A stretch of 64,000 nt of DNA from Pandoraea iniqua (GTDB lineage: Bacteria > Pseudomonadota > Gammaproteobacteria > Burkholderiales > Burkholderiaceae), in contig NZ_CABPSF010000004.1 in the NCBI RefSeq assembly GCF_902459685.1, positions 310,001 through 374,000 on the forward strand, given 5' to 3'. How positions within the stretch are numbered: position 1 is the first letter of the stretch; each line of letters begins with the position of its first letter. Shown here piece by piece: positions 1 through 64,000 of the stretch. Made by a program: the position numbers and the translations under genes. The notes below the pieces were generated by a model. The model was not told the DNA's origin and searched no databases. It saw only the letters and a program-made list of their open reading frames with translations.

Positions 1-337
1 TGGCTTGCGTGATCTGCGCTTGCGAGACGGCGATTTCGTCAGGGCGCTTGCCGGTGTCGAGGTCGCGCAACTGGGCTTGCGCACTGGCGAGCGTTTCGCG
101 CGCGTGGGCCTGTGCGGCCAGTTCATAAGTGGATTCGAGATCGAAGAGGGCGTCACCGGCCTTGACCTGCTGGCCGCGCGCAACCGAGAGCTTCTGCAAG
201 GTGCCGGCCTGTGACGAGGCCACGTTGACGAACTCGCCTTCGGCATAGCCCTGCCACGGCTTGGTGCCGTTGTCGCCGCACCCGGTCAGCGCCAGCAGGG
301 CGGCCAGTGTGGCAACGGTCATCACGTTGGTGCTCAT
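1..337 (-). CDS. Membrane fusion protein (HlyD/YbhG-like), partial
   Basis: Start of a periplasmic adaptor protein of an efflux or ABC export system; the rest lies beyond the left edge. I read the reverse strand from the ATG at 337: a short hydrophobic leader ends in the lipobox LTGC at about residue 20, so it is probably a lipoprotein. Then comes a lipoyl/barrel-like half-motif (GEFVNVASSQAGTL, VARGQQVKAGDALFDLES) and the start of an Ala/Gln-rich coiled coil (ETLASAQAQLRDLD). This order is typical of HlyD/YbhG adaptors. The inner-membrane partner and any regulator cannot be seen. A gagagac stretch precedes the ATG as a weak ribosome site. The family is fairly sure, the substrate unknown. Confidence 0.8.
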   Translation of the reverse strand, partial: MSTNVMTVATLAALLALTGCGDNGTKPWQGYAEGEFVNVASSQAGTLQKLSVARGQQVKAGDALFDLESTYELAAQAHARETLASAQAQLRDLDTGKRPDEIAVSQAQITQA

Positions 338-590
338 GGGGGTCTCTCCCGGCATGATGCGTCTCGTGTCTCCGGTCTCGCGTCTTGGACCAGGAGGTTG
401 TCCGCTGCCACCTTAGCGCAAAAGCGCATGCGGCGGCAATTCGGGCAAGCGGGGCTGCGGGGCGAGACGGAAGGGCTGTCCATGCGCGTGCGGGGACTCT
501 CTGCTATTGTGCGCACATATCCGGTTGCGCACGGGGGCGCGTGCCGTCAGGGCGCAGCGTGCCGGACCTCATGCAAGGAGCTTGATTTTT

Positions 591-1157
591 ATGTCTCACG
601 ACACGTTCGACGAAAACGACTGGAAGCGATTCCTCAAACATCTCGGCGAAGACCCGGACCGTCCCGGCCTGCACGAAACGCCTGCCCGCGTGAGCAAGGC
701 ATGGCGTCAATGGACGTCCGGCTACGGGCAAGACCCGGCCGAAGTGCTCAAGGTCTTCGAAGACGGCGCAGAGCAATACAACGAATTGATCGTCGTGCGC
801 GGTATTCCGGTGTACAGCCATTGCGAACACCACCTTGCCCCGTTCTTCGGCAAGGCCACCATCGGCTATCTGCCGAACGGCAAGATCGTGGGTCTCTCGA
901 AGCTCACGCGGCTGGTCGATTGTTTTGCACGCCGCTTGCAGGTGCAGGAACGCCTGACCGTGCAGATCGCCGATGCGTTGATGACGCACCTGCAACCGAA
1001 GGCGGTCGGCGTGGTGGTGTCGTGCCGCCACATGTGCATGGAGAGCCGTGGCATTCGTACGGCGGGCGAGGAAACGGTGACGTCGTCGATGCTCGGCGAA
1101 TTGCAGCCGAACCTCGCACTGCGCACGGAATTTCTCGCGCTCGCACGCGACAAGTAA
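591..1157 (+). CDS. folE: GTP cyclohydrolase I
   Basis: Converts GTP to 7,8-dihydroneopterin triphosphate, the first step of tetrahydrofolate (and some pterin/queuosine) synthesis; cytosolic. The 188-aa protein carries the family signatures SHCEHHLAPFFG and CRHMCMESRGI. The zinc ligands expected from E. coli FolE are present as C78, H81 and C149. The ATG at 591 is chosen because AAGGAG lies 10 bases upstream and the family homology starts here; the frame stays open further upstream without a ribosome site. It is shorter than the E. coli enzyme (about 220 aa) at the N-terminus, as in many proteobacterial copies. It stands alone and ends in a strong terminator. Confidence 0.95.
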   Translation: MSHDTFDENDWKRFLKHLGEDPDRPGLHETPARVSKAWRQWTSGYGQDPAEVLKVFEDGAEQYNELIVVRGIPVYSHCEHHLAPFFGKATIGYLPNGKIVGLSKLTRLVDCFARRLQVQERLTVQIADALMTHLQPKAVGVVVSCRHMCMESRGIRTAGEETVTSSMLGELQPNLALRTEFLALARDK

Positions 1158-1188
1158 GGCCCGTCGCGAAGTCAGCCGGCGCCACAGT

Positions 1189-1226
1189 AAAAAGCGCCGA
1201 CCGGATTACCCGGTCGGCGCTTTTTT
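1189..1226. terminator. Rho-independent terminator between folE and ybhB-like gene
   Basis: A near-perfect hairpin (AAAAAGCGCCGACCG paired with CGGTCGGCGCTTTTTT) with a short loop and flanking A and T tracts. It sits between convergent genes and can work in both directions. Confidence 0.92.
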
Positions 1227-1265
1227 CATGTGGAGTTGACGTTGCGTCGCCGCTCGGCGTAACCG

Positions 1266-1874
1266 CTATCGCGCGTAGCGGGCGACGATAGTCGAGCCGT
1301 TGAGCGTATGGCCGGCGAGCGCAGCCGTCAGACCGTTGGCGTCGAGGCCCGGCGGCAGGCGGCCCGGTTCGAGATCGGTGGCCGTCACGCTGATGATGTA
1401 GTGATGCGGCGAGTCGCCGACGGGCGGGCAGGCGCCGCGATAGGCCATCGCGCCGCTGATGTTTTTGCCGACGGTGACCTGTGCGGTCGTTTCGTTGCCT
1501 GCACCGGCGGCCAGCCCGGTAGTGGTGGCCGGGATGTTGTAGGCGAGCCAATGCACGACGCCGCCGCCCTTGGCGCCGTCCGGGTCTTTCATCGTCACGA
1601 CGACGCTGCGCGTGCCTTGCGGCAACTGCTTCCACTCGACGGGCGGGCTGATGTTTTGCCCACCGCATTCGCCAAGCCCCGCGTGCGCAGCGGGCAGCAT
1701 GCCGTTATCGGGGAATGCGCTGGACGACACGCTCATGCCTTCGGCCGCTTGCGCGACGCTCGCGCCTGCCGTCAGCACACCCAAGGCTAGCGCCATCGCC
1801 GTCGCGCTAGCGGGGCGGCGGGTGACGAGCGGCTTGCGGCCGGACAGTCCGGGGACTTCAAACTTCAGATTCAT
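1266..1874 (-). CDS. YbhB/YbcL family (PEBP-like) protein, secreted
   Basis: A 202-aa protein of the YbhB/YbcL family, bacterial relatives of phosphatidylethanolamine-binding / Raf-kinase-inhibitor proteins; the ligand is generally unknown. Visible family motifs are the DPDGAKGGGVVHW stretch (usual DPDAP...HW) around residues 97-109, GKNISGAMAYRGACPP, and DSPHHYIISVTA, which form the anion-binding pocket. A twin-arginine-poor N-region followed by a hydrophobic segment ending ASVAQA (about residue 43) suggests Sec export. The start at 1874 is preceded by GAGGAGG. It lies 13 bases downstream of the DUF2474 gene, so it may be co-transcribed with cioAB. Confidence 0.88.
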   Translation of the reverse strand: MNLKFEVPGLSGRKPLVTRRPASATAMALALGVLTAGASVAQAAEGMSVSSSAFPDNGMLPAAHAGLGECGGQNISPPVEWKQLPQGTRSVVVTMKDPDGAKGGGVVHWLAYNIPATTTGLAAGAGNETTAQVTVGKNISGAMAYRGACPPVGDSPHHYIISVTATDLEPGRLPPGLDANGLTAALAGHTLNGSTIVARYAR

Positions 1875-1887
1875 GGGCGTTCCCTCC

Positions 1888-2103
1888 TCATTTGGCGGAA
1901 GCAATGATGAGCTTGAATGGTAGTGCAAGCAATGCCGTGCCCGCTACACCCGCGCACCAGAGGGCGACGAACCACCCCCAGCGAACCAGCGCTTGCCGCC
2001 ATGCCGGGACGACGGCGGCCGTGCGTGCGCTCGTCCCCGCGACGTCTTGACGTTCACGATCGCGGCGCACGGCGGGCCGCGTGAGATCAGTGATAGTGCG
2101 CAT
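1888..2103 (-). CDS. DUF2474 small membrane protein of the cyanide-insensitive oxidase
   Basis: A 71-aa protein with one transmembrane helix near the C-terminus (WGWFVALWCAGVAGTALLAL). It follows cioB and overlaps its 3' end by 17 bases. DUF2474 proteins are found as the third small gene after cioAB/cydAB, in the position of CydX, and are thought to be accessory subunits. Position, size and the single helix support the call; the role in this oxidase is inferred. The first 30 or so residues are polar and Arg-rich and lack obvious similarity, so an internal start is possible. Confidence 0.75.
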   Translation of the reverse strand: MRTITDLTRPAVRRDRERQDVAGTSARTAAVVPAWRQALVRWGWFVALWCAGVAGTALLALPFKLIIASAK

Positions 2104-3085
2104 CGTGAGCCACCTTGCCGCGAAAGACCCAGTACGCCAGCATCGTGTAGGCGAGGATCACAGGAATGATGAACGCTGCGCCCCACAGCGTGAACGACAG
2201 GCTCGATGCCGGGGCGGCAGCCTCCCACAGCGTGACGCCCGGCAGAATCGCGTACGGATACGCGCTGATGAGCAGCCCGCTGTAGCCGAGAAACACGAGA
2301 CCGATGGCGAGCCAGAACGGCGTGGCGTCATGCGCGCGGCTGAGCACACGGCGCATCACGAACGTGGCACCGGCCACGAGGAACGGCACCGGCAGCATGC
2401 GCCAGAACCATTCGCCGTCGAACCAGCGCTCGGCCACGAGCGGCAGGCGCAGCGGGGTCCAGAACGAGACGATCACCATCGTGCCGACCAGTGCCAGCGT
2501 GAGCGGCCACGCGAGCGCGCGCAGACGGCGCTGCAAATCGCCCTGCGTCTTGCCGATGAGCCAGCAGGCGCCCAGCAGCGCATAGGTGACAAGCAGCCCC
2601 AGCCCCGTGAACAGGTTGAAGGCGGTCAGCCATGCGAAGGCATCGCCCGAGAACTGACCGTTTTCCACCGGAATGCCCGACAGATACGCGCCCAGTGCCA
2701 CACCCTGAAAAAACGTTGCGCCTGCCGAACCGCCGATAAAGGCGAGATCCCACCATTGCCGCGTACGGCGCGACTTGCCGCGAATCTCGAACGCCACGCC
2801 GCGAAAGATCAGGCAGACCAGCATGAAGACCAGCGGCAGATAGAGCGCGGAGAGCAGTACCGAATACACCATTGGGAACGCGGCGAGCAGGCCTGCGCCG
2901 CCCAGCACGAGCCATGTCTCGTTGCCGTCCCACACGGGGGCGACCGAATGCATCATGACGTCGCGTTCGCTGGCGTCGGGAAAGAACGGGAAGAGAATGC
3001 CGATGCCGAGGTCGAAGCCGTCGAGCACGACGTAGAGAAAGAGGCCGAGTGCGATGATGGCGGCCCACGCTAAGGTCAGATCCAT
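2087..3085 (-). CDS. cioB: Cyanide-insensitive bd-type quinol oxidase subunit II
   Basis: Subunit II of a cytochrome bd-type quinol oxidase, an inner-membrane terminal oxidase that passes electrons from ubiquinol to oxygen. The 332-aa protein has about eight hydrophobic helices and the CydB hallmarks VVLDGFDLGIG (residues 19-29), SVAPVWDGNETWLV and FRGVAFEIRGK. Length is normal for CioB/CydB. It lies 30 bases downstream of cioA and overlaps the DUF2474 gene, giving the usual A-B-small-subunit order. Confidence 0.95.
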   Translation of the reverse strand: MDLTLAWAAIIALGLFLYVVLDGFDLGIGILFPFFPDASERDVMMHSVAPVWDGNETWLVLGGAGLLAAFPMVYSVLLSALYLPLVFMLVCLIFRGVAFEIRGKSRRTRQWWDLAFIGGSAGATFFQGVALGAYLSGIPVENGQFSGDAFAWLTAFNLFTGLGLLVTYALLGACWLIGKTQGDLQRRLRALAWPLTLALVGTMVIVSFWTPLRLPLVAERWFDGEWFWRMLPVPFLVAGATFVMRRVLSRAHDATPFWLAIGLVFLGYSGLLISAYPYAILPGVTLWEAAAPASSLSFTLWGAAFIIPVILAYTMLAYWVFRGKVAHDAHYH

Positions 3086-3115
3086 GAGAATTCTCGAGTT
3101 GGCGGGTGTCGATCG

Positions 3116-4510
3116 TCAGTAGGCAATGGCGAGCGGGGTGTCGGGTTGCTTGCCCTGCTCATCCTGCTTGCCCGGCGTATCCGTGGCGTCAGCCGAATCG
3201 GGGCCGCCGCGCAATATCTTCAGCAAGTAGTAGATGCCCGTGCCGAACACGAGGAAGTACGCGATCACCAGCACCAGCAGCGACACCTGCACCTGCTGTG
3301 CGCTCACGGGAGAGAGCGCGTTGGCGGTGCGCATCACGCCGTACACCACCCACGGCTGGCGTCCCGCTTCGGTCGTGACCCAGCCGGCAAGCAGTGCGAT
3401 AAAACCGGTCGGCGAGAGCCACAGCACGGCGCGTGCGAATCCGCGTGATGTGAACAACTTGCCACGCCGGCGCAGCCACACGGCGGCGATGGCGACAGCG
3501 ATCATCGCGAGGCCGAGGCCGACCATCACGCGAAAACTCCAGAACACCAGCGGCACGTTGGGCCGTTCATCCTTCGGGAATTCCTTCAGGCCGCGAATCT
3601 CGCCGTCCCAGCTGTGCGTGAGGATCAGGCTGGCTAAGTGCGGCACTTCCACGGCATAGCGCGTGGTCTCGGCCTTCATGTCGGGCCAGCCGAAGAGGTT
3701 GAGCGGGGTGCCACCGGTCTTGGTTTCCCACAGGCCTTCCATGGCGGCGAGCTTGGCCGGTTGATGCTCACGCGTGTTCAGACCGTGCAGGTCGCCCACG
3801 AACGCTTGCAGCGGCGCGAAGATCAACAGCAGCCACATCGCCATCGAGAACATCGTCTTCACCGCCGGGTCGCGGCGCCCGCGCAGCAGATGCCATGCGC
3901 CGGTGCCCGCAACGACCAGTGCGGCCACCACGAACGCGGCAATGCTCATGTGCGCGAGACGATACGGAAACGACGGGTTGAAGATCACGTCCCACCACGA
4001 CAGCACGACCACGCGCCCGTCGACGATTTCGTAACCCTGCGGGGTCTGCATCCAGCTGTTCGACGCGAGAATCCAGAAGGTCGAAATCAACGTGCCGATG
4101 GCCACGCACAACGTCGCGCCGAAGTGCGCACGCGGGCTGACGCGGTTCCACCCGAAAAGCATGATGCCGAGGAAGCCGGCTTCGAGAAAGAAGGCGGTCA
4201 TCACTTCATAAGTCAGCAGCGGCCCGGTCACGGCGCCGGCAAAGCTCGAGAAGCCCGACCAGTTGGTGCCGAACTGATACGCCATCACCACGCCGGAGAC
4301 CACGCCCATGCCGAAACATACGGCGAAGGCCTTCGACCAGAATTTGCACAGGTCGAGATAGTGCTGCTGGCGTGTCTTGAGCCACATCCCTTCAAGTACG
4401 GCGATGAAGCTGGCCAGCCCGATGGAGACGGCGGGAAACACGATGTGAAACGAGACCGTGAACGCAAACTGAATGCGTGCGAGGTCGAGAGCTTCGGGAA
4501 CGACTGTCAT
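3116..4510 (-). CDS. cioA: Cyanide-insensitive bd-type quinol oxidase subunit I
   Basis: Heme- and quinol-binding subunit I of the bd-type oxidase. The 464-aa protein has about nine helices. Visible landmarks are H22 in FTVSFHIVFP (heme ligand region), SFPYRLAHMSIAAF (heme b558 His), the quinol-loop motif GLNTREHQPAKLAAMEG with its Lys and Glu, and GRQPWVVYGVMRT. The quinol loop is short, which separates CIO-type from E. coli CydA (522 aa). The ATG at 4510 is used because the family homology begins there; the frame is open further upstream but encodes unrelated sequence. Two inverted repeats upstream may be regulatory. Confidence 0.95.
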   Translation of the reverse strand: MTVVPEALDLARIQFAFTVSFHIVFPAVSIGLASFIAVLEGMWLKTRQQHYLDLCKFWSKAFAVCFGMGVVSGVVMAYQFGTNWSGFSSFAGAVTGPLLTYEVMTAFFLEAGFLGIMLFGWNRVSPRAHFGATLCVAIGTLISTFWILASNSWMQTPQGYEIVDGRVVVLSWWDVIFNPSFPYRLAHMSIAAFVVAALVVAGTGAWHLLRGRRDPAVKTMFSMAMWLLLIFAPLQAFVGDLHGLNTREHQPAKLAAMEGLWETKTGGTPLNLFGWPDMKAETTRYAVEVPHLASLILTHSWDGEIRGLKEFPKDERPNVPLVFWSFRVMVGLGLAMIAVAIAAVWLRRRGKLFTSRGFARAVLWLSPTGFIALLAGWVTTEAGRQPWVVYGVMRTANALSPVSAQQVQVSLLVLVIAYFLVFGTGIYYLLKILRGGPDSADATDTPGKQDEQGKQPDTPLAIAY

Positions 4511-4556
4511 GATGCGCTCTATGTAAGTAGATGGCCCTGTCTTGTATGTATTTATT

Positions 4557-4573
4557 GATGGTATTTCACCATC
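4557..4573. promoter_or_regulatory. Inverted repeat GATGGT-N5-ACCATC upstream of cioA
   Basis: A 17-base perfect inverted repeat (6-base arms, 5-base centre) 47 bases before the cioA start. It could bind a dimeric regulator or fold in the leader RNA. No regulator is identified. Confidence 0.4.
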
Positions 4574-4630
4574 TGTTTGCGTACATAGTAGGGCTTGCTG
4601 CGTCGCAACACGCGTGACAAGTCGTCGCAT

Positions 4631-4650
4631 GTGGCGCAATGACGCGCCAC
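4631..4650. promoter_or_regulatory. Inverted repeat GTGGCGC-N6-GCGCCAC upstream of cioA
   Basis: Seven-base perfect arms around a 6-base centre, 121-140 bases before cioA and about 90 bases from the DUF1345 gene end. There is no T tract, so it is not a typical terminator; an operator is possible. Confidence 0.35.
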
Positions 4651-4739
4651 AGCGATCCTTCTAATAGCTCGCTATTTGTATGTTTTAAAAGGGATTTATG
4701 TCAGCACCCCGTGCGACGTCATGTCACACGGGACAGGGC

Positions 4740-5399
4740 TCAACTGAGCAAGCTGGCCCCGATATTGATCGACAGGCCCAGTACGGCCAGATTGAAGAAG
4801 AACGAGAGGATGGCCTGCGCGAGCGTGGCGCGACGCATACGGCGCGAGGAGAGGCCGACGTCGGCGGTTTGCGACGCGACGGCGATGGTGAACGAGAAAT
4901 ACAGGAAGTCCCAGTAGTCCGGGTCGCAGTCGCGATCGGGCCAGACCAAGGCGTAGGGCGATTCGGTATCGGTGAAGTACAGGCGGGCGTAGTGCAGCGT
5001 GTAGATCGTCGGCACGAGAAACCAGCCGGCGATGAGTGTCGCGGCGGCAAACAGCACGTGTTCCGATGCCTGATGCGGCACTCCGTTTTTGGCGTTTGCC
5101 AGTTCGTGAACGATCGCCACCACACTCGCCAGCGCCGACAGGCAGACCACCGTGAGCACGATCACCGCGCTCTGGTCTTCCTGCTCGGCAAAGCGCTCGA
5201 TACTGCGCTTGGGCGCGGTGACCATCATGAACCAGATCATCGCCAGATAGGACCACGCGCCTGCGTTCCAGCCGATCAGCGTGCGCGTGACCGGGCTGAA
5301 ATGCCCCTGCACGAAGATGCCCACCAGCACGCCCACGGCAATGGCGATGAGCAGCCGGGGATGGAATCGAACCAGATGCGGGAAGAGCTTGGCGTTCAT
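4740..5399 (-). CDS. DUF1345 family inner-membrane protein
   Basis: A 219-aa hydrophobic protein with about five transmembrane segments. The segment with DPDYWDFLYFSFTIAVASQTADV is characteristic of DUF1345 (an uncharacterised family with a potassium-channel-like F-T-V-x-S/TQTADV region). The ATG at 5399 is chosen over a TTG 36 bases upstream, because the residues before MNAKLFPHLVRFHPR look like non-coding Arg/Pro-rich sequence. It stands alone, in the same direction as cioAB but 229 bases upstream of it. Function unknown. Confidence 0.8.
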   Translation of the reverse strand: MNAKLFPHLVRFHPRLLIAIAVGVLVGIFVQGHFSPVTRTLIGWNAGAWSYLAMIWFMMVTAPKRSIERFAEQEDQSAVIVLTVVCLSALASVVAIVHELANAKNGVPHQASEHVLFAAATLIAGWFLVPTIYTLHYARLYFTDTESPYALVWPDRDCDPDYWDFLYFSFTIAVASQTADVGLSSRRMRRATLAQAILSFFFNLAVLGLSINIGASLLS

Positions 5400-5529
5400 T
5401 GGCGAAGTCCGGACGGCGGCCGGGAAGGGCCGCAAGTGCTTCGATTATCGCCCACGCACCCTCTCGAATGCACTCGCCACTCATTCGCCACGCATTCGCC
5501 ACTGTCACCCAATATTTCCGGCGCCTTCG

Positions 5530-7353
5530 CTATGCCCGCGCGAGCACCATCAAGACGAAGATCGTGTTGTTGATGGCGTGCATTGCAATGGAGGCGCCCA
5601 GTCCGTGGGTCTTTTTCGCGAGCCATCCGGCGGTGAGACCGAACGCGAAGAGGAACAGGAAGTGCTTCGCGTCGGCGTGAACGGACGCAAAAATAGCCGC
5701 CTGCCAGAGGTTCGCCGCAACGAAGCTCATATGGCGGGTCAGGCCACCGAGCAGGCATCCACGGAAGACGAACTCTTCGACGAAGGGCACCGCCACCGCG
5801 ATTAGCAACAACGCGAGCCCGGGGCCGCCCAACTGCGTTGCACTGCGCACGACGAAATCGTTCACGGTTTGGGGCGCCGAGGGGAGCGCGTGGCGTGCGA
5901 TCAACCATGCGCTAAGCGCGGCGAAGACAAGCAGTACGGCCGGCCAGATGAACCAACGGGCTTTCCATGGCCCGGAACCGAGCCACTGACGCCAGCCGAA
6001 GCGCCAGACCATGCGGGCCAGTGCGAGCGCGATGACGCCGAGGGTGATGAAGTGGGCAATGGCCAGCTTCGGTTGCGCGGGCGGCAGGCCGGTGCTGGTG
6101 CTGGCACCGGCAGGCGTCGGCGCGAACTGTCCCATGACGAGCGCGGGAACGACCCACGAGGCGAGGCAAAACACGGCCAGTGCGTACCACGCGTGGCGCA
6201 AGCCGATGCGCTCGAAGATCGCCGCGAGCGGACGGCCTTTGCGCGCCCGGACCGTGCCGACATAGTGGGCCGGGAACATCAGAAGGCCCGGCGCCAGCAC
6301 GATGCAAACACCGGTGCCCAGCAGCGTCAACAGCAGCGTCGCGAAGACCAGACGCATGGCGGCGCCCGGATCGATCGTCAGCAGGACGGCATACGATCGC
6401 GCGAGTTGCCAGCGGTTGCCGGTGTCGTGTTCGAGCGAGGACTGAATCGCCGCCGCTGCCGCACGGCCGTCTCGGGCGGCGAGGCCGACCGAGAGGCGCA
6501 GCGCACGGAGTTGCGTTGTCTCGGGGCCGCCGGGTTTGGATTCGGACAGCGCACGTTGGGCGCTGGCGACGTCACCCGCCTGAAGGTAGGCACGCGCGCT
6601 CGTATAAGGATCGATTTTCAGGCCGGCGTCCTGCATGCGAATCAGCAGGTCACGGGCGGTCGTGCCCGGCAGCACATCGTGGGCCGTGTTGATGCGCCCG
6701 CTGGCCATCCAAGGCAGATTCGGCACCGGCGCCTTCATCAACAACCGCTTGGCCTCGGCCTTCTCGCCGGTGGTGGCGAGGTGGCGCACGGCGATCAACA
6801 GCACGGGCGTCTCTGTCGACAACTCGGCGGCGTCGACGGCCTGAATGCCCGCGTTGATCTTGTCCTGAACGGCTTCGTAGGCGTTGGCGAGCGCGGCGTG
6901 CAGGAGGGCGCGATCCTGCGGCGGCCATTGTCTGGCGTTGGGCAGAAGCGCCACGCCTTGCTCGACGGCCTCTTTGCCGTAGACGCCTTGCAGCAGATAC
7001 AGCGCCACTTCCGGCACGTTGCTGAATTTGTCTTTCAGCGTTTGCCGGCAGGTCTTCAGGCCGGCCTGCGCCTGCTCGTTCCAACGCGACTCTTCGGACC
7101 ACGCATAGTTCTGGATGAACTGGCAGCGCGCTAACGCGAGGGCGGCGTCGGTGGGGCGGGCGCGGGCTGAAGCATCGAGCGTGGCGACGATCTCGCGATA
7201 CTTGGCGAGCGAGGCGGCGTCGACCTGCCGGGTCATGGCGTCCTGATCCGGCAGCGCATTGCCCGAGGCTGGCGCTGCAAGCAACGGGGTGAACGAGGGG
7301 AAGCCGAGGGTGGCCAATGCCACGCAAAGAAGGAAGCGAGACAAGCGATGCAC
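5530..7353 (-). CDS. CPBP-family intramembrane metalloprotease with N-terminal helical domain
   Basis: A 607-aa protein. Residues 1-27 look like a signal peptide (ending LLAAPA). Residues about 35-320 form an alpha-helical, Ala-rich, probably periplasmic domain with TPR-like helix pairs. Then come several transmembrane helices and a C-terminal CPBP (Rce1/Abi) domain with the EExxxR motif at EEFVFR (from residue 526), a conserved His in SVHADAKHF (about 559) and MHAINN (His about 592), all expected catalytic or metal-binding residues. The gene starts with GTG at 7353 after GGGGAAA. The substrate is unknown. The fusion with a long N-terminal repeat-like domain is less common than stand-alone CPBP proteins of about 250 aa. 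Confidence 0.8.
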   Translation of the reverse strand: MHRLSRFLLCVALATLGFPSFTPLLAAPASGNALPDQDAMTRQVDAASLAKYREIVATLDASARARPTDAALALARCQFIQNYAWSEESRWNEQAQAGLKTCRQTLKDKFSNVPEVALYLLQGVYGKEAVEQGVALLPNARQWPPQDRALLHAALANAYEAVQDKINAGIQAVDAAELSTETPVLLIAVRHLATTGEKAEAKRLLMKAPVPNLPWMASGRINTAHDVLPGTTARDLLIRMQDAGLKIDPYTSARAYLQAGDVASAQRALSESKPGGPETTQLRALRLSVGLAARDGRAAAAAIQSSLEHDTGNRWQLARSYAVLLTIDPGAAMRLVFATLLLTLLGTGVCIVLAPGLLMFPAHYVGTVRARKGRPLAAIFERIGLRHAWYALAVFCLASWVVPALVMGQFAPTPAGASTSTGLPPAQPKLAIAHFITLGVIALALARMVWRFGWRQWLGSGPWKARWFIWPAVLLVFAALSAWLIARHALPSAPQTVNDFVVRSATQLGGPGLALLLIAVAVPFVEEFVFRGCLLGGLTRHMSFVAANLWQAAIFASVHADAKHFLFLFAFGLTAGWLAKKTHGLGASIAMHAINNTIFVLMVLARA

Positions 7354-7614
7354 GCGTGATTTCCCCAGAATGTTGTTGTCGCCAACCGCCGCATTGCGAA
7401 CCGTCAGCCTGATTGGCTTAACGACCGATGGGGCGCGAACTGTAATGTGCGCCCGGTTTCGCGATTCACTGCTTGGAGGAAGTCCTCGGGAATCGCCGCC
7501 GGGCGTCGCTTGTCGCCGAGTACGGCGGGGCGCATGATAAGCAGCGCCTGAATGCCGATGTCAGGTGCAGAAGAGGGACCGACAAGATCGTTGAGACAAG
7601 CGAGGTCGATCACG

Positions 7615-8556
7615 ATGAACGCAAAATGGGAAGCCCTGCTGATCTGGTGGCAGCGGCGGCGCGAGAACGGGGCGTCGGACGGTGTGTACTACAGCACGAT
7701 CATGTTGATCGCGCTTGGGCTCGCGGTTCTTGTGATCTCGAAGCACGAAATGTCCGTCGTCCCGGCCATGCTCGTGGTCGCCAAGTTCGCCCTTGTCGGG
7801 TCAATACTGGCCCGGATGTTTCGAGATAATCTGCTCGCCACCCTGGTGATGTTTGTGGTGACGGTGGCGATCGTCTCCGTGCTTTTCTTGCTGCTCGTTG
7901 TCTATTTAAGCTCGCGGCATCACGACCGTGTCAGCACCTTGCCCCCCGCGTTGTCGCTGCTGCACCCGAATGCCGATGGCGCAGAACTGGTCGACTACCG
8001 GTTGGGCGAACGTCTCGATGTGCCCGAATGCCCGAGCGCAGCAGGGAGTCTCCAGCGCAGCTATCAGGGGCCGGACGGCGGGGCATGCTTTCGTCATCTG
8101 ACCAGTGAGCGCATCGGCAGCCCGTTGGGCACCGACGAGAACGTCGTCGTGGACCGGCTCGATCTGGCGCGATTCGAAGTTTTCAGCGTGGTTCAGCCGG
8201 TTTGCGTTGCGCTACGCGATGGGCGCATCGTCGGCGTCGCCGTGCATGTCGCCGAGCGGCGACGCTACGACGTACTGCGCTCGATGCAGAACACTTTCCA
8301 GCAGCCGGCGGCGCACGTGCGATGGCAGGCCGTCGCCCGGAGCGACAGCTATTACGATCGTGATCTCTGGACGTCAGCCCAAGTCAGAAGCGCGATGTAC
8401 ACGCTGACGGTGCCGCCCCTCGGCCGCTCGGCGGGCTCCGTCGATGTGATGCTCGTGATGGAGTCGCCGGAGGGGCCGCGCCCATTCGCGGCCACCCGCA
8501 TGTCGCTGGGCGATTGCCCCGCCATTGCCCTCGACTATCAGGCCGCCGCACGTTAA
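7615..8556 (+). CDS. Hypothetical membrane protein
   Basis: A 313-aa protein I do not recognise. The N-terminal about 110 residues hold three hydrophobic helices (TIMLIALGLAVLVI, VPAMLVVAKFALVG, LATLVMFVVTVAIVSVLFLLL), followed by a soluble domain of about 200 residues with scattered Cys (for example DVPECPSAAG, GGACFRHL, LGDCPAIALD). The ATG at 7615 fits the position of the first helix; an upstream in-frame ATG at 7552 would add 21 polar residues. It is alone, divergent from the CPBP gene. Codon use looks like its neighbours. Confidence 0.6.
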   Translation: MNAKWEALLIWWQRRRENGASDGVYYSTIMLIALGLAVLVISKHEMSVVPAMLVVAKFALVGSILARMFRDNLLATLVMFVVTVAIVSVLFLLLVVYLSSRHHDRVSTLPPALSLLHPNADGAELVDYRLGERLDVPECPSAAGSLQRSYQGPDGGACFRHLTSERIGSPLGTDENVVVDRLDLARFEVFSVVQPVCVALRDGRIVGVAVHVAERRRYDVLRSMQNTFQQPAAHVRWQAVARSDSYYDRDLWTSAQVRSAMYTLTVPPLGRSAGSVDVMLVMESPEGPRPFAATRMSLGDCPAIALDYQAAAR

Positions 8557-8867
8557 GCCACGTGATTGCACGGCAATGCACGCCAATGGTGCGCCGCCGC
8601 ATCGCGATGCGGCATTGTGCCCGTTGCGATGTCATGCCCGGCGCAGTGTTTCGCTGCTGAAAACAGTAACCTCGCGCATTTCTTCGTCTTCGGTAATGCC
8701 CCGAAAGCCCCGATGCACGGGCGTGACAGGAAATTCTTCGCGTCGCTGACCTCCCCATGGCACGCCAATTGCTAATCCTTGCATAAGGCCAATGGCGGCT
8801 GAGTGAAGACAAGCGAATTTTCTGCACCGCATGAACGGCCTCGCGAGAGCGGGGCATTCGGGGCAAC
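8557..8867. other. Intergenic / possible 5' leader, no gene seen
   Basis: About 310 bases between the hypothetical membrane protein and the terminator-like hairpin before the MFS gene. Short frames here lack ribosome sites and family likeness. It may be an untranslated leader of the MFS gene; I do not recognise a known riboswitch in it. Confidence 0.4.
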
Positions 8868-8925
8868 GGCGTCCCGAGGCAATAGGCCTGCTCACAGGCA
8901 TATCGCTTCGGGACGCCTTTTTTTT
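8868..8925 (+). terminator. Terminator-like hairpin 24 bases before the MFS start codon
   Basis: GGCGTCCCGAGGC pairs with GCTTCGGGACGCC (13 bp with one G-U), enclosing a smaller hairpin GCCTG-CTCA-CAGGC, and is followed by eight T. Its end is only 23-24 bases from the ATG at 8949, so it may be an attenuator for that gene rather than only the terminator of the gene ending 310 bases upstream. Confidence 0.8.
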
Positions 8926-8948
8926 GGCACACGAACACGAGGGTTCCC

Positions 8949-10337
8949 ATGAGCACGCTCACGCAATCGTTGAAAAGTGGCAACTGGCGCGCGCTGGTTG
9001 CGTGTTTTCTTTACTTCGACACGGGCTTTACCGTCTGGGTGATGCTCGGCCCGCTGGCCCCGTTCATCGGCAAAGACATTGCGATGACCCCGGCGCAGAC
9101 CGGATTTCTCGTGGCCGTGCCGGTGCTTGGCGCGGCGATTCTGCGCGTGACGCTGGGCAATCTCTATCAGGCCTTCGACGGCCGCAAGATCGCGTTGATG
9201 GGCCTCACGCTGTCGGCGATTCCGTCGGTGGTGCTGTTGCTCATGCCGGGGACGCCGTCGTACACGTTGCTGCTCGTGTTGGGCGTGTTCCTCGGTATTG
9301 GCGGCGCGAGCTTCGCGGTGGCATTGCCGATGGCGGGCAGCAACTATCCGCCGAAGGTGCAGGGCCTCGTGCTCGGGCTGGCGGCGGCCGGCAATATCGG
9401 CGCGGTGCTCGACGGCTTCATGTTCCCGGGGCTTGCCGAACAATTCGGCTGGGCCCGTGCCGCCGGCGCCGCCCTGCCGCTGCTGGCGCTTGCTGCGTTG
9501 GCTCTCGTGTTCTGGGCGAAGGATCAGGGTGTGAAGTCGGGCAGCGCGCCGCGCGCGTTCACAAGCTTCTTCATCACGGTGTTCGGTCTCGTGGCGCTGG
9601 TGTTGTGCGTGCATGCTGGTGCGTTCGGCGAAGGCAAGGCGGGCGTGCTGCTGCTGCCGGTGCTCGGTGCATTGCTCGCCATCGCCGTGTTGCCGCGTCA
9701 CTATCGTGGCGTGCTGGGCGAGCGCGATACGTGGGTCATCATGCTGGTCTACAGCATTACGTTCGGTGGCTTCGTCGGTATGTCGTCGTACGTGAGCACG
9801 TTGCTCATCGCGCTGTACGGCATGCAACGCATCGAGGCCGGCTTGTTTATGGCGTTGCTCGCGTTCCTCGGCGCACTGGTGCGTCCGATCGGCGGGCTGG
9901 TGGCCGACAAGATTTCGGGCGTGCGTGCGCTGGTGCTGCTGCTTGCCGCGATCTCGGTCTGCGACTTCGTGTTTGCCGCGTGGATGCCGCCGCAAGGTGC
10001 CGGTATCACGTTGCTGGTGGTGATGTACCTGTGCTTCGGTCTGGGCAACGGTGCGACGTTCCAGTTGGTGCCGCAACGCTGGCAAGGCAAGACGGGCCTG
10101 ATGTCGGGCATCATCGGCGCGGCCGGCGGTATCGGCGGCTTCTATCTGCCGGTGATCATGGGCATGGCGAAGGAGTCGACGGGCAGCTATCAGATGGGCT
10201 TCGCTACGTTCGGTGCGCTGGCGGGCTTGGCGTTCGTGCTGGTGGTCGTCCTGCGCACGCACTGGATGTCGTGGGCTCTGCCCAAGGAAGTGCCGGGCGG
10301 GGCGGTGTTGGCGGGTGGTGTCGCGCACGTCGAATAA
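8949..10337 (+). CDS. MFS transporter, nitrate/nitrite porter (NarK)-like
   Basis: A 462-aa, 12-helix major facilitator of the inner membrane. The layout FLYFDTGFTVWVMLGPLAPFI, GASFAVALPMAGSNYPPKVQGLVLGLAAAGNIGAVL and GLMSGIIGAAGGIGGFYLPVIMG, with Gly-rich signature repeats, resembles the NNP (NarK/NasA) group of nitrate/nitrite transporters. There is no nitrate or nitrite reductase gene nearby, so the substrate is inferred only from family likeness and could be another small anion. GAGGG lies 5-10 bases before the ATG. A terminator-like hairpin precedes it and another follows it. Confidence 0.72.
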   Translation: MSTLTQSLKSGNWRALVACFLYFDTGFTVWVMLGPLAPFIGKDIAMTPAQTGFLVAVPVLGAAILRVTLGNLYQAFDGRKIALMGLTLSAIPSVVLLLMPGTPSYTLLLVLGVFLGIGGASFAVALPMAGSNYPPKVQGLVLGLAAAGNIGAVLDGFMFPGLAEQFGWARAAGAALPLLALAALALVFWAKDQGVKSGSAPRAFTSFFITVFGLVALVLCVHAGAFGEGKAGVLLLPVLGALLAIAVLPRHYRGVLGERDTWVIMLVYSITFGGFVGMSSYVSTLLIALYGMQRIEAGLFMALLAFLGALVRPIGGLVADKISGVRALVLLLAAISVCDFVFAAWMPPQGAGITLLVVMYLCFGLGNGATFQLVPQRWQGKTGLMSGIIGAAGGIGGFYLPVIMGMAKESTGSYQMGFATFGALAGLAFVLVVVLRTHWMSWALPKEVPGGAVLAGGVAHVE

Positions 10338-10357
10338 CGTTTCCATCAACGCTGGAA

Positions 10358-10397
10358 CGGCCCGTCGGCGCCAACGCGCGGCGGGCCGATTTGTTTT
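10358..10397 (+). terminator. Putative terminator after MFS gene
   Basis: CGGCCCG pairs with CGGGCCG around a GC-rich loop, followed by ATTTGTTTT. The T tract is interrupted, so strength is uncertain. Confidence 0.6.
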
Positions 10398-10463
10398 GCT
10401 GCACGGCGTGAGCGGCGCATCGAATAGACTGTCGGGCACGAATGGAATCCCGCAGGAGACATC

Positions 10464-11396
10464 ATGCGTCTGGGTGTGCCCAGCCTCTCGGCGTTGCAGG
10501 CTTTCGAGGCCAGTGCCCGACATCAGAATTTTGCGCAGGCCGCGCAGGAACTCGCCCTCACGCACGGGGCGGTTTGCAAACGTGTGAATGAGTTGGAAGG
10601 GCACCTCGGCGTGGCGCTGTTCGAGCGCGTGAAGCAGCGTCTGGTGCTCACGCCGGCCGGGGCCGAGTATGCGAAACGCATTCGCGTGCATCTCGACCAG
10701 ATTCGCCGCGATACACTCGACGTGGTGCAGCAGGGCCGCGAAACCGAGCTGGAAATTGCCGTTGGCGTGACGTTCGCCGCGCAGTGGCTGATTCCCCGGC
10801 TGGACGATTTTTACGCGAGTACTCGCGATGTGCGGCTGCATATCATCGGGCGCGACCAGCCGGTGTTCTTCGACGACTCCGCCTTCGACGCCACGATCTA
10901 CTTCAGCACGCGTCTATGGCCGGGCATGCCCGGCACGGCACTCATTACCGACGACACACTTCTGCTGGTCGCCGCGCCTCGATTGCTGGCGGGGAGGCCG
11001 TTGTTATCGAACGACGAGATTGCGGCGCTTTCGTGGATTTGTGTGCGCGATCTGCCGCGCGCATGGGACGACTGGCTGGCCACGCAAGACGCCGCGCAGT
11101 TGAAGCCCCAGCGCAGTGCACAGCGCTACGACATGTTCATCATGGCGATCAACGCCGCCGTGGCGGGTCTCGGTGTGGCGTTGTTGCCGCGCGTGCTGAT
11201 CGAGCGCGAACTCGCGAGCGGTGCGCTGGTGCAGGCGCATGCGCACACGCTCGCCAATCCGCAGACCATCTATTTTTCGTATCCCGCACAACGGCGCGAC
11301 TGGGCGCCGTTGCAGCAGTTCGATATATGGCTGCGCCGTGCGGTCGACGACTATCGTGCGGCCAGATCGGGGCTTTCTCGCAGCACCTGCTCGTAA
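10464..11396 (+). CDS. LysR-family regulator, GcvA-like
   Basis: A 310-aa transcription regulator: N-terminal winged helix-turn-helix (residues about 6-65, FAQAAQELALTHGAVCKRV) and a C-terminal substrate-binding domain. The opening SLSALQAFEASARHQNFAQAA is typical of the GcvA/AmpR-like branch. CAGGAG precedes the ATG. It follows the MFS gene after a terminator and its 3' end overlaps the convergent aldolase gene by 46 bases. It may control the aldolase or the transporter; the target is not shown by sequence. Confidence 0.88.
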   Translation: MRLGVPSLSALQAFEASARHQNFAQAAQELALTHGAVCKRVNELEGHLGVALFERVKQRLVLTPAGAEYAKRIRVHLDQIRRDTLDVVQQGRETELEIAVGVTFAAQWLIPRLDDFYASTRDVRLHIIGRDQPVFFDDSAFDATIYFSTRLWPGMPGTALITDDTLLLVAAPRLLAGRPLLSNDEIAALSWICVRDLPRAWDDWLATQDAAQLKPQRSAQRYDMFIMAINAAVAGLGVALLPRVLIERELASGALVQAHAHTLANPQTIYFSYPAQRRDWAPLQQFDIWLRRAVDDYRAARSGLSRSTCS

Positions 11397-12205
11397 AGGC
11401 CCTGAAACCCTAGCCACGCAACGTAATCCGAACCGAGCAGGCGATGTACTTCGCGTGCTTCGGTCTCGGACAACACTTCCAGCGGCCCGGCGGCTTCCGC
11501 CAGCAACTGCACCTGTGCGCAGCGTTCCATGGCGAGAAAGCGGTAGGCGGCCGCGTCGACCGACGAACCGACCGTGAGCAGCCCGTGGTTGAGCAACACC
11601 GCCGCACGTTTATGTCCCATGGTCTCGGCGATGCGGCGGCCCTCGTCGGCGCCCAGCACGAGCACGTCGCCGCGAAAGAGCACGTGGTCGTCGTAGAACA
11701 AACAGGCCTCCTGATTGATCGGTGCGAGCGGGCGCGTGCGCGAAGAAAACGCGCGTCCATGCGTGGTGTGCGTGTGCGCTGCCGCTTCGACGTGGGGCAG
11801 GGTGGCGTGAATGCCGGCGTGAATTGCCATCGCCGCGGCGTTCACGGGACCGTCGCCTTCGTGAAGCCGGCCCGCTTCGTCCACGAGAATCAGATCGTCG
11901 GGATGAATCGATGAAAAGTGCTGGGCGTAGCGATTGACCCAGAAGCGGTCATGAAACTCGGGATCGCGCACAGTGATGTGTCCGGCGATGCCTTCTGCGA
12001 GGCCGAAGCGCGCGAAGATCCGGAACGCCACCGCCAGTCGCAGTTTGCGATCGGCGCGCGCGTCGGCAACGTTATCGAAGACGCGGGGTTTGGGCAGCGG
12101 TGCGCCGAGTGGCGTGGGGATAGCGAAGGCATCGGGCGCCGCATGGGCGGCTGACGTCTCGTGAGGCAAGGGCGGCAAGGGCGGCGAGGGGGGCGGCAAA
12201 GGCAT
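11351..12205 (-). CDS. Class II aldolase/adducin family protein
   Basis: A 284-aa protein of the class II aldolase/adducin fold (zinc-dependent sugar-phosphate aldolases and epimerases, or adducin-like proteins without known chemistry). The motif AAAHTHTTHGRAFS carries the expected metal-binding histidines, and RAAVLLNHGLLTVG holds the third. GIAGHITVRDPE is the family's glycine/phosphate-loop region. The first about 30 residues are Pro/Ala-rich and low-complexity. The size is nearer to the adducin-like oxidoreductase-associated proteins of about 260 aa than to L-fuculose-phosphate aldolase (215 aa), so the substrate is open. The 3' end overlaps the convergent LysR gene. Confidence 0.85.
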   Translation of the reverse strand: MPLPPPSPPLPPLPHETSAAHAAPDAFAIPTPLGAPLPKPRVFDNVADARADRKLRLAVAFRIFARFGLAEGIAGHITVRDPEFHDRFWVNRYAQHFSSIHPDDLILVDEAGRLHEGDGPVNAAAMAIHAGIHATLPHVEAAAHTHTTHGRAFSSRTRPLAPINQEACLFYDDHVLFRGDVLVLGADEGRRIAETMGHKRAAVLLNHGLLTVGSSVDAAAYRFLAMERCAQVQLLAEAAGPLEVLSETEAREVHRLLGSDYVAWLGFQGLYEQVLRESPDLAAR

Positions 12206-12348
12206 ACGGCACTCCGTGGGGTAGGGATGCCGGTCGCACCGCGCCAGATGGCTGACGGTACGCCGGCTTGCCGCCCATTGTCCGAAGGGGACCGCGCCGC
12301 GTCTATCGACGAAAAGTCATGGGGGAGATACGGTATTCAGATACGACT

Positions 12349-13167
12349 TTACTTGCTGAACAGCCCGTTGAGCGTGGCGCCGCTCGCCGCGCCGTTGAAA
12401 CCGTCGAACCGGCCTTCGGCGAGCGCCGTCGCCGCACTCATGAAACTGCCCCATGCCGTGCGGGCCAGTGCGCCGCCCACGCTCACGCGTCGTACCCCGA
12501 GGCTGCGCATGTCTTCCAGCGTCAGCGGCGAATTGGCACCGATCAGCACGTTGACCGGCTTCGGTGCGACCGCGGCCACCACGGCGCGGATTTGCTCCGG
12601 TGTCTGGATGCCCGGGGCGTAGAGGCAGTCGGCCCCGGCTTCGGCGTAAGCCTTGAGACGGGCAATGGCATCGTCGAGATCGGGCACCCCGGCGAAGAAG
12701 TTCTCCGCGCGGCCCACGAGCAGGGTGTCGCCACCGGTCTCGTCGATGGCACGGCGGGCTGCCTTAATGCGCTTGACGGCTTCGTCGATCGGGAAAAGCG
12801 GCGCGTTGATGTCGCCGGTCGAGTCTTCGATGGAGAGGCCGGCGACGCCGGTCGCCACGGCGAGCTTCACGCTCTCGGCCACCTCATCGGGCGTGTTGCC
12901 GAAGCCGCTTTCAAAGTCGGCATTGACCGGCAGATCGGTGGCGGCCACGAGGGACTTCAAATGGGCGAGGACGGTGTCGCGCGTCACGGCGTTGTCGGGG
13001 TGGCCGGTCGACCATGCGAAGCCCGAGCTGGTCGATGCGATGGCCTCAAAACCGGCATGTTCGAGATAGCGGGCGCTGCCGGCGTCCCACGGGTTTGGGA
13101 TCACAAAGCATCCGGCAATATGCAGTTCACGGAAGGCGGCGCGTTTTTCGGCGGTGCTGCGTGGCAT
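12349..13167 (-). CDS. Isocitrate lyase / PEP mutase superfamily protein
   Basis: A 272-aa TIM-barrel protein of the ICL/PEPM superfamily, which makes or breaks C-C or C-P bonds next to a carboxylate. Key stretches are IPNPWDAGSARYLEHAGFEAIASTS, NADFESGFG (metal-binding Asp/Glu), GVAGLSIEDSTG and LLVGRAENFF. The usual KxCxH lyase loop of isocitrate and methylisocitrate lyases is absent, which places it with the uncharacterised oxaloacetate-decarboxylase/carboxyphosphonoenolpyruvate-mutase-like group. The ATG at 13167 has GAGGAG upstream; the frame extends further but the extra residues look spurious. It runs alone, divergent from the b561 gene. Confidence 0.85.
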   Translation of the reverse strand: MPRSTAEKRAAFRELHIAGCFVIPNPWDAGSARYLEHAGFEAIASTSSGFAWSTGHPDNAVTRDTVLAHLKSLVAATDLPVNADFESGFGNTPDEVAESVKLAVATGVAGLSIEDSTGDINAPLFPIDEAVKRIKAARRAIDETGGDTLLVGRAENFFAGVPDLDDAIARLKAYAEAGADCLYAPGIQTPEQIRAVVAAVAPKPVNVLIGANSPLTLEDMRSLGVRRVSVGGALARTAWGSFMSAATALAEGRFDGFNGAASGATLNGLFSK

Positions 13168-13619
13168 GGCAGTCTCCTCTGGCGGATGGCGGTGGCATCT
13201 GAGGCCTCGCGCCGGTGCCCGGTGTCGAGTCTGATGCGCACGTCTGAATGCACGATCATCGCGGTTTTGCCGCAGGCCCGCAAGCACCGGCCGACGGGGC
13301 TTTCCTTAGCGTGCCTTTGCGTTTCTTGCGCGATGGCTTCGCACGACGCCGTCACCCGGATAATCGTCACTGGATGGGTGTTTCGGTGTGCTGGTTTTAG
13401 CTGTCGATGCGGATGCGCGACTCATAGCCGGTTTTCAGCGATTTCAGCGGCTTTGCGGCCGTGGCAAGCGCGATATTTGTGTTCGGGCGAAACTTCGGCA
13501 GGCACGTCGAATCAGTAACGGTAATTCGCGGTAACAAGCTTTTTTGCGGCAATGCGGGAATAAGCGCGCTTCAACGGGCGTTATGCAATCATCTTCCCCA
13601 GTTTCTCAGGATGCCCGTC
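13168..13619. other. Divergent intergenic region, no gene seen
   Basis: About 450 bases between the ICL-family gene (minus) and the cytochrome b561 gene (plus). Open frames here lack ribosome sites or recognisable products. It should hold the promoters of both genes; I could not single out a convincing -35/-10 pair. Confidence 0.5.
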
Positions 13620-14276
13620 GTGAATTCACTACCCCCATCACCCGCTTCGTCCGCTTCCTCGTCATCTTCGTCCTCGCCTCGTCATGCCAGCGGTGTCGCG
13701 CTGTATGAAGATGCCAAATACACACGCGTCGCCATGCTGCTGCACTGGGCGGTGGCGCTGCTGATGCTCGGCAACGTCGCCATTGGCCAGACCATCGCGT
13801 TGCTCTCCGACGCCACGCTCGAGAAGATCGACGTGCGCTTCTGGATCGATCTGCACAAGTCCATCGGCATCACCGTATTGGGTTTGGCCATTCTGCGCAT
13901 TCTGTGGCGTGTGACGCACCGGCCGCCTGCGCTCTCGCACGTCTTCGCGTCGTGGGAGCGTGCGAGCGCCCATCTGGTGCACTGGCTGCTCTACGTGCTG
14001 ATCTTCGCGCTGCCGCTCTCGGGCTGGGCGCACGATTCGGCTTGGGTCGCTGCGTCGACCCACCCGCTCGTGCTGTTCGGTACGTTCCCGTTCCCGCGCA
14101 TGGGCTTTCTGATGGCGATGAGCGACGCCAGCAAGGATTACTGGCACGGCGTGCTTGGCAACGTGCATACCTACTGCGCCTATTCGCTGTATGTCTTGCT
14201 CGCGCTGCACGTCGGTGGCGCGCTCAAGCACCAATGGATCGACCGCCATTCGGTCCTGAACCGGATGCTGCCATGA
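13620..14276 (+). CDS. Cytochrome b561 family protein
   Basis: A 218-aa inner-membrane diheme cytochrome that exchanges electrons with quinol. Four helices carry the heme histidines in MLLHWAVALLML, WIDLHKSIGITVLG, HLVHWLLYVLIF and GNVHTYCAYSLYVLLALHVGGALKHQW. A Ser-rich N-terminal tail (SSASSSSSSSP) precedes the first helix. I choose the GTG at 13620 because CAGGA lies 8 bases upstream and overlaps the alternative ATG at 13611. The stop overlaps the next gene by four bases (ATGA), so the two are translationally coupled. Confidence 0.85.
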   Translation: MNSLPPSPASSASSSSSSSPRHASGVALYEDAKYTRVAMLLHWAVALLMLGNVAIGQTIALLSDATLEKIDVRFWIDLHKSIGITVLGLAILRILWRVTHRPPALSHVFASWERASAHLVHWLLYVLIFALPLSGWAHDSAWVAASTHPLVLFGTFPFPRMGFLMAMSDASKDYWHGVLGNVHTYCAYSLYVLLALHVGGALKHQWIDRHSVLNRMLP

Positions 14277-15784
14277 GCGTGACGACGACCCGGCTCGATG
14301 CCGCGCGTGAGCTGCATTCGCCGCGCTTCACATTGCCCGCGACGCCGTTGGCGAGTTGGCTGGTGCATGGCGCGGTCGCTGTGCTCTGGTGTCTGCTGTT
14401 TGCGCAGGCGTTTCTGCTGAAAGGCGTGTTTGCGTGGGGCACCGGCGTGGCCTACGTGGTTTATGACACCGTGCTGCTGGCGTTCGTGTTCTGGAAAGCG
14501 TGGCGATTGATGCGGCCTGATCCCGAAGACGCATCGACCTCGTTGGTGCTTGCCGACGGTCAGTCTGCGAGCGCGAAAGCCACGGCGCTCACGATGGGCG
14601 TGGTGGTCGCCGCGCACAACGAAGCGGCAGCACTGCCGGTCACGTTGCAGGCCCTCATGTCGCAGCACCGTGTGCCTGACCTGATCGTGATTGCCGACGA
14701 CGGTTCGCGTGACGGCACGGCGGCGCTGCTGGTCGAACAGTATGGGTTGACCGATCCGGGCGAGGGGGCGTTGAGTGCGCCGAGCCGCACGTATCCGAAC
14801 CTGCGCTGGCTGCGCGTGCCGCATGGCGGCAAGGCGCGTGCGCTCAATGCGGCGCTGGTCGGTGTGGACACCGATATCGTGATGACGGTCGATGCGGACA
14901 CGCTGCTCGATGCCGGTGCCTGCGCCGCCATGCACGACGCGTTTGTGCGTCGCCCGAACCTCGTTGCCGCGACCGGCGTGTTAACACCCGTGTGTGGCCA
15001 TACCGTCGGCGCGCGGGTGTTGCAGTTCTTCCAGACGTACGAATACATCCGCAATTTCATTTCGCGCTTTGCGTGGATGCGCGCCGATGGGCTGTTGTTG
15101 ATCTCGGGGGCGTTTGCGTGTTTCCGCCGCGAAGCCGTGCTTGCCGTGGGCGGGTTCGATCCGGCGTGTCTGGTCGAAGACTACGAGCTGATTCACCGTC
15201 TGCGCCGCTATTCGGTCACGCACGGGCTGGGTTGGGACGTGCGCGTGATCGGCGGTGCACAGGCACTGACCGATGCGCCGGGCACGCTCACAAGTTTCCT
15301 GCGTCAGCGGCGCCGCTGGTTTGCCGGTTTCCTGCAAACGCAGTACTGGTATCGCGATATGGTGGGCAATGGCCGCTACGGCAATCTTGGGCGGTTGATG
15401 CTGCCGGTGAAGGCGTTCGATACGCTGCAACCGATTTATGGTTTGACCGCGTTCGCGTTGCTGGTCACGTTTGTCTGCGAGGGACATTACGGCGTGGTGC
15501 TGCCGGTGTCGGGCATCATTCTCGGCAAGATCGTCATCGATCTGGGTTTCCATCTGTGGTCGGTGCATGCTTACCGCCGATGGACGGGGCACCGCACCGG
15601 CACGAGTCTGGGGCTGGCGTTTGTCGCTGCGGTCCTCGAGCCGTTCTCGTTCCAGTTGATGCGTCACGCGGGCGCAGCGCTGGGCTGGGGGCACTTCCTC
15701 ACCGGGCGGCAACATTGGGGAGTACAGGTCCGACGCGGTATTCTCTCGGGTGAGCGCGGGGCATCGGTACCTCGCGACGGTTGA
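14273..15784 (+). CDS. Glycosyltransferase family 2, membrane-bound
   Basis: A 503-aa processive-type GT2 enzyme. Two N-terminal helices (residues about 27-75) lead to a GT-A domain: VVVAAHNEAAALP (109-122), DDGSRDGT (142-149), the nucleotide/metal motif DAD (207-209), the acceptor motif VEDYELIHRLRR and the QxxRW-type motif FLRQRRRWFAGF (about 340-351). C-terminal helices follow. This is the layout of poly-N-acetylglucosamine or related exopolysaccharide synthases (PgaC/IcaA-like), but no deacetylase or export genes are nearby, so the polymer is unknown. It starts within the stop of the cytochrome b561 gene. Confidence 0.85.
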   Translation: MSVTTTRLDAARELHSPRFTLPATPLASWLVHGAVAVLWCLLFAQAFLLKGVFAWGTGVAYVVYDTVLLAFVFWKAWRLMRPDPEDASTSLVLADGQSASAKATALTMGVVVAAHNEAAALPVTLQALMSQHRVPDLIVIADDGSRDGTAALLVEQYGLTDPGEGALSAPSRTYPNLRWLRVPHGGKARALNAALVGVDTDIVMTVDADTLLDAGACAAMHDAFVRRPNLVAATGVLTPVCGHTVGARVLQFFQTYEYIRNFISRFAWMRADGLLLISGAFACFRREAVLAVGGFDPACLVEDYELIHRLRRYSVTHGLGWDVRVIGGAQALTDAPGTLTSFLRQRRRWFAGFLQTQYWYRDMVGNGRYGNLGRLMLPVKAFDTLQPIYGLTAFALLVTFVCEGHYGVVLPVSGIILGKIVIDLGFHLWSVHAYRRWTGHRTGTSLGLAFVAAVLEPFSFQLMRHAGAALGWGHFLTGRQHWGVQVRRGILSGERGASVPRDG

Positions 15785-15833
15785 TTCCTTCATTTCCCTA
15801 AACGTCGCCAAGCGCGACCTGACCCGAGACCTC

Positions 15834-16493
15834 ATGATGCGAACGCAGACGTGGCTGGCGATGGCAGGTGCGCTGGGCAGCGTGTTGATGGCTGCCGGGT
15901 GCAGTGCGCCGGTGGTGAAGCCCGCTGGGCCGGACTACGCGGCGCTGGGCGGGGCGGCCGAAGTGCGCGGCGATTGGGACGCCGCGCGACGCAACTTCGG
16001 GCAAGCCGTATTGGTGGCCGATCAGACGGGATGGCCGGCGGCACAGCGCGCGGCGATGCACTACGACTACGGCCGGGCGTTAGGCGTGACGTGTTACTAC
16101 ACCGAAGCCGAGCGCGAACTGAGTCTGGCCTACGACCTCGATATTCTGACCGGACAGTACCGCTATCCGGCGCTCGTCGAGCTGGGTCGGCTGGCGCTGG
16201 CGCAGCGTCAGTTTGCGCAGTCGGCCAAGGATTTCTCGCGGGCCCTCGGCTCCATAGACCGGACGCAAGCGGTGCGCCATGCGCCGTTTGCCTATGCCGA
16301 ACTGCTGGACGATTACGCGCTGGCGTTGGGCGGCATGGGCGAGGCCGAAGCGGCGACGCGCGTCATCGACCGGGCGGCCAAGGTGCGCGCCGAATTGACC
16401 AATCAGTACACGCAAGCGACCTCGCGTACGCCTTATGGCACGCAATGCGGCAAGTTCGCGGCCGAGTCCGTCGCGCCACGCCGGGCGCAGTAG
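15834..16493 (+). CDS. TPR-containing lipoprotein
   Basis: A 219-aa probable lipoprotein: leader MMRTQTWLAMAGALGSVLMA with the lipobox AAGC at about residues 20-23, then TPR-like helix pairs (WDAARRNFGQAVLVADQTG, YTEAERELSLAYDLD, FAQSAKDFSRALGS, YAELLDDYALALGG). TPR lipoproteins usually act as scaffolds at the outer membrane. It lies 49 bases after the glycosyltransferase gene in the same direction, so it may assist export or assembly of the polymer. It starts at the ATG at 15834 so that the leader is complete; the frame is open upstream without a ribosome site. Confidence 0.72.
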   Translation: MMRTQTWLAMAGALGSVLMAAGCSAPVVKPAGPDYAALGGAAEVRGDWDAARRNFGQAVLVADQTGWPAAQRAAMHYDYGRALGVTCYYTEAERELSLAYDLDILTGQYRYPALVELGRLALAQRQFAQSAKDFSRALGSIDRTQAVRHAPFAYAELLDDYALALGGMGEAEAATRVIDRAAKVRAELTNQYTQATSRTPYGTQCGKFAAESVAPRRAQ

Positions 16494-16571
16494 CACCGGG
16501 GGCCAATCGCGCCGGGCACGCGGCATAGGGTGGCGCGCATGCCATAATTCGCCCAATCCCTTGACCTTCAC

Positions 16572-17714
16572 GTGTTGCGATGCTTTTCGCGATACGGTCC
16601 CGCCCCCTTGAACAATCTCCTCGTTTCTCTTGAAAAAGCCGGTGATTTCGACGAAATCATCGACGTGCGCTCGCCGTTGGAGTTCGCGGAAGACCATATG
16701 CCCGGCGCGATCAACGCGCCGGTGCTGAGCAACGAGGAGCGGGCGATCGTCGGCACGATGTACCGGCAGGTGTCGCCGTTCGAAGCCACCCGGGTGGGGG
16801 CGGCCATGGTCGCGCGCAATATCGCGGCGCATCTCGAGACGACCTTCGCCGACCGGCCGCGCAACTGGCGCCCGCTGGTGTATTGCTGGCGAGGCGGCAA
16901 GCGCTCGGGGTCGATGACGGTCTGGATGAATCTGATCGGCTGGCGTGCCCGGCAGCTCGATGGCGGGTACAAGAGCTACCGGCGCGATGTCGTGGCGTCG
17001 TTGGAAACGTTGCCGCCCTCGCTGAAGTACGTGGTGCTGGCGGGGCACACGGGCACCGGCAAGACGCGGTTGTTGCATGCGCTGGCCGACACCGGTGCGC
17101 AGACGCTGGATCTGGAAGCGCTGGCGATGCATCGCGGCTCGTTATTGGGTGCAATGCCCGACGCGCCGCAGCCGTCGCAGAAATCGTTCGATACGGCACT
17201 GGTCGGCACCTTGCGAGCGTTTGATCCGCAACGCCCGGTATTTGTGGAAGCGGAGAGTCGCCGCATCGGGCTGATTTCGCTGCCCGAGTCGCTGATGACG
17301 TCGCTACGGGGCACTACGTGCGTGGAAGTTCGTGCGCCGCATACCGAGCGGGTCGATCTGCTGATGCAGGATTACGGACACCTCTTTGCGCAGCCGGACT
17401 ATTTCCGCGCGCAGTTGCTCAAGCTGGTGCCGTTGCACGGGCGTGCTGTCGTAGGCGAGTGGCTTGAACTGCTCGATGCGCAGCGCCAGCGCGAGTTGTT
17501 CGAGGCGCTGGTGATCAAGCACTACGACCCGGCGTATTCGCGCAGTTCGCGCAAGATGCTCAGCGGTCCGCCGCCCGCCATGCCGTTTGAATTCCACCCG
17601 CTCGTGCCCGATTTGCGCGCACAGGCGCAGGCCTTGCTGGCGTGTGTCGAAAGCGGTGAGGCGACCGGTGCGCGTGGCCCCGATCGCCTCACGTCAGCGG
17701 GCGCTGCCGGCTGA
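16572..17714 (+). CDS. selU: tRNA 2-selenouridine synthase
   Basis: Replaces sulfur by selenium at (or geranylates) the 2-thiouridine of wobble position 34 in Lys, Glu and Gln tRNAs, using selenophosphate; cytosolic. The 380-aa protein has an N-terminal rhodanese domain with the active-site C105 in VYCWRGGKRSG, then a P-loop domain with Walker A GHTGTGKT (158-165). Start is uncertain: GTG at 16572 gives full length, but a TTG at about 16608 beginning LNNLLVSLEKAG also fits the family. Also called MnmH. No selenophosphate synthase gene is adjacent. It ends 15 bases from a convergent lipoprotein gene. Confidence 0.93.
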   Translation: MLRCFSRYGPAPLNNLLVSLEKAGDFDEIIDVRSPLEFAEDHMPGAINAPVLSNEERAIVGTMYRQVSPFEATRVGAAMVARNIAAHLETTFADRPRNWRPLVYCWRGGKRSGSMTVWMNLIGWRARQLDGGYKSYRRDVVASLETLPPSLKYVVLAGHTGTGKTRLLHALADTGAQTLDLEALAMHRGSLLGAMPDAPQPSQKSFDTALVGTLRAFDPQRPVFVEAESRRIGLISLPESLMTSLRGTTCVEVRAPHTERVDLLMQDYGHLFAQPDYFRAQLLKLVPLHGRAVVGEWLELLDAQRQRELFEALVIKHYDPAYSRSSRKMLSGPPPAMPFEFHPLVPDLRAQAQALLACVESGEATGARGPDRLTSAGAAG

Positions 17715-17729
17715 CGTTTTCCTGATGAC

Positions 17730-18194
17730 TTACTTCGACTGAGCGACGGCGTCCTTGCCCGTGTAGCTCATCGAATCCAACGCGGCTTCGCCCACTTCCG
17801 GTTGCTCAAGTTCGAGCACCACGTGGCCGATCAGCAGGCCCATCGACACCGAGCTGCGCACGTACTTCGTCTCGCCCGAGTCGAGCGAGAAGCTGAGCGT
17901 CTTTTCCGTTTCGGTCGACGCCGATGCCTTGTACTGGCCTGCCGGACGATCGACGAAGAAGAAGCCGCCCGGCTTCGACGAGCCGACGATCTCGTCATTC
18001 AGACGAATTTCCGGTTGCACTGCCGCGCCGAACGGCGAGGACGAGCGATAGAAATAGACGCGGCCTTCGCCGGTCTTGATCGTCGGAATTGCCGAGGCCA
18101 TTTCGGCACGCTTCGGGCCGGACGCGCAACCGGCGAGGAAGAACGAGGCGGCCATGCCGGCGAGAAGCAGGCGCGAGACTTGTTTCAGGTTCAT
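17730..18194 (-). CDS. DUF2846 family lipoprotein
   Basis: A 154-aa lipoprotein: leader with lipobox LAGC (about residues 20-23), then a small beta-rich domain with GRVYFYRSSSPFGAAVQPEIRL, the DUF2846 hallmark, and FFVDRPAGQYKASASTETEKTL. Function is unknown; the fold resembles carboxypeptidase-regulatory/transthyretin-like domains. Its ATG overlaps the stop of the upstream lipoprotein gene by four bases, so the two are coupled. It converges on selU. Confidence 0.85.
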   Translation of the reverse strand: MNLKQVSRLLLAGMAASFFLAGCASGPKRAEMASAIPTIKTGEGRVYFYRSSSPFGAAVQPEIRLNDEIVGSSKPGGFFFVDRPAGQYKASASTETEKTLSFSLDSGETKYVRSSVSMGLLIGHVVLELEQPEVGEAALDSMSYTGKDAVAQSK

Positions 18195-18643
18195 TGTGAT
18201 TTTTCTTTCAAGTTAAGAGAAACAACGGTGGAAAGCGGCGAGTAAGTGGCTTCGCCGGGCAGGAAGAAGCCGACGAGCTTCTGATCCTTGACGACGATCC
18301 ACGCTTCGTGAACCTGACTGCCTTCGACCGTCAGAATGCGGCCGACCGGGCGATAGACGCTGCCTTGTGCAACGCTGCCGGCCTCTTTCCAGACCGAGCC
18401 TTCGGGCAGATTGCGCTCATAACCGGTGTCGAGCTTGAACGTGACCGGCGTTTGCAGAGCAAACAGGCGCGCGTTGTCGAGTGACATGCGGCTGAGCGTC
18501 GCGGGTGTTGTCGAGACACTTGCGCAGCCTCCCAGCGTGAGACCCATTGCCACAGAGAAGGCCGCGAGTGCGGCGCGCGCGCGTAGGCGTGACGAGGCAG
18601 CGCGCCGTACGCCGGCGCGCTTGCTTGACGAAATGTGTGCCAT
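18191..18643 (-). CDS. Hypothetical lipoprotein
   Basis: A 150-aa predicted lipoprotein: an Arg-rich N-region, a hydrophobic core ending in the lipobox LGGC (about residues 37-40), then about 110 residues with no family I know (SRMSLDNARLFALQTPVTFKLDTGYERNLPEG and similar). It is the upstream gene of a two-gene lipoprotein operon, overlapping the DUF2846 gene by four bases. A possible shorter start at an internal Met is not supported by a ribosome site. Confidence 0.75.
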   Translation of the reverse strand: MAHISSSKRAGVRRAASSRLRARAALAAFSVAMGLTLGGCASVSTTPATLSRMSLDNARLFALQTPVTFKLDTGYERNLPEGSVWKEAGSVAQGSVYRPVGRILTVEGSQVHEAWIVVKDQKLVGFFLPGEATYSPLSTVVSLNLKEKSQ

Positions 18644-18973
18644 TTTTAGATAAAGCCGTTATCTGATGTCGTTGTTATCGTTGTGCCCGGCATCGCGCCG
18701 GGAGACTGCAAGGACTACTTATGGCATGGGCTTCAGACGCACCTGCGGAACCGGTACTGGACTTCAATTTGACTTCTTTTCAGATAACGCATCGTCCCCG
18801 AATTGACTTGATGCGCGGGCTTGCAGGTGTAATGTCGAATCCCGGGCGTGATATTACTTCCGGATTCGATTCTCGTGAAGTGGGAGTGACAGGGGTGCTT
18901 CGGGTTGCGATGTATTTTCGAGACAGATGCGGCGGGCGAGCCCGGGACAACTCGGCTCGCCCCGATTGACGCG
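18644..18973. other. Intergenic region, no convincing gene
   Basis: About 330 bases upstream of the lipoprotein pair and downstream of the AraC gene. An 82-codon plus-strand frame (18721-18969) has no recognisable product and no good ribosome site. Base composition is less GC-rich around 18740-18890 than in neighbouring genes. Confidence 0.5.
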
Positions 18974-19807
18974 TTACTTCACCGGCAGGCAGATGCGCGT
19001 TTGCAACTCGGCCGGCGGCGTGGTGCGCGGGTCATTGAGGTACTGCTCGAACATGGGGAAATCGGCGGGTTCAAGACCGCTGCTCGGCAACCACTCTGAA
19101 AAGAGCCAGTTGTACGGCTTGCTCATTTCGTTGTAGGGCCCGGTGTAGGTCAGGATCGCACAACGTCCGGCGGGGATCTCGAAGCGTTCGAGATCGTTGC
19201 CGAGTTGCGCATCCGGGGCCACCGACATGCCAGCGAGCGAGCGCAACTGATCGACGGGGACTTGCTCTGGGTCGTCGAAATACACGCCGAAGCCGGTCGA
19301 TTCCGGCTGGGCCAGCCCAAGTGCGCCGGCAAGCATGAACGCGCGCACGAAGACCGGGCCGATTTCCTGATAGTCGCCTTGATGCTTGAGGACGGCGAGC
19401 GTCGTGGCGGGAACCGATTCGATGGTGATGGGATACATGGTGAGCTCCAGAGGATTGAAGGGTCCGGAGCGGGCGTCACGATAACGTCCCGGCGGCATGC
19501 CGAAGTACGCACCGAAGGCCCGGTTGAAAGCGGCGTCCGACGCATAGCCGGCACGCGACGCCACAACACGCATGGAATCCTCAGACCCTGCCAGTGCCAC
19601 CGCAGCACGGTGCATCCGGATGCGTTGCACGGTGCCGTTCACCGTCTCGCCCATCAAGGCGCGATAGATGCGGTGAAAGTGATACGGCGACAGGCATGCC
19701 AGATCCGCCAGTTGGTACAGATCGGGGGCGGTGTCGGGATGACTGGCCAGCCATTGCAGCACGGGCTCCATGCGCTGGGCATACCGAACGTGGGTCTCAG
19801 GTTTCAT
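18974..19807 (-). CDS. AraC-family regulator with GyrI-like effector domain
   Basis: A 277-aa protein with an N-terminal AraC double helix-turn-helix (residues about 10-110; LADLACLSPYHFHRIYRALMGE and VASRAGYASDAAFNRAFGAYFGMPPGRYR) and a C-terminal GyrI-like/SOUL-type small-molecule-binding domain (from TMYPITIESVPATTLAVLKHQGDY). This is the Rob/SoxS-with-GyrI architecture, often linked to drug or hydrophobic ligand sensing. It is divergent from the SDR gene, about 300 bases away. Target unknown. Confidence 0.9.
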   Translation of the reverse strand: MKPETHVRYAQRMEPVLQWLASHPDTAPDLYQLADLACLSPYHFHRIYRALMGETVNGTVQRIRMHRAAVALAGSEDSMRVVASRAGYASDAAFNRAFGAYFGMPPGRYRDARSGPFNPLELTMYPITIESVPATTLAVLKHQGDYQEIGPVFVRAFMLAGALGLAQPESTGFGVYFDDPEQVPVDQLRSLAGMSVAPDAQLGNDLERFEIPAGRCAILTYTGPYNEMSKPYNWLFSEWLPSSGLEPADFPMFEQYLNDPRTTPPAELQTRICLPVK

Positions 19808-20000
19808 GTGCGCTCCTTGGTCTGCAATGTAGCCAGAGGCCGTTTGCCGATTTTGCGATTTTCACGGTTTTGCACCGTTGTCTCGATGGTTTGCGAAGGT
19901 TTGTTGCGATGCAGCCGTAGTATCGCGCCTCCATGGCCGTAATAGGCGAGTGTGAATTCATGGTGTCGCGCGAGTTGCGATCCACCACCGAAATCTGATG

Positions 20001-20028
20001 TTGACAACTAACACTGTTAGATTAGACT
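20001..20028 (+). promoter_or_regulatory. Putative promoter of the SDR gene
   Basis: TTGACA at 20001-20006 and TAGACT at 20023-20028, 16-base spacing. Two TetR-type palindromes lie in the spacer and over the -10, so bound repressor would block RNA polymerase. No other pair as good is seen before the gene. Confidence 0.6.
20008..20020. promoter_or_regulatory. TetR operator copy 1 (CTAAC-N3-GTTAG)
   Basis: CTAACACTGTTAG between the -35 and -10 of the SDR promoter. The same palindrome recurs at 20027 and at 21024. Confidence 0.75.
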
Positions 20029-20041
20029 AACGGTGTTAGTC
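20025..20041. promoter_or_regulatory. TetR operator copy 2 (GACTAAC-N3-GTTAGTC)
   Basis: A perfect palindrome with 7-base arms over the -10/start region of the SDR promoter, centred 19 bases from copy 1. Confidence 0.78.
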
Positions 20042-20114
20042 TTGCTGGCGCCTTGATGCTGTTTGACGGGCCGGCATGTTTGCTTGTCAATTGCATCCAT
20101 TGAGGACGAATGCC

Positions 20115-20939
20115 ATGTCAGAGAAGGTCTGGTTTATCACCGGTGCATCGCGAGGATTCGGGCGTGTCTGGGCCGAGGCGGCACTACGGCGCGGCGACAA
20201 AGTGGTGGCGACGGCCCGGTCGCTCGCCGATATCGAGGATCTGGGCATTTACGGCGATGCGGTGCTACTTCTGCCGTTGGACGTGACCAATGGCGACGCC
20301 GTGTACGGCGCAGTTCACCGGGCACATGCGCATTTCGGACGGCTCGACGTGGTCCTCAACAACGCGGGCTATGGGCTCTTCGGCATGCTGGAAGAGACGA
20401 GCGAAGCACAAGCCCGCGCACAGATGGAAACCAACTTCTTCGGCGCGCTATGGGTGATGCAGGCGGCGCTGCCGATCTTGCGGGCGCAGGGATACGGCCA
20501 CATTCTGGCCGTATCGAGTTTTGCGGGCGTCGTGACGTTTCCCAGCGCTTCGGTGTATGTCGCATCGAAGTGGGCGCTCGACGGCATGTGCGATGCGCTG
20601 TCGAAAGAAGTGGCCGGCTTCGGCATCAAGGTCACGCTCATCGAGCCGGGAGGCTATGACACGGACTGGCGCGGCAGTTCGGCGCAACACGTGACGAAGC
20701 TCGACGCCTATGCGGAATTGCGTGGTCAGCTTGCGGCGGCGATGGGCAACCGCAAGCTCGGTGACCCGGCGGCAACCGCGAACGCGATCCTTGCCGTGGT
20801 CGATGCCGATGAACCCCCGTTGCGGCTTTTGCTTGGCGCGGGCACCGTCGATATCGCAACACGGACGTATCAAGAGCGAATCGGCGTCTGGCAACAGTGG
20901 GCCGACGTCTCGGCCGCCGCACACGGTGGCGCTGGCTGA
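20115..20939 (+). CDS. Short-chain dehydrogenase/reductase
   Basis: A 274-aa classical-type SDR (NAD(P)-dependent oxidoreductase, cytosolic). Visible: cofactor motif TGASRGFG (residues about 8-15), NNAGYG, the catalytic Ser in LAVSSFAG and the YxxxK motif YVASK. The body (EPGGYDTDWRGSSAQH) matches the SDR subgroup often annotated as oxidoreductase beside TetR repressors. The ATG at 20115 aligns with the family start. It lies behind a promoter with two palindromic operators and is followed by the tetR gene, whose own promoter has the third, so it is the likely target of that repressor. Substrate unknown. Confidence 0.9.
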   Translation: MSEKVWFITGASRGFGRVWAEAALRRGDKVVATARSLADIEDLGIYGDAVLLLPLDVTNGDAVYGAVHRAHAHFGRLDVVLNNAGYGLFGMLEETSEAQARAQMETNFFGALWVMQAALPILRAQGYGHILAVSSFAGVVTFPSASVYVASKWALDGMCDALSKEVAGFGIKVTLIEPGGYDTDWRGSSAQHVTKLDAYAELRGQLAAAMGNRKLGDPAATANAILAVVDADEPPLRLLLGAGTVDIATRTYQERIGVWQQWADVSAAAHGGAG

Positions 20940-21023
20940 CCCACGTAGATCGATCCACGCCGAGCGATCGCCTGCCATTGCCCGCCGTCGTCGATACCCC
21001 CGCACTGCCTGCGCGATGATAAG

Positions 21024-21036
21024 CTAACGCCGTTAG
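21024..21036. promoter_or_regulatory. TetR operator copy 3 (CTAAC-N3-GTTAG)
   Basis: CTAACGCCGTTAG, 17 bases before the tetR ATG. It matches the two copies before the SDR gene and suggests self-repression. Confidence 0.75.
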
Positions 21037-21053
21037 TTTTGACGGGAAACACC

Positions 21054-21731
21054 ATGGCGATTCAACGGGACGACGTCGTACAGACGGCGCTGGCTTTACT
21101 CGACGGCGGGGGAATGGAGGGCGTGACGTTGCGCAAGGTGGCGCAGGCGCTCGACATTCAGGCGCCGTCGCTCTACTGGCACTTCGCCAACAAGCAGGCA
21201 TTGCTCGATGCAATGGCTGATGCGATGTTGCAGGATGTCGCGCGTGATGTGTCGCCGGATGCAGACTGGCGAGCGGTGTTGGATGCCGTTTCACTCGAGA
21301 TTCGACACGCCTTCAACGCCTATCGGGATGGTGCCCGGGTGTTCGCCGGGACGTATGAGACGACGGAAAACGTGTTGCGCACAGGCGAGGCGATGATCGC
21401 CGCCTTTGTGCGCGCCGGGGCCGACATCGAGTTGGCGACCACAACGGCGTTCAGCGTGGTCTATTACGTCGTGGGTTTCGTGATCGAAGAGCAGGCGTTC
21501 AATGCGGAAGCCTCAAGCGAGAAGGCTGCGGAAAGCGTGGCGCGCAAGACGGCTTTCCTGAATGCCGCCAAGCAGACATATCCACTCAGTTGGCAGGCCC
21601 GTCAGCATCTGTTCGCGCCCGACTTCGACAAACGATTCTCGGTGGGCATCGACCTGTTGCTCAGCGGGTTTGCGCAGCAACTGGCCGACGGCAACAAGAA
21701 AAAGGCCCCGCGTCGTTCACACGCTGGCTGA
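21054..21731 (+). CDS. TetR-family repressor with TetR_C-type domain
   Basis: A 225-aa regulator: N-terminal helix-turn-helix (residues about 5-50; VTLRKVAQALDIQAPSLYWHFANKQALLDAMADAM) and a C-terminal tetracycline-repressor-like ligand domain (about 80-210). The SLYWHFANK stretch is typical of the TetR branch proper. The gene is 114 bases downstream of the SDR gene. Three copies of CTAAC-N3-GTTAG flank both starts, so it very likely represses both. The inducer is unknown. The 3' end overlaps the convergent lysE-type gene by 15 bases. Confidence 0.9.
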   Translation: MAIQRDDVVQTALALLDGGGMEGVTLRKVAQALDIQAPSLYWHFANKQALLDAMADAMLQDVARDVSPDADWRAVLDAVSLEIRHAFNAYRDGARVFAGTYETTENVLRTGEAMIAAFVRAGADIELATTTAFSVVYYVVGFVIEEQAFNAEASSEKAAESVARKTAFLNAAKQTYPLSWQARQHLFAPDFDKRFSVGIDLLLSGFAQQLADGNKKKAPRRSHAG

Positions 21732-22358
21732 GAACGTGTCGATCAACATGCGTGCGGCCAGCGCCGTGAGCACCGCGCCCATGAACCACCGTTGCAGGGT
21801 CAGCAGGGCCGGGCGCTGCGCGAGAAATTTCGCCGTACTTCCCGCGCCGATCGCGACCGCGCCGTTGACCAGCACAAACGCCAGAATGACGACCGAGCCC
21901 ATGGTGATGGAAGTCTTCAGCAGGTTGCCGCCCTGATCACGCACGAACTGCGGCACCAGCGTCAGAAAGATCATCGCGAGTTTCGGGTTCAGCAGACTCG
22001 TCGTCGCGCCCATCACGAAGAGCCGGCGCGGCGGCTCATACGAGAGCTCACGCGCTTCGAACGGCGAGCGCCCGCCCGGCTTGACGGCCTGCCATGCGAG
22101 ATAGAGCAGGTAGGCCGCGCCCGCCACGCTTAGCGCACTCATCCCGTACGGCACGTGCATGAACAGCGCCGTAATGCCGAACGCCGCACTCAACATGTAA
22201 AAGAGGTAGCCGATGATCACGCCCGCCAGCGAGACCAGTCCGGCCGCCCGGCCCTGCGCGATCGAGCGCGACATCACATAGATCATATTCGGGCCCGGCG
22301 TAATCGCCAGCAGGCCACAGATGGTGAGAAACGCGTAAAACGAGGCGGCATCACGCAT
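21717..22358 (-). CDS. LysE/RhtB-family exporter
   Basis: A 213-aa inner-membrane protein with about six helices, of the LysE/RhtB family that exports amino acids or related metabolites. Family marks are LLAITPGPNMIYVMSRSIAQG (residues 16-36), YLLYLAWQAVK and FVMGATTSLLNPKLAMIFL. It is divergent from a LysR gene, which likely controls it through the palindrome between them. The export substrate is not predictable. Confidence 0.9.
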   Translation of the reverse strand: MRDAASFYAFLTICGLLAITPGPNMIYVMSRSIAQGRAAGLVSLAGVIIGYLFYMLSAAFGITALFMHVPYGMSALSVAGAAYLLYLAWQAVKPGGRSPFEARELSYEPPRRLFVMGATTSLLNPKLAMIFLTLVPQFVRDQGGNLLKTSITMGSVVILAFVLVNGAVAIGAGSTAKFLAQRPALLTLQRWFMGAVLTALAARMLIDTFSASV

Positions 22359-22429
22359 GGTCTTGCTCGATAAGAGGGGCAGTGGTCGCGCTCAGTATCG
22401 GAGCGTGCCTGACCTCGGTAAAGCAATAT

Positions 22430-22452
22430 AATCTGAGCCAATTCATCAGATT
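22430..22452. promoter_or_regulatory. LysR-type operator AATCTGA-N9-TCAGATT
   Basis: A perfect inverted repeat with 7-base arms between the divergent lysE-type and lysR genes. It contains a T-N11-A core as expected for LysR binding and ends 11 bases before the lysR ATG. Confidence 0.65.
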
Positions 22453-22463
22453 TTCTGAGTAAT

Positions 22464-23312
22464 ATGAAAAAGCTCGATCTCGATGTGCTGGAAATGGTGG
22501 TGGCCGTTGCGGAGACCGGTTCGTTCGTGCGCGGCGCCGAGGCAGTGCATCGCTCGCCGTCGGCGCTCAGCATGCAGATCAAGGCGCTGGAAGACGATCT
22601 GGGCAAGCCGTTGTTCATCCGGAACACCAGGCGATTGGCCGTGACGGCCGAAGGGCAGACGCTGGTGGATTACGGGCGGCGAATGCTCGAGATGCGCAGC
22701 GAGGCATGGGCGTCGATCGTGCGGCCCGAGATCAAGGGCCGCGTGACCATCGGCGTGCCCGACGACTATGCGTCGTCGCTGCTGCCGCAAGTGCTCCGGA
22801 AGTTTGCCGTGGCGCACCCACGTGTCGAGATTCGCGTGATCGGGCTGGCCAGCAATGCGCTGGTTCCCTTGCTCAAAGACAACACGCTGGACTTGGCCTG
22901 CCTGACCAAAGTGAAGGGGCTGCCGGGAGAATTTATCCGGTTCGAGCCGTCCGTTTGGGTGGGCCCACCAACGCGGCCCGTGTGGAAAGAGCGCCCGCTG
23001 CCAGTGGCGTTATTCGCCCCCGGCAGCACGGCGCGCGCGACTGCCATCGCGGCACTTCAGCGTGCGGGTATCAAGTACCGCATGTCTTACGAGAGCCCCA
23101 GCCTGCTTGGGCTCATCAGCATGGTCGAGGCGGGGCTGGCGGTCGCACCGCTCGCACGTTGCAGCGTGCCCGCGCATCTCGTGCAGTTGTCGCAGAGCGA
23201 CGGCTTGCCCCCGCTGGACGATCTCGAAGTGGTACTGGCGCGCAGCGCAACGTCCAACCGCCCGCCGTGCGACTTTCTGGCGGAGCAGATTCTCACCGAA
23301 CTGCGCACCTGA
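22464..23312 (+). CDS. LysR-family regulator
   Basis: A 282-aa regulator with an N-terminal winged helix-turn-helix (residues 5-64; GSFVRGAEAVHRSPSALSMQI) and a C-terminal substrate-binding domain. It is divergent from the LysE-type exporter, and the shared 105-base region holds a perfect LysR-type palindrome. The likely role is control of that exporter and of itself, the usual ArgP/LysG arrangement; this is inferred from layout. Confidence 0.9.
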   Translation: MKKLDLDVLEMVVAVAETGSFVRGAEAVHRSPSALSMQIKALEDDLGKPLFIRNTRRLAVTAEGQTLVDYGRRMLEMRSEAWASIVRPEIKGRVTIGVPDDYASSLLPQVLRKFAVAHPRVEIRVIGLASNALVPLLKDNTLDLACLTKVKGLPGEFIRFEPSVWVGPPTRPVWKERPLPVALFAPGSTARATAIAALQRAGIKYRMSYESPSLLGLISMVEAGLAVAPLARCSVPAHLVQLSQSDGLPPLDDLEVVLARSATSNRPPCDFLAEQILTELRT

Positions 23313-23323
23313 GCGTTACTGCA

Positions 23324-23965
23324 TCAGCCGATCCACGCGGAATTGCGAATCACGCTACAGAAATTACCGCGATGGAAATGCGGATCTTTGTCGGCCAGCA
23401 CATCGGCCTTGACGTTGCCGAACGTCGTGTCCGGCTTGTGCTTGATGCCGTCGTAGAACGCCTGAATGATGTCTTCCTTGAAGTGCGCCGTGCGCGGGTG
23501 GGCACGTACGACGGCCTCCCGTTCGATCTCGCTGTACTCGGGATAGGTCAGGCCCAGCACATCCATTTCGACGCCCGCCGTGACGAGCGCGATCAACGGG
23601 TGCATATGCTGCGGAATACCGGGCGTCGTGTGCAGCGCGATCGCCGTCCACACTACGTCGATGTCCTGTTGTGCGATGCCTTTGCTCTTCAGAAAATCAC
23701 TCGCCGCATTCGCGCCGTCGACTTCGAATCGTTCGCAGGCGCTGCTGTGTTGATGGGTGAGCCCCATGTCATGAAACATGCAGCCGCAATAGAGCAGCTC
23801 GGGGTCGAACTTGAGCCCGCGATGCTGGCCGGCGAGGGCGGCGAAATAGAAGACGCGGCTTGAGTGATGGAACAGCAGGGGCGACGCGGTGTCGCGCACG
23901 ATCTCCGTGATTTCACGCGCGAACTGACTATCGGGCACAGCGATACCGGCAACATTGGCAGACAT
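23324..23965 (-). CDS. HD-domain hydrolase
   Basis: A 213-aa metal-dependent phosphohydrolase-like protein. The H...HD...D residues are visible as FHHSSRVFYFA, CMFHDMGLTH and, further on, IALHTTPGI. This layout matches the cyanamide hydratase/HD family of about 200-240 aa. GGAGG precedes the ATG at 23965. Real substrates in this group are mostly unknown; some hydrate cyanamide or isonitriles. The gene converges on lysR with an 11-base gap. Confidence 0.82.
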   Translation of the reverse strand: MSANVAGIAVPDSQFAREITEIVRDTASPLLFHHSSRVFYFAALAGQHRGLKFDPELLYCGCMFHDMGLTHQHSSACERFEVDGANAASDFLKSKGIAQQDIDVVWTAIALHTTPGIPQHMHPLIALVTAGVEMDVLGLTYPEYSEIEREAVVRAHPRTAHFKEDIIQAFYDGIKHKPDTTFGNVKADVLADKDPHFHRGNFCSVIRNSAWIG

Positions 23966-24205
23966 GAGGAACCTCCAGAAGGGGACAGCCCGGACAATTC
24001 GGACTGTGCGGACAGTTCCAATTCTGCGCACCGCCGCCCCGGATCGCTACCGGCTTGCGGGGCCCATTTCCGCCAGATACGTGTTCATGTCGGCCAGCCA
24101 TCAACGGAGACTATCGGCGAAATAGAGGCTAAAAATGCCGGTGATTAGATGCCACGACCACGGTGTCGACCCATGCGTAGGGGTTGAGCAGCGAGACGAC
24201 CGTGT

Positions 24206-25111
24206 TTAATCGAGATCGACTCGTGGAAGATTCGCTACGAGCGCATCGATGGCACACCGCGTTTTCAGCGGCATATAAGGCGTTTTCGGCCATACCGCAT
24301 GGATCGCCAGCGGTCGCACGCCACAACGCTCCCTTAGCGCGACAAGCTCGCCGGTGGCGACATATCGTGCCATCAGCCAGCACGGCAACTGCACGAGTCC
24401 GAGACCGGCAACGCCCGCGCCGGCAATCGCCTGCACGTCGTCAAGGCTCACTTGCGGCTTGACCTGCAACTCGTGCTCCACGCCCTGCGCATCGTGCATG
24501 CGCCATGTGCTCACCACGCCGCCGCGCGAATACATGATGCCCGCATGCCCGGTGAAGTCGTCGATCTCAACGGGGCTGCCATGTTTCGCCAAATAGGCCG
24601 GCGAGCCGCCGATGCTCACGTCCTGAATGCCCAGACGCCTCGCCGCGAGACTCGTGCTGTCGCGCAACTCGCCGATGCGCACCGCGAGATCGATGTTCTC
24701 TTCAACGAGATCCACGGCCCGGTCGGTGAACGAGATGTCGATCTGAAGTTCGGGGTGTTGGCGCGCGAGTTCGAACAACACTGGGGCGACGCAGTGGTGC
24801 CCGAACGCAATCGGTGCGCTCACCCGCAACTGACCCCGTGGCGCGCTGTGTCCACTTTCCAACTCGGCCTCACCTGCCTCTAGCTCGGCAAGCGCTCGCA
24901 CGCATCGATCGTAATAAGCCTGCCCGGCTTCGGTGAGCGTCTGACTGCGCGTGGTGCGATGGAGCAGACGTGCCCCCAACCGGTCTTCGAGCCGCGTAAT
25001 GACTTTGCCGACGGCCGAGCGCGTCAGGTTCAGGCGCTCGGCCGCCAGCGTGAAACTGCCGGCTTCGATCACCTGCACAAAGACGGCCACACCGTCCAGA
25101 TTGATTGACAT
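24206..25111 (-). CDS. LysR-family regulator (PecT/DmlR-like)
   Basis: A 301-aa regulator: helix-turn-helix at residues about 5-63 (GSFTLAAERLNLTRSAVGKVI) and a substrate-binding domain with the RGQLRVSAPIAFG start typical of the large DmlR/AaeR-like group. It is divergent from a DHA2 transporter gene and shares with it a 101-base region containing a palindrome, so it likely controls that transporter. Confidence 0.9.
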   Translation of the reverse strand: MSINLDGVAVFVQVIEAGSFTLAAERLNLTRSAVGKVITRLEDRLGARLLHRTTRSQTLTEAGQAYYDRCVRALAELEAGEAELESGHSAPRGQLRVSAPIAFGHHCVAPVLFELARQHPELQIDISFTDRAVDLVEENIDLAVRIGELRDSTSLAARRLGIQDVSIGGSPAYLAKHGSPVEIDDFTGHAGIMYSRGGVVSTWRMHDAQGVEHELQVKPQVSLDDVQAIAGAGVAGLGLVQLPCWLMARYVATGELVALRERCGVRPLAIHAVWPKTPYMPLKTRCAIDALVANLPRVDLD

Positions 25112-25157
25112 ATTCGGTCCCTGTGGTCGCGGTTTATGGGAAAAACTGTCGTCAATG

Positions 25158-25172
25158 GGGAATCTAATTCCC
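25158..25172. promoter_or_regulatory. Palindrome GGGAAT-N3-ATTCCC between lysR and MFS
   Basis: A perfect 15-base palindrome near the middle of the divergent promoter region; candidate LysR operator. Confidence 0.55.
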
Positions 25173-25212
25173 GATATAGTACATCGGCCAAATACTTTTC
25201 TCCGCGATACCT

Positions 25213-26784
25213 ATGACGCTTTCCCGAGACCCTAAAAACGCGCTGGCACTAGCGGCGATCTGCCTGACATCGTTGATGTTCGGCCTTGAAATTTCCAGCG
25301 TGCCGACCATTCTCCCGACCCTTGAGCGCGTGCTGCACGCCGACTTCAAGGCCCTGCAATGGATCATGAATGCCTACACGCTGGCGTGCACGACGGTGCT
25401 GATGGCCACAGGCACGCTGGCTGACCGGTTCGGACGCCGACGCGTCTACGTCGCCAGCATCGTGATATTTGCGGTGACGTCGCTCATCTGCGGGCTGGCG
25501 CAAAGCGCGGCGGTGCTGATCGTCAGCCGGTTTTTGCAAGGCGTGGGCGGCGGCGCGATGCTGATCTGCATGGTGGCGGTGCTGTCGCATCAATTCCGCG
25601 AAGGACGCGAGCGCAGCCGGGCGTTTGGCGCTTGGGGCATCGTGTTCGGCAGCGGTTTGGGCTTCGGGCCGATCGTCGGCGGATTGATCGTTGCCGTGTC
25701 CAACTGGCAGTGGGTCTTCCTGATTCACGTGGTGATTGCGATGGTGGCCCTCAGCCTCGTTTTTGCGGGCGTGAAGGAGTCTCGCGACCCGCACGCCGAG
25801 CATTTGGACCTGCCGGGCATCGTCACACTATCGCTGTCGACGTTCGGTCTCGTCTACTACATCACGCAGGGGCCTGACCTCGGCTTCGACAGCCCCATCG
25901 GGTTGAGCATCATCGGCGCATCGGCCCTGAGCTTCCTCGCGTATCTCGTCGTCGAGAAGCGCAGTCCCCGGCCGATGTTCGACTTTTCGGTGTTCCGTAT
26001 CCGCGCGTTTTCCGGGGCGATGTTCGGCTCGATGGGGATGAACTTCAGCTACTGGCCGTTCATCGTGTATCTGCCGATCTACTTTCAGGGCGCGCTCGGC
26101 TATAGCAGCGTGAACGCCGGGTTGGCGCTGCTCGCCTATACCGTGCCGACACTCATCGTGCCGCCGTTCGCCGAACGTCTTGCGCTTCGGATTGGCGCAC
26201 ACAAGGTGATTCCGCTGGGCATGTTCACGATCGGCCTCGGCTTTCTGCTGATGCGTTTCGGCATTGATATGGCGCATGCCAGTTGGCTGACCGTGTTGCC
26301 GGGATGTGTGTTGTGCGGCGCGGGGCTGGGGATGACCAACACGCCGGTGACCAACACGGCGACCGGGGCGGTGTCGTCGAACCGCGCGGGGATGGCGTCG
26401 GGCATCGACATGAGCGCACGGCTGATTAGTCTGGCGATCAACATTGCGGTGATGGGGTTCGTGCTGCTCGAAGGCGTCAGCGCCTATCTCGCTCGCGCGC
26501 TGCCGGCGTCTTCAGATGCACTGTCGCTGCGCTGGCTCGCGGAGAAGGTGGCGGCGGGCAGTCTCGATCAGTTGACGCAGGGCAATGCGGCATTGTCGGC
26601 GGCCGACCCCAACGGTGTCATCGTTCATGGCGCGTTGGTGCATGGCTTCGGTCTGGTGATGTTGTACGGTGTGATCGGCGCGTGGGTACTGGCAGCGCTG
26701 AGCTTTATGGCGTTCGGGGCAGGCCCGCGAGCGCAGCGTCAAGAAGCGGCCTTCGACGACGGCGTGCGCCCGCCGAGCCTGTAA
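25213..26784 (+). CDS. MFS transporter, DHA2 (EmrB/QacA) type
   Basis: A 523-aa inner-membrane drug:proton antiporter-like protein with about 14 helices. Motif A lies in TLADRFGRRRVYVASI and motif C in GSGLGFGPIVGGLIV. DHA2 proteins export antiseptics, dyes or antibiotics. No membrane fusion protein (EmrA) is adjacent, so it may act alone. It is divergent from a LysR gene, its probable regulator. A strong terminator follows. Confidence 0.92.
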   Translation: MTLSRDPKNALALAAICLTSLMFGLEISSVPTILPTLERVLHADFKALQWIMNAYTLACTTVLMATGTLADRFGRRRVYVASIVIFAVTSLICGLAQSAAVLIVSRFLQGVGGGAMLICMVAVLSHQFREGRERSRAFGAWGIVFGSGLGFGPIVGGLIVAVSNWQWVFLIHVVIAMVALSLVFAGVKESRDPHAEHLDLPGIVTLSLSTFGLVYYITQGPDLGFDSPIGLSIIGASALSFLAYLVVEKRSPRPMFDFSVFRIRAFSGAMFGSMGMNFSYWPFIVYLPIYFQGALGYSSVNAGLALLAYTVPTLIVPPFAERLALRIGAHKVIPLGMFTIGLGFLLMRFGIDMAHASWLTVLPGCVLCGAGLGMTNTPVTNTATGAVSSNRAGMASGIDMSARLISLAINIAVMGFVLLEGVSAYLARALPASSDALSLRWLAEKVAAGSLDQLTQGNAALSAADPNGVIVHGALVHGFGLVMLYGVIGAWVLAALSFMAFGAGPRAQRQEAAFDDGVRPPSL

Positions 26785-26792
26785 GAAAGACA

Positions 26793-26829
26793 GACGCCGG
26801 AGGCTGCCTCCGGCGTCGATTTGCGTTTT
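26793..26829. terminator. Terminator after DHA2 transporter
   Basis: GACGCCGGAGG pairs perfectly with CCTCCGGCGTC around CTG, followed by GATTTGCGTTTT. It lies between convergent genes. Confidence 0.85.
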
Positions 26830-26837
26830 CAGAAAGC

Positions 26838-27170
26838 CTAGGAAAACACAGGATTCTTGTCGGCTAGACCCACGACTTCGTCATAGATGTGGTCACGCGT
26901 TCGACCATCGACGCGTTGCCAGAGCCGGGCCAGCCAGTATTTCATCCTGAGCTTGGTGACGACGGCAGCGCTCACCGGTGTGGCAGGGAACTGGATGTTC
27001 TCGCCGACCAGCTTGCCGTCGAGATACGCGTGGGCATTGGCCCTGACGTACACCTTGGCCTGCATCAGGCTGGTAGCCCGGGAGGCGAACGCGAGATCGA
27101 GACAGGTCAGTGTCCAGACGGAATCTCGTTGCTCGCCATAGACATGAAGCAGTATGCGTTCCTTTCTCAT
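26838..27170 (-). CDS. Hypothetical 110-aa protein, possibly HicB-like fold
   Basis: A small protein I do not recognise with confidence. The N-terminal 60 residues (RILLHVYGEQRDSVW, then LTCLDLAFASRATS, then QAKVYVRANAHAYLDG) follow the strand-strand-helix pattern of HicB/DUF1902 domains, which have the layout y-x-v-DL-f-s-G-x-s-x-eA. The rest holds a Trp/Arg-rich segment. No HicA-like toxin is adjacent. GAGGAG precedes the ATG at 27170. It is convergent with the DHA2 gene and divergent from lysR. Confidence 0.6.
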   Translation of the reverse strand: MRKERILLHVYGEQRDSVWTLTCLDLAFASRATSLMQAKVYVRANAHAYLDGKLVGENIQFPATPVSAAVVTKLRMKYWLARLWQRVDGRTRDHIYDEVVGLADKNPVFS

Positions 27171-27486
27171 GATCGACTCCTCGTTGATGCGTGCATGACC
27201 GGATCTTTGGCTGATCCTCGTGGCTTTTGCGTGGGAAGTCGGTTCGCTATCGCACCGACGCGCCCGCAATTCCCCCGTACGGTCGAGGCAACGTCGGAAT
27301 CTGCTTCTCGCCTGCGGCGCTAAGACGATCAGAGACTATCGAAGAACGGCGCCATGCGATCGCGGGTGCACGTAACGACGTTATGGGCAGCGCTGGACTC
27401 CGCCCTCGGGCCGCTGACTGCTTGAAGGGGTTGGGGTATCTTATGGCGGCAAAGCAAGCCGCGGTAACTGCCGCCGACGGGACATC
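27171..27486. other. Divergent intergenic region, no gene seen
   Basis: 316 bases between the 110-aa protein and lysR. Frames here show no recognisable product. It should contain the promoters of both genes. Confidence 0.45.
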
Positions 27487-28410
27487 ATGATCACCTTCAA
27501 GCAAATCGAAGCGCTGTACTGGGCCAACAAACTCGGCACCCATGCCGCCGCCGCCGAGCGACTCCACACGACGCAGTCGGCCGTGTCCAAACGGATTACG
27601 GAAGTCGAGGAGTTCCTCGGCGTCGCGCTGTTCGACCGCAGTGGCCGCACCATGCAACTCACGGCAAAAGGCCGCGAGGTGCTGGAGGTCGGCGAAGAAA
27701 TTCTGCAACTGCGCGACCGTCTGCTCGAGCGCATGGGCAAGCCGGTGGACGTGGTCCGCCGGTATCGCATCGGGGTCACGGAGCTGATCGGCCTCACGTG
27801 GCTGCCGAAGCTGGTGCAGGAAATGCGGGAGAAGTACCCGCTCGTCTCCATCGAGCCCGAGATCGATCTCAGCACCGCGTTGATGACCAAGCTGCAACGC
27901 TCCGATATCGATCTGGCGATCATTCCGCTCACCGCCACCGGCCCCGGGTTCACCGCGGTGCCGCTCGACACGATGGCGCTCCAGTGGATGTGCAGCCCGT
28001 CGCTGACCGACACCTCGAAGACACTTTCCCTTGGCGAAATCGCGCAGCATCCGATCCTGATGCAGATCGACACCTCGGGCGTCGATGCCGTTTTCGATCG
28101 CTGGTTTCAGGCCAAGGGACTGTCGATCCGCCGGATGTACGCGGGCAACAGTCTGAGCGCCCTCAGTGCGTTGACGGTCGCCGGTTTTGGCGTGAGCTAC
28201 CTCCCCGATCTCTACTTCGGCGATCTGGTCGAGCAAGGGCTGCTCAAGCGAGTGCCGGTGGACGAGCCATTGCCGACCGTGCGCTACTACGCCGTCTATC
28301 GCAACGACGGGCCGGTGGAGTTCAGTGCCGACATAGCCGCGCTGGCGCAACGCCTGTGCGACTTCCGCAAGCCGCAGTTCACACCCCGCCCGGCGTCCCC
28401 CGCCGCCTGA
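27487..28410 (+). CDS. LysR-family regulator
   Basis: A 307-aa regulator (helix-turn-helix at residues 3-62, LGTHAAAAERLHTTQSAVSKRI; effector domain from about 90). It lies directly upstream of, and in the same direction as, the aconitase-like operon, with 150 bases between. Such regulators often respond to the pathway substrate. The substrate-binding domain carries LTWLPKLVQEMREKYPLVSIEPE. Control of the downstream operon is inferred from position. Confidence 0.9.
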   Translation: MITFKQIEALYWANKLGTHAAAAERLHTTQSAVSKRITEVEEFLGVALFDRSGRTMQLTAKGREVLEVGEEILQLRDRLLERMGKPVDVVRRYRIGVTELIGLTWLPKLVQEMREKYPLVSIEPEIDLSTALMTKLQRSDIDLAIIPLTATGPGFTAVPLDTMALQWMCSPSLTDTSKTLSLGEIAQHPILMQIDTSGVDAVFDRWFQAKGLSIRRMYAGNSLSALSALTVAGFGVSYLPDLYFGDLVEQGLLKRVPVDEPLPTVRYYAVYRNDGPVEFSADIAALAQRLCDFRKPQFTPRPASPAA

Positions 28411-28457
28411 CGTCGACTCGCCTGCCACGGGAAACGTGAAATTTTTTCCGGCTTGAA

Positions 28458-28491
28458 GACGCCTTTTTTTCGCTAGTTTCAAAAAGGCGTC
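28458..28491. repeat. 11-bp perfect inverted repeat before the hydro-lyase operon
   Basis: GACGCCTTTTT and AAAAAGGCGTC around a 12-base centre, 70 bases before the operon start. There is no T tract after the second arm, so it is not a standard terminator. It may be an operator or a structured leader element; the lysR gene ends 47 bases upstream. Confidence 0.6.
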
Positions 28492-28560
28492 GTCCCCATA
28501 CTTGTTTGCCATGGATGCCCGTTGGGTATCCGGCAATTCAGGTTTCAAGGAGTGGGGGCA

Positions 28561-29841
28561 ATGGCAGGTCAGACGCTTTCCGAAAAGTTGCTGTCCCGTA
28601 AAGCGGGCAGGGTCGTACGTGCGGGCGAGATCGCCATTTGCACGGTCGATTTCGCGCTGGGCACCGACGCATCGGTGCCGATGGCGCTCGACTATTTCGA
28701 CGCCATGGGCGGCACCGCGCCGCTGCATCCGGCGCAACTGGTGTTCGCCTTCGATCACTACGCGCCCGCGCCGTCGGCCAAGTCGGCGCTGTTACAGGCG
28801 CGTATCCGCAAGTTCGCTTCGGCCCACGCGGTCAAGGTTTTCGACGTCGGCGCCGGTATCGGCCACCAACTCATGGTGGAACAGGGCTACGCCCGCCCCG
28901 GGCGTCTGCTCGTCGGTGCCGATAGTCACTCGGTGATGTACGGCGCGGCGGGTTGTTTTGCCACCGGCATCGGCTCGTCCGATCTGGCGGCGGTCATGAT
29001 GTCCGGCAAAGTCTGGCTCAAGGTGCCCGCGAGCATTCGCGTGGAACTGGTCGGCAAACTCGCTGCCGGCGTCGGTGGCAAGGACATTGCGCTGGCGCTC
29101 GCGCGCATCCTCGGTGCCGACGGCGCGGCCTACAAGACGCTCGAATTCCACGGTGACGGCATCGCCGGGCTCGACTTCGACGATCGCCTCACGATCGCGA
29201 ACATGGTGATCGAGATGGGGGCGAAGAACGCCCTGTTCCCCGTCGATGCGACCGTGCGCGAATACCTCGCAAGCCGCCCCATGCAGGGGGTGGATGACAG
29301 CGAAGACGCACTGACGGCAGACGACGATGCGCAGTACGCCGAGCGCATCACCCTCGATCTCGCGACGGTCGAGCCCAACGTCGCCCGCCCGCATCAGGTC
29401 GATAACGTGGTCACGGTTTCCGAGCTTGAACACACGCCGATTCATATGGCGTATCTCGGCACGTGTACCGGCGGGCGTGTGAAGGACTTTCAGGAAGCGC
29501 TGGCGGTATTGCGCGCACACGGCGGCCCCGCTCCGGGCGTGCAACTGGTGGTGACCCCGGCGTCGCGCGAAATCATGGAAGCCCTTGTCCGTGGCGGCGA
29601 ACTGGCCGATTTTCTCGCCTTCGGTGCGATTGTCGTCACACCGGGATGCGGTTCGTGTTGCGGTACCGGTGGTGCGATCCCCGGCGACGGCGTCAACGTC
29701 GTGTCGACCGCCAATCGCAACTTCAAGGGCCGGATGGGCAACGCCGACGCGAACATCTATCTCGCCTCGCCGCAAGTCTGCGCCGCCAGTGCGGTGGCCG
29801 GTTATCTCGTAGCGCCATCACAGCTTGGCCATCGTTCATGA
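28561..29841 (+). CDS. Aconitase-family hydro-lyase, large subunit (LeuC-like)
   Basis: A 426-aa [4Fe-4S] hydro-lyase large subunit. Iron-sulfur cysteines appear at C302 (GTCTGG), C363 and C366 (GCGSCCG). H68-Y69 (DHY) and the VGADSHSVMYGA stretch are active-site regions. At 426 aa it resembles the shorter LeuC/homoaconitase/dimethylmaleate hydratase group rather than the about 470-aa leucine enzyme. Context (aldolase, aminotransferase, amino-acid binding protein) does not fit leucine synthesis. GGGGGCA precedes the ATG at 28561, and the stop overlaps the small subunit start (ATGA). Substrate predicted, not shown: an unsaturated dicarboxylic acid. Confidence 0.88.
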   Translation: MAGQTLSEKLLSRKAGRVVRAGEIAICTVDFALGTDASVPMALDYFDAMGGTAPLHPAQLVFAFDHYAPAPSAKSALLQARIRKFASAHAVKVFDVGAGIGHQLMVEQGYARPGRLLVGADSHSVMYGAAGCFATGIGSSDLAAVMMSGKVWLKVPASIRVELVGKLAAGVGGKDIALALARILGADGAAYKTLEFHGDGIAGLDFDDRLTIANMVIEMGAKNALFPVDATVREYLASRPMQGVDDSEDALTADDDAQYAERITLDLATVEPNVARPHQVDNVVTVSELEHTPIHMAYLGTCTGGRVKDFQEALAVLRAHGGPAPGVQLVVTPASREIMEALVRGGELADFLAFGAIVVTPGCGSCCGTGGAIPGDGVNVVSTANRNFKGRMGNADANIYLASPQVCAASAVAGYLVAPSQLGHRS

Positions 29842-30341
29842 ACGCACAAACCATTGAAGGACGCGCGCGCTGTTTCGGCGACGACGTCAATACCGATTAC
29901 ATCATCTCGTCGCGCCGCAAGCGTGACTCGCTCGATCCGCAAGTGCTGCGTCAGTACCTGTTCGAGACGACGCATCCTGACTTTGCTCAGAGCGTGCGTG
30001 TGGGCGATTTGATCGTCGCAGGCAAAAACTTCGGCTGCGGGTCGGCGATGGAAGTTGCCGTCACCGCCGTAGTCGGCGCGGGCGTGCGGGTGGTGCTGGC
30101 GCAGACCTTTGCGCGCACTTACTTCCGTAACGCGATCAACAACGGCTTGTATCCGGTGGAGTGCGATACGTCGCGCATCGGCGAGGGCGACATGGTGCGT
30201 GTCGTCTTCGGCGAGCAGACGCAAGTCTGGATCAACGACGAGACGACACCGCTGCACGGCGCGCCCATTGCGCCGGAAATTCTTCAGATTCTGAATGCCG
30301 GCGGACTGGTGCCGTATTTGCGCGAACACCGCACGCTCTGA
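29838..30341 (+). CDS. Aconitase-family hydro-lyase, small subunit (LeuD-like)
   Basis: A 167-aa swivelling-domain subunit that closes over the substrate in the large subunit. FGDDVNTDYIISS (residues 13-25) and FGCGSAMEVAVTA are the family marks. Two specificity regions are unusual: the YLRx loop of isopropylmalate isomerase and homoaconitase is replaced by SRRKRDSL, and the substrate-arginine motif FGCGSSREHA is replaced by FGCGSAMEVA. Together these argue against an isopropylmalate substrate. It is coupled to the large subunit by a 4-base overlap. Confidence 0.87.
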   Translation: MNAQTIEGRARCFGDDVNTDYIISSRRKRDSLDPQVLRQYLFETTHPDFAQSVRVGDLIVAGKNFGCGSAMEVAVTAVVGAGVRVVLAQTFARTYFRNAINNGLYPVECDTSRIGEGDMVRVVFGEQTQVWINDETTPLHGAPIAPEILQILNAGGLVPYLREHRTL

Positions 30342-30381
30342 CGGCACACCCAAAAGCTTCCATCGCTTCAATGAGGACACC

Positions 30382-31062
30382 ATGAACGAACACAACCAAG
30401 CGGGATTTCGCGTGCTGCCGATGCCGGCGCCGATCCCTGCCGACATTCTCGACGCCTACGCCAACATCGTCACGTCGCACATCAGCGACAGCATGCAGCG
30501 CATTTGCGGCGTGCAGGGACTGCGCCCGTATCACGCGGGCAAGCGCCTCGTCGGCCGCGCGATCACCGTGAAGGTGCGCCCCGGCGACAACATGATGATC
30601 CACAAGGCGATGGATATGGCAGCGCCCGGCGACGTGATCGTGGTCGATGCGAGCGGCGACGTGACGCAGGCCCTGATCGGCGAGTTGATGCAGATTCACG
30701 CGGAAGTGCGGGGGATTGCCGGCTTCGTGATCGATGGTGCTGTGCGTGATATCGGCGCATTTCGCGCGGCCGACTTCCCCTGCTATGCACGCGGCAACAC
30801 ACACCGTGGGCCGTTCAAGGAAGGGCCGGGCGAAGTCAACGTGCCGGTGAGCATCGGCGGTCTGGTCATCAATGCCGGCGACCTCATCGTCGGCGATGAA
30901 GACGGTGTGGTCGCCGTGCCGCCCGATCAATGGACCTACGTGCTCGGCAAGGCGCGCGAGCAGGCCGCCCGCGAGGAGCAGCGCAAGACGGCGATTCGCG
31001 CCGGCAAGGACAAGCGCGACTGGATCGACGAGCGTCTGCGCAAGCTCGGCGTGATCGCCTGA
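30382..31062 (+). CDS. RraA-like aldolase (HMG/CHA aldolase family)
   Basis: A 226-aa protein of the RraA/HMG-aldolase fold. These class II metal-dependent enzymes cleave 4-hydroxy-4-methyl-2-oxoglutarate to two pyruvates, or 4-carboxy-4-hydroxy-2-oxoadipate to pyruvate and oxaloacetate. The key Arg-Asp pair is R122-D123 in DGAVRDIGAF, and the conserved GDVIVVDASGD and DGVVAVPP stretches are present. It is longer than the RNase E inhibitor RraA (about 160 aa) and has the C-terminal extension of true aldolases. It follows the hydro-lyase genes by 40 bases. The hydro-lyase could supply its tertiary-alcohol substrate. Confidence 0.88.
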   Translation: MNEHNQAGFRVLPMPAPIPADILDAYANIVTSHISDSMQRICGVQGLRPYHAGKRLVGRAITVKVRPGDNMMIHKAMDMAAPGDVIVVDASGDVTQALIGELMQIHAEVRGIAGFVIDGAVRDIGAFRAADFPCYARGNTHRGPFKEGPGEVNVPVSIGGLVINAGDLIVGDEDGVVAVPPDQWTYVLGKAREQAAREEQRKTAIRAGKDKRDWIDERLRKLGVIA

Positions 31063-31125
31063 GCGCCTGAACGCTTCTCCGCCGTCCTGCTTTCCCGTCC
31101 CCCATTTCTACGGAATCGAAACATT

Positions 31126-32328
31126 ATGAGTTTGTTGGCTACCCGCATGGGCCGGATTAAACCGTCACCCAGCTCCATGGCAACCGGCCGCGTCAAGACA
31201 CTGCGCGCGCAGGGCAGAAACATCATCGGGCTCACCGCCGGTGAACCCGACTTCGATACGCCCGATCACATCATCGAAGCCGCATACGCCGCGATGAAGG
31301 CCGGCAAGACCCGCTATACGGTGGTCGACGGCACGCCGGAACTCAAGCAGGCGATCTGCGAAAAATTCCGCCGCGAGAACGGGCTCGACTACGGCATGGA
31401 TCAGGTGACGGTCGCCAACGGCGGCAAGCAGATCATCTTCAATGCCCTGACGAGTACCGTCGACGAAGGTGACGAGGTCATCATCGCCGCGCCGTACTGG
31501 GTGTCGTATCCGGACATGACGCTGCTCAACGGCGGTACACCGGTAATCGTCGATTGCCGCGCCGAAGACGGCTACAAGCTCACGGCGGCGCAGCTCGAAG
31601 CCGCCATCACGCCGCGCACCAAGTGGGTGATTCTGAATTCGCCGTGCAACCCGACGGGCGCGACCTACACCCGCGAAGAGTTGCGCAGCCTCGGCGACGT
31701 GGTGACGAAGTACCCGAACGTGATGGTGCTCACCGACGACATCTACGAATACCTGATTTACGACGGCGAGGCGTTCTTCACGTTTGCGCAGGTCAACCCG
31801 CATCTGCTGGAGCGCACGCTGACGGTGAACGGCGTTTCCAAGGCGTACGCCATGACGGGCTGGCGCATCGGTTTCGCGGGCGGCCCGCGCGACTTGATCA
31901 AGGCGATTGCCAAGCTTCAGTCGCAGAGCACCAGCAGCCCGTCCGCCATCAGTCAGGCGGGCGCGTTGGCCGCGCTCACCGGCACGCGTGATTTTCTCGA
32001 GGAATGGAAAGCCCAGTACACCGCGCGCCGCGATCTCGTGGTCGAGCAACTCAACGCGGTTGAGGGGCTGCACTGCGCGAAGCCGGTCGGCGCGTTCTAC
32101 GCCTACCCGTCGTGCGCCGGTGTGATCGGCAAGAGGACGCCGGAAGGGAAGGTCATCAACAACGACACCGATTTCATTCTCTATTTGCTCGACACGCAGG
32201 ACGTCGCGGTGATTCAGGGCGAAGCCTTCGGTATCTCGCCGGCATTTCGGCTCTCGTTTGCCACGTCGATGGAAAACCTGCGCGAAGCGTGCGCGCGAAT
32301 CGCGCGGGCGTGTGCTGCGCTGACGTGA
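31126..32328 (+). CDS. Class I/II PLP aminotransferase (AspC-like)
   Basis: A 400-aa fold-type I aminotransferase that exchanges an amino acid and a 2-oxo acid with pyridoxal phosphate. Visible: ANGGKQIIFN, the substrate-binding NPTG (175-178), LTDDIYEYL, the PLP lysine K239 in VNGVSKAYAMTGWRIG, and the carboxylate-binding Arg in SPAFRLSFATS near residue 378. It resembles the thermophilic-type aspartate/prephenate aminotransferases. Its place after the aldolase suggests it turns a glutamate-like amino acid into the 2-oxo acid used upstream in the pathway. Operon spacing is 63 bases. Confidence 0.9.
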   Translation: MSLLATRMGRIKPSPSSMATGRVKTLRAQGRNIIGLTAGEPDFDTPDHIIEAAYAAMKAGKTRYTVVDGTPELKQAICEKFRRENGLDYGMDQVTVANGGKQIIFNALTSTVDEGDEVIIAAPYWVSYPDMTLLNGGTPVIVDCRAEDGYKLTAAQLEAAITPRTKWVILNSPCNPTGATYTREELRSLGDVVTKYPNVMVLTDDIYEYLIYDGEAFFTFAQVNPHLLERTLTVNGVSKAYAMTGWRIGFAGGPRDLIKAIAKLQSQSTSSPSAISQAGALAALTGTRDFLEEWKAQYTARRDLVVEQLNAVEGLHCAKPVGAFYAYPSCAGVIGKRTPEGKVINNDTDFILYLLDTQDVAVIQGEAFGISPAFRLSFATSMENLREACARIARACAALT

Positions 32329-32421
32329 TGACGCGTCGAGCGTTCCATGCGTTCCGGGCATCTGCATTCCCTTCTGCAAAACCATAAGTAACCGCTTTCG
32401 ATGGCGGGTGGAGACGACAAG

Positions 32422-33324
32422 ATGAAGTACATGAGCTACGGGGTTGTGTTGTTGGCGCTGATGAGCGGTGTGGCGAATACCCAGGCTGCCACGCCGCTCA
32501 CCGGGTCTCTGAAGAAGATCAAAGAGAACAATGTCATCGTGCTGGGCAATCGCGAGTCGTCGGTGCCGTATTCGTACTACGACAACGGCCAGAACGTGAT
32601 TGGTTACTCGCAAGAGATCGCCTTGCAGATCGTGGAGGCGATCAAGAAGGAGATCGACGCGCCCGGCTTGCAGGTGCGCATGATGCCGATTACCGCGCAG
32701 AACCGCATTCCGCTGGTGCAAAGCGGCACGATCAATCTGGAGTGTGGCGGCACGACGAACAACGCGGAACGCCGCAAGCAGGTCGAGTTTTCGAACACGA
32801 TCTCGATTACGGAAACGCGCCTGCTGACGAAGCGCACCTCGGGCATCCGGTCGTTCAACGATATCGAAGGCAAGACCGTTGCGGTGACCGCAGGGACGAC
32901 CTCCGAGCGCTATTTGCGCAAGAAGATCGCCGAAGCGAAGCTGAATGTGATGATCGTGGCGGCCACCGATCACGCGCAGGGATTCATGATGGTGCAGCAG
33001 GGCCGCGCGGCCGCGTTCTTCATGGACTCGGACGTGCTGTCGGCGGAGAAGGCCAAGGCGAGCAAGTCGGATGACTACATCATCACCGGCGAGCCGCAGA
33101 CGTTCGAAGCGATTGCCTGCATGCTGCCCAAGAACGATCCGGCGTTGAAGGCCATCGTCGACAAGACGATTGCCCGCATCCAGACGAGCGGTGAAGCCTA
33201 CAAGCTGTATCAGAAGTGGTTTATGTCGCCGATTCCGCCGCAGAACATCAACCTGAATCTGCCGCTGAGCCAGAAGCTGAAGTCGGTGTTCGAGACACCG
33301 AACGACGTGTCGTTGGACGACTAA
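32422..33324 (+). CDS. Periplasmic amino-acid-binding protein (GltI-like)
   Basis: A 300-aa ABC solute-binding protein of family 3. A signal peptide (residues about 1-23, ending NTQA) precedes the bilobed domain: GNRESSVPYSYYDNGQNVIGYSQEIA, MPITAQNRIPLVQSGTINLECGGTTNN and KTVAVTAGTTSERYL, all typical of glutamate/aspartate-binding GltI. No permease or ATPase genes follow, so it would use components encoded elsewhere. Being the last gene of a catabolic operon, it likely captures the pathway's amino-acid substrate. A short alternative start at 32401 exists; the ATG at 32422 gives a clean leader. Confidence 0.9.
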   Translation: MKYMSYGVVLLALMSGVANTQAATPLTGSLKKIKENNVIVLGNRESSVPYSYYDNGQNVIGYSQEIALQIVEAIKKEIDAPGLQVRMMPITAQNRIPLVQSGTINLECGGTTNNAERRKQVEFSNTISITETRLLTKRTSGIRSFNDIEGKTVAVTAGTTSERYLRKKIAEAKLNVMIVAATDHAQGFMMVQQGRAAAFFMDSDVLSAEKAKASKSDDYIITGEPQTFEAIACMLPKNDPALKAIVDKTIARIQTSGEAYKLYQKWFMSPIPPQNINLNLPLSQKLKSVFETPNDVSLDD

Positions 33325-33368
33325 GAGGAAGCTGACGCCCCGGTCTTTTCCGTCGTCGCTGCGCAAAT

Positions 33369-33405
33369 AAAAAGCGCCCCGAGTTTTCACTCGGGGCGCT
33401 TTTTT
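33369..33405. terminator. Bidirectional terminator between binding-protein gene and acnB
   Basis: AAAAAGCGCCCCGAG pairs with CTCGGGGCGCTTTTTT-type sequence around TTTTCA, with A and T tracts on both sides. It serves both convergent genes. Confidence 0.93.
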
Positions 33406-33448
33406 CGATGCTACGGCGCCACCTGCACGCCGTAACCCGACCGCAGGC

Positions 33449-36034
33449 TTACGCCTTGACGGTGTCGGCCACTTCCTTGAAGTCTTCGATCTGGTCGAAG
33501 TTCATGTACTTGTAGATCTTGTCGCTGTTGGCGCTCAGCACGCCCATGTCGGCCATGTACTCTTCCTTGCTCGGAATCTTGCCCAGACGCGAGCAGATTG
33601 CCGCCAGTTCCGCCGAGCCAAGATACACGTTCGTGTTCTTGCCCAGACGGTTCGGGAAGTTGCGGGTCGAGGTCGACATGACCGTCGCACCTTCGCGCAC
33701 TTGTGCCTGATTACCCATGCACAGCGAGCAGCCCGGCGCTTCGGTACGCGCACCGGCAGTGCCGAAAACGCCGTAATGGCCTTCTTCGGTCAACTGCTTC
33801 TGGTCCATCTTGGTCGGCGGGGCGACCCACAGCTTGACCGGAATGTCGCGCTTGCCTTCGAGCAGCTTCGAGGCCGCACGGAAGTGACCGATGTTGGTCA
33901 TGCACGAGCCGATGAACACTTCGTCGATCTTGGCGCCGGCCACATCCGACAGCGTCTTCACGTCGTCCGGATCGTTCGGGCAGGCCACGATCGGCTCGTG
34001 AATGTCGGCCAGATCGATCTCGATCACCGCAGCGTATTCGGCATCGGCGTCCGGGCCCAGCAGTTGCGGGTCGGCCAGCCATTGCTCCATCGCCGAGATA
34101 CGGCGCTGGATGCTGCGCGGGTCTTGGTAGCCTTCGGCGATCATCCACTTCAGCAGCGTGATGTTGCTGGTGATGTACTCGATGATCGGTGCCTTGTTCA
34201 GGTGAACCGTGCAACCGGCGGCCGAGCGCTCTGCCGAGGCGTCCGACAGTTCGAACGCTTGCTCGACCTTCAGATCGGGCAGGCCTTCGATTTCAAGAAT
34301 GCGGCCCGAGAAGATGTTCTTCTTGCCTTGCTTGGCGACCGTCAGCATGCCTTGCTTGATGGCGTACAGCGGAATGGCGTTGACCAGATCGCGCAGCGTC
34401 ACGCCCGGTTGCATCTTGCCCTTGAAGCGGACCAGCACCGATTCCGGCATGTCCAGCGGCATCGTGCCGGTGGCAGCGGCGAAGGCGACCAGACCCGACC
34501 CTGCCGGGAAGCTGATGCCGATCGGGAAGCGGGTGTGCGAGTCGCCGCCGGTGCCGACGGTGTCGGGCAGCAGCATGCGGTTCAGCCACGAGTGGATCAC
34601 GCCGTCGCCCGGACGCAGGGCGATACCGCCGCGCGTGCTGATGAAGTTCGGCAGCGTGCGGTGCGTCTTCACGTCCACCGGCTTCGGATACGCCGAGGTG
34701 TGGCAGAACGACTGCATGACGAGGTCGGCCGAGAAGCCCAGGCAGGCCAGATCCTTCAGTTCGTCACGGGTCATCGGGCCCGTGGTGTCTTGCGAGCCGA
34801 CCGAGGTCATCTTCGGTTCGCAGTACGTGCCCGGACGCACGCCTTGACCTTCCGGCAGGCCGCACGCGCGGCCAACCATCTTCTGGGCCAGCGAGAAGCC
34901 ACGGCCGCTGTCGACCGGTTGCTGCGGCAGGCGGAACAGGGTCGACGGGGCCAGACCCAGTGCTTCACGTGCCTTGGCGGTCAGGCCACGGCCGATGATC
35001 AGGGGAATACGGCCACCGGCGCGCACTTCGTCGAACAGCACGTCGGACTTGACCTGGAACTCGGCGATCACTTCGCCGTTCTTGAGGGCCTTGCCGTCGT
35101 ACGGGCGCAGTTCAACCACGTCGCCCATTTCCATTTGCGACACGTCGAGTTCGATCGGCAGGGCGCCGGCGTCTTCCATCGTGTTGTAGAAGATCGGGGC
35201 GATCTTGCTGCCCAGACACACGCCGCCGAAACGCTTGTTCGGCACGAACGGGATGTCTTCGCCCGTGAACCACAGCACCGAGTTGGTCGCCGACTTGCGC
35301 GAGGAGCCCGTGCCGACCACATCGCCCACGTAGGCGACCAGATGGCCCTTGTCCTTCAGCGATTCGATGAACTTGATGGGGCCGCGCTTGCCGTCTTCTT
35401 CCGGGGTGATGCCGGGACGCGTGTTCTTCAACATGGCCAGCGCGTGCAGCGGGATGTCCGGGCGCGTGGTGGCGTCAGGGGCCGGCGACAGGTCGTCGGT
35501 GTTGGTCTCGCCCGTGACCTTGAACACGGTGATCGTCAGGCTTTGCGGCACTTCCGGACGGCTGGTGAACCACTCGGCGTCAGCCCAGCTTTGCAGCACG
35601 GCGCGCGCGTTGGCGTTGCCCTTGTCGGCCAGTTCCTTGACGTCGTGGAACTGATCGAACATCAGCAGGGTTTTCTTCAGCGCGTCGGCAGCCACGGTAC
35701 CCACTTCGGCGTCGGCGAGCAACTCGATCAGCGGGGCGATGTTGTAGCCGCCCAGCATCGTGCCGAGCAATTCGGTCGCGCGGGCGCGCGAGATCAGCGC
35801 GCACGGCGTCTGACCCTTGGCCACGGCGGCCAGGAAACCGGCCTTCACGCGGGCGGCTTCATCCACGCCGGCGGGCACACGGTGGGTAATCAGATCGACC
35901 AGCGTCTGTTCTTCGCCGGCGGGGGGATTCGTCAGCAGTTCCACCAGTTCGGCGGTCTGTTGAGCCGACAGCGGCAGGGGAGGAATACCGAGTGCGGCGC
36001 GTTCGGCCACGTGAGCACGAAAGTTTTCAAGCAT
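33449..36034 (-). CDS. acnB: Aconitate hydratase B
   Basis: Bifunctional aconitase / 2-methylisocitrate dehydratase of the TCA and methylcitrate cycles; cytosolic [4Fe-4S] enzyme. The 861-aa length and order match AcnB: N-terminal HEAT-like domain (1-160), swivelling domain ([18 protein letters not shown]), then the catalytic domains with [22 protein letters not shown] and the cluster motif [10 protein letters not shown]. It stands alone with a good sigma-70-like promoter upstream. Expected to be the housekeeping aconitase. Confidence 0.97.
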
Positions 36035-36113
36035 TTGGGGACCTGCTGGTATTGAGTTTCAGGAGAAGGCCTTGTGGGCCTCCATGGGTGTTCCGGACAC
36101 TGCTTTGCCCGCG

Positions 36114-36142
36114 ATTTTAGTCCCCACAACTCATAAGGTCAA
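36114..36142 (-). promoter_or_regulatory. Promoter of acnB
   Basis: Reading the minus strand, TTGACC (36142-36137) and TAAAAT (36119-36114) are spaced 17 bases, about 80 bases before the start codon. Just upstream lies the palindrome CTTATATAAG (36154-36163) inside CAACTC...GAGTTG arms (36127-36168), a possible regulator site. Confidence 0.65.
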
Positions 36143-36254
36143 ATGTCTTATGTCTTATATAAGAGTTGAAAAAGCAACAGTTGCCCGGGCGATGCCGGGC
36201 GGCGTGGATTTCAAGGGGGGCGGTGCAGGCCCGGACGCGGGCGCCGGTGCGGGT

Positions 36255-37082
36255 TCAGGCGAAGTATTGGCCGGGCGTGCGTCCGAGGGATTTGCGGAAC
36301 ATTTCGATGAAACCGGTCGTGCTTTCGTAGCCGAGTTCGTTGGCGACCGCCGAGACGGCCCGGCCTTCGGCCAGCCGGTAAAGCGCCTCTTGCAGGCGCA
36401 CGTGGCGGCGCCATTCGTCGAAGGTGAGGTTGAGTTCGCGGGTAAACAGCCGCGAGAGGGTGCGTGCGCTGGCGCCGACGTGATCGCCCCATTCCTGCAA
36501 CGTGCGGTTGTCGGACGGCTCGCGCAGGAATTCGGTGCACAGGCGGGCGAGGCGCCGTTCGCGCGGAATTTCGAGCGAGAGCGGAATCTCATCGCTGAAT
36601 TCGAGCTCGTCGCGGATGATCTCGAAGAACTTGTCGACGTGGCGCTTGCGCAGCATGGGCTCGTCGGTGGCAGCGGCGCGCAGGATCAGTTCGCGCATCA
36701 GGTTCGAGACGACGAGCGGTTCGCAGGTCTTCGGCAGGTCGGCCACGACGTGCGGCGAGATCAGCAGGTTGTGCATGCCGAACGACGCACGCAGGCGCAC
36801 AGCGTGCAGCGTCATTGGCGGAATCCAGACAGCGCGCTGCGGGGGCACGACCCAAGTGCCGCGAGGCGTGTCCACGGTCATGATGCCTTCGCTGCCGAAC
36901 AGGACTTGCCCGTAGGGATGCACGTGCGGCTCGACACCGCCACCGGACGGAAACTCGAACGCCAGCCCGACCATGGGCGCGGGCGAGATTCGCGACTCGA
37001 AGAACTCGACATCCTGTGCGGTGATGATTCGGGTCTGCATGACGTGCCACCTGGCTTCAGGGGAAAGGAATGCGCGTTTCAT
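36255..37082 (-). CDS. AraC-family regulator with cupin domain
   Basis: A 275-aa regulator: an N-terminal cupin-like sensing domain (VEPHVHPYGQVLFGSEG..., residues about 50-90) and a C-terminal AraC double helix-turn-helix (WGDHVGASARTLSRLFTRELNLTFDEW and ANELGYESTTGFIEMFRKSLG). This NimR/YdeO-like architecture is common beside transporter genes. AAGGA precedes the start at 37082; a Met at 37040 is an alternative with AGGTGG upstream. It lies about 100 bases downstream of the MHS transporter gene on the same strand, so it may control the transporter or the adjacent oxidoreductase cassette. Confidence 0.87.
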   Translation of the reverse strand: MKRAFLSPEARWHVMQTRIITAQDVEFFESRISPAPMVGLAFEFPSGGGVEPHVHPYGQVLFGSEGIMTVDTPRGTWVVPPQRAVWIPPMTLHAVRLRASFGMHNLLISPHVVADLPKTCEPLVVSNLMRELILRAAATDEPMLRKRHVDKFFEIIRDELEFSDEIPLSLEIPRERRLARLCTEFLREPSDNRTLQEWGDHVGASARTLSRLFTRELNLTFDEWRRHVRLQEALYRLAEGRAVSAVANELGYESTTGFIEMFRKSLGRTPGQYFA

Positions 37083-37179
37083 TCTTTCCTTAACGTCGGT
37101 TGCAGGACATGGGGGTTAACACGAGGCGGACGAGGCTGGAGGTCGGCCCTCCAGCCTGCAACAGCCGGATTGGCAATGG

Positions 37180-38481
37180 TTATTCGAGCGCTCGCCCGCG
37201 CGTTTCCGGCATCCAGAGGACGGCCGCCACCGTCAGCAGGTTGAGCGCAATCAGATACGCGGCAAACCACCCCAGATGGCCGTGATCCGCGAGCCAGTTC
37301 TGAAGGTACGGGGCGGTGCCGCCGAAGATCGCCACCGTCAGCGAGTAGGGGATGGCGACGCCGGTGGCGCGAATGCGCGTGGGGAACAATTCCGCATAGA
37401 CCGCCGGGGCGATGGCGGTCCACGCGGCCAGCACGACCAGCCCGATGCAGATCGCCAGCGTCAGCCGCACAAAGGAGCCGTCGATGAGCATCAGCGCCGG
37501 CACGATGACCAGCGCCGATCCGCCCGCGCCCAGCAGCAGGTTGGGCTTGCGCCCGATGCGATCGGAGAGTGCGCCCCAGAACGGCTGCACGGCCATATAG
37601 ACCAGACAGCCGATGCACAGCGCCCATAGCCCCTGACGCGCATCGACCCCCTTGAAGTGGGTGGCAAACGTGATCGCCCCCGACATCCATGTGTTGAACG
37701 TCAACGTCGGTCCGGCCGTGAGGGCAATGATCCGCAGCACCGACGTGCGGTGTTCCCAGATGGCCTGCGCCATCGGCTGCGTCGGCACGCCGGCGCGCGC
37801 TTCGCTCTGCTCCTGTTCGAACGCGGAGGTTTCTTTCAGGCGGCCACGCAGGAACAACGCATAGACCCCGAGAGCGGTGCCGAAGAAGAACGGGATGCGC
37901 CAGCCGTACCGGGTCATCTCGTCGGCGGAGAACACCTGCGTGAGCACCAGCCCGACGGCCGTGGCCAGTAGCGAGCCGCCGGTAATGGCGATGAACATGC
38001 TGCTCGACCACAAGCCGCGCCGGTTCACGGGCGCGCTTTCCACGAGGAACGTGAACGATGCGCCAATCTCGCCGCCCAGACCGAAGCCCTGAAGCAGGCG
38101 CCCGAACACGAGCAGCGCCGGGGCCATCAGGCCGATGGACGCGTAAGTGGGCGACACCGCGATCACGAGGCACCCGGCGGCGGTGACGGCCATCGAGGCC
38201 ACCATCGCAAAGCGGCGGCCACGACGGTCGGAGAGCCAGCCGAAGTAGATGCCGCCGATGGGGCGCAGCAAAAAGCCGACGGCGAAGACGGCCAGCGTCG
38301 ACAGGAAGGCGGCAGTCGGATCTTCGGCGTGGAAGAACTGCGTCGAGAAATAGCGCGAAAAGAGCACGAACGAGGCGAAGTCGTACCACTCGAGCGCGTT
38401 GCCGATTCCGGCGCCCAAGATGACCGACTTCGCCGGCGAACCGCGCTCGTTGCGGGCGACGGCTTGCAGGGTCGCATCCAT
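37180..38481 (-). CDS. MFS transporter, metabolite:H+ symporter (MHS) type
   Basis: A 433-aa inner-membrane symporter with about 12 helices. GIGNALEWYDFASFVLFSRYF near the N-terminus is the MHS signature (ProP, KgtP, ShiA-like). Motif A is visible as GWLSDRRGRRFA. MHS members import small acids or zwitterions such as 2-oxoglutarate, citrate, shikimate or proline-betaine. GAGGAG precedes the ATG at 38481. It is divergent from the flavoprotein cassette, so it may bring in that system's substrate. Confidence 0.9.
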   Translation of the reverse strand: MDATLQAVARNERGSPAKSVILGAGIGNALEWYDFASFVLFSRYFSTQFFHAEDPTAAFLSTLAVFAVGFLLRPIGGIYFGWLSDRRGRRFAMVASMAVTAAGCLVIAVSPTYASIGLMAPALLVFGRLLQGFGLGGEIGASFTFLVESAPVNRRGLWSSSMFIAITGGSLLATAVGLVLTQVFSADEMTRYGWRIPFFFGTALGVYALFLRGRLKETSAFEQEQSEARAGVPTQPMAQAIWEHRTSVLRIIALTAGPTLTFNTWMSGAITFATHFKGVDARQGLWALCIGCLVYMAVQPFWGALSDRIGRKPNLLLGAGGSALVIVPALMLIDGSFVRLTLAICIGLVVLAAWTAIAPAVYAELFPTRIRATGVAIPYSLTVAIFGGTAPYLQNWLADHGHLGWFAAYLIALNLLTVAAVLWMPETRGRALE

Positions 38482-38785
38482 GGTGTGTCTCCTCATACCA
38501 GATAGTCGTTGTTATGTGTTTTACGGCCCTGTTCACCTTAGCGTGACTTGTCCGCCCGACACACCGCGCGCGGGACAACACATATCGCAAAGCGGACAAA
38601 ATTTTCTACCGGGGCGGCTCGCCTCGTCCGGGAGTGTTTTGATGCGTTCTTGCCGCGCCGCGCACATTGGCCGCTTTGGTGGATGACGTGTCCCGATCGC
38701 TGCATCGGTGCCGGGCGGCCTGCCCACAATGGTCACATTCCATTTCACACGTTTCGACAACCGGCCCGAGGAGGGCGCTGCTGCG
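38482..38785. other. Divergent intergenic region with TTGTCCGC / GCGGACAA repeats
   Basis: 304 bases between the MHS transporter and the flavoprotein. TTGTCCGC at 38548-38555 and its reverse complement GCGGACAA at 38592-38599 flank a third partial copy (CGGGACAA, 38571-38578). They could be regulator sites. A 19-codon frame at 38729-38785 continues into the flavoprotein and may be a longer start (see findings). Confidence 0.45.
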
Positions 38786-40522
38786 ATGAGGGTGATCCAT
38801 TGCGATGTAGTGGTCGTTGGCGGCGGCGGGGCTGGCACCTATGCCGCCCTGCGCCTGCACGATCTGGGCTTGAAGCCGATGCTGATCTCCAAGGGGCTGG
38901 TCGGCAAGAGCGGTGCGTCGATCATGGCGGGCGCAGTCATCGTCGGCTCGAAGATGCTCGGCGGCACCGACCAGAACGCGGCCGCCTCGCTCGAATTTTT
39001 CGCGAAGTACTACAGCCACTTTCTTGTCGATCAGTCGTATCTGGCGGCCGCCGGTCACTGGATCGAGAACACGTTCTATCCGGAGATGGAATCGCTGGGG
39101 TTGCTGTTCTCGCGCGAGGCCGACGGCCAGATCGCGATGAGCCACTCGCCCGTGCGTTGGGCGGTCGCGCCCATGCAAGGGCAGACCGGCATTCTGCTGA
39201 TGGATATCCGGCGTAAGCAACTGCAAGCCCGAGGCATTCCGATGCATGAGGAATGCATGGTCACGGCGCTGCTGCGCAACGCAAACGGCGAAGTCTGTGG
39301 CCTGACGGCGCTGGACTATGTGCATGGCGAGATGTTTGCCGTGCATGCGAAGGCGGTCGTCATGGCGACGGGGCACGCGGACCGGCTGGTGCGCCGCTCC
39401 ACAGGCACGCGCGAGCAGACCGGCGACGGCATCGCGCTGGCGCTGCGCGCGGGGGCCGAGATGACCAATCTGGAGATGCAGTTCTGGCACATCAGCGATT
39501 TCGCGAACCCGCCGACGTGGCAGCGCCTGCACGTGTACCCGAACCCGCTGGTGGGGACCGACCAGAGTTCGCGTGTGTACAACGCGCAGGGCGAATGCTT
39601 CTTCGAGCAGGCACGCGATGCCCCTGCCGCACTCGCGCCGTACTCGCTTCAGGTGAAACGGCTCACGCAGCAGGTGCTCGCGGGCAAGGCGCGCTTTAGC
39701 GGCGGCTATTACACGTCTTACAGCCACGTCGACGCCGATGTGCTGCGGCGTTATCAATACGCCGGTTCCGCATTCGAAAAGCTGGGGCTGGACATTACGC
39801 GTGACAAAGTCGAAGCGCGCACCACGATGCATTACCGGCAGGGAGGGATCGAGTCCGACCCGCACTCGATGCGCACCAGCGTCGACGGCTTGTGGGTGGC
39901 GGGTGGCGTGGGCGCTCACGTGACGGGAAGTCTGGCGGTTGCCATCTATGACGGCGGGCTGGCAGCGGAGTCGGTGGCCGGGGGCTTGCCCGACCGCCAT
40001 CGCCACGACGACCTCACGGAGCAGCAGATCCGTGCGGAGGAGCAACGGGTCGAAGCGTTGCGCACAGGTGCGGGGGCGGGCGGCAGCGGTCAGCAGCCTC
40101 TGGCCCCCATGCACGTCAAGACCGGCGTCTGGGATGCGATGGGCGAAGCCTACGGCCTGATCAAGAGCGGGGATGCGATGCGCGAGGGACTGGCCCGACT
40201 CGCCGTGTTCCGCGAGCGCGAGTTGCCGCGCATGACACCGCCGAGTGCATCGCGGCGCTTCAACACGGCGTGGCTGGATGCGCTGGATGTTCACAACCTC
40301 ATTGATGTATGCGAAGTCACGCTGCAAAGCGCATTGAAGCGCGAGGAGAGCCGCGGCAGCTTCTATCGCACCGACTTCCCGTATGTCGACAACACCGCGT
40401 GGCAGTGCAAGAACATCGTGGCGCGCGATGGTAGCGACTACCGGTTCAGGAAGGAGCGCTATCCGGCAGGGGGCATCGCGCCGGGGTTCGACCGGCAGGA
40501 GTATTTCAGCGTGCCTTGGTAA
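38786..40522 (+). CDS. FAD flavoprotein of a fumarate-reductase/succinate-dehydrogenase-like complex
   Basis: A 578-aa FAD-dependent oxidoreductase of the SdhA/FrdA superfamily. It starts with a Rossmann motif (VVVGGGGAGTYAA) and keeps AVVMATGHA, TGDGIALALRAGAEMTNLEM and MHYRQGGI (usual HYTMGGI). Diverged parts: the catalytic arginine motif RGEGG is missing, HPT becomes WHIS, and the C-terminal FAD motif GANRLGxNSL is replaced by HVTGSLAVAIYDGG. So it belongs to the superfamily but may not use succinate or fumarate. No Tat or Sec leader. The ATG at 38786 follows GAGGAGGG by 10 bases; an in-frame ATG at 38729 would add 19 residues. First gene of a three-gene cassette. Confidence 0.82.
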   Translation: MRVIHCDVVVVGGGGAGTYAALRLHDLGLKPMLISKGLVGKSGASIMAGAVIVGSKMLGGTDQNAAASLEFFAKYYSHFLVDQSYLAAAGHWIENTFYPEMESLGLLFSREADGQIAMSHSPVRWAVAPMQGQTGILLMDIRRKQLQARGIPMHEECMVTALLRNANGEVCGLTALDYVHGEMFAVHAKAVVMATGHADRLVRRSTGTREQTGDGIALALRAGAEMTNLEMQFWHISDFANPPTWQRLHVYPNPLVGTDQSSRVYNAQGECFFEQARDAPAALAPYSLQVKRLTQQVLAGKARFSGGYYTSYSHVDADVLRRYQYAGSAFEKLGLDITRDKVEARTTMHYRQGGIESDPHSMRTSVDGLWVAGGVGAHVTGSLAVAIYDGGLAAESVAGGLPDRHRHDDLTEQQIRAEEQRVEALRTGAGAGGSGQQPLAPMHVKTGVWDAMGEAYGLIKSGDAMREGLARLAVFRERELPRMTPPSASRRFNTAWLDALDVHNLIDVCEVTLQSALKREESRGSFYRTDFPYVDNTAWQCKNIVARDGSDYRFRKERYPAGGIAPGFDRQEYFSVPW

Positions 40523-40583
40523 CCCGCTGTCATCCCGGCCTCAACCATTCATCCATAACCATCCATTCGCGCAGAGGGGACCC

Positions 40584-41549
40584 ATGCATTCGGACGTCAG
40601 GCAATTTCGGGGTGACATTGGCAGCGGCAGTGAACTGACGACGGTGACGCTGCACATCTCGCGCTTCGATCCGGAGACGGACGCGGCGCCCTACGTCGAG
40701 ACGTTCGCGGTGCCGGGGGTGCCGCACATGCGCATTATCGACGCGCTGAACTACGTGCAGGAAGCGCTCGCCGTGGACATCGGCTTTCGATGGTATTGCG
40801 GCACCAAGAAGTGCGGCACCTGCGCTGTGCGGATGAACGGACGCGAAGTGCTCGCTTGCTGGGAGGCGGCCGAAGCCGAGATGCATATCGAGCCGCTGCG
40901 CCATCTGCCGCTGATTCGCGATCTGGCGGTTGACCGCGCGCCTGCCGAAGCGAAGCTGGTGTCGTTGCAGACTTGGCTTCAGCGATCGAAGCCGTATGGC
41001 GGGTTTCCCGAGCCGATCGATGCGGCCAACGCCGCGACGCTGCGCGCCACGATGGACTGCCTGAGTTGTCTGGCCTGCTATTCGGCATGCCCGGTGCTCG
41101 ATTTTCCCGACGACATTGCGTTTGCCGGGCCTGCGCCGCTGGTGCATCTGGCCCGCGTCGCGCTGGACGCCCGCGACGATGCGCCGCGTCTGCAAGCCAT
41201 TCTGGAAGAAGCGCACGTTCACCATTGCGTGTCTTGTTATCAGTGCGAAGCCGTTTGTCCCGCGCACATACCCATCGTGAGTGCCGCCATCGAACCGCTC
41301 AAGCAACTGGCCTATGCGCAGTCCCGCGATGCGTCGCCGCATGCGCGCACGTTCATGGACATCGTCGCGCGACGCGGACGTATCGAGCCCATGCTGCTGG
41401 TGCTCGGCACGCGCGGTTGGCGCGCCGTGCTGCAACGCCCCGGCCGCACGTTCAAGCTGATGCTGCGCGGCAAGGTCAGCCCATTGGCGGCGCTACTGCG
41501 CCGGCCGGTGGACGGCATCAAGACGATCCGGCGAATTTTCTTTAAATGA
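40584..41549 (+). CDS. Iron-sulfur subunit (SdhB/FrdB-like)
   Basis: A 321-aa electron-transfer subunit. An N-terminal plant-type [2Fe-2S] site uses C72, C77, C80 and C92 (YCGTKKCGTCAV...LAC). The C-terminal ferredoxin part has C159, C162, C165 and C169 (CLSCLACYSACP) and C215, C218, C221 and C225 (CVSCYQCEAVCP). The last set has four cysteines, so it should bind [4Fe-4S] instead of the [3Fe-4S] of classical SdhB; that change is known in the archaeal/class E enzymes. About 80 extra C-terminal residues are Arg-rich. It sits between the flavoprotein and CCG-protein genes. Confidence 0.88.
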   Translation: MHSDVRQFRGDIGSGSELTTVTLHISRFDPETDAAPYVETFAVPGVPHMRIIDALNYVQEALAVDIGFRWYCGTKKCGTCAVRMNGREVLACWEAAEAEMHIEPLRHLPLIRDLAVDRAPAEAKLVSLQTWLQRSKPYGGFPEPIDAANAATLRATMDCLSCLACYSACPVLDFPDDIAFAGPAPLVHLARVALDARDDAPRLQAILEEAHVHHCVSCYQCEAVCPAHIPIVSAAIEPLKQLAYAQSRDASPHARTFMDIVARRGRIEPMLLVLGTRGWRAVLQRPGRTFKLMLRGKVSPLAALLRRPVDGIKTIRRIFFK

Positions 41550-41572
41550 GTTCATTCCACCAAGGCACCGAC

Positions 41573-42454
41573 ATGCAAATCGCCTTCTATCCCGGATGCA
41601 GCGCACGTACCACTTGTGGCGAGTTACTGGAGGCCACCCATGCCGTGGCAGACCGGCTGGGCATCACGCTCGAAACGCTGAGTTCCGCCACCTGCACCGG
41701 CAGTCGCGAGATTCGTGCGGCCGACCCGGAGCGCTTCGTGGCGCTCAACGTGCGCATCATCGCGCTGGCCGAGGCGAAAGGCCTCGATCTCATGACGATC
41801 TGCAATACCTGTACGTTGAACCTGATCGAAGCGAAACAGCGCGTCGACAACGACCCGGCGTTGCGTGCGCGTGTGGACCGCAAGCTCGCGGAGGAGGGGC
41901 TGGTCTACCGGGGCACGGCACGTGTGACGCACTTTCTCTGGTATCTGCTGGAGGAAGTGGGGGAGGCGCGGTTGCGCTCGCTTGTGAAAACACCGTTGTC
42001 GGAACATCGAATCGCAGCGTTCTACGGCTGCCACATCGTCCGGCCGCCGTCGGTATTCGGTGATACGGATGCGCGTGACGTCAGATCGATCGAAACACTC
42101 GCACAGATACTGGGCTGCACGACGGTGGATTATTCCGGCAGAACGGCGTGCTGCGGCTTCCACTGCTCGGCGCAAAGCGATGTGATTCCCATCAAACTCA
42201 GCGGGCGCCACGTGGCATCGGCCAAAGCGGCGGGGGCGGACGCAATGGTGACGCCGTGTCCGCTGTGTCATACGGTGCTCGACACTTATCAGGACGACAT
42301 GGCGCGCGATCTGAACACCTCGCTCGATATGCCGGTGCTGCATTTGCCACAGCTTGTCGGGCTGGCATTAGGCATCGACGCGGCGGCGCTCGGTCTCAAG
42401 CGGCACGTTGTGCCGGTTAAGGGCGTGCGGCGGGTTCCGCCGGCGTTGTCGTGA
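41573..42454 (+). CDS. CCG-domain protein (HdrB/SdhE-like third subunit)
   Basis: A 293-aa protein with two Cys-rich (CCG) domains as in heterodisulfide reductase HdrB and the SdhE/MfrE subunit of class E succinate-fumarate oxidoreductases. Domain 1: FYPGCSARTTCG, SSATCTGS (single Cys where CC is usual) and ICNTC. Domain 2: YGCHIV, ACCGFHC and CPLC. Such subunits probably link the iron-sulfur chain to the membrane quinone pool. AAGG sits 7 bases before the ATG at 41573; the ATG at 41546, which overlaps the previous stop, is the alternative start. No transmembrane helix is seen. Confidence 0.85.
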   Translation: MQIAFYPGCSARTTCGELLEATHAVADRLGITLETLSSATCTGSREIRAADPERFVALNVRIIALAEAKGLDLMTICNTCTLNLIEAKQRVDNDPALRARVDRKLAEEGLVYRGTARVTHFLWYLLEEVGEARLRSLVKTPLSEHRIAAFYGCHIVRPPSVFGDTDARDVRSIETLAQILGCTTVDYSGRTACCGFHCSAQSDVIPIKLSGRHVASAKAAGADAMVTPCPLCHTVLDTYQDDMARDLNTSLDMPVLHLPQLVGLALGIDAAALGLKRHVVPVKGVRRVPPALS

Positions 42455-42544
42455 CTCCGGTTCATGGCATGGTATGGAAACAATTTCACCACCCGCGACC
42501 TATACTTTCTGAATGATTTTGTTCCTAGAAAGGAGGAGAAAATC

Positions 42545-42757
42545 ATGACCCGAAAATACATCGATTGCCGGGAGTTTCCGAGCGAGACGAACTGCTCGGT
42601 CGCGCTATGTGCTGATTCCGAAGGTGAATTGCTGGAGGCTGCCGTGCAGCACGCGGTCACAGTTCACAAACATACCGATTCGCCGGCGTTGCGCTCACAG
42701 TTGAAGACGCTTTTCCATGACGGCACCCCTCCCGTAGACGCACCGCGTCAAGGGTAA
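42545..42757 (+). CDS. DUF1059 small protein
   Basis: A 70-aa soluble protein matching the DUF1059 pattern: YIDCREFPSETNCSVALCADSEGELLEAAVQHA, with spaced cysteines (residues about 8, 17 and 22) and a C-terminal helix (HKHTDSPALRSQLKTLF). Unknown function; the His/Cys arrangement may bind metal. AAAGGAGGAG precedes the ATG. It lies 90 bases after the CCG gene and 127 before the flavin oxidase gene. Confidence 0.82.
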   Translation: MTRKYIDCREFPSETNCSVALCADSEGELLEAAVQHAVTVHKHTDSPALRSQLKTLFHDGTPPVDAPRQG

Positions 42758-42884
42758 TTAGCGACACAGAGTCACCAAAGACGACGCCCATAGTCGCCCT
42801 CTTCTCAAGCGGGCAAAGCCTTGGAGAAGTATCGAGTCTCCCTGCGATTGCCTCAGGTCCGGGCCACACAGCATGAGGTGTCTT

Positions 42885-44276
42885 ATGACCCACTTATCCA
42901 CCGAGGCAATCGGCGCGTTGAGCGCGTCCGCAAGAGGCCAGGTGTTGCTGCCCGGCGACCCCGATTTCGATCGGTCTCGACGTCTTTGGAATGCCATGAT
43001 CGATCGCCACCCGGCCGTGATCGTGCGCTGCGCGGGCGTCGCCGATGTCCGCCGGGCAGTGGACTTTGCGCGCGATAACAAGCTGCCGCTCGCCGTGCGG
43101 GGCGGCGCGCACAACATCGCCGGCTCGGCGGCGTGCGACGACGGACTGATGATCGATTTGTCGCCGATGACATCGGTGCGTGTCGATCCGGCGGCACGCC
43201 GTGCCTATGTCGAACCGGGCGCCACGCTGGGCGATTTCGATCACGAAGCACAGGCTTTCGGTCTCGCGACGCCGCTCGGGATCAACTCGACGACCGGCGT
43301 GTCGGGCCTGACACTTGGCGGCGGATTCGGTTGGCTTACCCGGAAATACGGAATGACGATCGATAATCTCTTGTCGGCGGATGTCGTGACGGCCGACGGG
43401 GAACTGGTCCACACCGCTGCCGATGCGCACGAGCACCTCTTCTGGGCGATTCGCGGCGGCGGTGGCAACTTCGGCGTCGTCACGATGTTCGAGTTCCAAC
43501 TGCACCCGGTCGGGCCGGAAGTGTACGGCGGCCTTGTCGTACTGCCGTTGGCGCAGGCGAAAGACGCGCTCAAAAGCTATCGGGTTGCCGCGCGCGATAT
43601 GCCCGACGAGCTCTCGGTATGGGCGGTGTTGCGCCTTGCACCGCCGTTACCGTTTCTGCCGGAGGCGGTCCACGGCAAACCGGTCGTCGCGTTTGCAAGC
43701 TGCTACACCGGTGCGCTTGAAGACGGCCCGGCGGCGTTGGCGGCGGTGCGCCGCCTCGGTACCCCGTATGGCGAGCACCTCGGCCCGATGCCGTATGCCA
43801 TGTGGCAACAGGCGTTCGATCCGCTGTTGATGCCCGGTGCACGCAATTACTGGAAGTCGCACAATCTGGCCGACTTGCCGGATGGGCTGCTCGACGTGTT
43901 GATCGACGCGATTGGCAAGCTGCCGTCGCCGCAATGCGAAATCTTCTTCGGGCAGATCGGCGGGCAGGCAAGCCGCTATCCGGCGGATGCTACGGCTTAT
44001 CCGAGCCGCGATACCCAATATGTCATGAACGTGCACGGACGCTGGGACGACCCGGACGACGATGCGCGCTGTGTCGCGTGGGCACGCGCATTTTTCGACG
44101 CGGCCGCGCCTTTCGCACTGGGTAGCGCCTACGTCAATTTCCTGACACAGGACGAAGCGGACCGGGTCGGGGCAGCCTATGGCCCGAACTATGAGCGTCT
44201 CGTTGCCGCGAAAACCCGGTATGACCCGCATAACCTGTTCCATCACAACCAGAACATCAAGCCGGCTCGCGATTAA
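42885..44276 (+). CDS. FAD-binding (PCMH/BBE) oxidoreductase
   Basis: A 463-aa flavin oxidase of the berberine-bridge/6-hydroxynicotine-oxidase family. The FAD domain (residues about 35-210) has the flavin-linking His in RGGAHNIAGSA, plus STTGVSGLTLGGGFGWL and RGGGGNFGVVT. The C-terminal BBE motif is YGPNYERLVAAKTRYDPHNLF. Such enzymes oxidise sugars, alcohols or alkaloid-like compounds; the substrate here is unknown. GAGGTG precedes the ATG at 42885, 4 codons inside the longest frame. Confidence 0.9.
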   Translation: MTHLSTEAIGALSASARGQVLLPGDPDFDRSRRLWNAMIDRHPAVIVRCAGVADVRRAVDFARDNKLPLAVRGGAHNIAGSAACDDGLMIDLSPMTSVRVDPAARRAYVEPGATLGDFDHEAQAFGLATPLGINSTTGVSGLTLGGGFGWLTRKYGMTIDNLLSADVVTADGELVHTAADAHEHLFWAIRGGGGNFGVVTMFEFQLHPVGPEVYGGLVVLPLAQAKDALKSYRVAARDMPDELSVWAVLRLAPPLPFLPEAVHGKPVVAFASCYTGALEDGPAALAAVRRLGTPYGEHLGPMPYAMWQQAFDPLLMPGARNYWKSHNLADLPDGLLDVLIDAIGKLPSPQCEIFFGQIGGQASRYPADATAYPSRDTQYVMNVHGRWDDPDDDARCVAWARAFFDAAAPFALGSAYVNFLTQDEADRVGAAYGPNYERLVAAKTRYDPHNLFHHNQNIKPARD

Positions 44277-44432
44277 TGCTGGCAGGGGCAGCCTCGATCG
44301 GGCGCAGGTCGATCGCCGGTCATCGTCTGCCCCAGTTGCTGGCGCGCGAAGATTCCGGTAGCGTTGCGCAAAATTGTCGGACCGCACTATCCACGCAAGC
44401 TGTCGTCAGAACAACGCATCGCGGAGGCTGCT

Positions 44433-45614
44433 ATGAAACGGGGTTTGGGGCTCGGGGGAGTACTCGTGGGTACGCTGCTGCTTGCGGCGTGCACGTTGCC
44501 AACAGGGGTGTCTGACAAGACGCTCAGCGCGGTGGGCTATCTGCCGCCGACAACCGCTGAAATTCCACTAAAGACCGGACCGACGGCGTCGACATTCGAC
44601 TATCCGGTCATGTTCGGCACGACACGCAAGGCATCGCCTGCCGGGGCGGGCTTCTCCGACGACCGGGATGAGGCGCTTCACTATGGCCGGGTGTTCGTGA
44701 CGATCCCTAAAAATCACCGTGTGGGCTCGCTGGGCTCGGACATCGGCACGTACTTCGGAAGCGATCCGAAGCTGACGGTGAACCGTTTCGAGTCAATCCC
44801 GGGAGAGGCGCAATTTCTTGCCATCGCGCAACGTGAACTTCGGCCGGTTACGGGCCCCGAAAACGGCTATGTCGTCGTCTTCATCCACGGCTACAACAAC
44901 TCGTTCAACGACGCGGCATTGCGCGCGGCGCAACTGGGCGCTGATCTGGATGTGCCGGCGAACAACATGTTCCTGTTCTCATGGGCGGCGAGAAGCGACG
45001 TGATCAAATACACCTTCGACGAGGCAACCGTCGACACCAGCGAGGTGTATTTCCGGTCGTTTCTGGAGACGGTCGCCAAGGCGGCAAATGGGCGAAAGAT
45101 TCATATCGTGGCGCACAGCATGGGGAATCGGGCATTGCTGCGTGTGATTGCGTCCGGCGTGAACACGGTCTCGTCGGAACGAGGGATCCGGTTCGGCCAG
45201 ATTATCCTCGCCGCTGCCGACGTCGACCGCGATCTGTTTGCGCAACTCGCACCGAACTATCTGAAAGTGTCGGACAGAACGACGGTCTACCTTTCCCCGT
45301 ACGACTTTGCGGTGGCGGCGTCCAGTCATGTCCACGACTATCCGCGCGTCGGCTGCGGAACGGCCCCGCAGGTGGTCGTCCCCGGTATCGACAACGTAGT
45401 GTCGAACCTGCCGGACGACTTCCCGTCGCATGCCTACTTCGCAGAGACGCTTCCCCTCCTGACGGACATCAAGAACCTGATGCTGCGCAACATGCCGGCG
45501 CGTTCCGGCGATAAGTGGAAGCGGGTGGATGGCTACTGGGTGGTCGGCGGCTCGCCCAACAACGCCAAGGTTGTCTGCCGGACTCGCAATACGCTGATGC
45601 CCGCGGCCCGATAG
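44433..45614 (+). CDS. Lipoprotein alpha/beta hydrolase (DUF900)
   Basis: A 393-aa envelope protein. The leader ends in the lipobox LAAC (about residues 17-20). The hydrolase domain shows VFIHGYNNSFNDA (oxyanion/early strand), the nucleophile motif HSMGN in IVAHSMGNRALL and a late DFAVAASSHVHDYPRVG stretch likely holding the catalytic His. This is the DUF900 pattern. GCGGAGG precedes the ATG at 44433. It converges on the tetR gene. Substrate unknown. Confidence 0.87.
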   Translation: MKRGLGLGGVLVGTLLLAACTLPTGVSDKTLSAVGYLPPTTAEIPLKTGPTASTFDYPVMFGTTRKASPAGAGFSDDRDEALHYGRVFVTIPKNHRVGSLGSDIGTYFGSDPKLTVNRFESIPGEAQFLAIAQRELRPVTGPENGYVVVFIHGYNNSFNDAALRAAQLGADLDVPANNMFLFSWAARSDVIKYTFDEATVDTSEVYFRSFLETVAKAANGRKIHIVAHSMGNRALLRVIASGVNTVSSERGIRFGQIILAAADVDRDLFAQLAPNYLKVSDRTTVYLSPYDFAVAASSHVHDYPRVGCGTAPQVVVPGIDNVVSNLPDDFPSHAYFAETLPLLTDIKNLMLRNMPARSGDKWKRVDGYWVVGGSPNNAKVVCRTRNTLMPAAR

Positions 45615-45644
45615 CCAGAAATCAGATCGAGCGCGGCAGGCGCG

Positions 45645-46349
45645 TTACGTTGCCGCGTTGCCGCGCTCGGTGGCGAGGTGCCGCTCAAGCAAGTCAATAT
45701 CTTCGCGCAACAGCTTGATCACCCCGGCGGCGCCGGGCTCGCCCGGTTGCCGCCCGGACTCCTGTTCGACCGTGCGCAATGCCATGTCGGCAATCTGTTC
45801 GGCGATCTCTTCGGCCTTGCGCGGGCCTGCGGGCGTGAACCACCATGCCGTCCAGTTGCACATGCCGATGATGGAAAACGCGGCGACCTTCGCATCCATC
45901 ACCCGGAACTGACCTCGCTCGATCCCCAGCTCGATGGCATGCCGGAACTGCTCCAGCACGGTGCGGCGGGACTGCTCGGCCAGCTTTTTCTGCTTGGGCG
46001 GCAGGTTGTCTTCATTGCGCTCGACAACACGAAATTGCAGCGGGTGCGTGAGGATCAGGTGCGCATGGCGCAGCACGAGATGGCGCAGCATCGCGGAGGG
46101 TTGCTGCAAGTTTTCCGGCAACGCCTCGGAGGCTAGTTCGCCCGCCGCGCGCGTGACCACCGTGGTGAGGACTTCGAGAATCGCTTCCTTACTCTTGAAG
46201 TAGTAATACAGCGCCGGCCGGCTGACGCCGACGACGTCGGCAATGTCGTTGAAACTCGTGCCGTCGAACCCGCGGTCGATGAAGAGTCGCGTGGCGACTT
46301 CCAGAATGTTTTCCCGCAACGCGTCGCTTTTGGTCTGTGCTTTGGTCAT
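45645..46349 (-). CDS. TetR-family regulator
   Basis: A 234-aa regulator with an N-terminal helix-turn-helix (SFNDIADVVGVSRPALYYYFKSKEAILEVL, residues about 30-60) and a ligand domain. The type recurs beside aromatic and acyl-CoA degradation genes. It is divergent from the operon starting at 46534, and the shared region holds AT-rich repeats centred on AGTAAA-N4-TTTACT. The ATG at 46349 is preferred over a GTG six bases upstream. It likely represses the operon until a CoA thioester or the substrate is present; this is inferred. Confidence 0.88.
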   Translation of the reverse strand: MTKAQTKSDALRENILEVATRLFIDRGFDGTSFNDIADVVGVSRPALYYYFKSKEAILEVLTTVVTRAAGELASEALPENLQQPSAMLRHLVLRHAHLILTHPLQFRVVERNEDNLPPKQKKLAEQSRRTVLEQFRHAIELGIERGQFRVMDAKVAAFSIIGMCNWTAWWFTPAGPRKAEEIAEQIADMALRTVEQESGRQPGEPGAAGVIKLLREDIDLLERHLATERGNAAT

Positions 46350-46451
46350 GGCCACTGTCTGGCGCGTCTTTTGACGCAGGCGTCAGAAAACCAACACCTT
46401 AACCAAATTCCCTTGCGGCGCAAAGCGCTGTGCCACGGTTGTTTACGGGTT

Positions 46452-46498
46452 TTTACTACATCGTCAATTTTCAGTAAAAATGTTTACTCATTCGTCAA
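46452..46498. promoter_or_regulatory. Operator region of the aromatic operon
   Basis: Two direct repeats TTTACTACATCGTCAA (46452-46467) and TTTACTCATTCGTCAA (46483-46498), 31 bases apart start to start (about three helical turns), with the palindrome AGTAAA-N4-TTTACT at 46473-46488 overlapping the second. A further TGACG-N4-CGTCA lies at 46372-46385. Candidate binding sites for the divergent TetR protein. Confidence 0.6.
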
Positions 46499-46533
46499 AA
46501 ATTAAACTAGTATGTAAAAAAAGGAGGTGGCAG

Positions 46534-47820
46534 ATGAGTCAACAGCAACAGGGTCGCGGCGACGGCCAAAGCGCGACCGCAGGGTTTCTGAACACGGATT
46601 GGAATCCGCGCGACCTGCCGCTGGGCGCGAGCACCCGCAACGTGGTGCTGCGCACCGGCGACGGTGCGGCGACGAGCGGGTCGCTCTACACCGCCGGGTC
46701 GCCCGATACGGTGGTCTGCATCATGCATCCGCGCGAATTCATGGCGTGCCATTACCTGATTCCGGACATCGTCGACGCAGGCTTCGCGGCGTGGACGCAG
46801 GCGCCGCGCTCGGTGGGCAACGACATGCGGCTCGAACACGAATTTGCGCTCTACGACGTGGCCGCCGGCATGCGCTTTTTGCGCGACGCGGGCTTCAAGC
46901 GCATCGTGCTGCTCGGCAATTCGGGCGGCAGCGGCCTTTACGCCCTTTATGTGCAGCAGTCGGGTCTGGCGCCGGACGCGCGCATCGAACGCACCCCCGG
47001 CGGGCGTCCGACGAAGCTGGCGTCGCTCGACATGCCGGTCGTCGACGGCATGGTGTTCGTGGCCCCCCATCCGGGGCAGGGCGCGTTGCTGCAAATGTGT
47101 ATCGACCCATCGGTTACCAACGAGCACGACGCGCTGTCGGTCGATCCGACGCTCGACCCGTTCGATCCGGCCAATGGTTTCGTGCCGCGACAACCCGGCA
47201 CTCCCGCGTCGTCACGTTACGACGCCGACTTCGTCACGCGCTACCGTGCAGCGCAAACCGCCCGCGTGGCCCGGCTCGACGCGATGGCCCGCGATCTGAT
47301 TGCCGCCCGCCAAGGCGCGCGCGAACGGATGAAGCGCGAAGGCGGCAGTGCCGACGGCACACTGCGCCGTATGGCCGCTCACACCCCGCTGATGACTGTT
47401 TGGCGTACCGACGCCGACCTGCGCTGCTTCGACCTGACGCTTGACCCTTCGGACCGTCGCTATGGCTCGTTGTGGGGCAGCGATCCGTTCGCATCGAATT
47501 ACGGATCGGTGGGTTTCGGGCGCGTCTGTTCGCCCGAAGCGTGGCTGTCGACGTGGTCGGGGCTGTCGTCGAACGCGCTGCTCTCGAAAACGGCGGCCGC
47601 CATCGTGCAGCCGACGCTGCTCATCGAATACACGGGCGATCAGGCGTGCTTCCCGAGTGTGATCGCGGACCTCTACGCGAGCCTCGGCACGACGCACAAG
47701 TCGCATCGGCGCGTGCGTGGCGACCACCATGGCCGCGCGCTCGCGCCTGAGGACGAAGCTGGGCGCTACGTCGCGGGACGCCTCTTGCAAGACTGGCTGC
47801 GCGAGACCTTTCCGCAATGA
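46534..47820 (+). CDS. Alpha/beta hydrolase family protein
   Basis: A 428-aa probable hydrolase. The nucleophile elbow is GNSGGSG (S130), preceded by the strand VVCIMHPREFM, with a likely catalytic Asp in IEYTGDQACFP and His in GDHHGRALAP near the C-terminus. A long insert (residues about 175-320) is rich in Arg and Asp and may form a lid. AAAGGAGGTGG gives an excellent ribosome site for the ATG at 46534. First gene of the TetR-controlled operon. In this setting it may hydrolyse a ring-cleavage product, but an ester- or amide-hydrolase role before ring attack is also possible. Confidence 0.75.
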   Translation: MSQQQQGRGDGQSATAGFLNTDWNPRDLPLGASTRNVVLRTGDGAATSGSLYTAGSPDTVVCIMHPREFMACHYLIPDIVDAGFAAWTQAPRSVGNDMRLEHEFALYDVAAGMRFLRDAGFKRIVLLGNSGGSGLYALYVQQSGLAPDARIERTPGGRPTKLASLDMPVVDGMVFVAPHPGQGALLQMCIDPSVTNEHDALSVDPTLDPFDPANGFVPRQPGTPASSRYDADFVTRYRAAQTARVARLDAMARDLIAARQGARERMKREGGSADGTLRRMAAHTPLMTVWRTDADLRCFDLTLDPSDRRYGSLWGSDPFASNYGSVGFGRVCSPEAWLSTWSGLSSNALLSKTAAAIVQPTLLIEYTGDQACFPSVIADLYASLGTTHKSHRRVRGDHHGRALAPEDEAGRYVAGRLLQDWLRETFPQ

Positions 47821-47877
47821 CGGCACCGATCACGCCTTTCTGGCCAACCTATTTACCCGACCTCCGGGAGACCCGAC

Positions 47878-48525
47878 ATGAAGTTGAATGACATCCCCGC
47901 TGCGGATCTTGCCTTGCGTCTGCATGGTGTCGATCACACCGCACGGCCGACGTGGCGCTTGCGCGAAACCGTCGAGTTTTATCGCGACGTGCTCGGCCTG
48001 CCGCTGATCCACACGATCTCCGCACGCGGCTGGGGGCCTGCTACGCACCCCGACTTTCTGCACTTCTTTTTCGATAGCGGCAACGGCAGCACCATCGCGT
48101 TTTTCTACTATCTCGGTAGTGACGAGCCCGCGGCGCTCGCTCGCCATCAGGGCAGCGCGCCGTTTCCCGACGATCACGTGTTCGACGCTACGCACACCGC
48201 ATGGCTGGTCGACACGCAAGCCGATCTGCACGCGTGGAAAGCCCGTCTGGAGGCGCGCGGTGTCGAGGTGTCGGCCGAGACAGCGCACGAAGTGATCGAG
48301 TCGATTTACTTCCGCGACCCGAATGGCTATTTCATCGAGATCACCCGGAAGTTGCGCGCGTTGGAGAGCATCGATGCCCGCGATGCTGCCGCCACGCTTG
48401 AGGCTGCGATGGAAATCGAAGACGAAGCCCGCGACGGGAGCGCACCATTCACGTGTATCGACGCCGTCTGGCTGCGCAAGGCGCAACGCCTGAATCAACG
48501 CCTGCGCGAGGAGCGTCAGTCATGA
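47878..48525 (+). CDS. VOC-family (glyoxalase/extradiol-dioxygenase fold) protein
   Basis: A 215-aa protein of the vicinal-oxygen-chelate fold. Likely metal ligands are H20 (LHGVDHTAR), H62 (FLHFFFD), H106 (ATHTAWLV) and E154 (GYFIEITRK), which spread over two beta-alpha-beta-beta-beta modules. The family includes glyoxalase I, extradiol dioxygenases and epimerases. After the VOC domain comes a 50-residue helical tail. In this operon no other ring-cleavage enzyme is present, so a dioxygenase role is possible but unproven. GGGAG precedes the ATG. It overlaps the next gene by four bases (ATGA). Confidence 0.8.
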   Translation: MKLNDIPAADLALRLHGVDHTARPTWRLRETVEFYRDVLGLPLIHTISARGWGPATHPDFLHFFFDSGNGSTIAFFYYLGSDEPAALARHQGSAPFPDDHVFDATHTAWLVDTQADLHAWKARLEARGVEVSAETAHEVIESIYFRDPNGYFIEITRKLRALESIDARDAAATLEAAMEIEDEARDGSAPFTCIDAVWLRKAQRLNQRLREERQS

Positions 48526-48779
48526 GCGCCCATCCGTTACAGATTTTCGTATTGAACGTGCTGGAATTCGCGTCGCTGATCGACGCGGCGCGGCGACTGC
48601 CTGAATGCCGTATCGAGGCGGCCGGCGACTACACGGTGATTGCCAGCGACGTGCCGATTGCGTTCGAGCGCCGGGCGCTGGGACTGAAGCCGGCCGTCTG
48701 GTATGGCCTTTTCACGGGCGGCCTCGACGGCCGGATCGATTACGAACGCGACATCGTGCGGATCGCTCCGCGCGCATAA
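48522..48779 (+). CDS. Hypothetical 85-aa operon protein
   Basis: A small acidic-to-neutral protein with no family I recognise: about two thirds strand-like (LQIFVLNVLEFASLIDAARRLPECRIEAAGDYTVIASDVPIAFERR). Starts inside the VOC stop (ATGA) and precedes the ligase by 28 bases, so it is clearly an operon member and conserved coding use makes it likely real. It could be an accessory subunit of the VOC enzyme or of the ligase; nothing in the sequence decides. Confidence 0.7.
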   Translation: MSAHPLQIFVLNVLEFASLIDAARRLPECRIEAAGDYTVIASDVPIAFERRALGLKPAVWYGLFTGGLDGRIDYERDIVRIAPRA

Positions 48780-48807
48780 GTTCGCGACAGACCATGCAGG
48801 AGACAGC

Positions 48808-50529
48808 ATGAGCGGTATTAATCACCGTATTTATCAGCGTATTGACGGCGTCACGTATTGCCCGCCCGAACTGGCGCAGCGATATTTCGCTTCGAACGCT
48901 TGGCGAGATACGACCCTTGGCGATGCGTTGCGGGCTACCGCCGCGCGTGTGCCGGATCGCCCCGCCTATCTCAGCGATGAGGCCACACTGACCTTTGCCG
49001 AGCTAGACGCGCGCAGCGAGCGGCTGGGCGCGGCGCTGATCGAGCTGGGCCTGCGACCCGGCGACCGCGCGATCTTCCAGATGGGCACGACAGTGGACAC
49101 GGTTGTCGCGCTGATGGGCGCCTACAAGGCGGGTGTGGTGCCGGTTTGTGCCGTGCCGCAATACCGCGAAGTCGAAATCGGCCAACTGGCGGCGCAGTCG
49201 GGCGCTCGTGGCTATTTCGTGCAGGCGGATTTTTCGAGCTTCGATCTCGTCGCGTTCGCACGTCAGATGATGGACCGGCACCCGTCGATCGAACACTTGC
49301 TGGTCGCCCGCGCAGCGAACGACAGCTTCGCGAGCACTGGCGCGCATGGCATCGAGCGACTGATCGATGCCATGCCGCTTGAACGAGCCCGTGCGGTGCT
49401 GTCCGACATTCGCATCGGCAGTGAAGACGTCTTGAGTTTTCAACTCTCGGGCGGCACGACGGGGGTGCCGAAGATCATCCCGCGCTTTCATGCGGAATAT
49501 CTAGGCCACTCGCTCGCGTGGATGCGCCACATCGGCATGACCGAGCACAGCCGCATGATCTGGTCGTTGCCACTGCTGCATAACGCGGGCCAGCTTTATG
49601 TGCTCGCGTCGACCGTTGCCACCGGCATGACGACTGTGCTGATGCCGCGCGTCGACATCGCCCGCATGCTCACGCTGATCGAAATGCATCGCGTCACGCA
49701 TGGCCTGTCGATCGGGCCGGTTGCGCCGCAGATGATCGCGTACAAGGACGTCGCCCGGCACGATCTGTCGTCGCTGGAACTGTTCGGCACGATGAGCCGC
49801 GCCGACTCGCTGGAAGACCATCTCGGCGTGCCTTGCTTCAATCTTTACGGCACGACCGAAGGCTTGCTCATGGGTGCCGGGGCAGGGTTGCCTGCTGCTG
49901 TTCGACACCACACGCAGGGCTTGTCGGGATGTGAGGACGACGAGATTCGCGTGCTGGTCCCGGGCACCGACTCGCCGGTAGATGAGGGCACGCCGGGTGA
50001 GTTGTGCTTCCGTGGGCCGTCGAGCCTGCGCGGGTATTACCACGCCCCTGAAGCGACGGCGCAGACGCTCACGCCGGACGGCTTTGTGCGCACCGGCGAC
50101 ATGGTGACGGCGCGCATCGTTGATGGTGTGCGTTGCTTCGCCTTCGAAGGACGCCTGCGTGACAACATCAATCGCGGCGGCGAGAAGATCGGCTGCGAGG
50201 AGGTCGAGGCGTTCGTGAGCCATCACCCTGCGGTGGCCGACGCCAAGCTGGTTGCCATGCCAGATCCGCTCTACGGCGAGAAGGGCTGTGTCTACCTGAT
50301 TCTTCGGCCCGGACATGCTGCGCCGACGGTGGTTGAGCTGGCGACGTTTCTCGTCGGGCACGGGCTGGCGAAGTTCAAGTGTCCGGAACGCATCGAGACG
50401 GTCGACGAGTTTCCCGTCACGCGGGTGGGGAAAGTCGACAAGGCCTCGCTGCGTGCGGCGATTGCGGGCCGCATTGCGTCGGAGTCTGCCGAGTCGACGG
50501 CCGCACATGCCGGAGAGGAGGGCAAATGA
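48808..50529 (+). CDS. AMP-dependent aryl-acid ligase (DhbE/SdgA-like)
   Basis: A 573-aa adenylate-forming ligase activating an aromatic acid with ATP and probably CoA. Visible: phosphate loop LSGGTTGVPK (213-222), LYGTTEG, FVRTGDMV, hinge FEGRLRDNINRGGEKIGCEEVE and the C-terminal catalytic Lys in TRVGKVDKASL. It is most like 2,3-dihydroxybenzoate-AMP ligases: in those, a His-Asn pair (H234-N235 in DhbE) contacts the aryl carboxylate and 2-hydroxyl, and here PLLHNAG keeps HN at about 258-259. That suits salicylate- or anthranilate-like acids. AGGAG precedes the ATG at 48808. Its stop overlaps the thioesterase start. Confidence 0.85.
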   Translation: MSGINHRIYQRIDGVTYCPPELAQRYFASNAWRDTTLGDALRATAARVPDRPAYLSDEATLTFAELDARSERLGAALIELGLRPGDRAIFQMGTTVDTVVALMGAYKAGVVPVCAVPQYREVEIGQLAAQSGARGYFVQADFSSFDLVAFARQMMDRHPSIEHLLVARAANDSFASTGAHGIERLIDAMPLERARAVLSDIRIGSEDVLSFQLSGGTTGVPKIIPRFHAEYLGHSLAWMRHIGMTEHSRMIWSLPLLHNAGQLYVLASTVATGMTTVLMPRVDIARMLTLIEMHRVTHGLSIGPVAPQMIAYKDVARHDLSSLELFGTMSRADSLEDHLGVPCFNLYGTTEGLLMGAGAGLPAAVRHHTQGLSGCEDDEIRVLVPGTDSPVDEGTPGELCFRGPSSLRGYYHAPEATAQTLTPDGFVRTGDMVTARIVDGVRCFAFEGRLRDNINRGGEKIGCEEVEAFVSHHPAVADAKLVAMPDPLYGEKGCVYLILRPGHAAPTVVELATFLVGHGLAKFKCPERIETVDEFPVTRVGKVDKASLRAAIAGRIASESAESTAAHAGEEGK

Positions 50530-51038
50530 TCAGCACCGAATACGTGTTGAGCGAGCAGCCCTTCGTCGTGCGCCGGCGGGTGCGCTGGGGCGAGTGCGAT
50601 CCGGCGGGCGTCGTCTACACCGCGACGTTCTCCGACTACGTCATCTCGGTCGCCGAGCTGTTCTACGGATCGCTCTTCGGCGGTACGCCGCAGGCCGTGA
50701 AGGATCGTCATGGTTTCGGCACGCCGACCCGTGCGCTCGAATTCGATTTCCGCCGCTCGCTATGGCCCGACGACACCTTCGACATCGGCGTTGAAGTCGA
50801 AGGTATCCGCACGCGCACTTTCACGTTACTGATGACCGCACGCAAGGCCGATGGCGAGATTGCATTCGTCGCGCGGCTTACGCCGGTCTGCATCCAGCGC
50901 GGCAAGCGCGAGTCCATCGAGATGCCAGCCGTATTGCGCGAGGCACTTGACCAATACCAAACGCGCTGCCGAACGAGCTGCCAAACGGGCTGCGAAGCGG
51001 CAGGCGCGACCACATTTGCGGGAGAACCGACCCCATGA
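50526..51038 (+). CDS. 4HBT-type acyl-CoA thioesterase
   Basis: A 170-aa hotdog-fold thioesterase. RVRWGECDPAGVVYTATFSDYV (residues about 16-37) is the 4-hydroxybenzoyl-CoA thioesterase signature with the catalytic Asp in GECDPAG. It would release the hydroxylated aryl acid from its CoA thioester after the monooxygenase step. The C-terminal 25 residues are Cys/Thr-rich (CRTSCQTGCEAAG) and outside the fold. It is coupled to both neighbours by ATGA overlaps. Confidence 0.88.
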   Translation: MISTEYVLSEQPFVVRRRVRWGECDPAGVVYTATFSDYVISVAELFYGSLFGGTPQAVKDRHGFGTPTRALEFDFRRSLWPDDTFDIGVEVEGIRTRTFTLLMTARKADGEIAFVARLTPVCIQRGKRESIEMPAVLREALDQYQTRCRTSCQTGCEAAGATTFAGEPTP

Positions 51039-51832
51039 CATCCACGAATTTCCGTAATTCCCACAGTTTTCGCATCGGCCAGATCGTGCCCAGCTCGAAC
51101 ACCACGATGGAGACTGAGATCCCCGCGATGCTGCGTGCACGCGAGCAGGTTTTGCCAGAGCGCTTCACGTTTCATTCGAGCCGCATGCGCATGCATCGCG
51201 TGGTGAAGGAAGAGCTCGAAGCGATGAACCGTGAAGGGTTGCGCTGCGCCGCCGAACTCGCCGACGCCCGCGTGGACGTGATGAGCACCGCGTGTCTGGT
51301 CGCCATCATGGCGATGGGGCCCGGCTACCACCGGCAGGTCGAGGAAGACCTGCGCCGCGTGGCGCGTGAAAACCACTGCGAGGCGGCGGTAATGACGTCG
51401 GCGGGCGCGCTCGTGGCCGGCCTGAAAACGCTAGGTGCTCGCAAGGTATCGCTGATGGCCCCGTATATGAAGCCGCTCACGCAGGCAGTGGTCGAGTACA
51501 TCGAGCACGAAGGTATCGAGGTGATCGACGCACTGTCGTTCGAGATTCCAGACAACTTGGAAGTCGGGCGCCGCGATCCGATGCAACTGCTCGACGACGT
51601 CAAGCGGTTGAACACGGCCAACGTGGATGCGGTGGTGCTGTCCGCCTGCGTGCAGATGCCGTCGCTGCCCGCAATTCAGGTCGCGCAGGACGCACTGGGC
51701 TTGCCCGTGACATCGACCGCCGTGAGTACCGTGCGTCAGATGCTCGATCACCTCGGGCTGGCCCCGGTGGTGCCGGACGCGGGTGCGCTGCTGGCAGGTG
51801 CCGATGCCAAGGCACGCGTGCGGATCGCTTGA
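51035..51832 (+). CDS. Maleate cis-trans isomerase
   Basis: A 265-aa enzyme of the Asp/Glu racemase fold. It begins with the maleate-isomerase signature IGQIVPSSNTTMETEIPAML (residues 14-33) and has both active-site cysteines: C87 (STACLVAIMAMG) and C205 (LSACVQMPSL). It would isomerise maleate to fumarate, which enters the TCA cycle. This reaction ends nicotinate and some gentisate routes in bacteria. Its presence predicts that the upstream pathway makes maleate or a maleamate-like product. An arylmalonate decarboxylase-like role is less likely. Confidence 0.88.
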   Translation: MTSTNFRNSHSFRIGQIVPSSNTTMETEIPAMLRAREQVLPERFTFHSSRMRMHRVVKEELEAMNREGLRCAAELADARVDVMSTACLVAIMAMGPGYHRQVEEDLRRVARENHCEAAVMTSAGALVAGLKTLGARKVSLMAPYMKPLTQAVVEYIEHEGIEVIDALSFEIPDNLEVGRRDPMQLLDDVKRLNTANVDAVVLSACVQMPSLPAIQVAQDALGLPVTSTAVSTVRQMLDHLGLAPVVPDAGALLAGADAKARVRIA

Positions 51833-51866
51833 TGCCACTGCTATCCCCAGAACAAAGGAGTTCATC

Positions 51867-53015
51867 ATGAAAATCGCCGTCATCGGTGGCGGGCCGGCGG
51901 GCCTGTACTTTTCGCTGTTGATGAAGCAGCGTCATCCGGAGGACGAGATCATCGTCCATGAGCGCAATGCCGCGCACGCCACTTATGGTTGGGGTGTCGT
52001 GTTCTCCGACATCGCGCTCGCGTTCCTGAAGGAAGCGGATGAGGCTTTCTTCCGTAAGTTCACGGCGCACCATACGCGCTGCGACTACATGGAAATCGTC
52101 CATCAGGGCGTGCCGGTGCGCCTGAGCAATAACCACTTCTCGCGTACGTCGCGCATCGACATGCTGCGCGTGCTGCAAGAAGCCTGCGCAGAGGCTGGCG
52201 TGGAGGTTCGCTACAACAGTCACATCACGGACCCCGCACAGTTGCCCGACGCTGACGTCGTGATTGCCGCCGATGGTGTGAACAGTGAAGTGCGCACGCG
52301 CATGGCCGAGCATTTCGCGCCGAGCTTCGACGAGCGCCGCAACAAGTTCGCGTGGTACGGCACTTCGCAGTTGTTCCACCCGGTGTCGCTCATCTTTCGC
52401 CAGACGCCGCATGGCGTGTTCATGGCGCATGCGTATCAATACAGCCCGGGGCACTCGACGTTTCTCGTTGAGGTGGATCCCGAGACGTGGCAGCGCTGCG
52501 GTCTCGATACCGCCACAGAGGACGAGAGCCGGGCGTTCTGCGAGCAGATTTTCGCCGACGATCTGGGCGGGCATGCGCTGCTGACGAACCGTTCCAACTG
52601 GTTTCAGGCACGTGTGGTCAGCAATGCGCGGTGGTCGCACGGCAACGTGGTGTTGCTCGGCGATGCGCTGCGCAGCGTGCATTTCTCGCTCGGGTCGGGA
52701 ACGCGTATGGCCATGCAGGACGCTATCGCGTTGTTCGAGGCGCTTTGTGCGAATCGCAACGATGTCCCTGCGGCATTTGCGGCGTTTGAGGAAAGCCGAC
52801 GCGGTGCGTCCGACCGCTTTCAGGATGCGGCGAGACGCAGTCTTGACTGGTACGAGTCGGTCGACAAGCGAATGCAGCTCGACCCGGTGAGCTTCGCCTA
52901 CGACTACATGCTTCGCACCGGACGCGTAAGTCACGAGGATCTGCGCCAGCGCGACCCGGCGTTCATCGCACAGGTGGAAGCGGTGAAGCCTTCGCTGCGC
53001 GAGCACGCGGCGTAG
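51867..53015 (+). CDS. FAD-dependent aromatic monooxygenase (salicylyl-CoA 5-hydroxylase-like)
   Basis: A 382-aa single-component flavoprotein hydroxylase. The FAD motif is VIGGGPAGLYFS (residues 5-16), NADPH/FAD motif DVVIAADGVNS and the GD motif VVLLGDALRSVHFSLGSGTRMAMQDA. Proteins of this type, without the tyrosine/phenol hydroxylase C-terminal domain, include salicylyl-CoA 5-hydroxylase (SdgC) and the N-terminal part of 2-aminobenzoyl-CoA monooxygenase. AAAGGAG precedes the ATG. Neighbouring ligase and thioesterase fit hydroxylation at the CoA-ester stage; direct assignment is inferred. Confidence 0.85.
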   Translation: MKIAVIGGGPAGLYFSLLMKQRHPEDEIIVHERNAAHATYGWGVVFSDIALAFLKEADEAFFRKFTAHHTRCDYMEIVHQGVPVRLSNNHFSRTSRIDMLRVLQEACAEAGVEVRYNSHITDPAQLPDADVVIAADGVNSEVRTRMAEHFAPSFDERRNKFAWYGTSQLFHPVSLIFRQTPHGVFMAHAYQYSPGHSTFLVEVDPETWQRCGLDTATEDESRAFCEQIFADDLGGHALLTNRSNWFQARVVSNARWSHGNVVLLGDALRSVHFSLGSGTRMAMQDAIALFEALCANRNDVPAAFAAFEESRRGASDRFQDAARRSLDWYESVDKRMQLDPVSFAYDYMLRTGRVSHEDLRQRDPAFIAQVEAVKPSLREHAA

Positions 53016-53084
53016 CAGGCAGGACAACCCCGAACCATCCAAAACAAGGCGCAGACAAGCGTCATATCAGGACAGGAGACATTC

Positions 53085-54473
53085 ATGGACAAGCACGACA
53101 CCCGGCAGGCGTCAGTCGACGTGCGGGACTTCATCAACGCGGCCCCCGTGTCGCGCTTTCAGATCATGATCAGCGTGATGTGTTTTCTGATCGTGGCGCT
53201 GGATGGTTTCGACATCGCGATCATCGGCTTCATTGCGCCGCATATTCGTGCGGAATGGCAGTTGTCGATGGCGTCGCTCGGGCCGTTGTTCAGCGCGGGA
53301 TTGCTGGGCCTGATGGTTGGGGCGTTCTGTAGCGGGCCGATGGCCGATCGCATTGGCCGCCGCCGGGTGTTGATACTGTCCGTGGCGTGGTTCGGTGCGG
53401 CGAGCGTCGGGGCGGCGCTCGCGCCGAACGTGACGTGGCTCATCGCGCTGCGTTTCCTGACGGGGCTGGGGCTCGGCGGCGCGATGCCGAATGCGATCAC
53501 GCTGACGTCGGAATTCAGTCCCGAGCGTCGCCGGGGCACGCTGCTCACGCTGATGTTCTGCGGCTTCTCGCTGGGGTCGGCGCTGGGCGGCGTGGTGACG
53601 GCGTATCTGGTGGCTGACTACGGCTGGCGCGGTGTGCTGGCGCTTGGCGGGCTGTTGCCGCTGGCGCTGGTGCCGGTGCTGTGGTTTACGCTGCCGGAGT
53701 CGGTGCGGTTTCTGGCGATCCGCCGCGGCACGCAGGCGCAGATCGCCGCGATTCTGAAGCGCGTGGCACCGGCTCGCGTGACGGCGGGGCAACAGTATTC
53801 GGCGTCGGATGACCGGCTGCCGGCGTCGCCGGTGGTGCAACTGTTTCACCGCGACTATCGCCGTGGGACGTTGCTGCTGTGGCTGGCGTTCTTCATGAGT
53901 TTGCTGTTGCTGTATCTGCTCATCAACTGGCTGCCGATTCTGGCCGAGCGTAGCGGGATGACGCTCAAGCAGGCGTCGATGTTTGGCGGGCTGTTGCAAG
54001 GCGGCGGGGTGTTGGGGGCGATCGTGCTGGGGCTGCTGATCGACCGGTTCCATCCGTACAAGGTGGTGGCGGTGGCGTATCTGCTGGGGGCCGTGTGTGT
54101 GGCGTCGCTGGCGGTGGCCGACAACGCTGTGTGGCTGGCGATCGGGATCTTCGTGACGGGGTTCTGCGTGAGCGGCTCGCAAGTCTGCGCGAACGTGATT
54201 GCGTCGGCGTATTACCCGACATCCAATCGTGCAACGGGGGTGGCGTGGGCGCTAGGCATCGGCCGCGTCGGCGCGGTGGCGGGATCGCTGGGCGGAGCGT
54301 TTTTGCTCGCCGCAGGGTGGAGCAACGCGGGGTTGTTCATGATTCTGGCGATTCCGGCGGCGCTGGCGGGGCTGGGGATCTGGCTGGCGGGGGCGAAGCG
54401 GGCGAGGGTGGTGGAGGTGGTGGATGTGGCGGCGGGCGGTGCGCCGGCGGACTTGGCAGCGAAGTCCGTGTAA
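53085..54473 (+). CDS. MFS transporter, aromatic acid:H+ symporter (AAHS) type
   Basis: A 462-aa, 12-helix inner-membrane permease. VALDGFDIAIIGFIAPHI is the AAHS (PcaK/BenK-like) signature in helix 1, motif A is GPMADRIGRRRVL, and FTLPESVRFLAIR is typical of the loop before the central region. These import benzoate, 4-hydroxybenzoate and related acids. AGGAG precedes the ATG. Last gene of the operon; it would bring in the aromatic substrate. Confidence 0.9.
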   Translation: MDKHDTRQASVDVRDFINAAPVSRFQIMISVMCFLIVALDGFDIAIIGFIAPHIRAEWQLSMASLGPLFSAGLLGLMVGAFCSGPMADRIGRRRVLILSVAWFGAASVGAALAPNVTWLIALRFLTGLGLGGAMPNAITLTSEFSPERRRGTLLTLMFCGFSLGSALGGVVTAYLVADYGWRGVLALGGLLPLALVPVLWFTLPESVRFLAIRRGTQAQIAAILKRVAPARVTAGQQYSASDDRLPASPVVQLFHRDYRRGTLLLWLAFFMSLLLLYLLINWLPILAERSGMTLKQASMFGGLLQGGGVLGAIVLGLLIDRFHPYKVVAVAYLLGAVCVASLAVADNAVWLAIGIFVTGFCVSGSQVCANVIASAYYPTSNRATGVAWALGIGRVGAVAGSLGGAFLLAAGWSNAGLFMILAIPAALAGLGIWLAGAKRARVVEVVDVAAGGAPADLAAKSV

Positions 54474-54642
54474 ATCGATGGGATCGTACTCGGGACGTTG
54501 GGATACTGGATACAGCCTAATATATACTCGCGATGGTCTTGTGCGATCTATCGCAGAACATCGGCTGCATTCTGTTGCAAGTCCGCTTTCGTCCAACCCT
54601 CATCCAACGTCTACTGTGAATACGGTCTCTGAATCTCCGGCG

Positions 54643-55317
54643 ATGCTGAGTAAATCGAGTCATCTTTTCGATCAGGTCCACGACCGTCTGTGGGACCTGA
54701 TCATCAAAGGTGAGGTCCAGCCGGGAGAGCGTCTGAAAGACGTGGAATGGGCGGGCAAGCTGGGGGTGAGCCGGACGCCGGTCAGAGAGGCGATGCGCAA
54801 GTTGCAGCAGGAGGGCGTTTTGCTGCCGCTGTCCGCTGGCGGTTATCAGGTGAAGAACGTCAGCAACCGCGACATGGAGGAGTTGTACACCTGCCGTGCC
54901 GCACTGGAGCAGTTGGCGACACTTGAAGCTTCGCGCAGGTTGACGCAGGCCGACGCCGACAATCTCACGCGTATTCTCGCGCTCACCGACGCGGCGCTTT
55001 CGCGCAATGAGATCGATGAAATCTTTCGGCTCAATAGCGAATTCCACAAGGCCATCTTCGAATTCGCCGCCAACAATCACCTGATTTTCCTCTGGGAATC
55101 GCTGAACAAACTGGTGCTGTTCTACCGCTCGGCGCTGTTAAACAAGGTGAAACAGCGTCCTGAGTTGTCTGACGCGTATCTGAAGCGGCTCGCCGCAAAG
55201 CAGGATGCGCATCGGAGCATCGTAAAAGCGATGGTGGAAAAACGGCATACGACGGCGGCGGAATTGATGGAAGCGCATGTGCTGGCGAGCATCCAAGAAC
55301 TGGCCCAGTCGTCGTAG
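54643..55317 (+). CDS. GntR-family regulator (FadR/VanR type)
   Basis: A 224-aa regulator with an N-terminal winged helix-turn-helix (VQPGERLKDVEWAGKLGVSRTPVREAMRKL) and an FCD ligand-binding domain (from about 80; HKAIFEFAANNHLIFLWESL). FCD sensors bind carboxylic acids. It follows the aromatic operon in the same direction after a 170-base gap that holds an AT-rich stretch (CCTAATATATACTC), likely its own promoter. It may be a second controller of the operon. The start at 54643 gives the usual short N-terminus; a GTG 27 bases upstream is the alternative. Confidence 0.88.
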   Translation: MLSKSSHLFDQVHDRLWDLIIKGEVQPGERLKDVEWAGKLGVSRTPVREAMRKLQQEGVLLPLSAGGYQVKNVSNRDMEELYTCRAALEQLATLEASRRLTQADADNLTRILALTDAALSRNEIDEIFRLNSEFHKAIFEFAANNHLIFLWESLNKLVLFYRSALLNKVKQRPELSDAYLKRLAAKQDAHRSIVKAMVEKRHTTAAELMEAHVLASIQELAQSS

Positions 55318-55351
55318 ACCTTCGGCGTGACGACATCGGCGATCGCTATTA

Positions 55352-55383
55352 ACAAGGCCCCGGACGTAATTCCGGGGCCTTGT
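55352..55383. terminator. Hairpin between gntR and pntB
   Basis: ACAAGGCCCCGGA pairs perfectly with TCCGGGGCCTTGT around CGTAAT; a weak T stretch (ATTTG) follows. It lies between convergent genes. Confidence 0.8.
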
Positions 55384-55402
55384 CGATTTGTGACACCGCT
55401 CG

Positions 55403-56845
55403 TCAGGCGACTTGTTTGACCATCTCTTCGACCACCTTCTTCGCGTCGCCGAACACCATCATCGTCTTGTCGAGATAGAACAGTTCGTTATCCAGCCCGG
55501 CGTAACCGGCGGCCATCGAACGCTTATTTACGATGATCGTCTTAGCCTTATAGGCTTCGAGAATCGGCATACCGGCAATCGGCGATTGCGGATCGTTCTT
55601 GGCCGCCGGGTTCACCACGTCGTTCGCGCCGAGCACGAGCACCACGTCCGTCTGACCGAATTCGCCGTTGATCTCGTCCATTTCCAGCACTTGATCGTAG
55701 GGGACTTCGGCTTCTGCGAGCAGCACGTTCATGTGACCCGGCATACGACCGGCCACCGGGTGAATGGCGTAGCGGACCTGCACACCTTTTTCGGTGAGCT
55801 TGTCAGTCAGTTCCTTGAGCGCATGCTGTGCGCGCGCCACGGCCAAGCCGTAGCCCGGCACGATCACGAGCGATTCGGCGTTGCTCATCAGGAACGCCGC
55901 GTCATCAGGCGAACCCGATTTCACCGGACGTTGCTGCTGTTCGCCGCCTGCGGCCGCAGCACCTGCCTGTGCGCCGAAGCCGCCGAGAATCACGTTGAAG
56001 AACGAGCGATTCATCGCCTTGCACATGATGTACGACAGAATCGCACCCGACGAGCCGACCAGCGAGCCCGCGATGATGAGCATCGGGTTATTCAGCGAGA
56101 AGCCGATACCGGCCGCGGCCCAGCCCGAGTACGAGTTCAGCATCGACACAACCACCGGCATGTCGGCGCCGCCGATCGGGATGATGATCAGCACACCCAG
56201 CACGAAGGCGATGGCGGCCATCAGGATGAACGGCAGCCAGCTTTGCGACAGGAAGAAGATCACGCCGAAGCCGAGCATGGCGATGGCGAGCAGCAGGTTG
56301 ATCGTGTGCTGCCCCGTGAACTGCACCGGTGCGCCCTGAAACAGGCGGAACTTGTACTTGCCCGAGAGCTTGCCGAAGGCGATGACCGAGCCCGAGAACG
56401 TGATCGCGCCGACGAACGTGCCGATGAACAGCTCGATACGGTTACCCGGCGGCAGCAATGTTTCACCGGCCGGCACGATGCCGAACGCGGCCGGTTCTGC
56501 AACGGCGGCCACTGCGATACAGACGGCGGCCAGACCGATCAGCGAGTGCATGGCTGCGACCAGTTCCGGCATCTTCGTCATCTCGACCTTGCGAGCAACG
56601 TATGCACCGATGCCGCCACCCACGACGAGACCCGCGAGGATCAGACCGAGGCCCGAATAGTTGCCGCCCGAGAGCCTGCGCAACTCGTAAATCAGGGCGA
56701 TCGTGGTGACGGCCGCGATGGCCATACCGATCATGCCGAACGCGTTACCGCGCCGCGCCATCTTCGGGTTCGACAGGCCCTTGAGCGCCTGAATGAAACA
56801 GATCGACGCGACCAGATAGAGCAACGTGACGAGATTCATGCTCAT
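55403..56845 (-). CDS. pntB: NAD(P) transhydrogenase subunit beta
   Basis: The NADP(H)-binding subunit of the proton-translocating transhydrogenase, which makes NADPH from NADH using the proton gradient; inner membrane. The 480-aa protein has about nine N-terminal helices and a C-terminal NADP domain with the [17 protein letters not shown] loop and [15 protein letters not shown]. Length is normal. It overlaps the preceding pntAB gene by four bases. A terminator hairpin follows. Confidence 0.96.
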
Positions 56846-57240
56846 TGCTTGTTCCCCTCAGCCGTGTCTACGGCCGCTTCGCTTAACGCGCCGCTATGCG
56901 GCGCATTAGCCTTCGACGAGGCTCCGCTCCGCTCCGCCTTAACAGGTGTTTTATCCTTCTTTTTGAACATCTCGAGCATGCGCTGCGTGACGAGGAAGCC
57001 CCCGAACACGTTCACCGCTGCCAGTGCCACCGCCACGACACCCATCGTCTTGCCCAGACCGCCTTCGGTCAGGCCAGCCGCGAGCATGGCACCCACGATC
57101 ACGATGGCCGAAATGGCATTCGTGACCGCCATCAGCGGCGTATGCAGCGCCGGTGTGACGTTCCACACCACGTGATAGCCGACGTACACCGCCAGCACGA
57201 AGATGATCAGATTGATCACCGTGTGATTGATCATTTCCAT
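56842..57240 (-). CDS. pntAB: NAD(P) transhydrogenase membrane subunit (alpha part 2)
   Basis: A 132-aa membrane subunit matching the C-terminal part of E. coli PntA, encoded separately. Three helices ([55 protein letters not shown]) are followed by a 40-residue charged tail. Split alpha subunits are usual in betaproteobacteria. It lies 15 bases after pntAA. Confidence 0.94.
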
Positions 57241-57255
57241 TCTTGTGTCTCCCCC

Positions 57256-58386
57256 TTAGGCGGCGCGCAGGACTTGGCCGTCGCGGCACATCAGGCACGC
57301 GGCGACGATGTCGTCGTTGGTATCGATGACGAGCTTGTTTTCCTTGTCGATCACCAACTTGAGGAAGTCGAGCACGTTGCGCGCATACAGGGCCGACGCG
57401 TCAGCCGCGACCATGCCAGCGAGGTTGGTGTAACCGGCAATCGTCACGCCGTGCACCTTCACGATCTCGTCGGCCACCGACAGCGGGCAATTGCCGCCGC
57501 CGTTGGCGCCACGCCCTGCGGCGAGGTCGATGATGACCGAGCCCGGCTTCATGGCTTTGACGGTGTCTTCTGCGATCAGCGTCGGCGCAGCACGGCCCGG
57601 GATCAACGCGGTGGAGATGACGATGTCCGCTTGCGTGAGACGCGTATGCACGAGCTGCGATTGACGTGCGAGCCAAGCCGCAGGCATCGGGCGGGCATAA
57701 CCGCCCACGCCCTTAGCGATCTCGCGTTCTTCATCGGTTTCGAACGGCACGTCGATGAACTTCGCGCCGAGCGATTCGATCTGTTCCCGAACCGCCGGAC
57801 GCACGTCCGACGCTTCGATCACCGCGCCCAGACGCTTGGCCGTAGCGATGGCCTGCAAGCCGGCAACGCCAGCGCCCAGCACGACGAGACGCGCGGCTTT
57901 GACCGTACCGGCCGCCGTCATCAGCATCGGCATGAAACGCTGATACAGATTGGCGGCCAGCATCGCAGCCTTATAGCCGGCAATGTTGGCCTGTGAAGAC
58001 AGCACGTCCATGCTTTGCGCACGCGTGGTGCGCGGCGCGGCTTCCAGTGCGAAGCCGATGATGCCGGCGGCCGCCATGCGGGCGTTGTTCTCGGCATCGA
58101 ACGGGTTGAGCATGCCGACCACGGCCGCGCCACGCGCGATCTGGCCGACTTCGGGAATCGACGGTGCGCGTACCTTCAGCACGAGTTCCGCGCCGAATGC
58201 GTCAGCTGCGCTACCGGTCGCGGCACCCGCAGCGACATACGCCGCATCGGGGACGCTGGCCGAATCGCCTGCACCTCGCTCTACGGTGACGCGATGCCCT
58301 GCGCCTACCAGCTTCTTCACCGTTTCCGGTGTGGCCGCGACACGGGATTCGCCGCCGACCGTCTCCTTCGGAATGCCAATATGCAT
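57256..58386 (-). CDS. pntAA: NAD(P) transhydrogenase subunit alpha part 1 (NAD-binding)
   Basis: The soluble NAD(H)-binding subunit, 376 aa. MHIGIPKE at the start is typical of the AlaDH/PntA superfamily. The Rossmann motif GAGVAGLQAIATAKRLGA, the RQDVR-like contact region and the mobile-loop stretch EDTVKAMKPGSVIIDLAAGRGANG are visible. First of three transhydrogenase genes, 42 bases downstream of the RidA-like gene. Confidence 0.95.
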   Translation of the reverse strand: MHIGIPKETVGGESRVAATPETVKKLVGAGHRVTVERGAGDSASVPDAAYVAAGAATGSAADAFGAELVLKVRAPSIPEVGQIARGAAVVGMLNPFDAENNARMAAAGIIGFALEAAPRTTRAQSMDVLSSQANIAGYKAAMLAANLYQRFMPMLMTAAGTVKAARLVVLGAGVAGLQAIATAKRLGAVIEASDVRPAVREQIESLGAKFIDVPFETDEEREIAKGVGGYARPMPAAWLARQSQLVHTRLTQADIVISTALIPGRAAPTLIAEDTVKAMKPGSVIIDLAAGRGANGGGNCPLSVADEIVKVHGVTIAGYTNLAGMVAADASALYARNVLDFLKLVIDKENKLVIDTNDDIVAACLMCRDGQVLRAA

Positions 58387-58428
58387 GGTTATTGTCTCGG
58401 GGTCTGGGCCCCTGTCGTGTTGTAAAAC

Positions 58429-58809
58429 TCAGGCCGTCACAGGCCCGTCAGTGCCGAATGCCTTTTGGCCCACGGCGAAGACCTGAAGCGCGAACTGCGA
58501 TGAGGCAGGCGTTGCCTGCACGCAGGCGCGTGCCGGCGCGACGCCGGCGGGAAGCCAGTCGCCCCATGCGCGATTGATTTCCTCCAGATGCTCGAGGTCT
58601 TTGACGAACAGCACGGCGAGCAGCATCGACGAGCTATTCCCGCCCGCAACTTCAAGATACTTCTCGACCTTGTTCATGGCCTCGAGCGTCTGATCGTAGG
58701 CAGACGCGGCAGCATTGTCGGGGACTTGCCCCGATACGAAGATGAACGAGCCCGACGCGACGGCCTTGCTCAGTTTTTCAGTGGTGTTGAATCGTTCGAT
58801 AGGAAACAT
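58429..58809 (-). CDS. RidA-like (YjgF/YER057c/UK114) protein
   Basis: A 126-aa protein of the RidA superfamily (trimeric; imine/enamine deaminases in the RidA group). GSFIFVSGQVP and VAPARACVQATPA match family blocks, with the usual substrate-arginine in PARAC. The Glu that follows in true RidA (VEIE-type block) is replaced by FALQVF, so it belongs to another Rid subgroup and may not be a 2-aminoacrylate deaminase. It lies 10 bases after the GST gene and 42 bases before pntAA, so it is probably in one transcript with them. Confidence 0.85.
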   Translation of the reverse strand: MFPIERFNTTEKLSKAVASGSFIFVSGQVPDNAAASAYDQTLEAMNKVEKYLEVAGGNSSSMLLAVLFVKDLEHLEEINRAWGDWLPAGVAPARACVQATPASSQFALQVFAVGQKAFGTDGPVTA

Positions 58810-58819
58810 ACGGGTTCTC

Positions 58820-59485
58820 TTACAGGGGAGCGTTCAAAACGTAGGTCTGGTAAGCCGGGCGCACGCTAAGCGCCTCGTGCCAGCGGGTCAGATTTCGCGG
58901 GATGCCGGCATGTGGGGCCATGCCGTGCCAGCGATGAATTGCGGGCCCCAGCGCATAGTCGGCAACGCCGGGGCGGCCGCCGCCGATGAAGTGAGCGGCG
59001 TCCAACTGATCTGCGAGGATCTTCCATAGCGCGGTTGCCCGGTGCCAGTGGTGCTCGGCGGTTGCGGCAGGCAAGGGCTTTCCGCGCTTGGTATGCCCCC
59101 AAAGGGCGGTCATGTGACTGCCGATTTCGGTGCCGTACCAATCCATCCACCGGTCCTGCAATGCGATGTGGCGGGCATCGTCGAGACCTTGTCCATAGGC
59201 GCGAACGAGATATCGGACGATGGTGTTCGACTCCCAGACGACAAACGGACCGTCTTTGAGTACGGGTACGAGGCGGTTGGGATTCAAGGCGAGAAATTCG
59301 GGCGTGTCCAATCCGCCGCTTTGACCACCGGCAGGAATGTGCCGCACAGGTATCGCCAGATCGGCCGCGCAGAACAGCACACGTTGAACGTTCAGCGAGT
59401 TGAGTCGGCCCCAGACAGTCACGAATTCGGATGTCGAAGGGGGCAGGGAGGTAGCTTGCATAGCAGGTGTTCGGGCAAGGGTCAT
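58820..59485 (-). CDS. Glutathione S-transferase family protein
   Basis: A 221-aa GST: N-terminal thioredoxin-like domain (residues about 15-95; VTVWGRLNSLNVQRVLF, the cis-Pro motif RLVPVLKDG, the glutathione-binding ESNTIVRYL) and C-terminal all-helical domain with the capping motif GGGRPGVADYALGPAIHRW. The active Ser/Tyr/Cys near SLNVQR is typical of the Ser-type. It begins in the stop of the tam gene (ATGA). Substrate unknown. Confidence 0.88.
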   Translation of the reverse strand: MTLARTPAMQATSLPPSTSEFVTVWGRLNSLNVQRVLFCAADLAIPVRHIPAGGQSGGLDTPEFLALNPNRLVPVLKDGPFVVWESNTIVRYLVRAYGQGLDDARHIALQDRWMDWYGTEIGSHMTALWGHTKRGKPLPAATAEHHWHRATALWKILADQLDAAHFIGGGRPGVADYALGPAIHRWHGMAPHAGIPRNLTRWHEALSVRPAYQTYVLNAPL

Positions 59486-60252
59486 CGGGTTGCGACGATG
59501 AAAAGTCGCGGAAACGGCAGCACTACGGTGCCGTCGGGTAAGGCGGGGTAGGCCTCGGCGATGCGTGCCTCGTACTGGCCTAGAAAGTCGGTGCGTTCGG
59601 TCTCGGTCAGCGCATCGAGATAGGGACGCAGACCGCTCCCCTTGAACCACTCGACGGCTGCGGACGAGCCGCCCGTCAAAATGTGGTGATAGGTCGTGCG
59701 CCAGATGTCGACTTGGGACGCGACGCTGCGCAGCCGCGTGTAGTACCACGTCGCGTCCGGCAGCGGGGCACGTGCTGCGGCGGCTCGCTGCAACTTGTCG
59801 GCCCACGCAGACGCGGCCGCGACCTCGCGCATCAACCGGTGTGCCGGTTCGTCGAGGTTGTCCGGCATTTGCAGCGCAAAGCTGCCGCCCGGCGCGAGTA
59901 TCGAGGCGATCTTCGGCAGGATGTGCGCGTGATCCGGCACCCACTGGAACACGGCGTTGGCGAGAATGACGTCGCATGGCGCCGTTGCCTGCCAAGTGTA
60001 GATGTCCGCGAGCTCGAATCGAGTCGTGGAGAGCCGCTTGCGCGCGGCTTCCACCATGTCGGGCGAATTGTCGAGCCCCAGCACGTCTGCCGTCGGAAAA
60101 CGCTCGATGAGCACTTCCGTCGAGTTGCCCGGGCCGCAGCCGAGGTCGACGACAAACGCTGCCTCGGTTGTTGGAACGGCAGACAGCAGATCCCGCACGG
60201 GACGGGTGCGCTCGCGTTCAAACTGCGAGTACTGCTTCGATGACCATGTCAT
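59482..60252 (-). CDS. tam: Trans-aconitate 2-methyltransferase
   Basis: A 256-aa SAM-dependent methyltransferase that methylates trans-aconitate, a spontaneous isomer that inhibits aconitase. Signature stretches are WSSKQYSQFERERTRPVRDLL (usual WNPxxYxxFxxxRxRPxxDL), VVDLGCGPGNSTEVL, DNSPDMVEAARKRL and DVILANAVFQWVPDH. Length matches the E. coli enzyme. It heads the run tam-gst-ridA-like-pnt; the gst start overlaps its stop. Confidence 0.93.
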   Translation of the reverse strand: MTWSSKQYSQFERERTRPVRDLLSAVPTTEAAFVVDLGCGPGNSTEVLIERFPTADVLGLDNSPDMVEAARKRLSTTRFELADIYTWQATAPCDVILANAVFQWVPDHAHILPKIASILAPGGSFALQMPDNLDEPAHRLMREVAAASAWADKLQRAAAARAPLPDATWYYTRLRSVASQVDIWRTTYHHILTGGSSAAVEWFKGSGLRPYLDALTETERTDFLGQYEARIAEAYPALPDGTVVLPFPRLFIVATR

Positions 60253-60339
60253 GGCGATAAAAGGAGAGTCGTGATCGGAGAAAGAGCCGCAACCGAGCGG
60301 GGCAGGGCGCGTTGACGCCCATGCCCCGGTCCCGGCCGA

Positions 60340-61668
60340 TCAGCGCATGGCGCTTTGATTGGAGGCGAGCCCTGCGGGGTGCTCGATCGGCGATGCCGAC
60401 ACGCTCGATACGAGCTGCGCCCCGGGTTGCGCGGCTTCCTTGGTGGCGCGTTTCGCCTCCCACTTGGCGAGCGCGGCGGCAGCGACGCCATTACCGAGCA
60501 GATTCGTGACCGTGCGGCCCATGTCTACGAAGATATCGACGGCGAGCAGCAGCACGACGCCTTCCACGGGAATGCCGAACGTCGGCAGCATTGCGGTGAG
60601 AATCACGAGCGAGCCGCGCGGCACGCCGGCGCTGCCCTTGCTGGCAATCAGCATGACCAGCAGCATGCCCAATTGCTGCGAGAGGGTGACGTCGATGTGA
60701 TAGGCCTGAACGAGGAAGATGGTGGCGAATGTCTGATACATCATCGCGCCGTCGAGATTGAACGAGTAGGCCAGCGGAAGAATGAACGTGCTGATCTTGC
60801 GCGGCACGCCGAACTTCTCGAGACGTTCGAGCAACTTCGGTAACGCGGCTTCGCTGCTTGCCGTCGAGAACCCGACAAGCAGCGGCTCACGCAGCGATTT
60901 GATCAGCTCGAAAACCTTTCGGCCGAGAAACGCATAGCCTGCACAAATGATCAACATCCCCAGCAGCAGGAAGCCGCTGTAGACACCGCCGACAAACTTT
61001 CCGTACACGAGCAACACCGAAATGCCGTGCTGGGCAATGGCGGCGGTCACGGCGGCGAATACGCCGACCGGTGCGAAATACATGACGTATCGGGCCATTT
61101 TCATCATGACCTGAAACACGTCCTCGAGCACCGGGACCAGCGATTTGGTGCCGTTGGCTTTACATACGGCAGACAGACCGAATCCGAAGAACACCGAGAA
61201 CAACAGGATGGCCATGATTTCGTTCTGTGCCATCGCTTGCGCAATGCTCTGCGGCACGATTTTCGCCACCATCGCCTTCATGCTGAACACGGCGCCATTG
61301 AACTCGACCGGCACGCCGGAGTGCGGCATTTTCACGCCGTCGCCCAGACCGTAGAGGTTGGATAGCGTCATGCCGAGACCCAGCGACACGAACGACGCGA
61401 TGACGAACCACAGCATGGCCTTGCCGCCAATGCGCCCCAACTCCTTGGGGCCGTCGCTGTTCGTCATGCCGGTGACAATGCCGCTGAACACGAGCGGCGC
61501 GATCACCATCTTGATGAGACGAAGGAACACATCGGCCACGACGCTGAAGCCGTCGGCGATTTCTTTGTTCTTCGCACCCGGCGGAATGTAGATGTTGATC
61601 AGGTATCCCGCGACCACGCCCAGAATGAGGCCGATGAATATGTAGGTTGAAAGATGATGACGCTTCAT
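60340..61668 (-). CDS. Dicarboxylate/amino-acid:cation symporter (DAACS, DctA/GltP-like)
   Basis: A 442-aa inner-membrane secondary transporter with about eight helices and two re-entrant loops. Family marks are FLRLIKMVIAPLVFSGIVTG, the loop serines ASSEAALPKLLERL (usual SSSEATLP) and the substrate-binding YSFNLDGAMMYQT. It transports C4-dicarboxylates or acidic amino acids. It follows the PrpF-type gene by 59 bases, so it likely imports the substrate of the OCD/PrpF enzymes. The next gene, tam, is 87 bases further. Confidence 0.9.
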   Translation of the reverse strand: MKRHHLSTYIFIGLILGVVAGYLINIYIPPGAKNKEIADGFSVVADVFLRLIKMVIAPLVFSGIVTGMTNSDGPKELGRIGGKAMLWFVIASFVSLGLGMTLSNLYGLGDGVKMPHSGVPVEFNGAVFSMKAMVAKIVPQSIAQAMAQNEIMAILLFSVFFGFGLSAVCKANGTKSLVPVLEDVFQVMMKMARYVMYFAPVGVFAAVTAAIAQHGISVLLVYGKFVGGVYSGFLLLGMLIICAGYAFLGRKVFELIKSLREPLLVGFSTASSEAALPKLLERLEKFGVPRKISTFILPLAYSFNLDGAMMYQTFATIFLVQAYHIDVTLSQQLGMLLVMLIASKGSAGVPRGSLVILTAMLPTFGIPVEGVVLLLAVDIFVDMGRTVTNLLGNGVAAAALAKWEAKRATKEAAQPGAQLVSSVSASPIEHPAGLASNQSAMR

Positions 61669-61727
61669 GTCTGTCTCCGGAAACGTTGTTTGCGCGCGGC
61701 CGGACGTCTTGCCGGCCCCGGGCGTGT

Positions 61728-62921
61728 TTATTCGATGGGTGCGCGCTGCGCGTCGGGTGCGGCGGCGCCGGTGGCTCGTGTCGCGAGGGCGGCACTGCGC
61801 AGATGGGCGGGTACGAGGACCCGGCCTTCCATGATTCGTCGCGCCGTGCGCAGAATGGCCGTCGACCGGACATCCCCGTTGTGCGGATCGATGTCGGCTT
61901 CGACGCGCATGACGCCGGATGGGTGATGAATGTCGATGGCGCCACTGGCGTGGCCGGTCGTGACGTCAGCGGCGCGCGTTGCCGCGTGCGCCACGGTGCC
62001 TGAGAGGCAGGCGGCTGCGGCGAGTGCCATCGCGGACGTCACCGGCGCGGCGCGATGTGGCTGATCGCAGGAATAGAATCGGGCGCGAACACCCGTCTGC
62101 GACCCCTCAGGGCGCGACACCAGCACGACATCGGGCACGTTCTTGTAAGTGCTGCGCGCTTCGTCCCATGTCTTCGCGCAGCCCATCGCGATGGCGGCGG
62201 CACACCGCAGGTCGGCCAATCGGTGTGTGATATCCGCCCGCGCGCTCAGAGCCCCGTAAGTCTCGTCGCCAGTCAGGCAGAAATCGCTAGCGTCCGCGAT
62301 CACACAAGGAATGCTGACGTCGATCAGCGTTGCCGCAAGCGTTTGACCGTCGGGCAAGCGAATCTCATCCACAAGCCGCCCCGTCGGAAATGTGTCGCCG
62401 ACCATCGACCCGCCCGGGTGCTCGAACGTCAGGGAAATGGGGGCGCCTTTGCCGGCGACGCCGGAGATGGCGATGAACGATCGCGTCGCAGCGTCGTTGT
62501 CGAATCGCGCGACGATGCGGGTGTTCGTGTTCTCGTTGAAGATGCGCACAGTCGTCTCGCCATGGCCCGGCAGTACCCAGCCTTCATCGACGGCGTAGGG
62601 ACCTACGGCCGACGAGATGTTGCCGCAGTTGGCACCGAGCAGGACATCGCCGGACTTCGGGTCGATCTGGGCGAAAAAGTAGTCCACATCGATGCCGTCT
62701 CTCTTCGAGGGAGAGAGCACGGCGATCTTCGACAGCGACGTGATACCGCCCCCCAAGCCGTCGAGCTGTTTGCTTTCAGGGTCCGGGCTGCCCAGCACGG
62801 CACGAAAGATTTCGGGCCACGTGTCTCTGTCTACCGGGAGGTCATCCCGTTTGAAGATCACGGCTCGGCTGGTGCCGCCGCGCACATAAACCGCCGGAAT
62901 GGCGAGGTCACCGGGGTGCAT
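61728..62921 (-). CDS. PrpF-family isomerase
   Basis: A 397-aa protein of the PrpF family (diaminopimelate-epimerase fold). Known members are 2-methylaconitate cis-trans isomerase, 4-oxalomesaconate tautomerase (GalD) and methylitaconate delta-isomerase. VYVRGGTSRAVIFKRDDLP (residues 11-29), TSLSKIAVLSPSKRDG, GANCGNISSAVGPYAVDEGWV and DFCLTGDE match the family. C99 in ANCGN and K65 are candidate catalytic residues. GGAGG precedes the ATG at 62921. It overlaps the upstream OCD gene by 14 bases. No prpBC or methylcitrate genes are near, so a role in another pathway is likely. Confidence 0.87.
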   Translation of the reverse strand: MHPGDLAIPAVYVRGGTSRAVIFKRDDLPVDRDTWPEIFRAVLGSPDPESKQLDGLGGGITSLSKIAVLSPSKRDGIDVDYFFAQIDPKSGDVLLGANCGNISSAVGPYAVDEGWVLPGHGETTVRIFNENTNTRIVARFDNDAATRSFIAISGVAGKGAPISLTFEHPGGSMVGDTFPTGRLVDEIRLPDGQTLAATLIDVSIPCVIADASDFCLTGDETYGALSARADITHRLADLRCAAAIAMGCAKTWDEARSTYKNVPDVVLVSRPEGSQTGVRARFYSCDQPHRAAPVTSAMALAAAACLSGTVAHAATRAADVTTGHASGAIDIHHPSGVMRVEADIDPHNGDVRSTAILRTARRIMEGRVLVPAHLRSAALATRATGAAAPDAQRAPIE

Positions 62922-63876
62922 GGAGATCCTCCCGAAGCGGTGCGTGCGCCGAAAGCCCGGCAGACCCGGCAATACGTTGGTAGGCGAGTCCCGCGATGGC
63001 GACGTCCTCAAGGCCGACGCCGACCGACTTGTAGACGACGATGCCGTGATGTCCCGGCGCTGGGGCATCGGGAGGCATCGCCAACGCGTCGGCAAGCTCG
63101 ATGAGCTTCTCGTCCGGAAGGGCTGCCTTCGCCGCCAGAATGATGTCGCCGGCTTCGCTTGTCGCTTGGGGTTTCCACTCGACCACGACTCGTGACGCCC
63201 GCGAGAGGGTTGCGTCGTTCAACTCCCGCGTCGTGGGCAGGCTTGAGCCGATGGCGGCCACGAACGCGTTGGGTTTCAGCCAGTCGCCATCGAACAAGGG
63301 CGACGTCGAACGAGATGCCGTCACCACGATGTCGGCTTGCTCGACGGCCGCTTGCGGCGTCGCGATGTGCACCGGCACGTCGCAAGCGATGGCGAGTGCC
63401 TCGACTGCCGCTGCCGACACGTACGGGTCGTGAAGCAGAATCTGCTCGATCGGAAAAGCGCGCGAGAGCTGAATCGCGTGTTGCTGCCCCTGAGTGCCGG
63501 CGCCGAAGAGGGCGAGGGTCGCCGAGCCGGGAATCGCGAACGGCTTTGCCGCGATAACGGAACACGCCGCCGTGCGTAAGCGCGTGATCGCATTGGCATC
63601 GAGAACGGCGAGCGGCTTACCGTCAAGCGCCGAGAACAGAACGATGACGAACGAGAACTGGCCCGAAATCGTTGTGTAGACCTTGGCGCCGACCACGTTC
63701 TGGGTCGGAATCACCGCCCCGAGCGTCGACAACTTGACGCCGTTCGCCTGCGTGCGCACACGCGCCTGCATGGCCGCGTCGCCACGGCCGAACGCGAGAA
63801 AGCTCTCGCGCAACGTGGCCTGCGCGTCCTCCGCTGTGACGTGCCTGTCTATCAATTCATCTGTGATGTGGAGCAT
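62908..63876 (-). CDS. Ornithine cyclodeaminase / mu-crystallin family reductase
   Basis: A 322-aa NAD(P)-dependent enzyme. The dinucleotide motif is ALFGAGTQGQQHAIQL, and VKLSTLGAVIPTQNVVGAKVYTT and DILVVTASRS-like blocks (ADIVVTASRSTSP) follow the family. True ornithine cyclodeaminase is only one member; others reduce cyclic or acyclic imines such as pyrroline-2-carboxylate, ketimines or iminosuccinate. AAGGAA precedes the ATG at 63876. It is the first gene of an operon with the PrpF isomerase and the dicarboxylate symporter. Substrate unknown, likely an acidic imino acid. Confidence 0.85.
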   Translation of the reverse strand: MLHITDELIDRHVTAEDAQATLRESFLAFGRGDAAMQARVRTQANGVKLSTLGAVIPTQNVVGAKVYTTISGQFSFVIVLFSALDGKPLAVLDANAITRLRTAACSVIAAKPFAIPGSATLALFGAGTQGQQHAIQLSRAFPIEQILLHDPYVSAAAVEALAIACDVPVHIATPQAAVEQADIVVTASRSTSPLFDGDWLKPNAFVAAIGSSLPTTRELNDATLSRASRVVVEWKPQATSEAGDIILAAKAALPDEKLIELADALAMPPDAPAPGHHGIVVYKSVGVGLEDVAIAGLAYQRIAGSAGLSAHAPLREDLHAPR

Positions 63877-63957
63877 CCGTTTGTTCCTTGTTTGGGATCG
63901 CATCGACCTGTCGATGTGAATCCTGTATCCGGGATGCAGAATGATCCGCGATCTTGT

Positions 63958-63974
63958 GATTGTCAAGAAGACAA
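63958..63974. promoter_or_regulatory. Palindrome TTGTC-N5-GACAA overlapping a -35 box
   Basis: A perfect 5-base-arm palindrome at 63960-63974. On the minus strand it contains TTGACA as a possible -35 (63966-63961) for the OCD operon. TTGTC/GACAA arms are common in FCD-type GntR operators, so such a regulator may be encoded beyond the right edge. Confidence 0.45.
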
Positions 63975-64000
63975 AAATCAATGACCGTCCGGGGGAGGCT

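Follow-up and report, generated by a model that had tools for sequence, protein, structure and literature searches.

A putative non-cupin route from salicylate-like aryl acids to fumarate in a conserved operon of Pandoraea iniqua

Introduction

The CoA-dependent conversion of salicylate to gentisate is represented by the sdgABCD genes of Streptomyces, with L170, L171 and L081 as annotated examples among the loci compared here. Like the operon described in this study, it comprises an aryl-acid ligase, an SdgC-type FAD monooxygenase (FMO) and, in some cases, a thioesterase. Its lower part consists of a cupin gentisate dioxygenase, a maleylpyruvate isomerase and a FAH-type hydrolase, whereas our operon holds a VOC protein with an 85-residue partner (p85), an alpha/beta hydrolase (HYD) and a maleate isomerase (MAI); no cupin gentisate 1,2-dioxygenase was present among its ten proteins.

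Other described systems share single traits with this gene set. The gentisate pathway of Pseudomonas alcaligenes (hbz) proceeds via a maleylpyruvate hydrolase and a maleate hydratase, and thus resembles our proposal in the direct hydrolysis of maleylpyruvate to maleate. The hbz enzymes are a FAH-type hydrolase and a LeuCD-type hydratase, in contrast to the alpha/beta hydrolase and cysteine isomerase of the module. The nicotinate (nic) pathway likewise ends with a maleate isomerase; NicX-type dioxygenase and NicF-type amidohydrolase domains were absent from the ten proteins. The source genome contains a separate, apparently nic-like cluster (L065) with a second MAI. The pathway of 2-aminobenzoyl-CoA monooxygenase/reductase differs by an FMO fused to an OYE-type reductase and by beta-oxidation genes, neither of which occurs in the operon. 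Lastly, the VOC-fold homogentisate 1,2-dioxygenase of Acinetobacter (PDB: 9u42) has the fold, the extradiol signature and the 2,5-dihydroxy-acid type of substrate that we propose for the module, but genes of the 9u42 type encode about 180 aa, p85 was not found beside them, and their partners in Acinetobacter are fahA and maiA. Among the papers listed in a search of the open-access literature, with subscription journals mostly outside its scope, none dealt with this module, with a gentisate dioxygenase of VOC fold or with the work behind 9u42.

Results

Organization of the operon

The window analysed is a stretch of 64,000 nucleotides from Pandoraea iniqua, and all coordinates refer to it. The ten genes listed in a first-pass annotation were all recovered between positions 45645 and 55317. 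A TetR-family regulator (45645..46355, minus strand; Pfam TetR_N and TetR_C_24) is transcribed divergently and starts with GTG at 46355, with an ATG two codons further. On the plus strand follow HYD (46534..47820, 428 aa), the VOC protein (47878..48525), p85 (48522..48779, 85 aa, with no Pfam or NCBIfam match), the aryl-acid AMP/CoA ligase LIG (48808..50529), the thioesterase TE (50526..51038, identified by its 4HBT_2 domain), MAI (51035..51832), the FMO (51867..53015) and a permease of the aromatic acid:H+ symporter family (AAHS; MFS, 53085..54473). The permease scored 398 bits with TIGR00895 (cut-off 419) and 415 bits with the PcaK model (cut-off 770).

Two details of the initial description had to be revised. 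Its mostly ATGA-type overlaps reduce to a 4-base overlap at three of the seven junctions between HYD and MFS, the other four being gaps of 57, 28, 34 and 69 bases. The GntR gene (54643..55317), counted there as an operon member, begins 169 bases past the permease and lies outside the module: the DNA block common to the two closest relatives ends inside the permease gene, at 54415 (L054) and 54451 (L055), and GntR had no match over the 60-bit cut in either locus.

Upstream of HYD, the palindrome TGACGC-AG-GCGTCA (46372..46385) is a candidate TetR operator, of which the letters GACG and GTC are kept in nine aligned sequences. Two copies of TTTAC-N6-GTCAA (at 46452 and 46483, spanning 46452..46498) are further candidate operators, and a strong Shine-Dalgarno sequence precedes the HYD start at 46534. 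A TetR relative was found within or adjoining many module loci; the regulator probably keeps the operon repressed as long as neither the substrate nor its CoA ester is present. The promoter scan yielded no sigma-70 sites, and terminator-like sites numbered 5 against 8.9 expected in shuffles.

Distribution of the module

A search for this gene set in other bacteria recovered the same genes together in Beta-, Alpha- and Gammaproteobacteria and in Actinomycetota. The genes are real, and their association across phyla is far beyond chance as judged from recurrence rather than from a formal null. Partners were counted in 80 distinct loci picked by HYD alone, which ranked best among at least 583 and of which ten are shorter than 18 kb. 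VOC and LIG each accompanied HYD in 76 of the 80, the FMO in 71 and MAI in 52; VOC, LIG and FMO occurred jointly with HYD in 69. Of these best 80 loci, 28 gave no MAI hit and 39 no TE hit. In L121, where MAI was not found, the LeuCD-like genes exceed the cut-offs of models for ordinary leucine biosynthesis and are for this reason not claimed as a replacement for MAI. Hydantoinase-type genes are frequent in the actinobacterial modules and have no place in the scheme proposed below. The sets used for VOC/p85, the FMO tree, the ligase pocket and the residue rows hold some loci twice (e.g. L034 = L089, L051 = L123 and L061 = L138).

VOC and p85

The VOC protein carries the metal ligands H20, H106 and E154 and the extradiol signature, presumably the pattern of PROSITE PS00082; triad and signature were present in the window protein and in all 31 fused rows. 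Its nearest solved relative is 9u42, entitled homogentisate 1,2-dioxygenase and of VOC fold (E 1.3e-13, 54 bits over residues 17-166), to which the listed module rows are about 28-36% identical. Among the phenylacetates, homogentisate is the counterpart of gentisate. A gene of the Acinetobacter baumannii cluster fahA-maiA-VOC-IclR-hppD shares 95% identity with the 9u42 sequence. In a Foldseek search with the VOC model, 9u42 was best by E-value, yet the superposition was poor (TM 0.25/0.39, rmsd 19.4). With VIA, the VOC domain matched methylmalonyl-CoA epimerases, GLOD4 and BphC/catechol dioxygenases at one level (Z 11-12), and 9u42 was not among the 50 matches listed.

In 69 of 113 loci, the small protein p85 is fused to VOC and makes up the C-terminal portion of the joint protein. 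The 123 VOC-positive loci divide into 69 fused, 44 split and 10 with no p85 match; in two of these ten, in L075 and in the annotation of another, an 80-aa gene does follow VOC. The structure predicted for the fused protein had a pLDDT of 92.4 and a pTM of 0.90. Alignment of p85 with the VOC half-domains by hhalign gave no similarity (probability at most 4.3%), a result that carries no information since the control pair, one VOC half against another, failed too.

The proposed C-C hydrolase and maleate isomerase

HYD had no match among Pfam, NCBIfam or PDB sequences and did not fall into a described family of C-C hydrolases. It has the fold and the Ser-Asp-His triad of an alpha/beta C-C hydrolase: S130, D369 and H398 in the window protein (127, 366 and 395 in A3 numbering), invariant in 60 of 60 rows. 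When distant relatives were included in the alignment, the histidine was missing from the list of invariant positions. These distant relatives adjoin 9u42-like VOC genes (L066, L067, L083, L085 and L177). Fold matches were general esterases and lipases, which name no reaction. HYD probably cleaves the ring-opened product to yield maleate.

MAI is related to the maleate isomerase Iso of Pseudomonas putida S16 (PDB: 4fq7, 282 bits) and to that of Nocardia (PDB: 2xec). It shares with them the sequence family and both cysteines, C87 and C205, which are kept in 87 of 87 MAI rows, but not the pathway context; both enzymes were described from nicotinate-type routes.

Ligase and monooxygenase

The best PDB match of LIG was the salicylate-AMP ligase 5wm2 (302 bits). 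The HN substrate pair noted in the first-pass annotation proved invariant, with H and N each in 45 of 45 A-type rows, the A-type pocket of the window protein reading H, N, A, Y. At the position of DhbE S240, the window ligase and all 42 distinct A-type ligases have Tyr, whereas Cys is found in 44 of 47 distinct ligases from B-type and other proteobacterial modules (exceptions L102, L127 and L136) and in 12 of 15 from actinobacterial modules (exceptions L077, L079 and L149). These figures come from a recount of distinct sequences without L081, L083 and L145, which are unclear as module ligases; the first count, duplicates included, held 45 A-type, 52 other proteobacterial (47 with Cys) and 15 actinobacterial (12 with Cys) ligases. 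The window LIG thus lacks the Cys of the salicylate-type pocket, so its substrate is probably an analogue of salicylate.

The FMO (382 aa) is of the SdgC/VioD kind and, in the model of salicylyl-CoA 5-hydroxylase (PRK08255, 768 positions), matches no more than the first half. It scored 417 bits in this N-terminal half and missed the cut-off of 1078, which spans the two-domain protein, because it has no reductase half. Stand-alone relatives of the FMO adjoin gentisate-dioxygenase-like cupins. A tree of 112 rows, calculated with a quick method, placed the FMOs from clusters of the gentisate-dioxygenase type (L080, L081, L170 and L171) together with the B-type ones on one side, but the fork has a support of 81, is left open in the drawing and carries long branches, so the topology is used only as consistent with the pathway proposed below.

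Gentisate dioxygenases in module genomes

A canonical gentisate dioxygenase is encoded once in the source genome, on another contig (586 bits, over the cut-off) and close to a 3-hydroxybenzoate 6-hydroxylase (700 bits). The survey was extended to 45 of the 51 HYD-positive genomes, the six omitted having distant HYD relatives only. VOC was present in all 45. The canonical enzyme exceeded the cut-off in 35 and scored 269-330 bits in three, while seven had no credible candidate (five with no match, G191 with 19 bits and G269 with 29 bits).

Cupriavidus metallidurans CH34 (G275) carries a B-type module, in which VOC and p85 are fused, and no canonical gentisate dioxygenase. The salicylate-type Cys is mostly kept in the ligases of B-type modules, whose pocket has Cys and Leu in place of the Tyr and Ala of the A-type. 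A study on CH34 describes growth on salicylate (+++) and none on anthranilate, and its authors found no known pathway genes (PMC8879955). Anthranilate is therefore disfavoured as a B-type substrate. The salicylate growth serves as a lead only, since CH34 has other unexplained growth phenotypes.

Discussion

The operon likely encodes a self-contained route by which a salicylate-like aryl acid is converted to fumarate via non-cupin ring cleavage. The gene set and its conservation, the predicted folds, the active-site residues and the VOC-p85 fusion are established here; all reactions, their order and the substrate are inferred. The acid, ortho-hydroxylated or, less likely, ortho-aminated, would be taken up by MFS and converted by LIG via the acyl-AMP to its CoA thioester. 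The FMO would introduce a hydroxyl group para to the ortho substituent to form gentisyl-CoA or a corresponding analogue, and TE would release the free acid. VOC and p85 would together constitute one VOC-fold dioxygenase, whose cut between the carbon with the carboxyl group and that with the ortho-hydroxyl group gives a maleylpyruvate-type product. This product is a beta-diketone, which HYD would split with no prior isomerisation to yield maleate together with pyruvate or another 2-oxo acid, and MAI would convert maleate to fumarate.

The relatives of LIG, FMO and MAI support, by inference, the proposal of the first-pass annotation that an ortho-substituted aryl acid is degraded to fumarate in a CoA-dependent manner. 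The 2-hydroxy- or 2-aminobenzoate-like substrate assumed there is plausible as a class, with the reservations that the A-type pocket differs from that of salicylate-AMP ligases and that anthranilate is disfavoured for B-type modules. The annotation was also right that the ten genes include neither a cupin gentisate dioxygenase nor a FAH-type hydrolase. Its conclusion that ring opening must differ or lie elsewhere overlooked the ring-opening and splitting enzymes, which are very probably encoded in the operon as VOC plus p85 and HYD; a ring-opening step by VOC and p85 is most likely.

Other substrates and divisions of labour were considered. If anthranilate or another ortho-amino acid were the substrate, the pathway would proceed via 5-hydroxyanthraniloyl-CoA, the freed ring would be opened to an amide, and the nitrogen removed on the way to maleate by HYD or, in Actinomycetota, by the hydantoinase-type genes. 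The FMO family does include the 2-aminobenzoyl-CoA monooxygenase kind (PRK08255 model; contexts L169 and L172), and the hydantoinase-type genes, nearest to caprolactamase, occur in several actinobacterial clusters. We nevertheless consider this unlikely, less firmly so for the A-type, though it ranks highest among the alternatives: no amidase-type gene is present among the ten proteins, gentisate-dioxygenase-like genes stand beside stand-alone FMO relatives, and CH34, whose module is of the B-type, is reported not to grow on anthranilate (PMC8879955). It appears improbable that the substrate is a pyridine acid, e.g. 3-hydroxypicolinate, with HYD acting as an amidase on N-oxalyl-maleamate to give maleate as in nicotinate breakdown. 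Nicotinate routes typically include a maleate isomerase, the LIG family also activates 3-hydroxypicolinate, and the family name of HYD leaves the type of bond open; but the ten proteins include no nicotinate-type dioxygenase or amidohydrolase domains, and the distant HYD relatives adjoin homogentisate-dioxygenase-like genes rather than pyridine genes.

The canonical dioxygenase of the source genome and its occurrence in most module genomes would fit an operon that makes gentisate only, the ring being opened by the enzyme encoded elsewhere and VOC, p85 and HYD having a side job. The seven of 45 genomes with no credible canonical enzyme and the presence of VOC beside HYD in 76 of the 80 loci ranked best among at least 583 render this slightly less probable still; moreover, MAI would be left with no clear role, because the canonical route runs via fumarylpyruvate. 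Very improbable, and the least likely of the four, is an ordinary meta cleavage of a catechol-type ring by VOC with HYD as an ordinary meta-cleavage-product hydrolase. The VOC protein does match domains of BphC and of catechol 2,3-dioxygenase (VIA Z of about 11) and bears the extradiol signature, but in sequence it comes closest to the homogentisate enzyme, the meta route does not yield maleate, and SdgC-type FMOs hydroxylate para and not ortho to the directing group.

Returning to ring opening by VOC and p85 within the operon, the balance tips slightly towards a broader reading. The module may represent a complete second pathway of the gentisate type, in which cupin dioxygenase, maleylpyruvate isomerase and FAH-type hydrolase are all replaced by the unrelated VOC plus p85, alpha/beta C-C hydrolase and maleate isomerase. 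It would be spread over Proteobacteria and Actinomycetota, would be combined with no fewer than two upper parts, A and B, that serve different ortho-substituted acids, and would explain the growth of CH34 on salicylate. If this is true, three widespread groups labelled 'alpha/beta hydrolase', 'VOC family protein' and 'hypothetical protein' would gain a function, 2,5-dihydroxy acids would have a new type of ring-cleavage enzyme, and the salicylate growth of CH34, a stated open question, would become testable. Salicylate is a plant defence hormone, and the route would hence bear on soil and root bacteria.

Distribution of the module

The operon is best explained as a putative gentisate-type pathway in which the lower enzymes have been replaced. 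Relatives of its alpha/beta hydrolase (HYD) occur in 16 of 32 genomes of the genus Pandoraea and in 51 of 299 genomes sampled from the family, the 16 included. The best 80 of at least 583 loci were picked by HYD alone, and partner genes were called by score thresholds. Among these 80 loci, the VOC-fold protein (VOC) was present in 76 (72 of these within 4 kb), the aryl-acid AMP/CoA ligase (LIG) in 76, the 85-aa protein (p85) in 73 and the FAD monooxygenase (FMO) in 71, with VOC, LIG and FMO jointly in 69. Maleate isomerase (MAI) was found in 52 and not seen in 28, and the 4HBT-type thioesterase (TE) in 41 and not seen in 39; both shortfalls weigh against the pathway reading. In L092, a relative of the window's type, no TE was detected and the LIG and MAI matches lie about 20 bases apart, which makes this a genuine absence.

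By taxon, the loci belong to Burkholderiaceae, Alcaligenaceae, Comamonadaceae, Pseudomonas, several Alphaproteobacteria and Actinomycetota. Gene order differs from group to group, an argument that shared function, and not recent common descent, holds the module together. The module is real and widespread; no prior description of it was found in openly searchable papers. In the mycobacterial loci L075 (M. avium plasmid pP7a), L152 and L154, HYD occurs with a ligase and the VOC gene lies some 10 kb off; an 80-aa gene follows VOC in L075. Actinobacterial module clusters (L149, L155, L158, L160, L161, L163, L164 and L167) contain large hydantoinase A/B-type genes, of which one tested is nearest to the caprolactamase alpha model and one matches Hydantoinase_B. 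Frequent in these clusters and without a place in the scheme, they count against the pathway reading.

Operon layout and regulation

All ten genes of the first-pass annotation were found where it had placed them. Its mostly ATGA-overlapping junctions were not: counting from HYD through the AAHS permease, three of seven junctions overlap by 4 bases, and the rest leave gaps of 28-69 bases. The GntR gene, counted as a member at first, was left out because it lies 169 bases past the permease and outside the block common to the two closest relatives. The gap between TetR and HYD contains the palindrome TGACGC-AG-GCGTCA, its GACG and GTC letters retained in all nine aligned sequences, and two copies of TTTAC-N6-GTCAA; a promoter scan found no sigma-70 site. 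Unrelated to the operon, ORFs at 55403-58386 (minus strand) resemble by eye subunits of NAD(P) transhydrogenase.

Upper part and substrate

The module of Cupriavidus metallidurans CH34 (B-type) shares with that of the window (A-type) 37% identity in LIG, 40% in FMO, 56% in HYD, 57% in VOC and 68% in MAI; the upper part (LIG, FMO) is hence more diverged than the lower (HYD, VOC, MAI). The nearest solved relatives of both ligases are salicylate-AMP ligases, and FMO, which lacks the reductase half, belongs to the salicylyl-CoA 5-hydroxylase/VioD type. Stand-alone FMO relatives lie with genes scoring as gentisate dioxygenase, over the cut-off of 442 bits in L081 (461 bits) and below it in L080, L170 and L171 (226-266 bits). 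FAH-type hydrolases also occur in these four clusters, and a thioesterase additionally in L081 and L171. These relations and the gentisate-type company suggest that the module would retain the upper path of such clusters, whereas its lower path would be different.

At the position we take to be S240 of the DhbE pocket, DhbE has Ser, against Cys in 5wm2 and PchD, both salicylate-AMP ligases. Cys is also found in 44 of 47 distinct B-type and other proteobacterial module ligases and in 12 of 15 actinobacterial ones. All 42 distinct A-type ligases carry Tyr here, and Ala occupies the Y236 position in 45/45 A-type rows. The A-type pocket is thus reshaped and uniform in its group, and the substrate of the window operon is more likely something other than plain salicylate. 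With maleate itself as the MAI substrate, one would expect no substituents at ring positions 3 and 4; one at position 6 would finish in the 2-oxo acid, which makes 6-substituted salicylates reasonable candidates.

Proposed ring cleavage and hydrolysis

The VOC metal ligands (H20, H106 and E154) are invariant in 31 fused rows, and the extradiol signature, presumably PROSITE PS00082, is present in the window protein and in all 31. Among solved structures, PDB entry 9u42 (titled homogentisate 1,2-dioxygenase, Acinetobacter) ranks first for VOC in both the sequence search and the Foldseek E-value. Homogentisate corresponds to gentisate as its phenylacetate analogue. The relation of VOC to 9u42 is distant, which counts against the pathway reading, and Foldseek superposes the VOC model poorly on it (rmsd 19.4). 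An A. baumannii record that reads fahA-maiA-VOC-IclR-hppD holds a gene 95% identical to the 9u42 sequence; the usual cupin enzyme would be expected in such a cluster. A 9u42-like VOC gene with fahA, maiA and hppD lies at 7007-7432 of the A. baumannii locus L173.

A VOC-p85 fusion occurs in 69 of 113 loci; in the other 44, p85 is on the same strand, at most 1.3 kb away. The fused protein is confidently modelled (pLDDT 92.4, pTM 0.90) with a single VOC domain, a pair of helices and an extra strand-helix-strands unit. Given this fusion or close pairing and the confident fold, p85 is most plausibly the second part of the proposed VOC ring-cleavage enzyme.

The sequence family of HYD had no match in Pfam, NCBIfam or PDB. 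Its fold is confidently predicted as an alpha/beta hydrolase (pLDDT 93.5; best VIA Z 22.8), and all 60 aligned rows keep the Ser, Asp and His residues. Distant HYD relatives adjoin VOC genes 40-52% identical to 9u42 (L066, L067, L083, L085 and L177), and another follows a cupin with a weak HmgA-model match (L084; 57 bits, cut-off 511). Since these neighbours are of the ring-cleavage type and have two unrelated folds, HYD is predicted to hydrolyse the ring-cleavage product; maleate is the simplest outcome, as MAI lies in the same operon. The pairs of 9u42-like VOC and HYD-like hydrolase, seen in Cupriavidus necator N-1, Variovorax and Bosea (L085, L083, L066, L067, L177), may represent a parallel short cut for homogentisate.

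Possible self-sufficiency and physiological role

VOC and a maleate isomerase relative are present in all 45 module genomes (out of 51 HYD-positive genomes, the remaining six having only distant HYD relatives). A canonical gentisate dioxygenase scores over the cut-off in 35 and at 269-330 bits in three further ones; no credible one was found in seven (G030, G186, G191, G233, G269, G275 and G295). For CH34 (G275), the best hits were 33 bits for salicylate 1-hydroxylase and 46 bits for 3-hydroxybenzoate 6-hydroxylase, neither of them credible. PMC8879955 reports growth of this strain as +++ with salicylate and none with anthranilate, and found no orthologues of published pathways for several compounds, salicylate among them. 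This makes the B-type module a direct candidate for the salicylate growth of CH34, as a lead and not proof, since growth on 3-hydroxybenzoate and others is likewise unexplained in that paper.

A canonical gentisate dioxygenase and a second maleate isomerase are encoded elsewhere in the genome that the window comes from, so the operon is an addition in this organism, a further point against the pathway reading. The dioxygenase shares its neighbourhood with a 3-hydroxybenzoate 6-hydroxylase and a permease-like gene (L168; contig 1, about 889000-908000), which reads as an ordinary 3-hydroxybenzoate route. The second isomerase (60% identical) neighbours an FAD monooxygenase, an alpha/beta hydrolase and a large molybdenum-hydroxylase-like gene in a cluster that looks nicotinate-like (L065; contig 3, about 240000-259900).

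Five genomes carry both module types: G245 (L038; L053, L056), G285 (L039; L046, L052), G252 (L044; L058), Paraburkholderia sp. C35 (L094; L142) and Alcaligenaceae SAGV5 (L107; L146). This co-occurrence suggests that differing substrates may be channelled into one common lower path.
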